DNA from: Hyaloperonospora brassicae
Taxonomy: Eukaryota > Oomycota > Peronosporomycetes > Peronosporales > Peronosporaceae
DNA length: 64,000 bases
Direction of reading: 5' to 3'
Assembly (NCBI GenBank): GCA_947650285.1
Contig: CANTFL010000146.1
Span: forward strand, 186,001 to 250,000
Positions within the stretch are counted from its first letter, which is position 1, and every line of letters starts with the position of its first letter. A program made the translations under genes and the position numbers. Positions 1 through 64,000 of the stretch are shown piece after piece. The notes under the pieces were generated by a model that made no database searches, was not told the DNA's origin, and saw only the letters and a program-made list of their open reading frames with translations.

Positions 1-205
1 CCGGATGGATACATTAGCCGCTTTCTGGGGCCGCTTTCACTGGGATGGCAATCCTTGGATTTAAGGGCCAGACGGCAAGCCCCTAGAGCGGGCCAAATAT
101 GCCCGGATACCTCCATGTTTACTGCGCAGTCTGTGCATTCGGCGACTGGGGTCACATGAATTTCAATTTACGTTCCCGTCTCTCGGCGGTACTTCGTCTC
201 GGCAT

Positions 206-1423
206 ATGCATTGTAAATTACAACGTTGGGCGACTTCGATCCTGCTCTCGTCACCCCACCTTGCTGTCGGTGCGGGACCGGTAGAGCCCGGGCTCGTCTT
301 ACGTCATCCACCGCCGTTTCGGCGCGCTTATAATTGGTCCCGGGTGCGAGCAGATTTAATTGTCGGGTCCTGTCGGGACCCTGTCGAGTCCGCGAACTCG
401 GCGATTCGCCTCCGCCAAGATGTCAATGGAATCCATTGGTCGATTGACGGGAATTTACCAGAATTACGGGGGTCGCCTCAGCAAGTGTCTAACTACTGGG
501 AGCATTCGCACCATCGTACCTTGGTGTTTCATGCCCACCCGGAGCTTCACCGTTTACCTTGGAGTGTGCCAGAGACGGTGGCCAATGTAGATGTGTGGAC
601 AACGCTTATGAAGCAAGCGTTTCACGTTCATAAACGCCTTCTGCACCCTGGCCTCCAGTCCTGGATGAAGGCCTATGACGCGCAGGCGGTATCGAATAGT
701 TGGCAGTCAGCTGCATCAAATCAAACGCCTTCCCAAGTTTGGAAACACGCAAACGGGCTAACGGAGTATCAAGTCTGGACATGCTATCGTATCGCGACAA
801 AGCAGCTAAATCTATACCATGCCGGTCGCACGCTGGACAACAGTTGTCGTACGGTGCTGCACTGCCGGGGACGCAAAGAGACAGCGGCGCACATTTTCTG
901 GGAGTGCCCAATCGCGCAAGCGTGTTGGTGTCACTTGATAGGACACTGGACCGGTGGGGGTGCGACGAACGCAAATCTTTCCACCTTCTTTCAGCACTGC
1001 GCCAATCGCAAAGCCCCGCCCATTCCACGTCAGCTGAGTTTGCGGTTGCAAAGCCGTTTTCAAGATGACTCTGACGCCGCAGCAACAGAATTCGAACGGA
1101 TCTGGTTCATATTAAGCTCCATCTGCCAAGAACATTTGTGGACCGAGCGGAACTCGGCGGTCTTTAGAGGAGCCGTGACTACTCCATCCGCAAGTGTCCA
1201 AATGTACTGGACACGCGGTGTTCGCCAGCTACGGGCAATTGCAATACGCGAGCATCGAGCCGCGGCTACGGCCGTACGAGGGGCCCGACTTCATGCCTGT
1301 CTTGAACTTCTGATTCAAGAGCCCCGTGGACACCCGCCCTACGCGGGTGTCAGCCACATTCCGCTGCCGCGGCCGGCGCTCATATCCTGGCTCAGGATTT
1401 TTCAGACCTCTTGTCCACATTAA
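206..1423 (+). pseudogene. 3' end of a non-LTR (LINE) retrotransposon, zinc-binding RT tail
   Basis: A 405-codon open frame whose middle third (about residues 180-260) has the spacing of the zf-RVT domain that follows reverse transcriptase in LINEs: a Cys pair, then an AAHIFWECP segment and a Trp-rich stretch. No palm motif of the polymerase is present, so only the C-terminal end of ORF2 remains. The frame has no convincing start, and bases 1-205 read as more of the same element without a usable frame. It stops about 30 bases before the inverted duplication begins at 1457, so the element probably marks that breakpoint. The family assignment rests on the motif pattern only; the protein is not expected to be functional. 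Confidence 0.6.
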
Positions 1424-1630
1424 ATATGTCAATAGATGATCATGAAACTCCTCCTCCTTCAGTCGTGCGCTCTATTGGAGTCTCAGTCTTTTCGTCCGTT
1501 CCCTCACTCTCGTACCCAATTCAGCGCGTCAAAGATAAAAAACCTCACCCCTCACTTACGTGATATCCTGTCGAAAAAGTGCTGCCAACTGTCAACAAGC
1601 GCCGGCGCCGGCAAGACGACGACGTGAACG

Positions 1631-3235
1631 ATGCAGGTCAAGTACCCGATCATGGGGCTATCCTACGGCCGCGGCTTCTTTGCGATCTGCGGCGGCGGTG
1701 GCTCGCTCAAGTCTGGCATCAAGAACACCGTCGTACGTTGTGTCTCCTTCTCTCTGTCTCTCTTTCTCTGACTCTTGATCGCTGGACGACTACCTCTGGC
1801 TCGTTGTTTGTGACCTGTCCCTCTGATAATGGATATTGTGGCCGATGTTTGTGTCTGAACGAAACCTCTCTCGATTGTAATATGTGTACACACATATGCG
1901 CTCATGCCCATCGATATTGATCCATAGGACATTTACCAGCTCTCGGACACTGACGCGACGGGGTTCACGAAAGAACTCACGGTCGACACGGGCGTGGAAC
2001 TTGCCTCTGGCGTCGCGTTCTCGCACGATGGACAGCTCATTGCCGTGTCCATCAGCGCGGGCTGCTGGATCTACGCTCTGGATTGGAAGAGCAAGACCAT
2101 GACGCTCTTGGTCAAGTTTCGCTCGGATTTCCATCCCGAAGATAGTTCGCAGAGTTGTGCTCGTTTCGTGGGCAATTCGACCATTTTGACGGGTGGAGAA
2201 GACGGAGTTGTGCGTGTCTGGCGGCTGCGACGAGACCCGTCCAGGCGTGAGAAGGACGGAGGCTCGTCCCAGGCTCTCATTGTGCCGGACGAGCGAGATC
2301 ACCATGCCAAAGTGACAGTAGAAGAGCAGCCGAAGCTTGGCGATTGTGTGATCGATCGAGACAATATGGTGACGCTGACGAGGGAGTACCGTGGTCATAC
2401 GATGCGGATCCGCGACATTGACGTGGATCGCTCGCATCGCAACCTCGTAGCGTCAAGTGCCGAGGACCAATCGTGTCATCTATGGCGACTGACGGAAGTG
2501 ACGCCGATTTGCAAGTTCCAGAAAGATGACGCGCTGGATATTGCGTTCCAGAGACTGCCGACAAAGCCCACGGTGGGACCACGCAAACACTTGTTTCGGT
2601 GTGTACGCTTTGCCCATACTGGACGTCGGTTGTACACTGTGCTGACGTCTGCTCGTGGCGACTCCATTTTGATCAAATGGAAGCCCGAGACGATCGCACA
2701 GGAGAACGAGGAGCAATGGTCGTGGATGGTGGAAGAAACGGCTATTGCTGGCAACAAGCCTGTCGCGAGTCTGTGTGTGAGTCAGGACGACCGATTCGTG
2801 AGTGCGGCAGCAGTGACGGGAGAGATCAAAGTGTTTCTGGCGTCCACGTTGCAGGAGTACAAGAAAAAGTCGATGGAGCAGCACTCGTTTGCTATCACTG
2901 GCATGAGCTTTGTGCCGCCAGTCGACACACGTGAGCCAGTGTTACACTTGGTGAGTGGTGGCGCCGACAAGAACTTGCTGCGACATGCCATTCCCCTGGA
3001 AGGCGGTCTTGTCAAGTCGAAGAGGGAGATGCTAGTTGATGGTGTAAAGAGCGTGGTGGGTACCACGATCGGCCTGGGACTCAACCTATGGATGGCGATG
3101 CTCCTGCTATTTATTACCCTGCTATTTATTCATGCAAGGACGTCGATGCTCTCGGACGGCCCGTTGGCAGGTTTCAGTGTCAGTGGTCTTACTGGCGTTT
3201 TGGAAGTGTATGCTGAGCGAAGCTCACAACTATGA
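1631..3235 (+). CDS. SEC12/PREB-like SAR1 guanine-nucleotide exchange factor, copy 1
   Basis: Two exons, 1631-1732 and 1928-3235, joined at a phase-0 GT-AG intron (1733-1927), give 469 residues. The first exon ends in GGGGSLKSGIKN (residues 21-32), the glycine-rich loop with Lys and Asn that is the hallmark of PREB/Sec12 and contacts SAR1. WD40-type beta-propeller repeats follow to about residue 400. One membrane span lies near residues 417-437, leaving a 32-residue tail, which is the type II layout of this family. Such proteins sit in the ER membrane and load SAR1 with GTP to start COPII budding. The start was chosen because it puts the loop in frame within the first exon. A near-identical copy lies at 27172-28776. 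Confidence 0.85.
1733..1927 (+). other. Intron of SEC12-like gene copy 1
   Basis: The donor GTACGT follows codon 34 and the acceptor CCATAG precedes GAC at 1928. It joins the glycine loop to the DIYQL strand as in PREB proteins. A CT-rich tract lies in the first half. The inverted copy keeps both splice sites at 28480-28674. Confidence 0.85.
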
Positions 3236-3263
3236 TGTCGCTCTTGTTGTCGTATGAACGCAG

Positions 3264-3545
3264 GATATAGCATCTCTTCGATACGACGCAGCCGATGGTC
3301 TGGCAACGATTGTAGCTCTCGTCGTGAGCATCGTTGTGACGTGGTTCTTTGCAGCGCATAGCCCCGTGACAAGTCGTTTCTTCTGGAACGGCCTGCTGTG
3401 CTTGCTGTCTGGCATGGAAGCCTTTTACATCGCGATATCAGCAGAGCTCGAGGTCAAGTGGAAAACGGGCGATGCTGCGATTGATGAGCTGCTTGGTGCG
3501 TGGCTTGCTGCTGGTACCATACGACTGGGAGTTGGCGATTTATAG
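3264..3545 (+). other. Possible exon of a membrane protein downstream of SEC12-like copy 1
   Basis: From an acceptor-like CGCAG at 3259-3263 the frame stays open for about 93 codons to a TAG. It encodes two or three hydrophobic spans (VALVVSIVVTWFFAA, then FWNGLLCLLSGMEAFYIAI, then a weaker LGAWLAAGTIRLGV). It could be an alternative last exon of the SEC12-like gene: a phase-0 donor-like GTGTAT near 3209 would splice to it. It could also be the last exon of a separate gene whose earlier exons are missing. The family is not recognised. The same stretch is kept in the inverted copy at 26862-27143. Confidence 0.35.
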
Positions 3546-3915
3546 TTGACGTGGTGTGTGATGCTGTTTAGAATACAAGCTCGCGATTCTGCTTGGCGTG
3601 TGTTGCATCGCATTTTTCTTGTGCCATTCTCTGCTGGCGCTGACACTGTAAGACAACAGGCGGCGCAGGCGGAAAAGCGAGCGGATGGTATAGTTTGCGC
3701 ACCGCATGAATCTGGTGATCTAAACGACTAGCGAAGACGCCATTGCAAATGGACAGCAATAACAACATGCGCGCAGTGTTGTCGGAAAAGGTTGTGGGTT
3801 ATATGGAGCTCTTTTGTTCACATCTAGCACCTCGAATCTTTGCAACACTACTTTTAAGTTGCAGTCCTTCGTATTCGTATCTCGAGTCGTTGTTCATCGG
3901 TATGCATGCTGTCGA

Positions 3916-5259
3916 TATTGTTTGCTCTTCCATCATGGCATGTAAGACGTCAACCCTGTGAGCGGGGAAAAGCTAATAAGACTAGTGCGACGAAGAATAG
4001 GAGATAGGGTGGTAGGTAACACAGTGTATCACTTATTGGCTGAGCACGCGATGTTTGCTTTCCACGATCAGGCGAGATGCCCTCAGGACTCCACAATGAG
4101 TTACCTATAGAAGTGAGTAGCCACAGTTTTCATTGTGGAGATAAGCAGCACTGAGTGACAAGCAGGACTATTCAGATGCATATTTTGACGTTCGGACTCT
4201 GGTAAGCCACAGCTCTTTCGATGATTGTACCATTATATGGTCACTTTGTCCAAGAATCAGGATGACGTTGTTGCAACTACGCATTGAGACGAGATATAGC
4301 ACGTAGTTTCGATTTACTGGTGGTACTTAGACCTCGGATGAGGAATTTCAATCGATGGTCTGATGGTACAGACCAATGTCTGTAACCAGAAATCCACTGC
4401 GAGTGGACAAGATCGAAATGGCCATTCCCACCTTTCGATGCACTCCTCATCTTGCACAGGATAAGGCGAGGGGGTATTTAGCCGTGAAGTAAGCTTGTGG
4501 GACCAGTAAAGTGTTACGAGGTAGATGGAGGAAAACCAAATCGATATGGTGCTCGAATATATAAGCAACACTCGTGCAAACGAGACACAGCCTACATTTA
4601 GTTGAAAGGCAATGACGAATTCTCGACACTGAGCTGTGCCCTGGGAGAATCGGCATTCGACACGTTGTAGTATGCAATGACTGATGGCGTTGCTATTGTT
4701 CGAGACAACAGGTTTGGGGATTAGGAAGTTTTGGTTTCTCAAAGGTAGACGATGACCCGCTGTTTCCATCAAGCATGCGTACAAACTGACCCATCGATCG
4801 CTCGAAAAGCGAATTTGTAAGTATAACAGAGTTTACGAACACGGTGCACCTTCATTGCTAGAACCTGATGTCGATCTTCGGATTCAACATCCATTTGCAA
4901 ACACACTTGCGCTCGGCGATTCTGCTGCAGGTGCATTCCCTGTTCCCAGCGAGCATATCGGCGATCGTCTTTGACGGACGCTTCGTGTCGATCACGCAAA
5001 CCATTCTGTGTGATTCAAAACTTGAAACGCCGGAATGCAGATACAGCAGATACTGCATACATGGCAGCAGCTCAGACGTTGTCTTCTTTCCGCATTCAGC
5101 CCATTGGCTTTCTACTAAGCGATCCGTCAATCAGCACGCTCTTGTATCTCTTGCATTTACACACACACAAGATCATTGCATCGTCACTATATCCATGAGA
5201 AGATTGCCTGTGCACCACATTCTCTGTTCCCGACACGGTCACAGTTTCATGCTCTTTGC
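3916..5259. other. Intergenic stretch
   Basis: Unique sequence between the end of the duplicated block and the 3' end of the deubiquitinase gene. Several open frames of 70-156 codons exist on both strands, but none shows a recognisable domain, compositional bias or splice pattern. The last few hundred bases are probably 3' UTR of the minus-strand gene. Confidence 0.6.
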
Positions 5260-7314
5260 TCATGCAGCGACAGCGATGAACGGGTCCCGGCGGACGTAGC
5301 AAAGCAGGTACCTATGCACGAACGCAGAAGAATGAGTGGCAAACATGACGAACAACAACATGCAAAGCTGTACGCATCACAACATACGCTTGGGAGCCTT
5401 CGACTTCGGCATCGGTAACGGTCTTCACCTCGGTATCGTCAAAGAGTATCCACTGATGTTCCTTCGTTCTGATGACACTTGTCGCACCCTCGGGCATTTC
5501 GCCGCGCACGTAGGTAGTGTAGTGACCTCCATTCACCGAGTCGCCGTGATGGTTGACGACTGCGACGAGGTCGTACACGAAATCGTTTCGATCACCACCT
5601 TGAACGGAACCATTCGACTTCCCTTTTTTACGGATGTCGGCCTCGTCATTGGCTAGTGACGTATACGGTCTCATGTTGAGACCAACTAGGGGGAAAACCA
5701 CGTTCAGCGTAAGCTTTTGCTGGCGATAGAAGTCGAGACGGCGAATGTGAAAAACAAGCACGTTTGGTAGCACATGCAAGTTCAAGCTCTTGTAGTTGTT
5801 CTGATACTTCGAGCAGCGACGGCAATACACTTGATTCGCTCCTTGTAGTTCCTCTTTATCTGCAAACTGCGATAACAGCGACTCAAGATTAAGTGCAGAT
5901 GATGACTCGGACGATAGCTCCACTCTTTCGTGTCCTTTGGACATTCCTCTTCCTCCAGTTGTGCTCGTTCCATCAATCAAAGACAAAGACACATCCAAGA
6001 ATGGATCAAATTTGTGCGAGGCAGACCCACAACCTACGCACGCAAGTTGAGATCGCAGTACACCCGAAAAATGTTGATGCACAGCGCAGTCGCACAAACT
6101 CTGTCCACGTGGCGTAACCTGCGGAGAGGCGCCACCGTGCACAAACACGCGAGGGTGCGTATGGGAATGCAGACCTCCCAAGAGTGCAATCAGGAGTTCA
6201 TGTGCATCATGCTGAGCGGTGCCAATGAAAGACGGAAACGCGTTCCACATCGCCTCTAGAATGCCTTGCGGTGCAATTGGGGATGCCTTCAACAACTGTC
6301 GCGGCACAGGAGCAGCAGGAGGTACGAGCTGCGCCATGAATGTAGCAAGCTCGCAGCCGAGACAGACAGAAATGGCACGATCAATGTCACCTTTCGTGCC
6401 TCCCTGCTCTCCTCCATCTTCTTCATCGTGTCGCTTGTGTTTCGCAGAGTCCAGTTGCTGCTGTCGCGTATCTAGTAGCCGTTGTCTCTGTTGCTGGCAG
6501 ATCACCATATCATGGCGCTTCGCCACGAAAAAGTAGTGTCGCACCATTGGGTTGTGCGCCAACGCCTGAAGCACTGAGCTCAAGAAGCACGTGTTGCCCA
6601 TGTTCACTAGTCCACGTTGTAGCAACTTGAGCGGTGGTGCCACCACACCTCGCATCTGCCGCTTCCGTCGTCGACTACCATTACCCACAGCTGCTGCATC
6701 GGGGTAAATAAAGTCCTGGCAACTTGCACAATAGAGCTGCTGCTTTCTCTTCATCACAGCTGCAACGCCACAGCATGAACACACATTAAGGATTACGACC
6801 CACGAGCTTACATATCATCAGCAGCAAGCTTCGCGTCATCACGACCGAGCGCAATGTCAACGATCAACGTCCTTCTTACCGATTTGGTGGTTTGCAAGAA
6901 TGGCGTGTGCCATAAAAGTGCCGTCATCTTTGCCATCTTCTGCCTCATGCAAGTGCTGTCTTCTCGATTCTCGCGCTCCTTGAAAATGGCACAACAGGCA
7001 CAGGTACGTTTCCTGAGACAGGTCAGCACTTGCATCCTGTCAAGAGAAAAACAATTACATGCATTAATTGTGGTCGAAGATGATGATACTTTGTACGAAT
7101 AAGGTTTTGCCATTACTAGGCAGTCATTTGTGCCTACCGAGTCAAGCATATAACGTTGCAGCTGCACCGCGTCCGCGTCGGCTTCTCGTGCATTCATCTC
7201 TTTCCACATCTTCCTATGCTCTTCGCTGAAGTGCTGACACGCTGCTTTACACAATACCCTCATGCGCTTCACTCCGCATGGATGCGCGTCACGTTTCATT
7301 ATCTTCTCTGTCAA
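5260..7314 (-). CDS. USP22/Ubp8-like ubiquitin-specific protease
   Basis: Four exons on the minus strand (7314-7138, 7036-6880, 6759-5388, 5311-5260) join in frame at GT-AG introns to give 585 residues. Splicing rebuilds an N-terminal ZnF-UBP: CQHF near residue 27, CLLC near 72, HAILANHQI, then LYCASCQDFIY ending at residue 130, which is the order found in USP22/Ubp8. The peptidase has its Cys box GLVNMGNTCF (Cys about 169), an insert with two CxxC zinc ribbons, and a His box NGGHYTTYVRG (His about 524) followed by WILFDDTEV (Asp about 552). The last short exon restores the family's terminal AYLLCY strand, which the unspliced frame lacks. Members deubiquitinate histone H2B within SAGA. The start at 7314 is the first ATG; 7299 is an alternative. 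Confidence 0.85.
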
Positions 7315-7477
7315 AAATGATAGTATTAGTGAGAATAATGATAGTATTAGTATTATTGAGATAATAATGCTGTATCGTTCGTATTCTCGATTTAATTAAT
7401 TGTCTTCTTCTTTGCGATTCGTTGTCCGCGTCCCTCATCCTTTGTACCCATTTCGATCAGTCAACACTCGTAAACAA
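7315..7477. promoter_or_regulatory. Divergent promoter region between the deubiquitinase and CTNNBL1-like genes
   Basis: Only 163 bases separate the two start codons, so both promoters must lie here or overlap the 5' ends. The stretch is AT-rich and has a perfect 14-base direct repeat (ATGATAGTATTAGT at 7317-7330 and 7338-7351). No core promoter element was matched exactly. Confidence 0.5.
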
Positions 7478-9325
7478 ATGGAGAGCCACTTTGAGCGAGT
7501 GCTCGCCGCGCCCGCCGCTGTCAAGCGCCCCGCTGTCTCTTCGATCGCACCTTCAGCTGCTAAACAACCGCGTGTATCTCATACAGCTACTTCTGCGCAA
7601 ATCAGCGCCGTAGTCGATGGCGCGGAAGCACAAGAAGGCGACGCTTTGGACGCCCGATCGCTCAAGTCGAGGGCCAAGTCGCTGCTAAAACAAGTGCAGC
7701 GCAATGCGTTGGACCGGGAAAAGCACGTCGACGATCCACTCAAGTTCCTCGAGTCGGAGCTGGCACTGGATCACGAGTTGAAGCGCTGGCAACAGGTGGC
7801 TGCCAAGCCCGAGCTCTTTGGCGTCATGATAGAGCTGCAGGTACCTCGCGTGCTGTTGGGACTGTTTGCACATGATAATGTAGACATCCAGCTGTCTGTG
7901 CTGAGTCTATTGGCGGATCTGACGGAAGTGGACGATGCCGTAGAGTCACAGGAGCCAGCTAGAAAGCTCGCTCAACATCTTGTGGACGAGGAGCTGCTGC
8001 CGTTGCTGGTCAATAACTTGTTCCAATTAGCAGCAGTGGTTGAGAAAGATGGTGAGAAGGCAGAGGAAGAGACTTCGGGCATGTACCGTTCGCTGCAGAT
8101 CTTGGAGAATCTAGTGGACCTCGAGCCCCAAGTGTGTGTGGAGGTGGCGACGAAGACGGCAGTGCTGCCGTTTCTTTTGCAGCAAGTGGCACCGACGAAG
8201 GGCTTTAGTGAGAACAAGTTGTACGCAAGTGAGATATTGTCGATTCTGCTGCAGTCGAGGGCAGAGCCAAGAGAGGAATTTGTAGCGCGGTCGAGGAAGG
8301 AACGGCGAAAGGAAGAGGCAGAGCCTGTGACGAATAGCAGCAAAAATAGTCAGGCGCATCTTATGGATGACTTGCTGCAAGCACTTGCTCCGTTTCGGAA
8401 GAAAAATCCAGCAAGTGATGAAGAAGAGGAAATGGTGGGAAATTTGGTGAATGCTTTATGCAGTACCCTGCTTGTGTCGGAAGCACAGACGCAGTTCCGC
8501 CACCTAGAAGGATTAGAGCTGCTGCTGCGCTGTATGAAAGATCGTCGACAATTTGTCTTTGGCGGCGCATTGCGTGGTCTGGATCACGCACTTATGGGCA
8601 ACGTGCGTAATTGTGAACGCCTGATCGAGATCGGAGGTTTGCGCAGCGTTTTCTCCGTCTTCATGGGACGGCTCGGCAAATACAAGTTGCGTAGCAACTC
8701 GAAATCGAACAGGGTGAACGAGCGTGCATTGCAGGAGGAAAATGTGGCTAGTTTGATAGCTTCCATGTGTGCCTGGGTGCGTAAGGATGCTCCTGCTGAT
8801 GGCTATGACCGTCTCCATGCAAAGTTTGTTGAAAACGATATGGAAAAAATCGACCGATTGGTGGATCTGTTTGCAAAGTATCAAGATCGTGTGGAACGTA
8901 GCAGTCATGTTGACGAAATGGAGGTCGGAGAGGAGGATGAAGAGAGTCGGTACTTGCGACGTCTCGACGCTGGTTTGTTCGTGTTAGAGCGCATCGCATT
9001 CGTGGTGGCACATTTGTGCCACTTTTCGAAGAAACTCCGAGCCTACGTAATGATCAAGTTCCACGAACGCAGTATTGATAGTGCGAGTTTGACAGCTATC
9101 TTACGCGGGCAACTGAAACTTCTAGCTGCCGATGAAGCTGTCACAAGTGACAACGATGAGACGAGGAAGGAAAGTGTGAAAGACGTGGTCAACGATGAAG
9201 CAAAAGATGCTCATAAGGCACAGCTTCAGCAGCTGTTGGAGGCGCTAGAAGCCGAAGAATTGCCCGTGGATGATGAGAACGAGCTCACGAAGGAGACAGA
9301 AGCTAAGAATAATGAAAATAGTTAG
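7478..9325 (+). CDS. Beta-catenin-like protein 1 (CTNNBL1) homologue
   Basis: A single exon of 615 residues. The frame is open upstream of 7478 but only from a non-ATG codon, so the first in-frame ATG (MESHFERVL) was taken. The N-terminus is Ala/Lys/Arg-rich with basic patches that could act as nuclear localisation signals. Residues about 90-155 carry the most diagnostic block (FLESELALD, then ELFGVMIELQVPRVLLGL and AHDNVDIQLSVLSLL), which matches the start of the CTNNBL1 armadillo repeats. Helical repeats continue to about residue 560, and the C-terminus is acidic. CTNNBL1 binds CDC5L and PRP19-complex proteins in the nucleus and takes part in pre-mRNA splicing. The length is close to the animal protein's (about 560). 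Confidence 0.88.
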   Translation: MESHFERVLAAPAAVKRPAVSSIAPSAAKQPRVSHTATSAQISAVVDGAEAQEGDALDARSLKSRAKSLLKQVQRNALDREKHVDDPLKFLESELALDHELKRWQQVAAKPELFGVMIELQVPRVLLGLFAHDNVDIQLSVLSLLADLTEVDDAVESQEPARKLAQHLVDEELLPLLVNNLFQLAAVVEKDGEKAEEETSGMYRSLQILENLVDLEPQVCVEVATKTAVLPFLLQQVAPTKGFSENKLYASEILSILLQSRAEPREEFVARSRKERRKEEAEPVTNSSKNSQAHLMDDLLQALAPFRKKNPASDEEEEMVGNLVNALCSTLLVSEAQTQFRHLEGLELLLRCMKDRRQFVFGGALRGLDHALMGNVRNCERLIEIGGLRSVFSVFMGRLGKYKLRSNSKSNRVNERALQEENVASLIASMCAWVRKDAPADGYDRLHAKFVENDMEKIDRLVDLFAKYQDRVERSSHVDEMEVGEEDEESRYLRRLDAGLFVLERIAFVVAHLCHFSKKLRAYVMIKFHERSIDSASLTAILRGQLKLLAADEAVTSDNDETRKESVKDVVNDEAKDAHKAQLQQLLEALEAEELPVDDENELTKETEAKNNENS

Positions 9326-12300
9326 CCACTACTGTGTTGACCACTGCGACACTTGCACAACACAAAATGCTCTACTGCTTCCTCAAGGCATAACGCCGGA
9401 TCTGCTACAGCTACTAGGTCTTCTATTCGTTCGCATGGAGTGCAATCATAGGAAGTGTCCACGGCTTCCTTTGCATAAAAGTCGCATGAACGCAGCGTCA
9501 TAACTTAGCAGCATGGCGATGTAGGACATAGTTACGGCGTCGTGTGATATATACCGATATGATGCAGCCCGTCAGCTCGTAGCATGTGGGAGCAATCGAC
9601 TGACAATTTGCGCTTAGCAGATTGCGCAACTATAAACAGATACCATCATATCTGCCGAGTCAAGCAACTGCATCAGTGGCATCATAGTCATTTTATAGAT
9701 CGATGACTGTAGTGCCGAGGCGGCTCGTCGAATTTGCCGCTGTGCGAGCTTTCGTCAGCTTTGTGAAATGCAGAGGCTCGTTGTTGTCTCCTTTGTAACC
9801 CAAGTTAGATGAGCAGATACTCACTGACTGTTGAAAGGAAACAACAACTGCGTTACAACAAAACGAAACAAGCTACATGAGCTTATTCTATCGACGGACT
9901 GCCACGCCCATGTCCGCGTATCATGAGTCATGCGGCGTATAGAATAGAAGCCTTCTCCTGCCCTTCTCTCTGGTACTTTCGCTGTTGGTTTGTCGGGATA
10001 ATCTTTTGGTGCATGTAGCAATGCAAGACACGGCCGCAATCATGGAGGTGAAGACAAGCAATTTACGTTTTGTCGGCCGTGAACGGCAAAGCTTGTGGAG
10101 AAAAATAATGATCAATGTGTCTGGACGAACATGCTCTACAGTTGGTCACATGCATTTGCCGATTGGCGCATCGTCGGGTCCTTTTGAGCAACAACTTCAT
10201 GTTGTCGGCTGAGTATCAGATTCATGGCAGTCTCTTCATGAGGATGTCGCGACGAGCGCGGACCTATGTTGGCCATGTATGAAAAAACGTGCGATTTTGT
10301 ACCCACAAGTACGTTGTCTGCACTCGTCTGTAACCTGAAACATACCCAGGTATCTTACCGCTCTGTCACACTTCGCAACCAACTGGCCGAGATGCACGGT
10401 ATCGCAAAAAGAGCAGCCTTGACACACAAGCAATTCATAGATAGCGTTCTTACCGAAGCTTTCGCTTCAGGGTCGACTGCACATTGTGCTAGTATTTGCG
10501 AGATCTTTGCATTTTCAGGTCATGTCACGGTGCGTCACAGTTGCATGTACGATGCTGTTTACATCTTACGTATTGGAGTTGTTTCCCCCTTTTGCTGGGC
10601 TCACAATTGCTAATTTAACTTCAAGGCTTTCCAAAGCACAGGACCAGGTTTACAAAATTACGTCCGAAAGTCAACTTGTGTTGACGTGTTGCGACGATAT
10701 CTGAGCCAGTTGGGCCGTTCTGTCGCAGCAGTTGCTTTTAATGTCGAAGAGACGCGCCGTTGCATCGACTACCGAAGTGACAATGAAGAGTCCATCCAGC
10801 GATCTCGATTCTTTGCTCAAGATACAACGTGGTGTGTGTGGGTGGCCCCAGCACTTCAGTTATGACGCCCGGGTATGTACACGCGATAAGGACGTCTTAA
10901 ACGGGGCAGTACACCAAAACATGTCTGTTCGGAGATCCTTGACGCCGGAAGTATGTACCAACTAACGTAGGTCATCAATGGAGAAAGGTGTAACATGCGT
11001 AAGATGTAATACAGTTGGAACCTAAAAGGACGTGTGACGAGAGGACTGTACTCATGCAGATATATACGAAAGACGCGGACAAGCCGGCAACGGATAACGA
11101 AACTGCAAATAAGGCACAAGACGTTGAAGTGAAGTGGTGGCTGGTAGTTCAGCTGCCACATCGAGTTAAGAGGCAAATGATTGCTCAGTCTGGCAATCAA
11201 AAAGGAAGCATGTCGTCTTTGACGAAGAGAGAGCGTAGCTAAATGGCTAACATATTGTGTGTGTCAAAGAATACATTTGGTGTTATCTTGAGGTGCATGG
11301 GCACGGTACTGGATTATTAGAGCTCGGGTCTAAGGAGATGCAAGACACTGAGATCGGTTGAAAATGATCATATGGGCGATTTTTCTTTGCGATTGATTCC
11401 GATGGCGTCGACTGGCTGATGTGTCAGTCTTGTGAAGACGGCGAGTGTGATTTGTGCTGGATATTCTTCAGTTGGGTTGAGTCAACACCATTGCGAATAA
11501 GGAAAAGAATTGGATTAATTGCAAGATCACCACTTTACAAGATATAAAAATCGTCGACTCATCCGTTCACACGCCACTCTTTTTCCTGTCTTACAACAAC
11601 ATCTACGCTGTAGCCAGCACACAACGCTTCCAACATACACATGTACTTGTTATTATTAAAACATACAGCAAATAATCAAGAAAATATAAATCAATAAAAA
11701 AGAGACACCATTTGCATGCATATATCGAATTACCCATATGCAGTAATTTATTATGAGAATGAAAGTTACGATCAAATATAAAAAAATAAAATCGACCACA
11801 AAAGAAAAATGGACCCTTGATGTATGCTGGTATTTCGGATATACAGGTGCATGAGATCACAAATTCGACCTCGATATTTTTTATGATTTATGTGAAAGTG
11901 TTGTAGCATATCGCTGATTTGCGTTTTCAGCTTTGAAAGGTGCCATATCTGCCTTTTATATAAAGTAGTCGCATAAATTTACGTACCGGTACTTAAGCCA
12001 TAGGCTTGATAAACTTGTCGATGCGAGCATCACGATTAAAATTTTCTCATATGTTGAGCGACTTTGTTGAGAACGTATATCACAATTGATGTTTCAGTAC
12101 TTTGTGCTACATGTTCCATATAGAGGACCGAGCTGCTACGCTCTATGCAATTTCTCCTGCACGATAGGCAACCATGTCCATCGTTGCAGCATCCGCACTA
12201 AAACATTCCTATCAACACCGACACCACAACTATTAAGAGAAGGTATTTATCGGTGAGGATCATTAAGTCTTATCAGCATTGCATATTTTTGTACGTGATG

Positions 12301-15300
12301 TATTCCGTATGCACCCACACGAATAGCGAGAGAACATGCAAGAGCATCAAAGTAATTCCGTCATCTCTCCGAAATCTTGTCGTAATGAATGTCTCTGGTC
12401 TACACGTCATCTCATGCTGCCTCGGGCCGTAAACAAAAACACCTTACATATCGTTTTGTGCGCCAAATGGAAATGGCACTATCTCATCTCCTCCACACTA
12501 CACGAATTCGCCGAGACGATGGATACAAATATTTGCAATGTCAAGCTATTAAAGATTGATGAAAGTGAAAAACAACATGGTCTTACGCTACAACGATATA
12601 CAATGTTAGGCTACGCTTGAAGCATCGACGCCCACCTTTCCTTCGCGCAATACGAATGTTGACTATGTAAATGTAGATTTTTACGATAATGAGAAAATAG
12701 AAAAATTAGAGGAGATATACGCGTATCAATGACCACGAGCATGCGTAATTCCAGTCGTAGGTATGAATCAGAAGTGCTGTTTTAGGTAAACTATTTTTGG
12801 CGCATTTCTTATTTTCTCATATTGTAAGCCAATTTTTTTACATTCCGCAAGCATCTGGTGTATCGTTTGGTCCTAATTAGACATAGAAAGTGCACCACAC
12901 GATGATAAAAATTGGACCACAATATAATTTAATCGAAAAGCGCGATGACAATCAGTATGGATCAATACACCTGTGATGTAAATTATCCAAAGGAATGCAC
13001 ACATACTCGAGATCACATGCATAAATCAAATTTTCAATCGAAACAAACATGTTGCTCAGTATGATATCAAGAGGTGTAAATGGAACGATATGACCCCAAT
13101 ATCGAATCTCATAAATGTAGCATGTTAAAATTTTCTGACCGATAGTATTCGTAAATGTTACGAGAATGGGTAAGATTCAGTGAAATTTGCTCATTGGCTG
13201 GTATAGGCCACAATATCAACCAACAAAGCATCTAACTATAGATGGACGCGCGCAATGGGTGGTTCGAGAAAAGCCCCACGCTTTATTTGTATTGGTATAT
13301 AGGTAAGAAAGGTTTACATACATTATTGTCAGTAGCAAAGCTGCATTTTTTCACTTCTCTTTAACTTTGACTCCCGTCTTGGCGTAAGTTTAGCCGTATT
13401 CTTCGCAGACAGGTGTACTTTGAGAATACGTTACACCTGCTTACATGTCGTTAACGAAGGTAAGCAAATCCATTCTACTAGTGTCAGCGAGGTACCCGTT
13501 ACAGATTCCCAGATTATATGGCTGTGCCCGATCAATCTTTAGTATCTATTTAGCCTTATCTCTACACCTTTTTATCGCCGACATACTACTAAGCGTCAAC
13601 TTTACGATAAGAACGTCATTACTTCGTGTGAATGTAGGTTAAGCAACCATATCGTAAATGTAGCATGATGTAGCATCATCTTTATATCCTGCTACATGTT
13701 CGGTGTGCGCCGAAATGTTCGAGATACCTCCACGTGTGTGCATGATGTCTTTTGCTGCAAATAGCAATGTTTATCCACCGTGACTGCTTTGAGAAGAACA
13801 TAATTAGATCAACAATAAAACGTAGCAGCTTCAGTTCTATGACTACTTGATTAAAATCATAAATACTGCACGCCCTATCGGCGTGTCTTTGCTTTAATTT
13901 CTCGTTAGCAGCCTCGTGATTCCCTACGATATCACAAATAGCTCACGAAAGGTTATTTGTACATTGTGTTAAAACTGCGCGGCTCTTGGGGCGCAGCGAC
14001 TACTGGGCACAGCAGATGCTGGAGTACGGTTGGTGTACACTGACTAAATGTGAACGAGGCGAATGTTGAATGTGTACAGGGGAACCGTAGGTAACGCACG
14101 TGGCGATAGTAGTGTAGCAGATTAAACCGTTTCGCGTAATCACCAGTTTTGCATATTACTTATACAGTGCACCCTTGTTTAGATATCTTGAACTCCAATA
14201 GATTAAACAAGCCCATGCTGCCTACGCCGAAACCAGCGCTGTCATCACAATAAATGCATGTTAGCGCAGGAGCGAGCGGAGAAGCTAAATCGCCTCAAAA
14301 AAGCGATAATGGAGGTTTTATGGACGAGATTTACAGATACAATAGCTTTAATAAGATTATCGGAATATGATTCGCAATCTAGCGTCGGAACAGAACGATC
14401 GTACTTAGAAGCCTACCTACAAATCTAGTCTTGATAGCAAACTCAGGGATTGAACTCATTCACTATTTTGGAGTCTAGGCAAGGCTGAGAAAAAGGGGTA
14501 TAGGGTAGAGAACTGCTAGGTATCGCACCTATCAATTGGGTACCATTAATTATGGCACTGCAGCAGAATCAAGCTCCCAATCGGTTTTCATCCATCACGG
14601 TACATACGGATAAAGAAGATATTCGAATGCCACAGAAATACGGTTACAAGATCCCCAGCGTCGAGAACATCGAGCTACTACTTGGTCATTGAACGGGCAA
14701 GAAAGAGTTTCAGGATTCAGGTGAGCGATTTCAAAATGATGCCTTCCTTGTAATATAGTTATCGGCGTCGCATATCGTCGGTGGATTATCTGGACAAAAG
14801 AGTTCAATCATCGAACATGTGACCGGTACCTGATTGATCAGCGCAATATCGATTTAACATACGGAAGGTCAGATAAAAGGCGCAAGTGTGATTTGTGGTG
14901 TAATTGGTGTGAAAGATGATCGTAATATACGAGAGGGAATCAAAATTATGTAAGAAAAGAGACTAATGCAAGATAGGAGGTCGATTGTATGGACCCGTGT
15001 TGTCCACTTTTATAGTTTCCTAGTCATAACGGCATCATTGGATTGCCACAATCAATTTGTGTTGTGTATGCATCCGAGGTGAAGACGCCGAAAAGGGACG
15101 CGCGACGCTTTCATGTGTAGATAGGCGTCGTGAATACCTTCCACGGCAAGCTTTAAGCTAGCGAATTTCGTTTGCACGTTTAAATATATATGAAGGTGGA
15201 CAACGGGGCATAAAGACCTTTAATAAACGAGGGTATGGTCGTAATGGCGTCAGAAATGTAGCAAATGCAGTGACTCCATAAAGTCAGCCACAATGATACT

Positions 15301-15379
15301 AATGCAACGAGTTAAAACACATAAGGCGAGATTGCAACACGAATAATGAAAACTTGCACGCGGTTTTTAGGCTGAAATT
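9326..15379. other. Long AT-rich stretch with no recognised gene
   Basis: After the CTNNBL1-like stop come about 6 kb with many stops in all frames. The longest open frames (115 codons near 10266-10613, 94 codons near 12336-12620) have no recognisable domain. Base composition becomes clearly AT-rich from about 11500. It probably consists of eroded transposon sequence, but no motif proves this before about 15380. Confidence 0.55.
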
Positions 15380-16850
15380 AGCAAGCGGCTACCAGGTGTC
15401 GACGTACACGTACATCCTGGATAGTGGTGCAATTCATCCCCTAATCATCTCGCCGGAATGCTAGTGGATGCAATAATCTGTGACGGTTCTTGTGAGATTG
15501 GCATCGATAGACAATCATCCCATCAAGATAGGGTGTGTCCAAACTTTTATGCGCGTTGATAGCTATCGATGGTAAGTCACCATCCGCAATCTGTAATATG
15601 CCGAATACCCATCGCATACCTTCCTGTCATAATATAGTTACATTGTCGTATTATGACGGTTAACGGAAAAGTGAGACAACATCAACCCTCTTCTTTCGAG
15701 CAAGCTATCGAGAGTGTATTAGTGAGGCCGTGAAGGTTTTCAACTTTCTAACAATAACTTTGGAGGCATCTTAAATGCATCTGTTGTTGAGCGATGCTCT
15801 GTATTCTGACGTGCACGAAAACGACCCAGCGTATTTGCGATGGCTTGATAAGGGTACGCTGTCCTTATTTTTTACATATACAATCATTTTACGTTCCATT
15901 TACAACTCGACGGGACGATGGCTGAACCATCTTCGTCAGAGATCGAGTTAATCGTTCGCAGCCGTCCAAACTCATTCACATATGCACAAGGAAGGCAGAA
16001 GAAGCGTTTTCAGTCTAAACACGTAACTGAAAGAAATCCCAGTCGACAGCATTGACAGGGTCATCTGCAGCGGACTCAAAGGGTCATTTATGCACACGGA
16101 AATAATAAGCCCCGCTAAATTATTGATAGTATTGATTACGCATAAAATTAATGCCGAATACTTGTGTCGACCGAGGATATGGATGAAAAGCTGCTCAAAA
16201 ACTTCTTACATTACCGCAAAAAGGATGCTCGGCCTCAAGGTACATATATCACGCATTGAAGGAGGTGGTGTACATGAGGCATTTTCTGTATCAAATATCG
16301 ACTGGACTAAGACGACCGTTGATTAAAGCCAATAGTAAGGTTTGAACGGGAAGACAGAGTAAATTTGTATCGCTCGGTGTTAGAAATGCCGAGACGTATC
16401 ATTATTGTGCATGGTCATTTTCGTACGACTCTGGACATACAGTTGATTATGCTATGTACGATCTGAATTGCATCTCAAGCGGCGTGGATCCCGATGTATA
16501 ATTCGTCTCAAGAGGTACTTATAGAAAAAATGCCCAGCGTACACAATGTCGCATTATTTGGCAGCTCGTGTACCGTCTACCAAGACCCTGAGTGGAGTTA
16601 TTCTAAATAAGGACGGAGGTCGGCATTGTTGTTGGGAAGAATAACTAGACGAATCGTTTCAGGTCGAATACCGCACAACTGGGTATTGATGACGACATTA
16701 CACGTCAAGAATTTTGAGCCGTAAATGGTGACGTACAATTCGGCTCCAGGAACAAATTTTATGCGTATTTCGACATTTGGGAAATATGTGCTGGTTCGTG
16801 AGGAATCTGACAAGCAACATGAGCAGATCACCGCAATCGCGTCAAATCGG
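15380..16850 (+). mobile_element. Heavily decayed Ty1/copia relic
   Basis: Two anchor points identify it. At about 15411-15440 the plus strand reads an aspartic protease core, ILDSGA followed by IH, as in copia pol. At about 16550-16700 it reads LFGSSCTVYQDP and, further on, a HVKN stretch. These align with the end of the integrase in the intact-length copia at 35790-35960 ([18 protein letters not shown]). Between them short matches to the integrase C-terminal half appear with stops and frameshifts. No LTRs were recognised. Confidence 0.55.
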
Positions 16851-17632
16851 AGAATAATTTCCTACGCTAAATGAGCTTAAAAGCGGTGAAAAACGAAAGA
16901 AGAAGCACGGCATTCGTGGCAAGGAAAAAAGGAGGGGTGTCGTGCCGTGTGGACCTTGCCATACCAGAAAAAGGGGTAGTTGAAGTTGAGGAGACAGCAC
17001 ATTAAGTGAATGAACACGAGGCAAATAAATATAAATGATGTCCTCGTTTTTGTTTGACGTGATGAAAGGGCTTATACTTCTTAACGAACTGCATCTACCA
17101 CGCGTAAACGATTTGAAACAAGCAACGACTGCCAAAAAAGAGTCATTTGAGGCAATCAACATTAAGGAGGCCGTGCCGAAGTCCATAGAACAAAGAAGCG
17201 CTTTATAATAGGTATTATAGGTGAAGAGCCACGCCAAAGGCACGCTGGATATTTAAAAGGCGAGTTTGGTGGCCAGCGGAAATGATAGCTATCATGACGT
17301 TAATTTGATAATGACGCTTAGTGCAGTGATATACATGATGGCGACAAAGAAACTTTTTGACTCACAAGTGTTAATCATTTACTGTGCGACACGGCAAAAC
17401 TTTCATCGCAAAGCAATATTAGTAAACAAAACAAAACATTTAATTATATTGCTAGGCTTTCTTAACATATTTATAAACTTATACAATAGAGACTCCCTTA
17501 TTTAGTATAGCTGGAACTGCCAAATTTTGATTAAATAAGGAAATTATCAAATTGCAGACTTAGGGGGTAGAATTGAATCGAAAGGTGTCACATGTCGTTA
17601 TAAAGGAGCCTTGGCATAATTCTCGCACATAA

Positions 17633-17840
17633 GCTTGTAGCTCAAATGGTTTGATGTGTAATCATCAAGCTAGAGGTCACCGGTTCGATATCTGGTGACT
17701 GAAGTTAAATGGTAAACCTTCGGGTTCTGGAGTGCCGGGTTTCAGCAGCACTGTCTTGCCAGACAGTAACGTCTTCCACTTAAGGTAAGTGTAGATGTAT
17801 GTTAGAAACACACTACCCGAATTAGAAACTTAAGAATAGA
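17633..17840 (+). repeat. tRNA-derived SINE-like repeat
   Basis: The head resembles a degenerate tRNA gene. An A-box-like TAGCTCAAATGGT starts at 17638 and a B-box-like GGTTCGATATC at 17682, flanked by arms CACC and GGTG that can form the T stem. The acceptor stem does not pair well, so a working tRNA is unlikely. A body of about 130 bases follows. The right end is uncertain. Two further repeats of this type are at 32312-32480 and 41583-41831, with different bodies. Confidence 0.45.
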
Positions 17841-18007
17841 CGAACAGTAATGCGCGACTAGACGATTACTAACGTAGAGTCAGAAAGAATTCAGTAGGCT
17901 TAGAGTAGCAACAGGAGGTTGTGAAATTAGGACCTAAATGTATCCACTTTGCATTACCATCAAGTGCTCAACTACTTAAGACTTTACTACACGTGTTCAC
18001 CTCCAAC

Positions 18008-19534
18008 ATGGTCGCCAATAGCCATACTCTCACAGACATCCTCCGCAAGGCGATCTGCTTGGAGAAGCATAGACATCCAGGCCTATCCCAGGAGGCTCTG
18101 TGTCGGTGGATGCTGGAATATCATGGAGTCACGGTCACCCAAGCGAAGACCGGCAACATTATGGAGCGTTCTGCAGACCTGCTAGGTCCATCCAAGAGCG
18201 ATGCAGCCCTCCATTCCAAGCGACAGCGTGCGGTATCATACCCGCTGGTGTAGACAGCGCTTGCTCGGCGGATTATCGAGTATTAGTGTGTGGCCAACAT
18301 CAGTGGACACCTGATCCAGGAAAAAGCGGTATCATTCATGAAGCCGCTGTATCTAACTGTCAAGGATGAGGATACACCAGCATTCTCAATCGGTCGATTG
18401 CCGAAAAATAAATTTGCCACGGCATCCGCATACACCTTCACCTTGGCAAAAGCGGATCCCTCGACGTCGAAGCACTGGAGGAGCACCTACCGGAAATCCG
18501 CGCTTAATTGGACCCGTACAACGCCGCCGATGTCTACAACATTAATGAGAACGGCCTGTTCTACCGACTGCAGGCCGATTCATCGCTTTCGACACACCAG
18601 CGGAATGTTCAGAAGCAGAGCAAAGAGAGGATGCCAATGACCATCTGCAGCAACGCAGACGGATACGACAAGTTTCCGCTGTATTTCATCGAAATATTCT
18701 CAAACCCACGCTGTTATAAAAACATGGACAGCATAAGCATAAGTGTTGTCTATCACGCCTACAAAAACACGTGGATGACTCGCAACAAGTTTAAACTATG
18801 GAGGAAGCCTTCGTTAAAGAAGTTGCCGGTCACAAGGTCATTCTGATCCTCGATAACTTCTTCTCGGACATCAAGAAGGAGGATCGTGAAGACGCCGAAA
18901 TCACTCATCAGAATACAACGCTGTTTTATTTGCCGCCAAATGCGACCATCAACATTCAACCCTGCGACACTGGATATACACGCAACTTCAACGCGTGACA
19001 CCGCAGATGCTTTGACCGCCAGCTCCTAGATCGCCTGGAGAAAAATCAGTAGGACGCCTCAAAGATCAATGTCTCATATGCGATTCAGATGGCGCATGTA
19101 ACATGGACTCTGTATGTGCAGCCTGAGTGTATCCTCAACTGCTTTCCACTATGAAAACTCCGCACTCCCGACGTGGACAACGCTGCAAACTCCAACGTGG
19201 ACGTCCTGTAGGCAGTCGTTGCGGAACTCCAGGGACATGCTCAACAACTTTATCGCAAATCGATTTCCATCGGCTTACTGCTCATAATCCCGACGAAGAG
19301 CAGGTGAGCTAAACTCCTACAGAGGCAAAAATTCTCGAGAGTGTTTAATTGCCAGAGTCAGCACGTGACATCTACAGCAAAGAGGACGATAGTGTGGCCG
19401 CACTACCCGTCCTTCTTTGGAATGCTCGATCGATGCTTGCAGAGCTTAAGACTATATGGTTGCAGCAGGAGACTTGGGAGGAGTTCTCAGACATGATTCA
19501 GAAGATGCAGGATCAGGAGGAAAAGCTTCATTAA
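18008..19534 (+). pseudogene. pogo/Tigger-like DDE transposase pseudogene
   Basis: Fragments in shifting frames cover a whole pogo-superfamily transposase. From 18008 there is an N-terminal helix-turn-helix region, then a CENP-B-like segment (GHLIQEKA near 18300). The catalytic core follows: DVYNINENGLFYRL near 18530, ILILDNF near 18845, and LPPNATINIQPCD near 18935, whose final Asp is the third acidic residue position. The tail ends at a TAA at 19534. At least three frameshifts or stops interrupt it. Terminal inverted repeats were not found by eye. Related domesticated proteins exist (CENP-B, jerky), but the breaks argue against function here. Confidence 0.75.
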
Positions 19535-21334
19535 TATCCCTTATGCAACAAACTCTGGATAATTATTAGTAGTAGTTCCTCAGCAGTAATTCAATATTTA
19601 TATAGGGAAATTTCTCTAGCTTTTATCTTAAAAAATTAAGGATTTGTTTTCGATATTTGGCTTGGGCCAACATAGGACTCTGATTTTTTTAAATAAGTAA
19701 GGAATGTTTTTAAAAAAGAAAAAATATATTATGGAGAATTTTGTGTAACCATATGATTTGTGCTGGTGCATTTGCCGCAATTCTAATAGCTGAGATTGGT
19801 ACATCAAAGATTAAGTATTTTGGTCGTATTGTAGATGTTTCGATTTTATGTTTGATCAGAGCTGTAGGTTAATATGCACGATTAAGTTGCATATACTTTT
19901 TTCGCATACGTGAACGCTGAAAAGAGAAACGAGCTGGATACATCTGAACATATCATGAAGTAGTGTTACGAAAGGGAAAAAGTTAAAAGTGGCTGATGAG
20001 CGGGGCAGAGACCACCTGGAGTTGCAATTAACAAACAACACAGATGTTTTGAAGATAGCTTTCATATTGTAGCCTTTTATCTTAATTAGGCGCTTGTGAT
20101 AGTATATAAAACACTGTGGTACACCCACATCTACCTGAAATGCAACATATCGATTCCGGAAGCACTATATTTGTGTGGATTAGGTGACTTTTCAATTACT
20201 GCTATGAATACGACCCTGATGGACCAATGCCTTCAAGTCGTGCATATAATGAAGGTGAAAGATCCCGGTAATGTAGCGAATTAATGATCCGTCGCGTAAC
20301 GTATAACTGTGAATCTGGGGGACACTTAACAAGGACAAATCATTCGGGAGTAATCTTTTTAGCTAATTGTGAGCTGGCAAACATAGCACGAGATCCGAAT
20401 GAAGAGGTATAACCCGTTGAAAGCTATTACTTTTCTACTGCAAATAATCGAATGATTGAGAAACCGACCATAATCACGTTCGAATCATCTATTAGCAGCC
20501 TGCTGTAGCGTACAATCGGAATTATACCCTACATCGCGCTTGCCGTGAACTGAGCCAGAAGAAGATCACATGAGCCACGGGAGTCTGATTAGTGATGAGC
20601 TAGCTGAGCGTGTCGTGAAGTTTCTGAAGCGTTTTATATATCTTAAACAAATTAAATGTAGATAAAAGCACCGAACACGGATAGTTGTCATTCAGAATGC
20701 TATTGAGACGCTGATTACTTGACGGTTCGCGGCTATCCCAAATGTTCCAGTTCTTCGTGCTGTGCCTGAATGAGATGGTAATTAGGTAGATCTGCAAGAA
20801 TCAAGCAAGAGCAGCTTTATTTAAGACAAAAATGAGTGTGTAGCTAGCTTTTTTTTGCCGGTGTTGTGCGTTCTACTGATAGTGCAAGGATTATTCGATT
20901 CATCTGGGATCAAGTTAGAAGCCCAAATTATGGTACCGTCGACATCTAAGCGGTGGTGAAGCATTCCATCGGCGAAGATATCTCCGGGTGGGAGAAACAC
21001 GTTGCTGGCCAGCACAAGTTTGTGAAGCATCTCAGTAAAGAGTTTTGATAAAAGTAGCTTACTACGAGTTGACGTATGCCTATCTCATAAAGCCATCAGC
21101 TGCTTTGCGGCGAAGAAAAATCATTAAGATAGTGCTTTTGGGGTGATGGATACTAGGAGGAAGTGGTTGAATTGACTCGACGTTTGGGGTGTGACAGTAA
21201 ACGGTGCACAGCGAATGACTTATTATGATGCACGTTGGGGAGCAGAGACTAGTTGTAACGGTATACACCCCGTCTCACGCACTTTAGCCATACGGTCACA
21301 AAATTGTGGGCCATTTTAGTTTGACGTTGAGTAA
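19535..21334. other. AT-rich stretch without recognised features
   Basis: Short open frames only, none with a recognisable domain. The first 300 bases contain poly-A/T runs, as expected just downstream of an old transposon. Confidence 0.5.
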
Positions 21335-21920
21335 AGTGGTGTCCTAAGTGCTCAGACGCACTTAGATCTATCGCTTTGGTGGTACAGCAAGGCGTACTTA
21401 CTTAACTGTGTATGGTACACAAGTGTAACCACACTGATATTGTGCTTGGTGTGAATACACAAGTCATGTCAGTGTGAAGTCATAGAATGACGTCACGAGG
21501 TGACGTCATCGATCGACGCCATCCGCGATCTTTACAAGATCTCCACGTAGGGACAGCCTCTCACTAGAGCGCGCGTCCAAACAATGTGTTTTAGCCAATA
21601 GTCAATTAGATTTATATCAAAGCACATTAAATATAAATCAGTCTTACATTTACTTTCTATCGTGTAAGTGTGCGCAGGAATTGGTTAGCACTCCGCGCGA
21701 CACTAAGCTTAGAAGTATATACTGCGAGACCCCTCTTAAATGGAGCCCGCACAGCAACCCTCGCGACACGCGAGAGAAGTCGGGTTAAACCGCTTTCTCG
21801 TAGTGTGCAGAAGGTGTACGCTGAGGTAGTGCGAGGCAGCTCAAAAGCGCCCGCCAACACTAGTCGTGTGCGAATAAGCTTTCGCTACGTATCTGGCGCA
21901 TGTATAGTAGCGTAGCCGGA
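21335..21920 (+). repeat. Hairpin-rich LTR-like block
   Basis: The stretch is packed with short perfect inverted repeats in the style of the gypsy element at 49299-57289. Examples are CTAAGTGC/GCACTTAG at 21343-21364, GACGTCAC/GTGACGTC near 21488-21506, and CTCGCG/CGCGAG near 21759-21773. It also has GATTTATAT/ATATAAATC arms near 21609-21639. It is not a copy of that element's LTR by sequence. I read it as a solo LTR of another gypsy family. The exact ends and any target-site duplication are undetermined. Confidence 0.35.
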
Positions 21921-24030
21921 TAAAGTCTACTTCAACTAATCATTGTCTCTATGTTACCTTATAGCGTGCATTAGTATGCGATAATATTATTTATTGGTGC
22001 CTGCACAAATTTGTTGTCTTATGCTCTCTGAAGTCTTCCCTTATAGTTCTTGTACTTTTTCGTAAGCCAAAACTATGATACCGCGCTCTATCCTAGGTTT
22101 ACTCAGCAATACCGCCAATGCGACAGCTATACATTGTTACAATGTGAATCTAATGATCTGAAGAAGCATATAGAATCAGCGTGGCCTTACAGCATAATGT
22201 CAGAAACTACTGCTATGTTAATCAAGAGCGTCAGCGCAATTGCTACTTTATGTAATCTGACAGTCAAAACGATGAGTTTATATAGGCTCATAATAAGTAT
22301 AGAAATGGAATAAAATTGATGCGTCACTGTGCAAGTCTAACATCATAAGCATATGTACCTCCTTTTTGTAGTATGCATCTGTTGTAACGGGGTGAGCCTT
22401 GCACATGTCATTCGCAAGAATTGTGCCCGTATATTATATCTTGATTGATACATTTACAATATAACTTGCTGTTTAATAGGTGCTTGTCGAGGTGAATGCA
22501 AAATGAAAAGTGAATACATTGAGGTCCTCAGTTCGCAACTTCTTCTTCCCAATCTAGGCCTTATGGATTCTTCTTCGATGCAACAGTAACCTACACTAAG
22601 CGCATTACTCGTTGTATAGTCGCGCATGAGTAAGATACTCTATACACATTACTCATCAGATAGTCGCACATGATTAAACACAGTACTGGCATTAATCGTT
22701 AGAAAGGCGCGCTATTAATCACCAGACTGTACCTTTCGATTGTCGCTCGCTGGACGAGGCGCATCTTTAACATTACTTGCGATTCAGTATTGTTGACATA
22801 GTATCTGTTGAGTAATATTCGGCATTGTCAATTGGCTGATACAGACCATGATCTAAACCTAACAAAGGACCGATTGATGCCAGATTCGCGCGAGAGTGGA
22901 GAGGGCTCATTAATTAGACCTGGCAATATTATAGATATAGTTCTACTAGTCTTCCTTTCTGAGCAAGAGTTGCTCGGATTCTTCACTTTCTCACCACGTA
23001 CGGTGTACGCATACTTACGGAAACAGACGTTCGTATACTGTTTCGTTGCAAGGGCTACCATTTATTAAGTAAGAGGTGTGCTTCATTGCATCAGTGGTAA
23101 ATATTTATATATCCATGATTATCGGTGCATATACTTATTGTTACAAGAAAAAACTACATCACGGAGCGATCTGTAGATTTTGATTCTTTCTTAACCAATG
23201 GTTCTTTACATTCAGCGAAGATGCTGATCTAGCATAATTTCATCATTGCATCCATTTGTGTCTTTCGGGTTTGCACACATCCAGTCTAAAAGTTGCCGCC
23301 AGAGTTATACACAATAAGTTGTATCGGCAATCTGCTAGACCTTATCGTGCGCAGTCTTTGCCCTGTGATCACGTCTGGTGGCACCTTGCGCTTTGGACAT
23401 GGTAAGAAGCAAACTATAGTACAAATTTAAGACCTTCTCCTCGCCAAAGCAAGATAACAGAAAACCAGCACACACTTTTGCAGTGGTATGGCCCATCAGT
23501 GGACACGAATGCGTTTATTGACCACCGTATCTAAAGTTCAGATAACCTAGGCGTTGATCAAATCTGTAGCAAAGGTCTAAAATGGAGCATTTATACATAC
23601 TGATGCAGTTAGACATTGAGCGACCACTATTGCGGATACTCAAGAAAAACGTGGCAAATGTTTCACTTTGCGAATATCGAAAAAACCGTAAGTGCTGTAT
23701 ACCATAATGAGGATGGACACTTGCGTGCACAAAGCCCGACAAATGGATGGAAGTAAGTGCATGCAGTGGACACAGTCGTTCATAGCACGGCACTTATGCG
23801 TCGCCATAGCGATATTGGTGGAGCACAAATACCATAAATGTCGTAAATGCACGAATCTTACTTTATAAAAATGGTGTGTTTGGACCAGCTATCTACGAAG
23901 GGCGATATCATCCAATCGACGGTAAAAAAAGAAACCGGATGTGACACAAATGCGTGAGAATTGATACCCGAGTTCATCTATCGAGATCGCCTAACTTAAT
24001 GCAGATAAGCCAACCGGTTTGTGATGCGCT
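21921..24030. other. Relic-rich intergenic stretch
   Basis: No gene recognised. At 22383 the bases TGTAACGGGG match the outer end of the gypsy LTR at 49299, but nothing after about 20 bases aligns. At about 22508-22565 a stretch resembles the outer end of the minus-strand copia LTRs near 44873 and 60532 (ATTGAGGTCCTCAGTTC-like). These are probably truncated LTR pieces. Confidence 0.4.
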
Positions 24031-24360
24031 AGACGCCGCAGCGCACATGTTTAGAAACACTGAGATCTTGAGACACGAGGAGCCTGGTTACGCTTTGAGC
24101 GCTGAGAAGCAACGTGTTGGAAGCGCGAGTTTCACTTGGATCAAATCCAGAGATTCAACCTACACTAGAGCTTACATGGAATGTTTTTTGGGATTCTATC
24201 TATTGTATTAGGCAACAGAAGATATAGGTTGGGTAGTTCTCACTTGTATTTTGACTAGCCACTGACGAGGCCCCTGGCGGGGGGGGGGCGAAACGCGTCT
24301 GGCGCGCGTTTTAATACAGGTCATTGCATTCACTTAATGTTCACTTTCTAACACAACGGC
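24031..24360 (+). repeat. Dispersed repeat, inverted relative to 48480-48810 (probable copia LTR)
   Basis: Aligned by eye with the reverse complement of 48480-48810 over about 300 bases. Shared landmarks are a TGTTGGAAG start near 24116, ATTCAACCTACACTAG, AGATATAGGTT, TTCTCACTTGTATTTTGAC, a G-run and GGCGCGCGTTTTAAT. The TGTTGG start and the TTCTAACA end near 24350 look like LTR termini. The G-run here is 10 bases long at 24279-24288. Confidence 0.5.
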
Positions 24361-26492
24361 GCTCATGTTTGAAAACCTTTGATTTATTGTGGAAAACAGA
24401 GCGTACACAGATTGAAGGAGTTTGTCAAATTTACGTGATTACGTTAGCTGTTGATAAAACGAAACGAAAATGGGTGGCATAAGATGGCGACTATAAGTGG
24501 TGTGAATACGGAGCCGTAGAGCTGAACAGAGACTAGTGACGGTGTATAGCGAGACATTAATTTCGTAGCTGTCACAGTAAGGAGCGACGAAAGACTAGTC
24601 CTATACAGGTGTTAGGGTTAAAAATTTCACAGCAAAGCATGCCGGCGAAGGATCTTTTGGTTAATCACTTAGCGCGTTATGATGCTACTGATAAAGCGTC
24701 AACTCGACCGTTCACTATAATTCTTATACTACGCATACAGTGACAATTAGAGTGCAACCAAAGCAACTCTTTTATATTACATATGCATGCTACCAAGAGG
24801 GAAAGCGAAAGTGCACGGAATGTTGGCTCGGCAGATTGAGTCGGCTAAAGTCCCGCTATTCTTAGCCTGTTTCGTTGCAAAAAGACACTAATTCGCCGCT
24901 TTTAGATAGGTAACATCGATGCAAGCACATTGTTGTCCTATCTGCACTGTGGTGGTGAGCAATGAATTGCTTGCTGTTACACCAACCTTTCTTTATCGGG
25001 CGACAATTTGGATAAGCAATTGCGATCGCTGCCAGCCTACACTTCATCACAGTCAGCAAGTTTCCCGCTCGAAGAACACATAGCGGTTGCCTTTGTCACG
25101 ACAGCGAGTCAAATCTACCTCCTAACGCTGGTGCTATTGATATAGCCTCTTTTTTGTCTTGAGTTTCATCCGAGACTTGGCCCACCTGTTCGGTCGGAAA
25201 TGAGGCATCTGGAATGGAGAAATGAATGCTTCTACACAGCACAAGGTGTCTACACTGATCACAGTGTAAGCAGCTGCCTCGGAGCCTCAAATACACATGC
25301 GTGCAAAGGAAGGTTGATACACTAAACAAAGATGCTGAGTATAAGAGTGGGTGAAGTGGAAGTGTCCTGATCCATGGCAAAGTCTCCTTAACATTATCTC
25401 TTAGATCGTACTTTAACTATATCAAGCTACAAATTCTAAACGTAGCTATCGCTCACCACCCACTCCACGTGTCTAGCAGCGAATGGTGGTTTAGTTGGTT
25501 GGTATGATGGCCTACATCAAACAATGAGTGGATCGGTTTTGAATATCACCCTCGAAGGATATATTCCGTCAATATCAACTCAGCATGGTGAACGATATCA
25601 TTTCCATTGACCCGATTTGGTGTCAATGTCATGCAACGGGCTCACCATGGTTCAATCAACGCGATCCACACCGTCGCTTCATCCATGAGGACGATGCCCG
25701 AGCGATAAACGCGGGCTACGCGTAGCAACTAACGCTCACAAAAAGCGATATTGGAGTATTTTTGTCTACAGCACTATCTCGAGCAGTCACATCAGGTGCG
25801 AGCTGGACCTGGCGTACAGGAGGATGTTCAGATCTGATCGACGGTGTACTGTTGCGACGCACTCTACCCGAGATGGCTTATTCGCACCAGTATTCTCGGC
25901 CTTGGTTTATACCGTCCATTATGTAGATTTTGACTACTTCCACAGCAGCCAAATATGTCTGCAGCTTACTAAGCATACGCACAGACCAATAAGCTGCTGC
26001 GTTACGCGAAATGCGGGATACACCTGCAAGTCCAGCGATCCATGTCCCACGACCCGCGTCGAAGCTGTCGACGATGTTAACACTTTGCTCGGCCAGAGCC
26101 AAATGCGGTGTCCTGGCAAACTCGAGATGAAGCGCTATCAGTACCTTTTGCCGCAAAAATACGAGCACGCTGATTACTGTCATTCAACTTCTGCTTTTGT
26201 TGCGAAACTAGACCCATGCACGCGAATGAACGGCAAACCCTAAAGGGTCTATGGTAGTACACTGAACGCATGAGAGCGGCAGATGGAGCCCCAGAGTGTA
26301 ACTCGCAATATGAGCGATGACATGATGCCCTTATGATTTCATCATGGACAACTACTCCGTGCCGCTAAGTAATTGTAGTTGCATGGATCTGCAAGCGACT
26401 GCTAAAGTGGCGACGGTGCCACACTCGAATGAGCATTGCACGTCTAGCAACACTTCCTCGCTTCATATGCTTCGGTCTAGATACCAACAACT
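24361..26492. other. Intergenic stretch without recognised gene
   Basis: Open frames of up to 139 codons (25824-26243 plus; 25878-26183 minus) have no recognisable domain. The minus frame is not obviously random in composition, so a lost exon cannot be excluded. The stretch ends at the breakpoint of the inverted duplication. Confidence 0.45.
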
Positions 26493-26861
26493 TCGACAGC
26501 ATGCATACCGATGAACAACGACTCGAGATACGAATACGAAGGACTGCAACTTAAAAGGTGTGTTGCAATGATTCGAGGTGCTAGATGTGAACAAAAGAGC
26601 TCCATATAACCCACAACCTTTTCCGACAACACTGCGCGCATGTTGTTATTGCTGTCCATTTGCAATGCATCTTCGCTAGTCGTTTAGATCACCAGATTCA
26701 TGCGGTGCGCAAACTATACCATCCGCTCGCTTTTCCGCCTGCGCCGCCTGTTGTCTTACAGTGTCAGCGCCAGCAGAGAATGGCACAAGAAAAATGCGAT
26801 GCAACACACGCCAAGCAGAATCGCGAGCTTGTATTCTAAACAGCATCACACACCACGTCAA

Positions 26862-27143
26862 CTATAAATCGCCAACTCCCAGTCGTATGGTACCAGCAGC
26901 AAGCCACGCACCAAGCAGCTCATCAATCGCAGCATCGCCCGTTTTCCACTTGACCTCGAGCTCTGCTGATATCGCGATGTAAAAGGCTTCCATGCCAGAC
27001 AGCAAGCACAGCAGGCCGTTCCAGAAGAAACGACTTGTCACGGGGCTATGCGCTGCAAAGAACCACGTCACAACGATGCTCACGACGAGAGCTACAATCG
27101 TTGCCAGACCATCGGCTGCGTCGTATCGAAGAGATGCTATATC
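26862..27143 (-). other. Possible membrane-protein exon, second copy
   Basis: Exact counterpart of 3264-3545 with the same acceptor-like CAG, the same hydrophobic spans and the same stop. The open frame survives in both copies, which fits recent duplication and says little about selection. Confidence 0.35.
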
Positions 27144-27171
27144 CTGCGTTCATACGACAACAAGAGCGACA

Positions 27172-28776
27172 TCATAGTTGTGAGCTTCGCTCAGCATACA
27201 CTTCCAAAACGCCAGTAAGACCACTGACACTGAAACCTGCCAACGGGCCGTCCGAGAGCATCGACGTCCTTGCATGAATAAATAGCAGGGTAATAAATAG
27301 CAGGAGCATCACCATCCATAGGTTGAGTCCCAGGCCGATCGTGGTACCCACCACGCTCTTTACACCATCAACTAGCATCTCCCTCTTCGACTTGACAAGA
27401 CCGCCTTCCAGGGGAATGGCATGTCGCAGCAAGTTCTTGTCGGCGCCACCACTCACCAAGTGTAACACTGGCTCACGTGTGTCGACTGGCGGCACAAAGC
27501 TCATGCCAGTGATAGCAAACGAGTGCTGCTCCATCGACTTTTTCTTGTACTCCTGCAACGTGGACGCCAGAAACACTTTGATCTCTCCCGTCACTGCTGC
27601 CGCACTCACGAATCGGTCGTCCTGACTCACACACAGACTCGCGACAGGCTTGTTGCCAGCAATAGCCGTTTCTTCCACCATCCACGACCATTGCTCCTCG
27701 TTCTCCTGTGCGATCGTCTCGGGCTTCCATTTGATCAAAATGGAGTCGCCACGAGCAGACGTCAGCACAGTGTACAACCGACGTCCAGTATGGGCAAAGC
27801 GTACACACCGAAACAAGTGTTTGCGTGGTCCCACCGTGGGCTTTGTCGGCAGTCTCTGGAACGAAATATCCAGCGCGTCATCTTTCTGGAACTTGCAAAT
27901 CGGCGTCACTTCCGTCAGTCGCCATAGATGACACGATTGGTCCTCGGCACTTGACGCTACGAGGTTGCGATGCGAGCGATCCACGTCGATGTCGCGGATC
28001 CGCATCGTATGACCGCGATACTCCCTCGTCAGCGTCACCATATTGTCTCGATCGATCACACAGTCGCCAAGCTTCGGCTGCTCTTCTACTGTCACTTTGG
28101 CATGGTGATCTCGCTCGTCCGGCACAATGAGAGCCTGGGACGAGCCTCCGTCCTTCTCACGCCTGGACGGGTCTCGTCGCAGCCGCCAGACACGCACAAC
28201 TCCGTCTTCTCCACCCGTCAAAATGGTCGAATTGCCCACGAAACGAGCACAACTCTGCGAACTATCTTCGGGATGGAAATCCGAGCGAAACTTGACCAAG
28301 AGCGTCATGGTCTTGCTCTTCCAATCCAGAGCGTAGATCCAGCAGCCCGCGCTGATGGACACGGCAATGAGCTGTCCATCGTGCGAGAACGCGACGCCAG
28401 AGGCAAGTTCCACGCCCGTGTCGACCGTGAGTTCTTTCGTGAACCCCGTCGCGTCAGTGTCCGAGAGCTGGTAAATGTCCTATGGATCAATATCGATGGG
28501 CATGAGCGCATATGTGTGTACACATATTACAATCGAGAGAGGTTTCGTTCAGACACAAACATCGGCCACAATATCCATTATCAGAGGGGCAGGTCACAAA
28601 CAACGAGCCAGAGGTAGTCGTCCAGCGATCAAGAGTCAGAGAAAGAGAGACAGAGAGAAGGAGACACAACGTACGACGGTGTTCTTGATGCCAGACTTGA
28701 GCGAGCCACCGCCGCCGCAGATCGCAAAGAAGCCGCGGCCGTAGGATAGCCCCATGATCGGGTACTTGACCTGCAT
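27172..28776 (-). CDS. SEC12/PREB-like SAR1 exchange factor, copy 2
   Basis: Two exons on the minus strand (28776-28675 and 28479-27172) with the same phase-0 intron give 469 residues, the length of copy 1. Only two residue differences were seen: Ala to Ser in the DI(A/S)FQR segment and Ala to Val within the membrane span (WMAM to WMVM). The glycine loop, propeller, membrane span and tail are all intact, so both copies could be functional. Its upstream region is unique sequence, whereas copy 1 is preceded by a LINE fragment 26 bases outside the duplicated block. Copy 1 may therefore lack distal promoter elements. Confidence 0.85.
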
Positions 28777-28950
28777 CGTTCACGTCGTCGTCTTGCCGGC
28801 GCCGGCGCTTGTTGACAGTTGGCAGCACTTTTTCGACAGGATATCACGTAAGTGAGGGGTGAGGTTTTTTATCTTTGACGCGCTGAATTGGGTACGAGAG
28901 TGAGGGAACGGACGAAAAGACTGAGACTCCAATAGAGCGCACGACTGAAG

Positions 28951-29894
28951 AACGTTCGCTATCTTTCGAGTGGGGATAGAAAAGCTGAATGTGGTGGAAA
29001 AGGCATCGAAAGTACTGAGGTGTTGTGTCTCGTATGGACGTGTCTCACACAGCTTCTGTTTGTTTGCACATCTCGGGAAGTTTCGGTGTATCGTCATGAC
29101 ATCGATGCGAGTAAACACATGCTGACCATCACTTTGAACGCCAGAAGGTAAATGGAAGAGGGCATCCGGTGCAGACAATTTATGAACGACGATGGCGGTC
29201 ATGGAACGAAACATAGACAGTCAGACACAGCTAAGCGCCTGCACGAAAGCGCTGAGTAGACAGCTCTTCTTTTGTCATGCAACTTGATATCACTGGGGAT
29301 GTGATGTAAGCGCTTGATGGGGAGGGATCGCCACAATAGCATACATCTACCGTGCAACGTCGCGCAAGCTCATACTGTCAGAGTGCACGAACGTTTTCAA
29401 GAGTTGCAGTTGTCAATGCGAGCGCATTATGAGCTCTGCGACGTGTACAGCATTGCGTCCAATGTCTTGAGTAGTCCGAACTTCTATTCGCACAGAGGGT
29501 CCGACTCACTAGGGCACGAAAATAGGTGCATAGTCGTTATCTCGCCATCCATCGCTGCTTGTACAGCTTTATTGCAATCGCGAGGGGGTTCGGGCTGGGA
29601 AACCAAGTGATCAAAGTTGACCACTAGGTCTCTGCCGCTTGGCCAGCAATTTGTTGGCGACGATGGCGAGCAGTTGGGTCCGTAGTCGCTATACGTTCGA
29701 ATCTCTCACTACGACGCTCCTCAGCACTTGCCGTTCTATCAGAAGTGTTACACGCTGTCGTTCTTCGGATACGCTGGTCACATCGTTCACGAGCCTAGAA
29801 AGCCCATCCAAATGGCGTCGAGTTGCCAGAAAGGTCGTGTGCGTAGAGTACTCTCTCTGTCCCACGATGCATGAACGGTCTTCTCGTGCATGTC
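28951..29894. other. Unique stretch upstream of SEC12-like copy 2
   Basis: No recognised gene. A minus-strand frame (29214-28780) runs into the SEC12 5' region but overlaps its start in another frame and shows no domain. The part next to 28950 probably contains the promoter of SEC12-like copy 2. Confidence 0.4.
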
Positions 29895-30545
29895 TGCGCT
29901 CTGACTGCACCATGAATGTGTAGGGGTCGTAAACGGTTCGACGACAGTGACTACAAGCTGACACACAATTGATCCAAGAGCACGAACGTCTAGTTCTTGC
30001 GCGTACAATGCGACACAACTACTGACACTGAACTTGCCGACTTGTCCATGGTGATCGTGGGATACTCGTCAGCACTATAAGTATATTTCGACGTGCGGTC
30101 ATTGTTTACTGGCACCGAAATGGCTCCGGCCATCGAGTAGCGGCGGTTAGTGTTCGAAAAAGTATCTCTTGTCTTGCATGTTCAATTACCGGTCCTTCTG
30201 CGACGTCAAAGGAGAACTGCGGTCTGAGACTAACTCACAATACTGTTACTCACGTGCTTCATCCCAGACAGTGCGTTAAGCTGTCAATACCACCCTTCTT
30301 GTAGTCTTCTCTACGAGCGACTACGACTGCACTACGTTGTTTTCCGTACGATACGTGACGTTGTATCTCACCAACATACTGCAATAGCTCGTACAGGATG
30401 GATCAGAAGGGAAATCAACAACGTTTATTCTGTCTCTTTTGCCAGCTTTGTCAAGCTGGGACTATGAAAGATGTGCGTGGCAATCCTGACACAATGGTGG
30501 ATCCAATCGTCATGCTGACTACTACCCGCACCTCCTTCGGCCTCT

Positions 30546-31481
30546 TCACTTTCGTGAAACGATCGTGAACGCAGTAATTGGAATCAAAGTCGGAGAGAGG
30601 TCGGCGACTACATCGCCACTTGTCGTTGTCGCAGCAGAACCTTCCTCCGAGTATGTGTTTTTGCGACTGTCTTCTTCCATCAGGTTCATCAGCGTCGCTT
30701 CCATCTGCTCCTTCGTCAGCCTCTCCAAGAACTTGACACCAGAGGGATTGCTCATAGTTGCTTGCGCGAATGTTTTCGAGTCGTCAAACACAACCGTGTG
30801 TGTCGTGCAGTACGACTTGACCTGTCGGAACCCCGCAGCTTGTAGCTCCTTCAGCACCCTCTCTCGATCCGATGCTACCACCAACGACGGATGCGGCAGT
30901 GGCTCTCCATCACCTCCTGCAGCATTGAACATATCGGTGAGCTTATCAAACCATATCAAATGCGAACTCTTGTCAGCCCACGCCGTGACAATCAAAAGGC
31001 CGTCGTCTTTCAACACGCGACGAGCTGCTTTCCACGCTGGGGTGCGATCGATGATGATACTGAGCCCGAAATTCGAGCCGACGGCATCGACCGACGCAGT
31101 CGGAATGCTGTCCAACGTTGTTCCGTCTGCTTGCAACGGGGTGATCGCGGCACGGAACGGACGCAACGCGGGATCGTCTTCCAGCGCATTCGTCATTTCC
31201 TGCAACATCATGTCCGACCAATCCGACGCGGTAATGCGTATGTCCGTCTTCTTATGGAGATATCGACGTGCGAATTCGAAGCTAAGGACTCCAGGGCCAC
31301 AGCCAACGTCCAGGAAGTGGAAAGGAACACCCGAGTTTGCATTGTGATCGAGTTTCTCGAGAATGTCGCGGTGCGCAATTTGCAGTGCGTCAGCGGCCCA
31401 GTACTGCGTCATCGATCCAAAGACCGAGCTATACGTCGTTGCATGTGCAGACCACTTGGCATCCGCATTGTCGTTCTCCAT
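30546..31481 (-). CDS. SAM-dependent class I methyltransferase, copy A
   Basis: A single exon of 311 residues with an ATG start (MENDNADAKW). Motif I of the Rossmann-like methyltransferase fold is clear at about residues 57-70 (FLDVGCGPGVLSFE), with an acidic end of strand 2 at TASDWSD near residue 88. The usual motif IV/post-I region (SVDAVGSNFGLSII) is near 130-143, and VLKDDGLLIVTAWAD near 156-170 is the strand 4/5 region. This is the methyltransferase-11/UbiE-like layout. The substrate cannot be deduced. No signal peptide or membrane span is seen, so a cytosolic enzyme is likely. The paralogue at 58299-59234 differs at about 31 positions, clustered outside the SAM motifs, which suggests both were under selection after duplication. 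Confidence 0.8.
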   Translation of the reverse strand: MENDNADAKWSAHATTYSSVFGSMTQYWAADALQIAHRDILEKLDHNANSGVPFHFLDVGCGPGVLSFEFARRYLHKKTDIRITASDWSDMMLQEMTNALEDDPALRPFRAAITPLQADGTTLDSIPTASVDAVGSNFGLSIIIDRTPAWKAARRVLKDDGLLIVTAWADKSSHLIWFDKLTDMFNAAGGDGEPLPHPSLVVASDRERVLKELQAAGFRQVKSYCTTHTVVFDDSKTFAQATMSNPSGVKFLERLTKEQMEATLMNLMEEDSRKNTYSEEGSAATTTSGDVVADLSPTLIPITAFTIVSRK

Positions 31482-31714
31482 TTGCGAAAAGATCGGAGGA
31501 TTTGCGAGTGAAGATATGGTAGAAGAAGGCGTGGAACTTGAGGTGTGCGTGGGTCAAAATCAGGATCGAGGGTGTTGTTTTGGAGTAGGCGAATGCCGAA
31601 GTGAGTGGATGAAATGTTTACATTCACCGAAGCTTGTTCGATTTGATCTCCCTTATGCTGTTCATTTGACTTCTCAAACATCAGAGATCGTTTAGTGACT
31701 TCTCCAATACATGA

Positions 31715-32160
31715 TGAAACGGGGTGAACCGGTTACAAAATACTATCATTATTATAAGGTACGGTAATCGGGAATATTACATTAAATGGCCCTCTTATAA
31801 TATTAAAACACAACGCGATATTCTTTTAGTGACCCAAGGGTCTACTAGGTGGTTGATATGTATTGTGATACCAACGCACCAGTCGCTGCTTGACGCGCGC
31901 AATGGTCGATGAGGAAACGTCACGATACATGTTTACATGTTGATATAACTAAATTTGGACAAATTAACAGAAAATATGATTTTGGACTCAATTAGAGTTG
32001 ATACAGTTTACCGATTACCACTATTATATTACATCATCGAAATAGCAAAACCCTCCTCTGTACTGTGTACGTGACGTGATAAAGCACTGGCATCCTCTGC
32101 TGTCAGTAAGAGTTTGCTTCGTACTGTTCATTTGTACGTTGCTGCTGGTGCCCCGTTACA
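31715..32160 (+). mobile_element. Old solo LTR related to the gypsy LTR at 49299
   Basis: Starts TGAAACGGGG and ends GGTGCCCCGTTACA, compared with TGTAACGGGG and CCCCGTTACA in the 49299 and 56896 LTRs. The GACGCGCGCAATG motif inside is shared with both. It interrupts copy A of the segmental duplication and is absent from copy B, so it inserted after that duplication. The flanks do not show a clear target-site duplication. Confidence 0.7.
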
Positions 32161-32311
32161 CTTACGATGATACAGTGACTGCTCAAACACCTACGAAATT
32201 CCAGTGCAGTAGAGAAACCATTCTACGCCATGCAAGAAGATGATTTATAACCGCCGTAGCATGAGCAATGGTACTCTAATAAAAGAGCAGGTCCATGGAT
32301 ATCGCGCTGCA

Positions 32312-32480
32312 GAGCATTGTTGATCGAATGGTTAAGACTCCACCATTCCAGGGATGAGGTCGGGATTCGATTCCCCGACGGCGCACTTACTTTTTCATCT
32401 TGGTACTCTGCTACCAACCCCAGTTAGGGCCGGCCTCAAGTAGAAAGGCAAATCTGCCCCGGCAGTCTTCTTTTACATCG
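32312..32480 (+). repeat. tRNA-derived SINE-like repeat
   Basis: The head has an A-box-like TGATCGAATGGTTAAG from 32330 and a B-box-like GATTCGATTCC near 32364-32374, inside a near-perfect T arm (GTCGGG/CCCCGAC). A pyrimidine-rich body follows. It starts just after the end of homology with copy B, so it may have inserted at that boundary. A functional tRNA is unlikely because the acceptor stem is poor. Confidence 0.5.
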
Positions 32481-32590
32481 CCAATCTGTCTGATTGTGAC
32501 TTGTTGGGAATGATCAAACTCTATGATGACGGGTGGCCCGTGATTATATTTTACGCAAGTTGCGTTAACTTAGTCCAGGAGCTGCGGAGG

Positions 32591-32934
32591 GTTTCCCGTA
32601 CTCGGTTGGATTGAACGTGGGGTCTGCCTTTTCGAAGGTACGACCATACAAGTTGGTTGCATCGTTTCTTAGTGATCAAGGATACGAAACGATCGGGGAG
32701 TTACTTCATAGCGGCCAAAGTAACGTTCTTGAACGCACATCCAATGGTGCCACATCGATCGTGGCCAAGTCGCTCGATGTTAAACGCTTTCTGGGTGGGA
32801 AACTGGTGACCTTTTTTTGTTTGCATTATCGTTTAGGGTTACCAGCTTATTATTAAATTTCCGACAAGTAGACGTGTTGGGCGTTCCCGGCTTCATCGAT
32901 CTGGAAACCTTCTTTAAACTCCTGAGTTGCGAGG
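32591..32934 (+). pseudogene. LINE ORF1 fragment, left of the nested copia
   Basis: An open frame from about 32611 is followed by a frame change near 32815 and a segment reading VDVLGVPGFIDLETF up to the copia insertion. No catalytic domain is visible. The right flank of the copia (38185 on) continues with a CxxC-type CTPCDNGTH segment, which would fit the zinc-knuckle end of a LINE ORF1. I therefore read both flanks as one older non-LTR element split by the copia. The left assignment is tentative. Confidence 0.4.
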
Positions 32935-33309
32935 TGTTAGAAGATATCGTTTCTGACAAGTCGCGAGGGTCAAGGGCAATACCCCGTGACACGGTAAGTT
33001 ACAATCGTACCTGATTGGCTAACAAGTTTGACATCTTGACAGATGGGACGAGGCGACGATGTCGCCACGTCGGACCACCAGGATGTTGCGACATATGGGA
33101 CGAGGCGACGAGATTACCATGTCGTCTTGTCGATGTCGTAACAGGTGGGACGGAGCGGGATAGACGTGCACTATAGACGGTATAGTTGCAGTCCGTTTCG
33201 CATGCATGTGTAGGTATTAACGAACGGGGGAGGTTAATGCTTAAATATATTCACTTTTACTTCTACATCTTCTGGAACAAGTGCATCAACGAACACTCAT
33301 TCTTCAACA
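32935..33309 (+). repeat. Copia 5' LTR
   Basis: 375 bases, TG...CA termini with short inverted ends. It contains a direct repeat of ATGGGACGAGGCGACGA near 33042 and 33096. It matches the LTR at 37805-38179 except for one C/T near the 3' end. Confidence 0.95.
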
Positions 33310-33321
33310 GGTTATGAGCCC
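33310..33321 (+). other. Copia primer-binding site
   Basis: GGTTATGAGCCC directly after the 5' LTR. It resembles the complement of the anticodon region of initiator tRNA-Met used by many copia elements. The Gag start codon at 33314 lies inside it. Confidence 0.7.
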
Positions 33322-36300
33322 AAAGAATCGTGTTGCCGGCGCAGCTCAAGGAGCCACACCCGCTGCGGTGGTCGATGGTCGAGAAACGACCGAGGACCAC
33401 CAACTAGAAGAAAAGTCGGCAGTGCCCGCGGCGGCACTGGACAAGATGCTCGCCATGCTTGGCGACTTGTCGGAACGGATGGGCAGGATGGAATCCTCCC
33501 AACGCGAACAAGTTGGAGGCCAACGCATGAAATCTGCGGAGTCGAGCGTCTTTGGTTCGGTTATCGGATCAGGGGGCGGTATAACACTTCAGGCTTTGGA
33601 GCGTACCCCACCCCCTAAACGTTCACCGAATGTCTCGCCGGCCACCTACTTCGGTTCCCGACGACCGGCTCTGGCCGGGGAACACATGGTTGACGCGCCG
33701 GCCCAGGAAAATGTCAACCGTGGAATGGCTCGGGGTCTCGAGCCTGGAATTCAGGGACATGCCATGCCTGCGGGAGTATACCCGGGTATGCAAGTACCAG
33801 GTCCGGTGCAACACCAGCCCGGACAGGTACACCAAGGTGTACTGGATGGACGCCAAAGGAAGCTGGCTTTGCAACCTTTCGATGGAAAGGAGCTCTACCA
33901 TGGCCTTGGGAGTGGTTTCATTGAATGGGGCAAGGAATTTGTCCGGCAGGTTGCGTTCTAGGAACGCGCCTGCGGTTTTGGATGGCCTGAAGATATCAAG
34001 GTGGATGTCCTCGGCCAACATCTCGCTGGTACGGCGCAGAAGTATTACCGGCGGCAGGTGGAAACTTGGTGGTCTGAGAGCCAGACCTTGGAGCATGCAT
34101 TGCAAAGGTTACTCCAGACCTTCAACACCAAGATAACACCTGCCCAGAGCATGAAGCTGTTTACTGCTGCCAAGTCACCCCAGCGTAGCTGGACCGAACA
34201 CTTCCTGTACCTGACCGCTGTGAGCGACGCATGTGGAGGTGCGGACAACCTCGTACTGGACAACATCGTGCATTATGCCGATCCAGCCATGCGGACGACT
34301 ATGTTGTCCCGCCTGAATTTGAATAGGATTGACTATCTTCGTCAATCTGAAGAGCTCGCGCAATTCGCACAGTCAACGGAACTTGAAGTTCGCGTAAAGC
34401 ACTTCGGTCGGGATGTTGTCAACATTGTTGAGCCAAACAACCAACCCAAGAGGATCGAACGGACCAAGAAACAACATGGTCCACAGCGATCCAAGCAGTG
34501 TTATCTGTGCGGCAGCACCGGGCATCTCAAGATGAACTGCCCAAAGGGTACCAAGAAGAAGCAAGATGCAGATTTCGTCTTGGCTCTCCCAGTACATCGG
34601 ACGATTTCGCCAAGTCACTGGGTGCTGGACAGCGGCTCAGGTCGTCACCTGATTAACGATTTGAGCTTGCTGGAAGATGCGGTGGACTGCAACACCAAAT
34701 GCTTCACCGCTGCGTCGGACAGTGAACCACTTCAGATCACCAAGCAAGGAAGTGTGATGATCCGGGTCAAAGCACTTGGATTAACTAAGACAATACGTCT
34801 TCTCGATGTTCAATACGCATCAAACTTGGAGTGCAACATCATCTCGTTTGGGAAACTCGAGTCGAAGGGATGCATCCTTGAGTATCGAGAAGGGAGGCGT
34901 GTCATGGTTTCGCAATCCGGTGGATTACCTATCATGGATGTCGATCGGATCAATAGTGTACTGGTCGTTGAAGTTTTCAATGGAGCTACGACCAATGGTT
35001 CCCATGGTTTCGGATCACCAAGAGAAGCTATCATGACGGTCGTCGACGACATCAAGAGTAGCACAAGGAACGACGTTCAACATGGAACCCTGTTTTATTT
35101 TCATCACTGTCTAGGGCACTTGTGCTACGACACCATCATAAAGATGGCTCGGGATCCCGCCTCTGGTATCAAACTGACTGATACCAAGCGCGTCAAGTGC
35201 TTAGCCTGTGCACAAGGCAAGCAGACAAAGAACCGACAATCGCGGAAGGACAGTGGGTTGAATTCACCCATTGACGTGATCGGAGGCGTGGTCTGTTCAG
35301 ACCTGAAAGGTCCTATGACCCCCCGTGATCGACTCGGCAATCGATACCTGATCAATTTCATTGATCACAGGTCGAATTACTGCCGGGTGTTCCTAGTGAA
35401 GACCAAAGATGCTGCTGCGATGCATTTCAAGAATTTTTTGGTGGTTTTCGAACGCCAATTTAATTGCCGTATACACGTTTTACGTACAGACGGTGGAGGC
35501 GAGTACAAGCCTCTGGATGTTTTTTGCAAGAAGGTCGGTGTCTCTCGCCCAGTGAGCGAGCGTGACAACCAGGCCAGCAATGGCAAAGCCGAGCGCATGC
35601 ATCGCACTATCATGAATATGGTGCGAAGCATGGTGTTTGCAAGTGGGTTACCCTTGACGTTTTGGGGTGATGCTGCAGAATATGCAGCATACATCTTAAA
35701 TCGAAGTCCCACCAAGGCTAACGAAGGTAGCATCTCACCCATCGAGATGCTAACCAAGAAGACACCCGTCTTAAGTGACATTGTGGTTTTCGGGTCCTCA
35801 TGCACTGTGCATCGAACGACCTCGAACAAGTCATTGGGTCCCCGTGGCAAACAGGGGATCATCATCGGGAAGAGCGATGAGATGAAAGGCTATCGGGTCT
35901 TCATACCAATGGATCATGTGGTGGTAGTAGCTCAACACGTGAAAAACGTCGAAACCTTGGATAACATCCAAAGGCCAAACATGACCAAAACGTTACATGG
36001 TACCGAAGGTCAGGAGGAGCTCGGTGACCAAGGTGGCACGAACAAATCAAGTGCAAGGCCATCAGAATGGACTCGTGATCCACACATGACACGATCACGC
36101 CGAAATGACGAAGATACATCAAGCGAAGTCACTATCTCAGGTGAGGGTGTCGACATCGTCAACGCTGTTCGGGACCCGAAAAACTATGGCGAGGCTGTGC
36201 GAAGCGACAGCAAGGATAAGTGGGCTGTGGCCATCAAGGATGAACTCGACGCACTGGAGGAGAACGGTGTGTGGGCGGTTGTCGTTCCACCTGACAACGC

Positions 36301-37810
36301 CCACATACTCCACAATAAATGGGTTTTCAAGACAAAGACCGATGCTGACGGGAATGTCGAGAGATACAAGGCCAGACTCGTTGCATGTGGAAACGAGCAA
36401 TTGTTTGGAGTCGACTACACCTTGACATTTGCCGCGGTTATGGAACTCGGGACAGTCAAGGTGATCCTGGTCCTCTCACGCAGATGGAATGTGCCTGCTC
36501 GTCACGGAGATGTGCCAAACGCATATGTCAAGGCCGATTAGGAAAAGGACCTCGACATCTACATGAAGATACCAAGTGGTATGCAAGTTAACGAAGACAC
36601 CTTGGCCTATCATGGTGTGGACGCGAATAAACAGCTCGCACTGTTGCTCAAGAAGTCTTTGTATGGCTTGAAACAAGCTGGAAGATTGTGGAGCAAACTA
36701 CTGCACTCCAAGCTGACCGAGTTAAACTTCAAACAATGCACGACGGACATGTGCCTCTATGTCAACCGAACCGGTACGGATGTAACGGTTGTCGGTGTTT
36801 ACGTCGACGACCTACTGGTGACTGGAACTTCGAACGCTGTCGTAGGACAATTTCTCAAGGACATGGCATCTCTCGAGATCAAGGAACTCGGCATTGTGAA
36901 CAAGTTCCTCGGACTGAGGGTCAAGCTGAATGAAAATGAAGGCTACGTGTTGGACCAAGAGGTTACCATCGACTCACTGCTAAAGGAACATGGACTGGCT
37001 ACTGCTAACGGTGTTCGATCTCCAATCGGAAAAGAATGCAACGACGACGATGAGTCGAACTCAGAGTCATTGAAGCCGACCGCCAAGGATGGAGATGCAA
37101 GTATCAAGGCCTTTCAGTCACTCGTCGGAAGTTTACTGTGGATTGCGCGTTGTACTCGACCGGACATTTGTTTTGCGGTACACCGGGCAACCCGGCAGAC
37201 CCACAAGCCGACGGTCAAGGATTGGAGAACGGCGAAACGAGTCGCGAGGTATCTTTAGGAGACCAAGACGTTGAAGCTATGCATCAACAGTTCACAAGGC
37301 GTGGACGTCCCAATCAAGATTGAGAGCTGGAGCGACGCGGACTTCGCTGCGGACAAGTCGGACCGCAAGTCGGTCACTGGATACGTCCTTACTATGGATG
37401 GCGCTGTCGTTTCATGGGCGTGCAAGAAGCAGACCGGGGTGTCGCTAAGCACAATGGAAGCTGAGTTCATTGCAGCGTCTCACGCTGGCCGCGAACTACT
37501 GGGTTTGAAGGATCTGTTTGGCGAGTTAAGCATAAAAATCGTCAAACCAATGCCGATGTGGATGGATAACCAAGCAGCCATCAACTTGTTGAAGACCGAG
37601 AAGAGTTCGTCAAGTGCCAAGCATGTGGATATTCGTTTCAAGTTTATCTGCCACTACGCACAAGCAAAAGAGATTGAACCACGTTTCATCAAGTCAGAGG
37701 AGATGATTGCTGATCTCCTGACTAAGGCACTACCGGCACCAAGGATGAAGGATCTGCGCGCGATGTTCAAGTTGAAGACCCCTCCGGATACGATTGAGGA
37801 GGAGTGTTAG
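33314..37810 (+). pseudogene. Copia Gag-Pol polyprotein frame interrupted by three TAG codons
   Basis: One reading frame of 1,499 codons runs from the ATG at 33314 to a TAG at 37808 inside the 3' LTR. Internal stops are TAG at 33959, 36539 and 37256, each followed by GAA or GAG; no frameshift is needed. Domains in order are Gag; a CCHC knuckle ([14 protein letters not shown] near 34499); protease ([11 protein letters not shown] near 34619); integrase with HHCC zinc region and acidic core (near 35104-35600, including [10 protein letters not shown]); RT from about 36200 with YVDDLL at about 36801; and RNase H (SDADFAADKSDRKS near 37333, then STMEAEF). All core motifs look intact. The stops could be recent C-to-T changes of CAG, AAG/GAG losses, or readthrough sites. 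Confidence 0.85.
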
Positions 37811-38179
37811 AAGATATCGTTTCTGACAAGTCGCGAGGGTCAAGGGCAATACCCCGTGACACGGTAAGTTACAATCGTACCTGATTGGCTAACAAGTTTG
37901 ACATCTTGACAGATGGGACGAGGCGACGATGTCGCCACGTCGGACCACCAGGATGTTGCGACATATGGGACGAGGCGACGAGATTACCATGTCGTCTTGT
38001 CGATGTCGTAACAGGTGGGACGGAGCGGGATAGACGTGCACTATAGACGGTATAGTTGCAGTCCGTTTCGCATGCATGTGTAGGTATTAACGAACGGGGG
38101 AGGTTAATGCTTAAATATATTCACTTTTACTTCTACATCTTCTGGAACAAGTGCATCAACGAACACTCATTCTTTAACA
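37805..38179 (+). repeat. Copia 3' LTR
   Basis: 375 bases, identical to 32935-33309 apart from one base near the end. It is followed by the CGAGG target-site copy. The polyprotein stop codon lies in its first six bases. Confidence 0.95.
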
Positions 38180-41100
38180 CGAGGCGCATCCCTCCTCTAC
38201 TGTGTCCGCCTGGGGTCTACTCACGGCTCTGCACTCTAGAGGGGTCAGATTATTATCTACCTTTGCTCCAGCTTTCAACCTCCTTGTCGTGAACTTGACG
38301 GCGAGGCGGTCGATCAATTTCTTTTATAAAGGTCAGTGTACCCCGTGCGACAACGGGACACACCAAGTATCTGTCCTAAAAAAGCGCCCTATTATCGTCG
38401 GTCACGGCTCGCTCTGGACCTTACACCTCTTTTCCTCATAGTTGGAGGTAAGTCAATCGGAGACTCGATCCGTTCGCATACTTCGACACGGGCCGCTCGC
38501 GCATCAGCCGACGGATCAGCTGGTGCTTTAATTGGTGCTTCTTGTGTGACACCAGGAACCCAGCAGCCTCGCGGACCTCCGAGCGGATCCAATTCGGCGT
38601 CAGGGGACCTTTTGAACACAAACGATGCGTCAGGCGTCCCTGTGTCCGTCGTGATGAAGTCGAAACCTTAGGCAAACGAGTTTCGATTTCAACGCCATAG
38701 TAAGCGCCAACATGGCCAGGCAACGAGGCCCCCGAACGGTCGTGGTGCACGCCCAATTTCTACGAAGCCCTAGCTGATCTGGACGCTCATCTTGATTTCT
38801 ACTATCCTACTGTTGATGATGATTACTTGCAAAGTACCTATGAAGCGTATCTTCACGCGTACCGCCGCCAAAGTATACCGCGGCGAATGCGGCCAGTTGT
38901 TCCAACGTGATGCATGATGACGGCGTTGTAACCAAGAGGATTCGGATCAGACGGTCGGCGGTCTTTATGCCAAGATATGGTTTAAAATAACTTTGCATTC
39001 GTCTCTACAAGACGCTCTACGTCTTCCAGTCAACAAGATCCGCACAGCAGTCCACCAAGTCTTCTGATCTACAAATGATCGGGATATTCTTCTTGAGACG
39101 ATAATTTGCGAGGCTGCAGGAAGTCAGAAGGTGTTTGTGGACTTAACTCAAATCGAGACGGAACGTGGTCAGCTTGATGAGCTCATTGATCTCCATTTTA
39201 CCCAACGGCTCGTCCAGGATTCTGACACTGATTGTTGGAAGTCCTTTTTGTCGGCTACTGCGGTTTGAGACTTCCAGACGACCGTTTAACTCGTGTACGA
39301 ACTACGCGTGCACTTTCAATTGCACGAGAATGACTATCTTGGCTTGGTTGCCATTTCTCGAGCTCTGGCATTGTTCGAGCTTCTTCTCTTGGCGTCGGCT
39401 CCGACGATCATGCGGAGCGATGATTGACTGTCACTTGGTTGTGGTCACCCCATTTAGTAGATCGGTGCCGCATCAACACGACTGTTTTCTCTCTACGTGC
39501 CTCAGCAACTTCTTGCATCTCCACTTGGCGACCGTATCGTTTATCCTTGCATTCGTTTTGGGTACACTGGGCCGGTTGCTGCCTTGTTAACTTGCGTGCT
39601 TTCAGTTCTTCTATTGATGCGACAATAATATTCTTTGCATAGTCACAAAACAGGTGGGGTGCACGTTGCCGCATTCCCCTTGCAATCCTCGTTCCTCGAT
39701 GCACCGCGGTGATGAAGGAGTGCTAAGATGATCTATTTAAGTGTGATACACAGATGCTTACTGATAACATTAACGGCGGCAAGCGCAATGACAATAATAT
39801 GGTCGAGTCTCTTGTCGTGTCGTACGATTTGGTGTGTTCGCAGGAGATAAAATGTTGCGGTACTACCCGTCGCACCATGTTTTTGTACCATGTTTCGAGG
39901 CAGTGTCATCATCACTGTTTCTATTCCGATTTTCAGCCGCTTGACTCGCCCACGACTACTCACCCTAGTGCGGGGGTGAAGACTATACTATCTTCTCGGT
40001 TTCCGGGTGCTTCGTCCGCCCGTATTAATTTTCTCGGGACAATTCGAGATAGGTATCTCGTCGTTGCCACACAAGTCGATAATGTCGTTCATTTTATCCA
40101 CAACTTCAATGCGCCTTGCGGCAGTCAAGAAAAGATATAATTATATAAGGATCTTGCGGGCCAATGATATCAAGAAGGTGCACGTCACATGACCATCGGT
40201 GACTTGAGTTTGTTCCACGACGTTCCGATTAATTGCCACTCCTGTGACATGCGTGACAGTGCTTCTAGAAATTATTTTTATCGCCACTTGGCTTCGCTAA
40301 GTGTTGACGAAGCTTGACGCAGACACCAGCCTGTCGAGAAACCCACAGCGGACCTTTCTCTTGTGTCCCCTGTCTCGACAAGATTTTAATTGGCGTCTTG
40401 CTTGTGAACCAGCATTATTTGGCTGAATCTTAGTTCGAACACGCTAATGGTGTGGACCACTTCCTTCACCGTTTCAATATTGCCGCGTCACTCACAGGCC
40501 GAGGTCGGGCTACTGGCATTTTACTCGGCGTTTTATCGACTACCCAGACGTTGTGGCTGACATTAAGAACGAGGCAGTTATGTTGCTGGATACGATTTGT
40601 TTAACTACGAATCCTATCTTGGTATTGGAAGCTTGGAAATGCAAAACCGCAAGACTATGGAAGGTGTGGAATCACGGATTCGATGTGATCGCACTCGAGA
40701 GCTTCGGAAGGCTTGCCAAATTGTATTTTTGCTGAGGCTGAGAAATTTATTTCAGGTAGCGTTGAGGCTCGGGACAGAGCTCGCTCGCACGCTAATGTAA
40801 CCGTTCATCAACAGCGATATAGCGACTTAGTCAGGCCGAAGGGTTTTATACCCATGTAAGAAAGCGATTACAAGATTTACCATAAAGTTGGGCTTGGGAG
40901 CGCACGTATCAGCAGCGCCGGTGAAGTCCGAAAGGTTTTTGATGGGAGGGTACGAGCTGGGACGGGTGGTCCACGAATGTGTACCCAAACTCAACAGATC
41001 ACGGGTTCGTTGTGGGTAGGACGGTAAATGTGGTTTACACAGAATGATTACGTAATCTGAGATGGGTCTCATCGGAGAACGTGATCCCAACACGAGATCG

Positions 41101-41582
41101 TGATCCTAGATCTAGCTGCGTACAAATCGGGTGTGGAACACGCCAAGGTTCAAGAGTTGGAGTACGTGGTGTGGGCAACATAGGTACAAGAGGAAGATCT
41201 ATGGGAAAAGGAGACGTGTCGCTTCAGATGTCCGTGATACAGATATTCCTTGTGACGTGTTAGTTTTTTGGCTTGATTGGTTACATTAAAGAGAGTTCAA
41301 TGTGCTTCTAGGTACACTCGTCGACTTCTCTTCCAGGTTGGATTACTGGCTACCCAACGTCAGTAAAAGTTGCATACTTTACCAAGTGGTATCTCTGGAT
41401 TGTTTGGCCAGGGATCAAAGACTCATAAATCAACACCCCTACTGCGATTAAACGCAGCAAACAAGTAAAGGTAAGGGCGCACGATCAAGAGACGGCTGAA
41501 GTGGTCAAAAGTCACGCATATCAAGCATCATCGTTGAGCTAGACGATCTGAACCGGATCGGGGCAACTCAGACTGAGACCTA

Positions 41583-41831
41583 CCCATTATATTTTCAATC
41601 GTGTGAAGATTTCCACGCGATATCCCCAATTTCAACCACGGTCAAATTAGGAATTAACTCAAGTCCACCTGGGAGGGAGAAGCCCTCCCTACCGATGGGT
41701 ACACAAGGTGAGCATAGTTTACAGCACGAAAATTGACTACCCCCTGCGTAAGTCGGTCGTCCGGACGCCAGTGGGGAGTCAGGATCTAATCCTCGAGTGA
41801 GCGATCGCCACTTCACCACCTCAGCGCTCCC
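41583..41831 (-). repeat. SINE-like repeat with degenerate tRNA head
   Basis: Read on the minus strand, GGGAGCGCTGAGGTGGTGAAG near 41831 looks like an acceptor/D-arm start. A B-box-like GGATTAGATCC lies at 41792-41782 and is followed by GACTCCCC, which pairs with GGGAG. A 190-base body runs to about 41583. Assignment is by tRNA-like architecture only. Confidence 0.35.
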
Positions 41832-42806
41832 AAAACGGAGACCTGATCCCAGAATTTCCAACGTTACCACGGTAGATCTTCGCCGGGTGTTGATAACAAC
41901 TACATAACGCTGATGGTCGCGATGCTACTAATCCTCAGGAGGTACGGAGATCATTTGAAGTCATCCGGTTGATCTTGTTGGTGACCTACGTATCTCATCG
42001 CAAACTCAAGTTATTGGTCTAGACGCTCAAGATTAACTTTGAAATTATTAAAACGAAGGTTAACTCTTGAGCAGGTACACTCTTTCGATGAATATTTTTC
42101 TGCTGACGAGCTGGCTCTTACGATTATCCATCTGCGCCTTTCGTCTAAGTCATGGCCTGATGTGTTGTCTGACGCTATAATTCTTATTGCCCCCAGCATC
42201 TTTCGCGGAATTCTTTCCATCCTATTTCGTTACCAATTTTAGCGCAATACATTGCTCCATTCTCAATGCAAAATATCGGTATCGCTTTTGCATAAGTCGG
42301 AATCTCACTAGGACCCCTAAAATTACCGGCAAATTTGAGGATGCAAGTTTACGTCAAAACCGTACCAAGAAATTGGACTCATCGGACGCGACAGCTCATG
42401 TTATGTTTACTTTACGTTAAGCACAACAGTTCAATTTTTGGACGTCTTTACATCATCATGTGCACTTTACAAGTGATCTCCAGCACTGCTTGTCAGAGTT
42501 ATATGAAGATGATATCGCAGTTTTTCGAGATTTTTAAAGGCCTAAGACCACATGAGTTAAGCACATACGTTTCGATTTTTTCTCGATTGGGCTTAGGCCC
42601 TCAACATTGCTCCTGTTTTTGAGAGTTGTAGCGTAACCCAGAGGCTTGGTTTATAATAAATGGCAAGCTGCTAGTCCTAGTAGGCGTCACCCGGGGGGGG
42701 GGGTCAATAAGGTGACCCGCTGTCCGTCTTATTATTTCTATTATGCATTGAGCCGATCGGTTATCTACTGCGATCTCAGCCGGACTTTAAATTCCCATCT
42801 CACCCG

Positions 42807-43850
42807 TTGATTGACGGACTATCCTATTCTTTTCAGATGGATACACTCTTCTGGCACGGTATTCTCCTGCTGCGTAAGGTTGATGCAGCTGCTACAGATT
42901 TGTTGCTTGGTGTCGAGTATGCATTTAACCATGACAAGTGTTGGATTCTTAAACTTAACCGCTTTCCATCACAAACGTCTCTTCGAGGTATCTCAGGCAT
43001 CTTGCTCCAAGAATATGTTCAATTTATTGGCGCATTGTTTGGTCAACGGGATTCTATGGCCTTACAACTTGCGCAGATCGACAAGCGTCTCGTCGGTCGA
43101 TTTTGGGTGATACGGAATCGTGCCCGTACACTCAAGGGCGTTTGTCTCTTGCCACTTCTGTCGTATCCTCGGTATCGCGGTACTTTATATTATACATTAA
43201 GGTCCCTGAGCCTACTGTTCGACGCTGGCAGCATTTGCTTAAAACGTTTGATCTGTATCGCCGGACCGAGCCTGATGGGACGCCTTTTCGCCTCATTTTG
43301 CGTAGACTTACCTATCTCATTACAATTCGAGGCGGCTTTTAGATCTCTCAGCCGGCTGCATTTATTAGGCGGAAACTTATTTTCAGCACGCAACAGTACA
43401 TTTCATCAATGGAGGTATCCGCTGACCTCAAACGGTCCACCCAGCGGCCATCCTACTCTATGAAGCTTTGCCGCTTCGTCATGATCTTCGGCCTCCGGAC
43501 CGTCTTAACCTGTCGTATCGTCGGCATCGTTTCAGTGTGAACATGCAGTTACATACCTCTTGGTGGCGTTCATCGTGGAAGATTGGTCGGCCACATCGTG
43601 GTCAGTCCGGTAGGCTGACCCACCAATGGTCACCAAAGATCGCCATCTACTTACCCAGCCGGAGTGGTTTCCATGTGATTGACTGTCGTAACTGTCACAC
43701 CCGTCTGTTGTCCGCTCTCACGGGCTTGGACAGGACATTGACTCATCTCGTCACTATCGGCGTTCGCTCGCAGAAAAGTACGGGATTCGTTGTTTGGCTG
43801 GTTTTGTTCCCCACTCCGTCAGATTTTCTCCCTCGCTGACCTTGAATACC
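42807..43850 (+). pseudogene. LINE reverse transcriptase C-terminal region, broken
   Basis: The frame 42807-43463 carries FGQRDSMALQLAQIDKR (near 43035-43085) followed by a RNRARTLKGVCLLP segment. These are typical of the region after the LINE RT palm. A neighbouring frame then supplies KVPEPTVRRWQHLLK and RRLTYLITIRGGF (near 43190-43345), so at least one frameshift separates them. The frame that carries each half changes near 43150. The gene is not functional. Confidence 0.65.
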
Positions 43851-44837
43851 GTTTTCAACAACCGGTCTGAGTATAATTAATGAATATTGCCACCGCTAGT
43901 GCCTGCGAGCATTTAGTGAAGAATTGGCACGTATTTTTTCTATAGAGAGGTGGCGACACCTTCCGTGGATTTAACTACCATTGATTCTTGTCGCTGCGGG
44001 CTGTCTTCTTTCTCTGTTGTTAATACCGAGGTACAAGCCGTTACCTCGCTCCCTGCATTCTGTCGTAAGTTTTGCGTGTGGTCGTAAGGGGTGCATTTTT
44101 TTCACGACGGCGTCTTCACCCAATGGCAAGTATTTTGAACCTAGCTAAAGAAGATATGGTCCCGACTGTTTTCGACTTCGACCGTACGAACTCGACGAAA
44201 GTTGCTTTTGTTGTCCACAATCTCCAATTCCAGCTCATGTTTCACTTGACACCGGTCTGTTCTCGATTTTCTTTTCTACAAAGAAAGAAAACTATGCAGT
44301 ATGCCGGGAGGGATGCAGTGCCTGCACTATGGTTGCTCTGCTGCCGTCGAGACTGAGCACCTCTCGCAACGTACTTTGAGGGTTACGTCAACTGCGTCTG
44401 GTTTTCTTTGATCGACTCGTCATACACATGTACTCATATATACGCCCGACATTCATTCCTTTAAATACTTTCCGTGTCATCGGTCGTGGTGCTTGCGAGA
44501 GACTTCGAATGTGTTTCGCGGTATTGTAATCCATCTGCTTTGTATCCAGCGCAAAGCAATTGTCTTTGAGCACCGTATCCACCATTCGCTAAGTCAGCCC
44601 GCTTTAAAGTTTTTAATCACCTTCGCTGCGCATCTCTTGTATATCCGTCGCCAACGGCTATTACATGCGGCAATCATGATCCGATAGTCGCTGTCTTACG
44701 TAATGCGGGCTGGGGCGAAGTCGTCTTTCGACGACTTTCGTGTGCTCTCGCTACTCGCAATGTCACCAATCTTGTCCTGATTCGCTTTTTACATGGAATC
44801 TCCAATTGTTCAAGTTTAGTTTATCGTCCTACTGAAA

Positions 44838-45067
44838 ACCTCATAACTGTTGCAAAGAAGGTAAAACCCGAAGTGAATATATTGAATGTCCTTAGCTCAC
44901 TACCCTTGGCTAAGTCTAAGCCTTAATGTAGCGACATCCTGTGATCTCATCAAGTAACCGCGGTCCATAACCTTATTCCCTAACCAACACCATGAAACAC
45001 CCTGACACGGAAATCATCATTATGAACCCAACGTGAAACGACTGCGTACAGCGGCGTAATCTCAACA
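44838..45067 (-). repeat. Probable 3' LTR of the minus-strand copia at 45-48 kb
   Basis: On the minus strand it starts TGTTGAGATT at 45067, after the purine-rich end of pol (AGTAGGAG). It ends in TTTGCAACA near 44838. Its outer end resembles the outer end of the LTR at 60520-60807 (the ATTCAATATATTCACTTCGG-like stretch). Boundaries are approximate. Confidence 0.45.
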
Positions 45068-45080
45068 CTCCTACTAGCCG

Positions 45081-45963
45081 CTACTGTGTGTCGATCTTGG
45101 AACCTGGCTTGGTCGTGATCCCGGTTGCCTCGCACATAAATTTTAGTATTTTGGTTCCTAGTGGGTTTGTAAGCATATCTGCGAGTTGATTTTTCGCGTC
45201 GATGTAGTCGATCTTCAATATTCCGTCGTGCACGCTTTCGAGAATAAAGTGATGCCTAATGTCCAAATTCTTTGTCCGAGCGTGGTATCAGGCATCGTTG
45301 GCCAAAGCAATCGCTCCTTGATTATCTTCCCAAACTTGTGTGCCTCCCACTTGTTCGTGATCCATGTCCTTTATCATCGCGCGCTTCCAAATAAGTTCTT
45401 GGGTGCAAAGACTAAGCGCCATATATTCATCTTCCGTCGAGCTGAGCGCAACCTTTTGCTGGTACATCGACTTGAATACCACTGGTGCGCTTGCAATCAT
45501 GACCATAACTCCTGAGACCGAAAGTCTATCATCGCTGTTGCTGCCCCAATCAGCATCCGATTACGTCTTTATTCCAACACTCTTAGTGCCTTGGTAGACG
45601 ATTCATGTTTGGTGTGTGGTCTTCAGATATTATAACGCGAATGGCTGCACTTTAATGTTGTGATCCAGGTTTCTCCAAAAAACGTGATAGTTGTGTCACC
45701 ACGTACGCAATATCCGGCCTAGTACATGCTGTAATGTATAGTAGGCATCCGATCAAGGAGCGATACGGCTTCGAGCGCGTCGTCGAACGTCTTTCTTCCG
45801 TCCTAGGTGACTGTGATGATGACAATTTCATTCCTACAGCGCATGGGTTGTCCACACTCTTGGCATCTTTTTGGCCGAACTTCTCGACCACGTCGTCGAT
45901 ATAGTGAGTCTGATTGGTCATGAGTGTAGTAGCAGACCTGTTGTGGTTGATCTCCATACCCAA
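45081..45963 (-). pseudogene. Copia RNase H region, broken
   Basis: Pieces in different frames: 45963-45652 (THYIDDVVEKFGQ, then RSLIGCLLYITACTRPDI), 45506-45288 (KVALSSTEDEYMAL, IWKRAMIKD) and 45266-45081 (KIDYIDAKNQLADMLTNPL). These are the RT/RNase H connection and the RNase H C-terminus of Ty1/copia. Frameshifts separate them. The first piece begins after the deleted RT palm. Confidence 0.75.
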
Positions 45964-46038
45964 AATGAGTCCGTCTTCATCAATACCAGCACGCTTCGGA
46001 GTTGGTGGTCCGTCAGTTACTTTTGTTGGTTCTTCTTC

Positions 46039-47350
46039 CTATTTGTAGTCGTTTCTAAGCAACATCATCGGCTCACGTCTTCCTCTTGTTCGCTCCACTT
46101 CAGGTCGGGAAAATAAACGATATTCTTGTTGTATTTGAGGCGGTGGTTTATACTCTGCTAGTTGCATCGTGTCTTCAACATGGAGATCGGGAGGCATCAG
46201 CTGCTGTGTACTGACGATTGATGTAGAATCCACATCGTCCATCTCCACGTCGTCCATCTTCACGTCTGCGACCTGATCTTCAACATCTTCCATGGATTCG
46301 TCCAGATCTGACTGTCTATCTTCTTGATTCTGAGTCTGTATGTCATCACTGTCCTTCGTCACGTGAACGAACGCTTCCGGATATAGCACTTGAGTGTCGT
46401 AAATGCCGCCCACTTCACGTTCATCCAACTTCATTGAACGCGAAAATTTGACCTTGGCATTTTCTAAGTCAAACACACGATAACCTTTGACATTTTCTGC
46501 GTAGCCGAGAAACATACACTTGTACTCTTGGACTCCAACTTTGTGCTCTTCACATCATTTATATGAGCGAAACCCTGCGACCCGAACACGCGCAAGTGGT
46601 CCATTTGGGGCTTTATCTTATAAGCCAACTCATACGGTGTCATGTCGAGGTGAGCCGTATTCGTGGATCGGTTCATCAAATAAACTGCTGTAATCACCGC
46701 TTCCGCCCACCATCCAGTTGAAACGTCTTTGTAGTGTAGCATGCTCCGAGCCGTCTCCATGATTTTCCTGTTCATCCGCTCTGCCACTCCGTTCTACTGA
46801 GGGCTGTAAGGAACGGAACGCTGATGCACTATGCCGTTTTGTTGACATATGCCAGCCATCGTCTTGTTGACAAACTCTGATCCGTTGTCGGAGCGCAAAC
46901 ACCTCAAAAGAGCTCCCCATTGATTTTCGAAAAACGTCTTGAATTCCTTGAACTTTCCAGTCACTTCACCCTTACTTTTGATCATAAAGACCGCAACGTA
47001 TCGTGACTAATCGTCTATTAACGTGACAATGTATTTGGCACCACCCTTAGAGGAATTTCTCATTGGCCCCATGACTCCTGCGTGCACGCGCTCCAGTAAA
47101 CGTGTCGTCTTCGTCATCGAATGTGAAGGAAACGTCGCGACGGTCTGCTATCCCTTCAAACACCCGCCGCACGGTGTTTCAGGGCCTGTCTTGATTGTCG
47201 GAATGCCTTTAGTTGAGCGTAGAGTCTGAGGAACGCGTCCTTGCTTGGGTGTTCCATGCGGGCATGCCAAAGCTCCCACTGAGTGTCACCACCGGAAAAT
47301 TCCACGAGAATAGCTTATCCTTGCTTATAGTCTAGCATATATAATTTTTC
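46039..47350 (-). pseudogene. Copia integrase and linker, broken
   Basis: Minus strand. WELWHARMEHPS (pre-integrase) near 47280; the core's last segment with LRSDNGSEF near 46890; a truncated-frame repeat of the segment MAERMNRKIMETARSML at 46787; YELAYKIKP near 46620; and the acidic linker rich in Asp and Val to 46039. Stops at the ends of each piece break the frame. The order is normal for copia. Confidence 0.7.
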
Positions 47351-47494
47351 CGATTCTGGTACCCGAGGCGATAGCTTGATCCTTGTTACAGATGACACAA
47401 GACGAACGTGAGAACTCCACATTCATGCCACGTTATGCAAGCTTACCGACTGAAAGAAATCTTCTATCGAGTCCTGGGATGTAAAGGACTTCAA

Positions 47495-47866
47495 TTATGC
47501 GAATGCCTTTCCACCCAAACCTGTCATCTTTAACGTACCGGCTCCTTTGACGATCAACTTCTTGCCGTATGCAATCGTTACTTCGACGTTTGCCTCAAGG
47601 CCCTTGTATTCGAACAAGTCCTTTTTGTGTGGGGTCATGTGGGAGGTTGCACCACTGTCGATTAGCCATCCAGATGATCTTCCTTTGCATACTGCAAATA
47701 CCGCATCATCGCCGCAGATTGGTTTCCCGGCCGGGCAGTTCCGCTTCATGTGACCAAACTTGCCACTGTTAAAACACTTGCCCTTCAATCCGCCGTGATT
47801 GCGTGGAGCGCCACCTTTCCGACCGTTGACCCTTCCACCTTTGAATCTTCCGGGATTCCCATTCAC
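47495..47866 (-). pseudogene. Copia nucleocapsid and protease piece
   Basis: 123 codons. A CCHC zinc knuckle CFNSGKFGHMKRNC is at residues about 31-44, and an aspartic protease core SGWLIDSGATSHMTPHK is at about 67-83. Both motifs are intact, but the frame is closed on both sides relative to Gag and integrase. Confidence 0.75.
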
Positions 47867-47911
47867 GCGGAGTGCTTTTTCCGTAGCCTCCTTTCTTTGT
47901 ATCTTTTCTGA

Positions 47912-48441
47912 CTACTTGAGCAGTTTCTCTTTGACTTCAATCAGCTTAATATCCTCCGCATTTTCAATAATCGACGAAATCAGTTTGTATTCAGAAGACA
48001 TACTGCTGAGAAGTATCACCGTCTGGCGCGACTCATCCACCGATTCTCCCGTAGTCTGGAGTCCCACTACCAGTTCGTCGAAAGAATCTAGATGTTCCTC
48101 CATACTTGTACCACTCTCCATTTTGAATTCGTGAAGATGACGCGTCATCGTCACACGATTGTGAAAAGTCGAGCGGTTGTGGAAATCGCGGAGCGTTCCC
48201 CATGCCTCTATAGCGCGCGTAGCCGATCGAATCTTGGTTTGGTGCTGGACCTCAACCCCTTGAGGGATGATGCCTAGCGCCTTGGCGTCGTTTATCAGAC
48301 ATGATTCTGTTACGTCACTCTCATACTTGAATGCCATGATATGCCCTAGGATACCCTTCCTTGCCAGGTTCATCCTCATGCTATACTCCCAGTGATAATA
48401 GTACCACTTCCCAGGAGAACTTCGGTTCTATTGTTCGCCAT
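47912..48441 (-). pseudogene. Copia Gag piece (UBN2/Retrotran_gag type)
   Basis: The ATG at 48441 begins MANNRTEVLLG; the frame is then lost within about 20 codons and resumes at 48379. The main piece has the Gag helices typical of copia (WGTLRDFHNRSTFHNR, LHEFKMESGTSMEEHLDSF, LLSSMSSEYKLI). The element is inactive because of the frame break alone. Confidence 0.65.
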
Positions 48442-48479
48442 AGTAAGCGAGGACGTGGTTTGGAAGGAAGGCTTGGCTG

Positions 48480-48810
48480 CGGCTGTTAACCTTTTAGAAA
48501 GTGAACATTACGTAAATGAAATGACCTGCATTAAAACGCGCGCCAGACACCTTTCGACCCCCCGCCAGGGACCTCGTCAGTGGCTTGTCAAAATACAAGT
48601 GAGAACGACCTAACCTATATCTTTGTGCCGCTTATTACAACACAAAGAACCCTGTATAATATTCCATATATGCCCTAGTGTAGGTTGAATCGCTGGAGTC
48701 GACCCAAGTGCAGTTTGCACTTCCAACACATACATTAGTTTAATTTGGTCACCAGTCCTCTGTTTCATTCCAGCGTACGATTTCAACTCTTCGCACACCT
48801 GTGTTTCCGA
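48480..48810 (-). repeat. Dispersed repeat matching 24031-24360 in inverted orientation
   Basis: See 24031-24360 for the shared landmarks. Its position, ending about 50 bases before the Gag ATG of the minus-strand copia, is where a 5' LTR should be. The terminal bases near 48495 read CTTTCTAAAA, one change from the TTCTAACA end seen at 24350. Confidence 0.5.
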
Positions 48811-48903
48811 TCCTAACTCGTCATGTCTCGCAATTCCTCCACGTTCCATGGTCATGGGCTGTGTATCGCGCCTTTTTCACGCTCTTTTGTGTCAATCCGC
48901 CTC

Positions 48904-49298
48904 GGTTTTGTCGAGTCCAGCGGAGCAATTGGACTAAATCTCAACGCACAAACGATTTTCTCGTTCAAGTCTGCGCTCTGACTGCATCATGAGTGTGTAG
49001 GGGTCGTAAGAGGTTCGACGACAGTGGCTACAAGCTGACACACGATTGATCCAAGAGCACGAACGTCTAGTTCTTGCGTGCAGGATCCGACACAACTAAG
49101 TGACACTGAACTTTCCGACTTGTCAATGATGATCGTCGGATGTACACGTCAGCACTAGACGTACATCTCGACTTGCGATCATTGTTTACTGGCACCGAAA
49201 TGGCTCCGGCCATCGAGTAGCGGCGGTAAGGGTTCTTTTGAACACTTACCTTCTGAACAATTACCGCTACAAATGGATTGATTTTGTTCTACGTATTC
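48904..49298 (+). repeat. Partial copy of the A/B duplication, left flank of the gypsy element
   Basis: This 395-base stretch matches 57290-57680 on the other side of the gypsy element, from GGTTTTGTCGA to CTACGTATTC. Most of it, from 48966, also matches the start of copy A at 29895. So the same segment flanks the element on both sides in direct orientation. Confidence 0.85.
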
Positions 49299-49689
49299 TG
49301 TACCGGGGCAGCCCGTTACATGGAATTGTCACTTTAACTAAAGTGACAATAAAGAATATGAAGTTAGACATTCTTTAAACAATATCACCAAAGTGGTGAT
49401 ATTGAAGGGTCGACCAAAGCGTCTGTTAATCGGTTGATATCTTGATGATATCAACCCACCAATCGCCGCAAGACGCGCGCAATGAGTGGTGACGAGACGT
49501 CACCATACACTCAGTTATATTAGCATATTTAAGTTAAGTCTAACAGAGAGACAGTAGTTAAAAGACTTAATTATATTAATATAATAGTTCATCTTTTACC
49601 TTATCTACGCTTCCTCGCTTGCCTTGTGTACGTCTGTCGGGGCACCGATACCCTTGCGTTAAGTTCACGCAAGGGTGTGCCCCGTTACA
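49299..49689 (+). repeat. Gypsy 5' LTR
   Basis: 391 bases. Strong stem-loops with perfect arms at 49380-49404 (11-base arms, loop AAG), 49432-49456 (GGTTGATATC arms) and 49650-49676 (ACCCTTGCGT arms). Confidence 0.95.
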
Positions 49690-49830
49690 CCTGGTAGCAC
49701 TTTGTAGTCCTCCCAGCGATTATTACCACCTGTTTCAGCATAAACACGTTGGATGAGGATCAGACCTTTCACGCCATGCGAGACGGATTACATCATTTTT
49801 ATAGAGATCGAATAGAGTGCGGTAGAACGC

Positions 49831-50790
49831 ATGAGTTCTACCGTCGGTGAACCCGCCATTAGCGCCATGTTGGAGTCTCTAGACAGAGACCAACAACATG
49901 CTGCTATAACCAAGTTCATTCAACATGAACTTGTCGTCAAAAGAAAGAAAATAGCCTTGCTTCACAAGCAAGGCTCTCAACAGGCCGAGCAGTTGAGAGA
50001 ACTCGGTGCTCAACAGACGAAGCTGTTTAGACAGCAGCAAATTCATGCTGCTGTGGGCGGGACGGCACATGCGCGTCGTCCCGAGGTCATAAGAGTTGAC
50101 ATCTCCAAGTACAGTGGAGTCCCGGAAGACTCCCTGTTACTATGGTTTGTCGAACTCGACAGAGCCCTAAGGGCTCGTCGCGTCGAAGATGAGCAAATGA
50201 AACTCACATTTGCTCAGACCCACTTGGCCGGGCGTGCCAAAACTTGGTCCCTGGGACTCGAGAGTAGCGACCTAAACCTGTTGAGGTCGCTAGATGACTT
50301 CAAGTCCCGGCTCAGCAAACGTTTGAGCCGCCACGGGCTGAGTTCAGGGCTCGTTCAGAGCTCCTGAAACTCAAGCAGGGTAAGCGTGATGTGCACCCTT
50401 ACGCACAATAAATACGACTCCTCGCGAGTAGTATAACTGCCAACCCAGTCCATGAACACACGTTGATTACGGTGTTCATGCAATGGATCGCAGAGGGTCC
50501 CGTCAGGAGCCACCTGTTCCGCCTTGAGCTGAATAAGCTGGAAGATGCGATATCGGCCGCGGAACAGGAAGACTTTATCATGATACAGGCTCATGCTAGC
50601 TCAAACTCTTACCGTCCACCGAGACGACAAGAGATCGGAGGTCCGGATCCAATGGACCTCTGCTATGTTGAGAGCAAGAGACCTCGCTCTTCAAACAACA
50701 AGCGATTGCAGAGGTGCAATTGCTGTCAGAAGTGAGGGCACTACGCATACGAGTGTAGTGCTCCACGCCCAGTACCAAACAGTAGTGAGC
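49831..50790 (+). pseudogene. Gypsy Gag with a broken frame
   Basis: The ATG at 49831 opens 178 codons with a Gag capsid-like region (ISKYSGVPEDSLLLWFVELD, AQTHLAGRAKTWSLGL). The frame is lost at about 50330, a TAA follows near 50408, and the Gag reading resumes at 50463-50735 (FRLELNKLEDAISAAEQEDF). The zinc knuckle C-x2-C-x4-H-x4-C spans about 50716-50755, but a TGA at 50733 replaces a variable residue in it. At least three lesions make it non-functional. Confidence 0.75.
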
Positions 50791-50989
50791 AAATGGACGA
50801 CCATTTGCTAGAAAGGGCAATGGGCGTGGGTTCAGCGCTGTTGCGAAGCCGCAACAGCGAGACGGACCATCAAAAAATGGTCGGGGTCAGTAGGGGCGGA
50901 GCGCCCTACTGATCTAGCAACCTCAAGAGAATCTGCAAATCTTTTGACGAAAGTTGCTCCAGATACACAATCATTGTGTGTCTCTGCAC

Positions 50990-51755
50990 CTAGTGATGAC
51001 TTTTCGCTCATCACCTTGAAGTTGCAAGTGACAGAAGATTTGCCTCTCCGTGCTCTCGTTGACTGTGGGGCATCGAGCAACTTTGTTCGTGCCAGTCACT
51101 AGAGGGTCGTAGGCTCAAGTTCGTTGAGCGCGACATTCCCCTCACAAGAATGACGGTGCGCCTTGCAACAGGCGCATCGATAACCGTTGAGAAACGTGTA
51201 GTAGGAATCCACTACACATTAGAGGGCGAACAGTACGATGATGACTTCATCGTACTAGATCCGGATGACAAATTTGATGTCACCCTGGGATTACCTTGGC
51301 TCAGAAAGTACGAGCCAAGAGTGAGCTGGCAGCATCGATCCGTGAAGATGCCTGCCGCTTGTTCAGCAGATGGCCATCTGATGAACATCTTGGAGCGTCC
51401 ACAAGCATGTGGATGTTCTGCGAGTGAGTGCGATGGCCTCACTTGCGGTACGGTCGTTAGCACGACTGCACAAGATCACAATGTAGTTGATCACTACACT
51501 GTGGAGCAAGCTCCCGGCGGCTGTACAGAAGTACAGGCTGCGCCGAAGGTCCACCACTCGAATAAGTCGAGTGGACCGGGACATGGATGCATGCCTAGCG
51601 GGCAGCATCTTATACAAAAAAAACATGTTGCCTTCAAAAGGCAGCATGGAAATCCTAGGTCGACTGGAGAGTCGACCGTAGAGGATCGGTTCCTGACTGT
51701 GGTTGCACAGCCACAGTCGGAAGACGTCGAGCAAAATAAGTCCCCACGTACTTGA
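50990..51755 (+). pseudogene. Gypsy aspartic protease region
   Basis: The active-site segment reads ALVDCGASSNFV near 51050-51085, that is DCG where DTG or DSG is usual. A stop follows within about ten codons. A second frame, 51150-51755, carries the rest of the fold (VRLATGASI, FIVLDPDDKFDVTLGLPWL) and a long Cys/His- and Gln-rich linker. Confidence 0.65.
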
Positions 51756-51930
51756 GGAAGGAATTCCTCAAGAGTCGCTTGCTGAGGGATCAGGCCCTCA
51801 GCAACCTGTGGAAGCAAGTTCCCAGGAAGAAACCGAGACGTTGAACGTCTTGGTTATTGACGGATTAAGCGTAGGCGCTTATACGCGTGATCTGACTGTG
51901 CCTCTGAAGTTGACTTCGGAGGTAACTTAA

Positions 51931-53580
51931 TTGCCAACGCTAGAACCAAAACGGTTCTTGCGCGATCTGCGTAGTGGCAAGATCAAGCAGATCTTCGTAC
52001 TCGTCACAGAGGATGAGTATGTGACCGATATTCGGTCGGCAACAGTATTTGCTGAGAACGAACGGGTTCTCAGCAGCTCATCGATGGACGAAAGTGTCCT
52101 CGATGAGAAGACTCGGATTGAGCGATACACGTCTCAATCCTGGGAGTCACTTCAGGCAAATCCTTTGTATAAGGATTTGCTCGGATTCAAGGATGTGTTC
52201 CCTGAATCCGTACCTTGCGAGTTGCCTAAAGATAAACAAACTCCACCCGAGATCGAGCTCAGACCGGGCTCGAATTTCTGTGTCACGAAGCAGTGGCCAC
52301 TGCCTCGTGAACAAGTACTAGCGACAGACAAGTTCTTTGCCGATCGCTTAGCAGTGGGCCATGTGAGAAAATCAACATTTCCTCACAGCTCTCCGACCTT
52401 CTGTGTGCGAAAGGCCACAGAAGGATGGCGGATAGTGCACGCATTCAACAAGTTGAATGCTGCAACGGTACCGGCTCAACCGCCGATACCGAGGAAGGAC
52501 GTAATCATAGATGGTATGTCAAAGAGTACCATCTTTTCGTCCATGGATCTGATGGATGGATTCTATCAGATCCTCATGCGTGAACGGGACATTCCGTAAA
52601 CAGCAGTGAGTACTCCCAGCGGGGTGATATGGGAGTGGCTAGTTACGCCACAGGGGCTGAGCAATGCCCCTGCAACATTCAACATAGGTGTTTCAAATCT
52701 GTTGAGACCGGTGCGAGACTTCGTACCGAGTTACTTCGACGATGTGTTCGTCCATATCCGGGCTATGGACGGAAAGACGGACGTTGAAGTTCACAGAACT
52801 CACGTTCGTCAGGTTCTTCAACTTATGCGCAAGCATAAGTTGTACGCCAACCTCAAGAAGTGTATATTCGCGGCTAGCGAAATACCACTTCTTGGGTGCA
52901 TCGTCGGTAAACACGGCGTACGCCCTGATCCCGAAAAGATCAAGGCGATCACCGACTGGACAGTGAAAGTCGATGTCAAGGGACTTCGAAAGTTCCTTGG
53001 TCAAGCGGCGTACTTGCACAAGTACTCGCGCAACTACGCCGAGATGACGGTACATATTTCTTGGTTACTCAATAAAAATGTCAAATGGTCATGGAACGCT
53101 GAGTGCCAGCGTTCCTTTGAAGGTATCAAGCAAAGCTTGATGCAATCGCCGATCTTGGCGATTGCAGATCAGGACAGACCATTTCATGTGGTCTGTGACG
53201 CCAGCGATTTCGCAATCGGCTGTGCGTTAATGCAATTCGATGCGGATGGCGCGGGGCGCGTCATCTGTTATCAGTCGCGTCAGCTGCAAGCAGCTGAGCG
53301 CAATTACCCAGTGCATGACAAGGAACTCCTTGCCAAAAAATATGCACTGGCTAATTTCCGCGTCTACCTCCTTGAAGATAGACCGTTTGTTGTCTATACG
53401 GACCATGCGTCACTACGCACGGCCGTAACAGCCCACACCTCTCGCAACGAATGGCGAGGTGGCTGTCTTTCTTCGTGAAGAACAACTTCTCCGTGGAACA
53501 CAAACCAGGACGACTTAACGTCGTCGCTGATGCGCTATCACGTCGGCCCGATTTTGAGCCGACAACACGCGCCAACATTT
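51931..53580 (+). pseudogene. Gypsy reverse transcriptase and RNase H
   Basis: RT motifs in order: FCVRKATEGWRIVHAFNKLN (near 52400-52455), MDLMDGFYQI (near 52543), a TAA at 52597 in frame, then VTPQGLSNAPATFN (near 52645) and YFDDVFV (near 52734; the YxDD box is intact). The RT thumb follows (LGCIVGKHGVRPDPEKI). RNase H has VVCDASDFAIGCAL near 53190 and YTDHASLRTA near 53395. A frameshift near 53455 moves the last part (VADALSRRP) to another frame. With one stop and one frameshift, the enzyme is inactive unless recoded. Confidence 0.85.
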
Positions 53581-53582
53581 AG

Positions 53583-54506
53583 GCCTTGCCCACTCTAGCG
53601 GCACTGTCAGTCAGTGTGCGGTCATCGCCTTTACTCGATGACGTGCGGAAGGCATACGCAGGAGATACGAAACTCCCTTGTTTGATGGGTCACATTGCGA
53701 ACCCATTCCGGAGATCCTTGTCGGATTTGCCGGCTCTACACCGTTCCTCTTTGGATTGGTACACGACTCGCAATGGCCTGCTGTACTATACAGCAGTTGC
53801 CGACGACACGCCTCGTTTCGTCGTACCCGCTCATCATGATTTGCGCTTACGCATCATGTATGAGTGTCACGATGCCCCAACAGGCGGCCATCGTGGTAGA
53901 GAAAAGACTTACCTCACGGTAAGTCGTGACTTTTACTGGCCACGCCAGTATCAGTTTGTACGCAAGTACATACGTGCTTGCGAGGTTTGTCAACGGGTGA
54001 AGCCTAGTCCTTCATCCCGTGCGCCATTGTGGCCTCTTCCTGTTCCGACAGAGTGCTGGCAGTCCGTTTCCATGGATTTCGTCTTCGGGTTTCCCGAAGA
54101 CGCTCACAAGAATAATGGTATTCTTGTGTTTGTTGACCGATTCAGCAAGATGGTCCATCTTGCTGCTGTCCCTGATTCAATCAAGGCTCAAGGTTGTGCT
54201 CGTGTCTTTCTAGACACGGTCTTTAGACTCCATGGGTTACCCCGTGAACTCGTATCCGACCGTGACCCTCGGTTCACGGCGGCATTTTGGCAAACCGTGT
54301 TCCGTTCTCTTGGAACACGATTGCAGATGTCTACTTCTGACCATCCGGAACAGATGGTTGGACAGAACGTGCGAACCGTGTCCTCGAAGAGATCCTTCGA
54401 GGATATGTCCACTCGTTTTCGAGCTGGAGCGAATTCCTACCCCTGGTGGAATTCGCCGTCAATAATTCGGTGCATGCTTCCACACAGCACATACCATTTT
54501 AAGTGA
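53583..54506 (+). pseudogene. Gypsy integrase core
   Basis: About 306 codons. The HHCC zinc-binding domain reads H-x-APTGGHRGREKT...CEVCQRVKP (about 53868-54005). The catalytic core has MDFVFGFPE (first Asp near 54073) and LVSDRDPRFTAAFW (second Asp near 54258). The frame then shifts near 54345, before the Glu, at the position where DHPETDGQ is expected. The C-terminal domain resumes at 54769. Confidence 0.8.
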
Positions 54507-54768
54507 ATGGCTAACGCCATCTACGTGTGCCCGCCCTTTTAGAGTGTGACTCTTAGATAAGGGGGGAGGGACTCGCTCGAGCAAAAACCGTTTTGGCCCT
54601 TGCTCATCACGTGACGACGCAAACGTCGTCACGTATGATGCCGATGTCGATCAAGTCGACATCGATGAAGAAGATCATCTCAATAATAGCGGCGACGCTA
54701 TTATTGATTCGGATGATGATGACGATGCTGGTATATTCAGCATCGCCAACGATTATGTCAGCGAGGAA

Positions 54769-55728
54769 GTGGACAACCTCGCTGAAGAAGAGAATAACCT
54801 CTTAGCAGTGCGCACGAAGCGCACCGAAAGACAAAACAAAGAGTCAGCAGAGAACTTCCTGCTGACTCGAGAAGCGGTAGTCCGTTTTGTACAGGACTCC
54901 ATCGCAAATGCGGTGGACCGTCAGAAACGGAACGCAGACAAGAATGAGAGAGCAAATGTTCTTTCATTTAAAGTTAATGACCTAGTACTACTGTCCTCGG
55001 TAAACTTACCTGAATATACAGTCACTAGTGTCGGCAGTAGTAAACTACTGCCGAAGTACATTGGGCCATTTCGAGTGTTGCATCGCAAGGGCAATGCATA
55101 CACGATCGAATTGCCACGTAAGATGCGCACGCATCCTACGTTTTACGTGGGGAGGATCAGGCCGTACTGTCAGTACGAGCCTTCTTCTTCCGATAAAGAT
55201 AGCCCCCACGTTCAAGAACATCCATCAAGGTCTCGCGTTTGCGCTCCAGACGATCCGTCTGGTCGCGCAGATATGATACCTCGGAACTCAAACGAGATAT
55301 CTCCCCGCGAGCTGTCGCCAGATCGCCGAATACGGAGCGGACATCCCGCTCGACCCGAAGCTGCGCTGTGGCATAATCGGCGCGATCCCTCGCCCGATCA
55401 GCCTCGTGATCCTTGCGGTTCTTCCGCACGGTATCAGTCAAAGCGTAGCGCCGGTCGCACTCGTGCTTCAAGTCATCGTGCAACTCATCGATTGCGCGAT
55501 CCATCTCGTAAGGGTCGAGATGGTGAATCGAATCATCTGGAGGAGGTCTTTCCTCCTCCACCACATCCTTTGGTGGATGCTCACGGTGGTCATCGCTGTC
55601 TAGTGGAGCGTATCTTGAATCACCGTGACAATTCAGGATCAAGGACGAGCTACCTCGTCCAGTGGCGGGGGTATCCACCCTCTTGGAACAGCTGGGAGCC
55701 CAACTCTCAGCTGTTGATAAATGTTTAA
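54769..55728 (+). pseudogene. Gypsy integrase C-terminal domain, linker and chromodomain
   Basis: 319 open codons. Residues about 65-135 are the integrase C-terminal beta domain (FKVNDLVLLSS, KYIGPFRVLHRKGNAYTIELP, HPTFYVGRIRPY). A 140-residue linker rich in Ser, Arg, Pro and Asp follows. The last 45 residues are a chromodomain (LVERILNHRD, SYLVQWRGYPPSWNSWEP) with the aromatic residues expected of a methyl-lysine cage. Chromodomains guide chromovirus insertion towards marked heterochromatin. The linker's low complexity and its overlap with the antisense coiled-coil frame raise the possibility that it is not selected as protein on this strand. The frame is open here but has no intact upstream integrase. 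Confidence 0.75.
55157..55678 (-). CDS. Antisense coiled-coil ORF overlapping the chromodomain linker
   Basis: 173 codons from ATG (55678) to TGA (55157), antisense within the gypsy element. The N-terminal third is acidic and proline-rich. From about residue 57 the protein is a long charged helix with heptad spacing (RAIDELHDDL, then RVERDVRSVFGDLATARGEI, then SRLSSEVSYLRDQTDRLERK) and a basic tail ending KKKARTDSTA. Codon usage and the regular pattern look more like real protein than the plus-strand linker does. The family is not recognised; a helical, dimerising accessory or Gag-like protein is a guess. It lies just downstream, in the antisense direction, of the Cys-cluster frame at 56584-55760 and may have been one gene with it. 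Confidence 0.5.
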   Translation of the reverse strand: MDTPATGRGSSSLILNCHGDSRYAPLDSDDHREHPPKDVVEEERPPPDDSIHHLDPYEMDRAIDELHDDLKHECDRRYALTDTVRKNRKDHEADRARDRADYATAQLRVERDVRSVFGDLATARGEISRLSSEVSYLRDQTDRLERKRETLMDVLERGGYLYRKKKARTDSTA

Positions 55729-55759
55729 GGTCTCGTCCGCCACTATGACGAGACTCATC

Positions 55760-56584
55760 CTATGAGTCCTCGGGACCATCGGTAAACACGCACTTTTGGC
55801 GCATGTAGACGGATTGCAAGTTTGTAATCGCGTCACGCATCTCAGCCGAGATGTGTGCCTTTCCCCAGGGCAAATTTAGGGAATACACATCCCTATGTGC
55901 ACGCTGCAAGTTGTCACCACAACTCGCACAAGGGTCTCCCCATGTTGGGCAAGGAATGTCTGCCTCACTCGACAAACAGTGCAACCGGTACCTTGCACTG
56001 GTTGGCGTTCGCTTTTCAAACTTGAGGCGTACCGCCTCAAGTTTCTTAAGTCACCCTTCTCGTCCAAAATTCTTTACGTTTTGGACGAACGCGTTCCACG
56101 CCGCCAAAAGCGATGCTTTGTCACGCTTTTGGTTGCTGTTGTACCATCGATGTCTAAGAAAGACATCAAGATAGAAGTCTTCTTTAGCGTGGAAGTTCTT
56201 CGCGCTGGAACTCAAGCCGTGAAGCTCAGTCGCATCGAATAAGGGTATTAGATGGTGTTGGCTTGTCTCGTGAGACAAGCTATTGAGGATCTGTTCGGGC
56301 AAACGCCACGGCTTCAGCTCATCACGCTTCACAGTGGTACCGATGTTGGTACCACGGCTCCCAGATTGACGACGGCTCACGCCATCGTCATCACGCTCGT
56401 GCGAAGAGGCACGAGCCGGCGGTGGTAAGGAGTAATACTCCTCACCACCCTGATCACTCTCATCATCACTGCCGAACAGACTGTGATGTAAATCACGAGT
56501 CCGTTCTTTCGGCAGTGCCCTTGGCGAATACTGAGGCGTAGCCGGTGAGCGAGACGCCTCTGGAACATTACCCGAGTCAGACAC
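55760..56584 (-). pseudogene. Antisense acidic and Cys-cluster gene, frameshifted
   Basis: The ATG at 56584 opens 177 codons: a Ser/Pro/acidic N-terminus (LFGSDDESDQGGEEYYSLPP), then a folded-looking part (DELKPWRLPEQILNSL, HAKEDFYLDVFLRHRWYN, LLAAWNAFVQNVKNFG). A TGA ends it at 56051. Two shifted frames continue without a gap: one has CTVCR near 55975, and the next has CPTWGDPCASCGDNLQRAHRD and LPWGKAHISAEMRDAI, ending in a TAG at 55760. The Cys pattern could bind zinc. Two frameshifts make it a pseudogene as written. Antisense extra ORFs between pol and 3' LTR are known in some plant gypsy lineages; I do not know this family. Confidence 0.5.
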
Positions 56585-56895
56585 GTCTGACTCGCCAGAG
56601 TAGATGACCTCTACGTCGAGGTCATCATGAGCACGCGGTGAAGTGCCGCGTGCACCTGCAGCACCTGTTGCTGCAGGCGAAGAAGGAGCAGCAGCGACGA
56701 ATCGTCTGCCGCAGAGGCTGGCACAGCACCGGGCTGTGCGGGTCTTGAGTCACCTCACACAGACATGTTAACTATGCGAGGTCAAGCGGGAAGTGAATGG
56801 AACGGACCCAACAAGTGCTCCCTGTCCCAATGGTGGCCAACGGGTGGCCGCCATATTTTCGATAGTCACACGGTGACTATCAGTTAAGGGGGTGA

Positions 56896-57289
56896 TGTAA
56901 CGGGGCAGCCCGTTACATGGAAATTGTCAATTTAAAGAAACAATGACAATAAAGAATATTAAGTTGAATTATCTTTGAACAATATCACCACTTTGGTGAT
57001 ATTGAAGGGTCGACCAAAGAGTCTGTTCATTGGTTGATATCTTGATGATATCAACCCACCAATCGCCGCAAGACGCGCGCAATGAGTGGTGACGAGACGT
57101 CACCATACACTCAGTTATATTAGCATATTTAAGTTAAGTCTAACAGAGAGACAGTAGTTAAAAGACTTAATTATATTAATATAACAATTCTGCTTTTACC
57201 TTATCTACGCTTCCTCGCTTGCCTTGTGTACGTCTGTCGGGGCACTGATACCCTTGCGTTAAGTTCACGCAAGGGTGTACCCCGTTACA
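56896..57289 (+). repeat. Gypsy 3' LTR
   Basis: 394 bases, TGTAACGGGG to CCCCGTTACA. It differs from the 5' LTR at roughly 28 positions. One stem-loop (56980-57004) is the exact reverse complement of its counterpart at 49380-49404: the arms are identical and the central AAG is replaced by CTT. Confidence 0.95.
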
Positions 57290-59605
57290 GGTTTTGTCGA
57301 TTCCAAGGGAGCAATTGGACTAAATCGCGACGCACAAACGATGTTCTCGTTCAAGTCTGCGCTCTGACTGCATCACGAGTGTGTAGGGGTCGTAAACGGT
57401 TCGACGACAGTGACTACAAGCTGACACACGATTGATGCAAGAGCACGAACGTCTAGTTCTTGCGCGCAGAATCCGACACAACTACTTACACTGAACTTGC
57501 CGACTTGTCAATGATGATCGTCGGATGTACACGTCAGCACTAGACGTACATCTCGACTTGCGATCATTGTTTACTGGCACCGAAATGGCTCCGGCCAGCG
57601 AGTAGCGGCGGTAAGGGTTCTTCTGAACACTTACCTTCTGAACAATTCCGCTACAAATGGATTGTTTTTGTCCTACGTATTCGATCACCGGTCCTTCTGC
57701 TACGTCAAAGTGGAACTGCGGGTATTGCAACGGGCGTTGGCATGGAGCGAAGATGCCTATAAATCACCACACATCGAAACCGTGGAAAACGCTTGTTGTA
57801 GCACCGAGTTGTATACGTCTTAATGAAAACAGTGAAGCACGCTGTCGTTCAGGGTAACTTTCGTTCCAACAGTCTGCATGGTGCTTTTGCCACGAACGCG
57901 TTCTATGTGATGAAGTGGCGCTTCTTTTGTACTCAACGCTAGTGAAGTGTGTCATACCGACATGAAGCGCCCCGGCCAGAACACGCGCCACGATGTTTTC
58001 GACCAAGTACTTCATCCCAGACGTGCAGTATGCTGTCAGTACTGTTCTTCTTGTGGTCTTCTCCTTCGAGCGACTACGATTACGCTACGTTGTTTTCCGT
58101 ATGATATGAGACGTTGTATCTAATTCGTATACTGCAATAGCTCGTACAGGATGGATCAGAAGGGAAGTCAGGAACGTTTATTCTCTCTCTTTTGCCAGCT
58201 CTGTCAAGCTGGGACTATGAAAGATGCGCGTGGCAATCCTGACACAATGACGGATCCAATCGTCATGCTGCCTACTACCCGCACCTCCTTCGGCCTCTTC
58301 ACTTTCGTGCGACGATCGTGAACGCCGTAATTGGAATCAAGGTCGGAGAGAGGTCAGCGACTACATCGCCACTTGTCGTTGTCGCAGCAGAACCTTCCTC
58401 CGAGTATGTGTTTTTGCGACTGTCTTCTTCCATCAGATTCATCAGCGTCGCTTCCATCTGCTCCTTCGTCAGCCTCTCCAAGAACTTGGCACCAAAGGGA
58501 TTGTCCATATTTGCCTGCGCCAATGTTTTCAAGTCGTCAAACACAACCGTGTGTGTCGTGCAGTACGACTTGACCTGTCGGAACCCCGCAGCTTGTAGCT
58601 CCTTCAGCACCCTCTCTCGATCCGATGCTGCCACCAACGACGGATAGTTCAGTGGCTCTCCATCACTTTCTGAAGCATTGCACATATCCGTAACCCTATC
58701 AAACCATATCAAGTTCGAACTCTTGTCAGCCCACGCCGTGACAATGAAAAGGCCGTCGTCTTTCAACACGCGACGAGCTGCTGTCCACGCTGGGGTGCGA
58801 TCGATGATGATACTGAGCCCGAAATTCGAGCCGACGGCATCGACCGACGCAGTCGGAATGCTTTCCAGCTTCGTCCCGTCTGCTTGCAACGGGGTGATCG
58901 CGGCACGGAACGGACGTAACGCGGGGTCGTCTTCCAGCGCATTCGTCACTTGCTGCAACATTACGTCCGACCAATCCGACGCGGTAATGCGTATGTCCGT
59001 CTTCGTATGGAGATATCGACGTGCGAATTCGAAGCTAAGGACTCCAGGGCCACAGCCAACGTCCAGGAAGTGGAAAGGAACACCCGACTTTGCATTGTGA
59101 TCGAGTTTCTCGAGAATGTCACGGTGCGCAATTCGCAGTGCGTCGGCGGCCCAGTACTGAGTCATCGGACTAAAGACCGAGCTATAGGTCGTTGCATGGG
59201 CGGACCACTTGGCATCCGTATAATCGTTCTCCATTTACGAAAAGATTGGAGGATTTTCGAGTAAAGGTATGGGAGAAAAAGGTGCGGAATTTGAGGTGTG
59301 CGTGGGTCAAAATCAGGATCGAGGGTGTTGTTTTGGAGCAGGCAAATGCCGAAGTGAGTGGATTGAATGTTTACCTTTACCGAAGCTTGTTCGACTTGAT
59401 CTGCCTTGAGCTATTCATGCGACTTCTCAAACACCAAAAACGATTTCGTGACTTTTCGAACACTTGAGATGATTTCGTGACTTTTCAAATCCCAAAGATG
59501 ATTCAGTGGAAAGGAGAAACCGTTCTACGTCATGTAAGAATATTATCCATAACCGCCGTGACATGAGCAACGGTACTTCAACACAGGAGCAGGTCCATGG
59601 GTCAC
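57290..59605. repeat. Segmental duplication, copy B
   Basis: 57290-57680 repeats the left flank of the gypsy element (48904-49298). From 57355 it follows copy A (29895 on) through the methyltransferase gene to about 59600, with about 280 extra bases at 57723-58000 that copy A lacks. Confidence 0.8.
58299..59234 (-). CDS. SAM-dependent class I methyltransferase, copy B
   Basis: 311 residues, collinear without gaps with copy A (30546-31481). The SAM-binding glycine motif DVGCGPG, the DWSD acidic motif and the SVDAVGSNFG segment are unchanged. Roughly 31 substitutions lie mainly at the N-terminus, around residues 174-200 (FDRVTDMCNASESDGEPLNY compared with FDKLTDMFNAAGGDGEPLPH) and around 236-250. 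The cluster near 180-200 lies in the usual cap or substrate-side region, so the two enzymes may differ in substrate. No stop or frameshift is present. The surrounding non-coding bases are also duplicated, so both probably share promoter sequence. Confidence 0.8.
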   Translation of the reverse strand: MENDYTDAKWSAHATTYSSVFSPMTQYWAADALRIAHRDILEKLDHNAKSGVPFHFLDVGCGPGVLSFEFARRYLHTKTDIRITASDWSDVMLQQVTNALEDDPALRPFRAAITPLQADGTKLESIPTASVDAVGSNFGLSIIIDRTPAWTAARRVLKDDGLFIVTAWADKSSNLIWFDRVTDMCNASESDGEPLNYPSLVAASDRERVLKELQAAGFRQVKSYCTTHTVVFDDLKTLAQANMDNPFGAKFLERLTKEQMEATLMNLMEEDSRKNTYSEEGSAATTTSGDVVADLSPTLIPITAFTIVARK

Positions 59606-60519
59606 GCACGAGTTCTTGGCTACGTGACGGCGCTTATGATGGTTTCAAGAATGTTCGCCATTTTCTCTTCACGATCGACGGACAGACTGTGGCGTCAACA
59701 AAGTAACGATGTAATTTTTTTGCTGACTTGATGATGAAAGCAACCTTTCCATACACACGAGACGAAAGAAAGACGCTACGAGCTACTCTAGTGGCATCAA
59801 TGTATGCTGGACACACCATGTAGATAACGCGCGTTCACATCTCTGGCGATCAAAGCGCCTTGTCGTTGAGAATCCATTTGCCCGTCCGCTTGCTTGAATG
59901 TACTGGACGCTCGCAACGCCATCACGGCCAGAGGAGCGACAAAAAGGCTCCGTGGTATCCATCAGTGGGCGGCATCGCGTGCAATCGCATCGCAATACCC
60001 TTCAGAATAGTTGATGTCGTGTATATGGTTGAGATACTGTAGCAGCTTGCTATTCGTTGCAGTTGCCGCTGCCTGACGAGGCTGGGCAGTTTCACCACCA
60101 CCCCCAAGCACTACTGAAAGCTGGGAGGATCGGAGGCTGTCAGCGTTGCACATGCAGAAGAACGAGTGCCTTGATAAGACAAGAAGTTCAGAGACCAAAC
60201 GTTTGCATGCCTCTCACTCGAGCATCACGGCACCGCATGTACTACTACAGAGGTACGTGCCGCGACGGACGTTTGCTCTTTGTACATATCGAGCGAGTCC
60301 CGCCAGTTGGTCTCGATTTACAACGTGCCGCGACGGATGTTTGCTCGTTGTACATATTGAGCGAGTCCCGCCAGTTTGGGTCTCTATTTACCCGTAAAAG
60401 TGGGTGTTTCATTTTCAGGAGTGACACAATGTTGGAAGCAAACGCAACAAAAGTCCCACGTAACGAAAAGAGCTGCTGGACGGATGGTAAATATGAACAG
60501 CGACAGTGTCGTTTTTGGG
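59606..60519. other. Stretch between copy B and the last copia
   Basis: No recognised gene. Minus-strand frames near 59634-60198 (for example one ending NHIHDINYSEGYCDAIARDAAH) are not random-looking but match no family I know; they could be an eroded exon. A 68-base tandem repeat lies at 60255-60390. Confidence 0.4.
60255..60390 (+). repeat. Two-unit tandem repeat, 68-base unit
   Basis: The unit begins ACGTGCCGCGACGGA at 60255 and again at 60323. Units differ at several bases, and the second ends about 60390 at TCTATTTA. Confidence 0.85.
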
Positions 60520-60807
60520 TGTTAGACAAATACCGAACTGATATATTGAGTGAGGTCCTTAGTTCTCGTACTACTTACGTTTCATCGAGGCCCGATCCTT
60601 ACGATATGTTTTCATCGGATAAGAAACATTGTCGTAGCTCATTTTTCTTTTCGACCTCCTAATCTTCTAGTAATCCGATTTGCACCTGACAGCTGCACCA
60701 CATAAACGCTAACCTTATGATTCCACAACAGTGAGTCACACGCGATTTCCAATGTTTGATACGAATGCATCCATAAAGACATACATACGGTGTAACTTGT
60801 CAACACT
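60520..60807 (-). repeat. 3' LTR of the minus-strand copia at the right end
   Basis: 288 bases. On the minus strand it starts TGTTGACAAG at 60807, after GTGGGAG, and ends TTTGTCTAACA at 60520. The terminal inverted repeat is TGTTGACA/TGTCTAACA-like. Confidence 0.7.
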
Positions 60808-63800
60808 CCCACTCATCGCTACAGGGATGTGCTTGCACTCTTGATTCCACTTGCTTTGCACATGAAGTTAAGTCTCTTGGTTCCCAAAGCATTCGTCAGC
60901 ATATCTGTCAGTTGAACTTCAGTCTTGATGTACTTGACTGATATCGCATCATTCACGACATTTTATCAGATGAAGTGATGGCGAATGTCGATATGCTTCG
61001 TACGCGCGTTGTGTCCGACGTTGCTCGCCAATGCGATTGCTCCTCGGTTGTCCTCCCAAACTTCAATTGCTCCCACTCACTCGTGTTCCAGGTCCTTTAG
61101 CATCGAGCGTTCCCACCGAACTTCCTGCGTACATCAACTAAGTGTCATATATTACGCTTCAGCAGTGCTTAGTGCCACAGTTCGTTGAAACCTTGAATTG
61201 TACACGACTGGTTTGCCCCAAGTTATAACCATGATTCCTGAGACCGAACTTCGATCATCGATGCTGATACCCCAGTCAGAGTCCATAAAAGCCTTCACGA
61301 TGATCTTGTCCCTAGTATGGTCGTACATAATCCCGATGTCTCGCGGCGTCTTGAGGTATGGGAGCACTAGAATGATTGCTTTCCAATGCCGTTGCCCAGG
61401 ATTATCTAACAATCCAGATATCTGATTTACGATGTATGCCACGTCCGCGCGGGTGCATGTCATGACGTATAACAAACATCCGATCAGCGACCGATACGGT
61501 CTTGTATCCATGTCCGACCGCTCATCACTTGTGGTCGGTGACTGCATCTTGGTACACTATAGTCCTGCTTCACATGGGTTCACATCTTTCTTTGCACCTT
61601 GCTGGTCGAATCGTTGGAATACATCGTCGATGTACCTGTTCTGATTGATTGTCAGGATCCCGGATTTGGAATCATGTTTGGCCTCCATTCCCAGTATGAA
61701 CTCGGTCGCAAGTTTCTTCATATTGAACGAGTCTTTTAGCGCGTTCTTGATCGATGTAATCTCTTCACTGGTCTTGGATGCAAGAACATGTCATTGACAT
61801 ACAGGCAAAACATATGCCATGTTGTCGCGACTGTGTTGCACGTATACACATTGGTCGGCCCCACAGCTCTGGAATCAGGTCTTCATAAAACGTGCAAGGG
61901 TGAATGGTTTTGTGCCATCAACTATCAGCTTGCTTGTTCCCATAAGTGGCTTTCTCTAGCTTGCACACCATGCATTTAGTTGCTATAAGTTCTTGTGGCA
62001 CTTCTTGTGGCACTCTCTCCTCGAGGTTGCTGTTCAGGAAAGCTGTGTCCATGTCCATGTGCTCGGACACATACCCCTTCGCTACGATCACCGCCAACAC
62101 AACTCGTATGGAGTCGTGTTAACTGCCGGTGGGTACGTTTCGAAAAAGTCCACACCGAACTTCTGCTTGAATCCCTTTACAACAAGTCTTGCCTTGTACT
62201 TGATGACCGTGCCATGTTCATCCCGCTTTTTTGCGAGAATCCATCGACATCCGATTGGTCGTACATTTTCGATTCTTGTACAAAAACCCAAGACCCGTTC
62301 ACCTTGTGCGCCTTCAGTTCTTCTTCCAGAGCTTTAATCCACTTTGATATATCATCACTTGCAACTGCCTCTTCGTACGTTTTTGGACCTTCATCTGTGC
62401 CCTTAACATTTGCTGCGTATGCTAGCACTGCTTCAGCAAGCAAGAAGTCATCGTCAAACCGTTGTTTCTTGGTAGATGGTGGATTTAAACGATTATCATT
62501 TGCTTCATCGTCATCCGATTCCAGTCCATTCTCAAGCATGAGCACTGGTTCTTGACTGCGACGTGATCGAGATAGTTGGGTCCGGAATACCATGTCACTA
62601 TTCATTCTTTGATACTTTATCGACTCCAATTTTGACGGGTCTTGGTCGTCCAGTTCTTGCATATCGGTGTCTTAAACAAACTCGTCTAAACACTTCATCG
62701 GCTCATCGTGAGTCCGTATCTCCACGTATTCGGGATAGATTGTGTCATCATCATCTTCGATGACCTGGACGATCGTCTTGTCTCTTGATGTCGGTGTGTC
62801 ATAGATTCCGCTGACTTCCCATTCGTCGGGCTTTGCTGATCGTACGACGTGCAGCTTGTGTGCGTCCAAGTCGTATACTCTGTATCCTTTGGTATTTCTC
62901 GCATACCCCAGGAACAAACACTTGAACCCTTTGGGGTCCAACATGGTACGCTCAGTCTTGTCCACGTGTGTATCAATCATCGAAGTAAACACACGCAGCT
63001 CTTCCATTCATAGCTTCACTCGAACTCTCATTTCGTGAAGTGTGGTACCTGGGTGTACCCTGCCGGTCGACCGGTTTATTATATACACTGCCATGACCGC
63101 TTCTGCCCACCAATCCATCAAAACGACTTTGAAGTGAATAATTGACCTTGTATTCTCCAGGATTGTCCGGTTGGATCGTTCCGCCACGCTGTTTTGTTGT
63201 GGGCTGTATAGTACCGTTTTCTGGTGTACGACCCTATTAGTCGTACAGTATTTGTCCATCGCTAGTATACGGATTCCGATCCGTTGCGAGGACGCAAGCA
63301 CTTGACCCTAGAGTTGCACTTTCCTCCGTTCAGTGTATTGAACTCATTGAAAGCTATCAATAATTCTGTCTTCGCCTTGAGGGAGTATGCCACTACGTAC
63401 CGAGAGCGGTCGCCCACAAAGGTGAGCACGTACTTGGCAACGCCTTTTGACTTTGTCTTCATAGGGTCCATCACGTCCATTTGTACAAGCTCCAGCACAC
63501 TGGACATGCGCGCTTGGTATTGCGAAGGCAATCTCTCCACCGTCCGTTTGCCGTTTATGAAACCACCGCACAAATTCTTGACCTTCTTTTTCTTGATCAT
63601 CGGTATCCCCGTCGCTGCTAGTTGAGTTTCCAATTGGACTTCCTCGCTTGGGTGCCCTATTCGAGCATGCCATAGCTCCCACTCATCTTCAACTTGAGCG
63701 TACTCCACATACTGTGCCAGGTCTCGATGACATTCCAGCACGTATGTCTTGCAGAATTTCTGTCCAGATTCCACTTCCTTCGACTTGTTTCAAATGACCC

Positions 63801-64000
63801 ATGAAACTTGACAAAATTCTAAAATCATCCCCCGATCAGCTAATTTGCCCACGGACAGCATCGTCGATTCAAACCTGGAATACGCATAGCTTCAGCCACA
63901 CGTATCCGTTTGCCTTGGATTTACTCTAAGAGTACTTCACCCTTTCCGGCAACGCGAAGGTTCTTACCAATTGTAATGGACACCACAATGCCGCTTGTAA
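60808..64000 (-). mobile_element. Decayed Ty1/copia element running off the window
   Basis: Minus-strand domains in order from the right edge: pre-integrase (EDEWELWHARIGHPS near 63690), integrase (63700-63008, with TFVGDRSRYVVAYSLK and NSVAERSNRTILENTRSI), linker (63007-62177: KCLFLGYARNTKGYRVYD), RT start (RWILAKKRDEHGTVIKYKARL near 62240), a palm region with broken frame (62100-61560), and RNase H (61547-61152: RSLIGCLLYVMTCTRADVAY, FMDSDWGISIDDRSSVSG). Many stops and frameshifts separate the pieces. It is related to the element at 45-48 kb but keeps the RT start that one lacks. The Gag end lies beyond 64000. Confidence 0.75.

Follow-up and report, generated by a model that had tools for sequence, protein, structure and literature searches.

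Anatomy of the element and its hairpins

The window analysed here is a stretch of 64,000 nucleotides from Hyaloperonospora brassicae (contig CANTFL010000146.1), and positions 49299-57289 of it hold a copy of F1, a Ty3/gypsy family with a chromodomain; the copy is old and decayed. Pfam domains follow one another in the order RVT_1, RT_RNaseH, Integrase_H2C2, rve, SH3_Tf2-1 and Chromo, which is the layout of Ty3/gypsy chromodomain elements. The features of this copy are as follows.

49299..57289, + strand: whole Ty3/gypsy element, an old, frame-broken copy tiled with hairpins (91 repeats with arms of at least 7, Pfam domains, LTRs)
49299..49689, + strand: 5' LTR, hairpin-rich, TG...CA (367 positions identical to the 3' LTR over 394 alignment columns, 3 gaps)
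56896..57289, + strand: 3' LTR (alignment with the 5' LTR)
49831..50367, + strand: Gag-like ORF piece (weak Ty3_capsid match, E=0.0086, below cut-off)
51150..51755, + strand: protease piece (RVP_2, above cut-off)
51931..53478, + strand: reverse transcriptase and RNase H, two open pieces split by a stop (RVT_1, RT_RNaseH, RT_RNaseH_2)
53586..54506, + strand: integrase piece (Integrase_H2C2, rve)
54769..55728, + strand: integrase C-terminus with SH3_Tf2-1 and chromodomain (Pfam)
55157..55678, - strand: antisense ORF remnant overlapping the chromodomain end of pol (ORF list)
56051..56584, - strand: antisense ORF remnant (ORF list)
49325..49350: hairpin, arm 11, loop 4 (LTR)
49380..49404: hairpin, arm 11, loop 3 (LTR); loop inverted in the 3' LTR
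51232..51256: hairpin, arm 10, loop 5
52156..52180: hairpin, arm 10, loop 5; arms identical across the 9 copies aligned
54080..54102: hairpin, arm 10, loop 3; loop inverted in copy L039
54105..54128: hairpin, arm 10, loop 4
54143..54165: hairpin, arm 10, loop 3
54609..54634: hairpin, arm 11, loop 4
54680..54707: hairpin, arm 12, loop 4; several paired changes between subfamilies
54841..54868: hairpin, arm 10, loop 8
56018..56044: hairpin, arm 12, loop 3 (antisense-gene region)
56980..57004: hairpin, arm 11, loop 3 (3' LTR)

The window copy is flanked by repeats of 395 and 393 bp and not by a short target duplication; the young copy C501 has a 5-bp target-site duplication. The element resembles Ty3/gypsy chromoviruses in its PR-RT-RNaseH-IN order, its chromodomain, its LTRs and the 5-bp target duplication of C501, but differs from them in its hairpin tiling and in a long antisense ORF.

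The hairpin tiling is real and extreme. A search for perfect inverted repeats with arms of at least 7 and loops of 3-12 returned 91 within the element (11.4 per kb), whereas the window outside it, 56 kb long, had 49 (0.87 per kb). With arms of at least 8 the counts were 71 and 13, and with arms of at least 10 they were 26 and 1. An earlier note, made from the letters alone, had claimed such an excess across 49299-57289, and it is borne out by 100 dinucleotide shuffles of the element, which gave a mean of 4.1 repeats with arms of at least 7 (maximum 10) and 1.1 with arms of at least 8 (maximum 4), the latter in agreement with the note's estimate of about one perfect 8-base-arm hairpin per 8 kb by chance. 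The comparison with codon-preserving shuffles that the note had proposed gave the same answer, since in all six coding stretches tested the hairpin count was above the highest value from 100 synonymous-codon shuffles. An origin by chance, or through base composition or codon usage, can therefore be dismissed with near certainty, the more so as two distant families of the same genome (L046 and L049) lack hairpin tiling.

The tiling spans the whole element, both LTRs included, and per-kb counts show that the excess ends at the element's borders. It concerns short loops only, counts for arms of at least 8 dropping sharply once loops exceed about 13. No hairpin with an arm of at least 7 and a loop of 3-8 was found in the two host methyltransferase ORFs tested, in line with the note's remark that the host genes it had spot-checked are free of them. 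Among the 27 hairpins that the note listed, 26 match a perfect repeat, some with positions given 1-2 bases short, while 51901-51922 pairs at 9 of 11 positions and has an interrupted outer arm. The spacing of 25-40 bases that it described as frequent was too close; the measured mean is about one hairpin per 88 bases. Its broader suggestion, of a structural constraint or mutational process affecting the entire element in addition to its coding function, agrees with the tiling of the LTRs and with the destruction of the tiling by synonymous shuffles.

Young F1 copies and related families

Young F1 copies are denser in hairpins than the window copy, at about 16 per kb. In the copy L026 hairpins span 17-30 nt with a mode of 23, and their spacing is close to that of random placement (CV 0.67 vs 0.63). 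Loop sizes in F1 peak at 4-5 nt; 27 stems reach at least 10 bp, but only 6 at least 11. The phase in which third codon positions pair with third codon positions is used by 9 of 64 L026 stems, as expected if stems were fitted around codons. Self-folding 25-mers make up 26% of L026, 16.5% of F4 and 6.7% of host DNA. Per-kb profiles had suggested two F1 subfamilies, but these were only loci stored on opposite strands. A pattern search for relatives among viral contigs gave 11 matches, none of them confirmed.

Beyond what the earlier note described, the window copy proved to be decayed and the trait to be shared by four related families (F1-F4) of the genome, with a stem length specific to the family: up to about 10 bp, about 9 bp or mostly 5 bp. 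In the F4 copy L045, arms of 5 number 89 (synonymous shuffles, 32.2) and arms of 6 number 11 (shuffles, 8.2), and three-base loops dominate in F4 (40 vs 4.2 expected). F4 had been taken for a hairpin-free relative on arms of at least 7, a reading that was overturned once arms of 5 were counted. F2 and F3 loci each carry 8-19 perfect stems of at least 8 bp and only 2 one-mismatch stems, and the long stems of F1 mostly do not coincide in position with theirs. The family tree took in the families of this genome; relatives in other oomycetes (Hyaloperonospora arabidopsidis, Peronospora effusa, Phytophthora and Globisporangium) are known from their proteins alone.

In C501 a long antisense ORF overlaps the end of pol, so that transcripts of both senses would overlap, if expressed. 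Each of the four families has an antisense ORF in its 3' region, the overlap with pol being observed in F1-F3, and the antisense protein had a single Pfam match, below cut-off. This ORF was considered as the cause of the hairpins and rejected, since all four families have one despite their differing stem lengths.

Stems are conserved in young copies and change almost evenly in old ones

Among young F1 copies the stems are conserved even at third codon positions, and loops change fastest. When the outgroup copy L041 was used to define the stems, shared polymorphism across 30 young copies affected 8/746 arm sites (1.07%), 19/292 loop sites (6.5%) and 70/2155 of the rest (3.25%); at third codon positions the figures were 4/241, 11/91 and 47/667. 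Arms and loops differed at p=5e-6, and at p<2e-4 for each of six stem sets. In the non-coding LTRs, too, changes are rarest in arms (9/116) and most frequent in loops (7/26), with the rest in between (31/247).

In the six old or outlying copies, private changes (bases found in no other copy) are nearly even across stems defined on L026, at 122/5048 in arms (2.42%), 46/1672 in loops (2.75%) and 354/12418 in the rest (2.85%), whereas shared changes are not, at 71/842 (8.4%), 56/279 (20.1%) and 262/2072 (12.6%), respectively. The contrast of arm and loop with private and shared change is significant at p=0.003; with arms set against all non-arm sites it is p=0.07. The latter comparison in young copies gave p=0.03, 0.02, 0.046 and 0.046 for stems of L041, L043, L040 and W, and p=0.21 and 0.12 for stems of L026 and L042. 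The conservation of young stems together with the near-even private change in old copies is best explained by selection in the transposing lineage, and of the two alternatives in the earlier note it is the constraint that is better supported, although the stems could still be mutational in origin. We conclude that the hairpins are probably maintained by selection.

Some F1 stems have been altered on both sides with pairing kept. Most changes, however, are single and uncompensated: 49 of 57 changed arm pairs with L026 stems, the other 8 being compensated, and 36 against 5 with L041 stems.

Pairing rules and strand symmetry

Pairing in F1 is strictly Watson-Crick, G-U being no commoner than A-C. 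The 24 one-mismatch stems of L026 include 8 GT and 7 AC, and two counts of shared non-paired states gave GU 15 : AC 14 and GU 10 : AC 11. In the window copy, the ratio of GT to AC was 16 : 11 in stems with 7 or more pairs and 7 : 10 with 9 or more. Elsewhere the ratio of GU to AC was 3 : 9 (F2) and 20 : 7 (L041 vs L043), and the F4 copy L048 had 46 GU against 31.6 expected and 25 AC against 23.0.

Both strands fold equally well. In windows of 150 nt, the local folding energy of L026 had z-scores of -6.2 for the sense strand and -6.5 for the antisense strand; the mean z against shuffles was -4.3 for the window copy (24 windows, every second one) and -6.2 for L026 (first 24 windows). Sense and antisense values of the loci L016 and L021, whose orientation had been swapped, are left out. 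A-rich loops had been entertained as a sign of sense RNA, but by a stricter count the excess of A in sense loops fails in the L026 pol frame (115 vs 97, p=0.24) and holds in L044 (48 vs 26, p=0.014).

Probable selection, possible shielding and the alternatives

Selection probably acts on the hairpins while the element still transposes; in old inserts the stems decay at about the ordinary rate. Perfect hairpins are predicted to keep both sense and antisense RNA self-folded, and RNA so folded should be less easily paired by host small RNAs and complementary transcripts. In Phytophthora infestans, small RNAs of 21 and 25/26 nt arise from LTR elements, and two Gypsy elements are reported to have small RNAs of either orientation along their length (PMC3522703); the hairpin span of L026 can be set beside these sizes in support of a role in silencing. 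We infer that selection rather than biased copying is probably at work and, more tentatively, that it acts on both RNA strands and that the element gains by escaping silencing. The full model, in which selection during transposition keeps the hairpins, both RNA strands stay self-folded and small-RNA silencing is blunted, is advanced tentatively.

Several observations sit uneasily with shielding. The tiling reaches far beyond the antisense overlap, the contrast of shared and private change between arms and all non-arm sites is modest, and sharp family-specific stem lengths are no obvious prediction of such a model. A comparison of L045 with L072 shows no conservation of arms in F4 (44/398 vs 163/1413), and the GU excesses of L041/L043 and L048 also count against it, as does a report that the efficacy of small RNAs against viroid RNAs is uncorrelated with target structure (PMC6638287). 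Private changes in young copies are rarer in arms (22/746) than in loops (16/292), which speaks against selection before insertion alone.

The strongest alternative is a bias in copying, in which reverse transcriptase folds back, copies the nascent strand for a family-specific length and returns, leaving perfect hairpins of which protein selection keeps the tolerable ones. Strict Watson-Crick pairing and strand symmetry in F1 accord with it, as do the sharp stem lengths (arms of 5 in F4, the drop past 10 in F1), and the near-absence of imperfect stems in F2 and F3 suits conversion better than selection. Hairpins are reportedly both created and mended by template switching (PMC8794818), whose signature, an inverted loop, occurs in one pol stem and between the LTRs of the window copy. 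Copy alignments also contain two-base changes that lengthen a stem, and adjacent doublets between L026 and L041 number 8 in arms against 2.3 expected (rest 23 vs 20.2). The predominance of uncompensated changes in F1 is, however, the opposite of fast repair, and neutral conversion would not conserve LTR arms relative to loops. Doublets are not generally commoner in arms (with W, arms 7 vs 3.1, rest 23 vs 10.7), and the loop-inversion scan (66/1701 tests vs 20.1 expected with shuffled loops) reduces to one stem. We consider this bias rather unlikely as the explanation of the tiling, although the stems were possibly first written by reverse-transcriptase fold-back.

Structure needed in the sense RNA only, for packaging, stability or translation of genomic RNA, like the ordered RNA structure of some virus genomes, is less probable still. 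Ordered structure of sense RNA tolerates G-U, and loops of 4-5 nt are favoured in RNA. The extreme folding of the L026 sense strand, the conserved stems, the F1 loop peak and the looser stems of the window copy would all fit, but the predicted excess of G-U over A-C is absent from F1 and reversed in F2, the antisense strand folds as well as the sense strand, and the A excess in loops is significant in L044 but not in the L026 pol frame. The lack of a G-U preference in F1 led us to reject such structure as the only cause.

The least probable of the functional readings places the hairpins in single-stranded cDNA, where they would limit mispairing or protect nascent strands during replication. 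Strand symmetry, strict pairing and the three-base loops of F4 would suit this, but F1 loops peak at 4-5 nt and we know of no pathway that needs hairpins in cDNA.

Comparison with known systems

A literature search found no description of a hairpin-tiled retrotransposon, and to our knowledge none built in this way has been described. There is an even chance that these families form an oomycete Ty3 clade with a heritable hairpin code, in which stem length is set by family (about 5, up to 9 or up to 10 bp), the code can be read on both strands and long F1 stems lie mostly elsewhere than those of F2 and F3. It would add to the protein code a layer of information spanning the whole element, which either reverse transcriptase wrote or selection favoured as armour of both strands against RNA silencing. 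The tiling shows how far synonymous sites can bend to a second code with proteins still in frame. With families of 10-, 9- and 5-bp stems and families free of hairpins side by side, this genome provides a natural experiment that bears on two questions: does the folding of nucleic acids protect mobile elements against silencing, or is a reverse transcriptase able to write hairpins into the genome of its own element?

Genome-scale ordered RNA structure in RNA viruses, suggested to shield RNA from host recognition, resembles the element in a folding excess over the whole genome, coding and non-coding. The element differs in being an integrated LTR retrotransposon and not an RNA virus genome, in its perfect, strictly local Watson-Crick hairpins, equal in sense and antisense, in the lack of G-U preference in F1 and in a stem length that varies by family.

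Single-stranded RNA phages (MS2 and its relatives) also have densely hairpinned genomes, in which the folding of each strand may keep the two apart. A published account of these phages speaks only of structure and translation control (PMC6071253). They differ from the element in replicating through RNA without a DNA stage and in their unrelated proteins.

Perfect inverted repeats in coding sequence, with dynamic gain and loss and one pairing phase disfavoured, are described for nematomorph mitochondria (PMC6649704). Those palindromes reach 284 bp, lie in organelle genes and are attributed tentatively to repeat conversion, whereas the element's stems are of 5-12 bp, number dozens per gene, run from LTR to LTR, and are conserved in young copies and lost almost evenly in old ones. 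Conversion predicts no excess of imperfect repeats and compensated changes; F1 departs from this, with 24 one-mismatch stems in L026 and 49/57 uncompensated changes, and F2 and F3 agree with it, having only 2 one-mismatch stems per locus. Template-switch hairpins share perfect stems, loop inversions and compensatory changes with the element, but are reported as scattered events in RNA genes (PMC8794818), whereas here tiling is element-wide and changes in F1 are mostly uncompensated singles. Doublets show no general excess in the arms, and the marks of template switching in the element are a few multi-base footprints and the loop inversions.

A chromodomain retrotransposon saturated with short hairpins

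The Ty3/gypsy element at window 49299-57289 carries Pfam domains for protease, RT, RNase H, integrase, SH3_Tf2-1 and chromodomain, together with a Gag-like piece whose Pfam match falls below the cut-off. The alignment of its two LTRs spans 394 columns, 3 of them gaps, and 367 positions agree; this window copy is old and frame-broken:

49299-49689, first LTR
56896-57289, second LTR

Perfect inverted repeats with loops of 3-12 were counted across the whole window. With arms of at least 7, 91 repeats (11.4 per kb) were found within 49299-57289 compared with 49 (0.87 per kb) in the remaining 56 kb, and with arms of at least 10 the counts were 26 and 1, respectively. Dinucleotide shuffles of the element (n=100) gave a mean of 4.1 repeats and a maximum of 10, and in all six coding stretches tested the hairpin count exceeded every one of 100 synonymous-codon shuffles. 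An earlier note had listed 27 hairpins here, 26 of which were recovered as perfect repeats, and the high density it claimed for the element is borne out against both kinds of shuffle and the rest of the window.

A 2.5-kb piece of the element matched at least 40 places, the window included. The 29 other loci from this search carried 83-90 hairpins per 5.5 kb, compared with 57 in the window copy. In C501, a young copy whose two LTRs are identical across 390 compared positions, hairpin richness extends to the LTR, gag-part and 3' regions.

Four families share the trait with different stem lengths

The family of the window element (F1) and three related families of the same genome (F2-F4) show 51-60% amino-acid identity, with F2 and F3 at 70-73%. 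The density of repeats with arms of at least 7 was 7-17 per kb in F1 (17 loci), 6.6-8 in F2 (4 loci), 4-4.9 in F3 (2 loci), 0.5-1 in F4 (4 loci) and 0-1.1 in other elements (13 loci). When all arm lengths with loops of 3-14 were compared with synonymous shuffles, F4 also proved to be hairpin-saturated, chiefly by arms of five (89 against 32.2 expected at locus L045, 54 against 18.3 at L048). For loop 3 alone the counts were 40 against 4.2 and 25 against 2.2, and arms of six numbered 11 against 8.2 and 5 against 4.8. Relative to dinucleotide shuffles (loops 3-8), arms of five were in excess at all four F4 loci (z 10.5-18.4) and arms of six mildly so (L045, 12 against 3.9 expected); five is therefore a strong mode and not an absolute limit. 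Among F4 stems with loops of 3-6, 14 of 91 in L045 (p 0.02) and 11 of 80 in L048 (p 0.01) reached at least six, where chance extension is 1/4; a sixth base pair is rarely gained. The F4 stems of L045 have no preferred codon phase (30, 28 and 32; in L056, 14, 9 and 18), unlike those of F1.

In F1 the number of stems drops beyond a length of 10, from 27 with 10 or more to 6 with 11 or more, and in F2 and F3, on small numbers, it appears to drop beyond 9. Among stems with arms of at least 7, those of F1 and F2 occupy different places, only 2 of 65 being shared; the figure for F1 and F3 is also 2 of 65, and F2 and F3 have 6 in common. The trait is common to four families but tuned in each. Arm-length counts in the distant families L046 and L049 revealed no hairpin excess over synonymous or dinucleotide shuffles.

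A copia-like element at window 33000-37300 shows a mild excess over synonymous shuffles in its ORF (34001-36541), with 22 arms of five against 12.4 expected (maximum 21) and 4 arms of at least eight against 0.2 (maximum 2), so weaker forms of the trait may exist beyond the gypsy clade. At locus L078, about 1100-2001, an apparent F1 copy in opposite orientation directly adjoins the F3 element; judged by eye, the translations of the + strand there contain the F1 antisense protein.

Evolution of arms and loops

Stems were taken from the outgroup copy L041, and polymorphism was scored across 30 young copies. Shared changes affected 1.07% of arm positions (8/746), 6.5% of loop positions (19/292) and 3.25% of the remaining positions (70/2155). 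Counts for third codon positions alone were 4/241, 11/91 and 47/667. The difference between arms and loops was significant with all six stem sets tried. The ratio of shared to private changes, in arms against all non-arm sequence, was significant with the stems of L041, L043, L040 and the window copy (p 0.02-0.05) and not with those of L026 (0.21) or L042 (0.12).

In six old or outlying copies, private changes, defined by a base that all other copies lack, were nearly even (arms 2.42%, 122/5048; loops 2.75%, 46/1672; rest 2.85%, 354/12418), whereas shared changes were not (8.4%, 20.1% and 12.6%; private against shared, arm versus loop p=0.003, arm versus all non-arm p=0.07). Hairpins therefore seem to decay as ordinary sequence after insertion and to be maintained before it. 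The same order in the non-coding LTR (arms 9/116, loops 7/26, rest 31/247) rules out protein constraint as the reason for arm conservation. Some stems have changed on both sides with pairing retained, and 49 of 57 changed pairs are uncompensated. In F4, arm conservation was absent in the one divergent copy, L072.

The alignment of the window copy's two LTRs shows an inverted loop (49380-49404 against 56980-57004), and in the F1 copy L039 the loop of the pol stem matching window 54080-54102 is inverted relative to other copies. These are possible footprints of hairpin-mediated template switching.

Predicted folding is alike on both strands

If the genomic RNA alone were important, G-U pairs should exceed A-C. 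G-U is not favoured in F1: one-mismatch stems of L026 had 8 G-U and 7 A-C, shared states 15 against 14 and 10 against 11, and 8-bp stems of L026 47 G-U (3.9 expected) and 50 A-C (3.2 expected). Exceptions were L041/L043 (20 against 7), the window copy when stems were defined loosely (16 against 11) and the F4 copy L048 (G-U 46 against 31.6 expected, A-C 25 against 23.0). Folding energy was equally low on the sense and antisense strands.

Probable selection for folding and the copying-bias alternative

The results are best explained by selection that acts while the lineage is transposing and favours self-folding of both strands over short distances. A candidate benefit is relief from silencing: the RNA of both strands is predicted to self-fold and would thereby be harder for small RNAs to pair with. 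Three points favour silencing. In Phytophthora infestans (PMC3522703), LTR elements give rise to 21- and 25/26-nt small RNAs, and small RNAs map along Gypsy elements in both orientations; hairpins in L026 span a similar length (17-30 nt, mode 23); and transcription of the antisense strand is likely. Weighing against this role are a viroid study in which the efficacy of small RNAs did not correlate with how the target was structured (PMC6638287), the sharply set stem lengths and the near-absence of imperfect stems from F2 and F3. The latter two would be more naturally explained by a copying mechanism with fixed reach that writes the hairpins, and this copying bias, rather unlikely as we judge it, is retained on their account. 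All results would also fit a mixed history in which fold-back copying writes the stems and selection afterwards retains them.

The nearest known kinds are GORS in behaviour (PMC9784701), nematomorph coding palindromes in anatomy (PMC6649704) and template-switch hairpins in possible origin (PMC8794818); as far as the accessible text of these sources goes, none joins strand symmetry, element-wide tiling and family-specific stem length. A literature search, with most subscription journals outside its coverage, found no description of such a hairpin-tiled element.

Antisense ORF and surroundings of the window copy

A long antisense ORF, some 540 aa judging by its coordinates, overlaps the end of pol in C501, the only young copy inspected. 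A protein search with 429 of its residues matched 23 proteins, and 19 of these came from ENA records. A weak relative with 39% identity across 23% of the query carries the annotation of RxLR effector candidate in H. arabidopsidis (P0143) and is possibly a misnamed transposon gene. All four families have a long antisense ORF in their 3' regions, with overlap onto the end of pol seen in F1-F3; the loci below all lie on the - strand:

window 55157-55678 and 56051-56584, antisense ORF
L074 1-1287, antisense ORF
L026 4663-5502, antisense ORF
L076, L077 and L078, antisense ORF

Two direct repeats, 395 and 393 bp long (48904-49298 and 57290-57682; 373 identical positions over 395 columns), exactly border the window element in place of a 5-bp target duplication, with a divergence about equal to that of its LTRs; C501 has GGAGG on both sides. 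The arrangement resembles a target duplication of 395 bp or an element inserted during break repair. Two similar UbiE-like methyltransferase genes (311 aa) lie on either side of the retrotransposon-rich stretch, at 30546-31481 and 58299-59234 (- strand).
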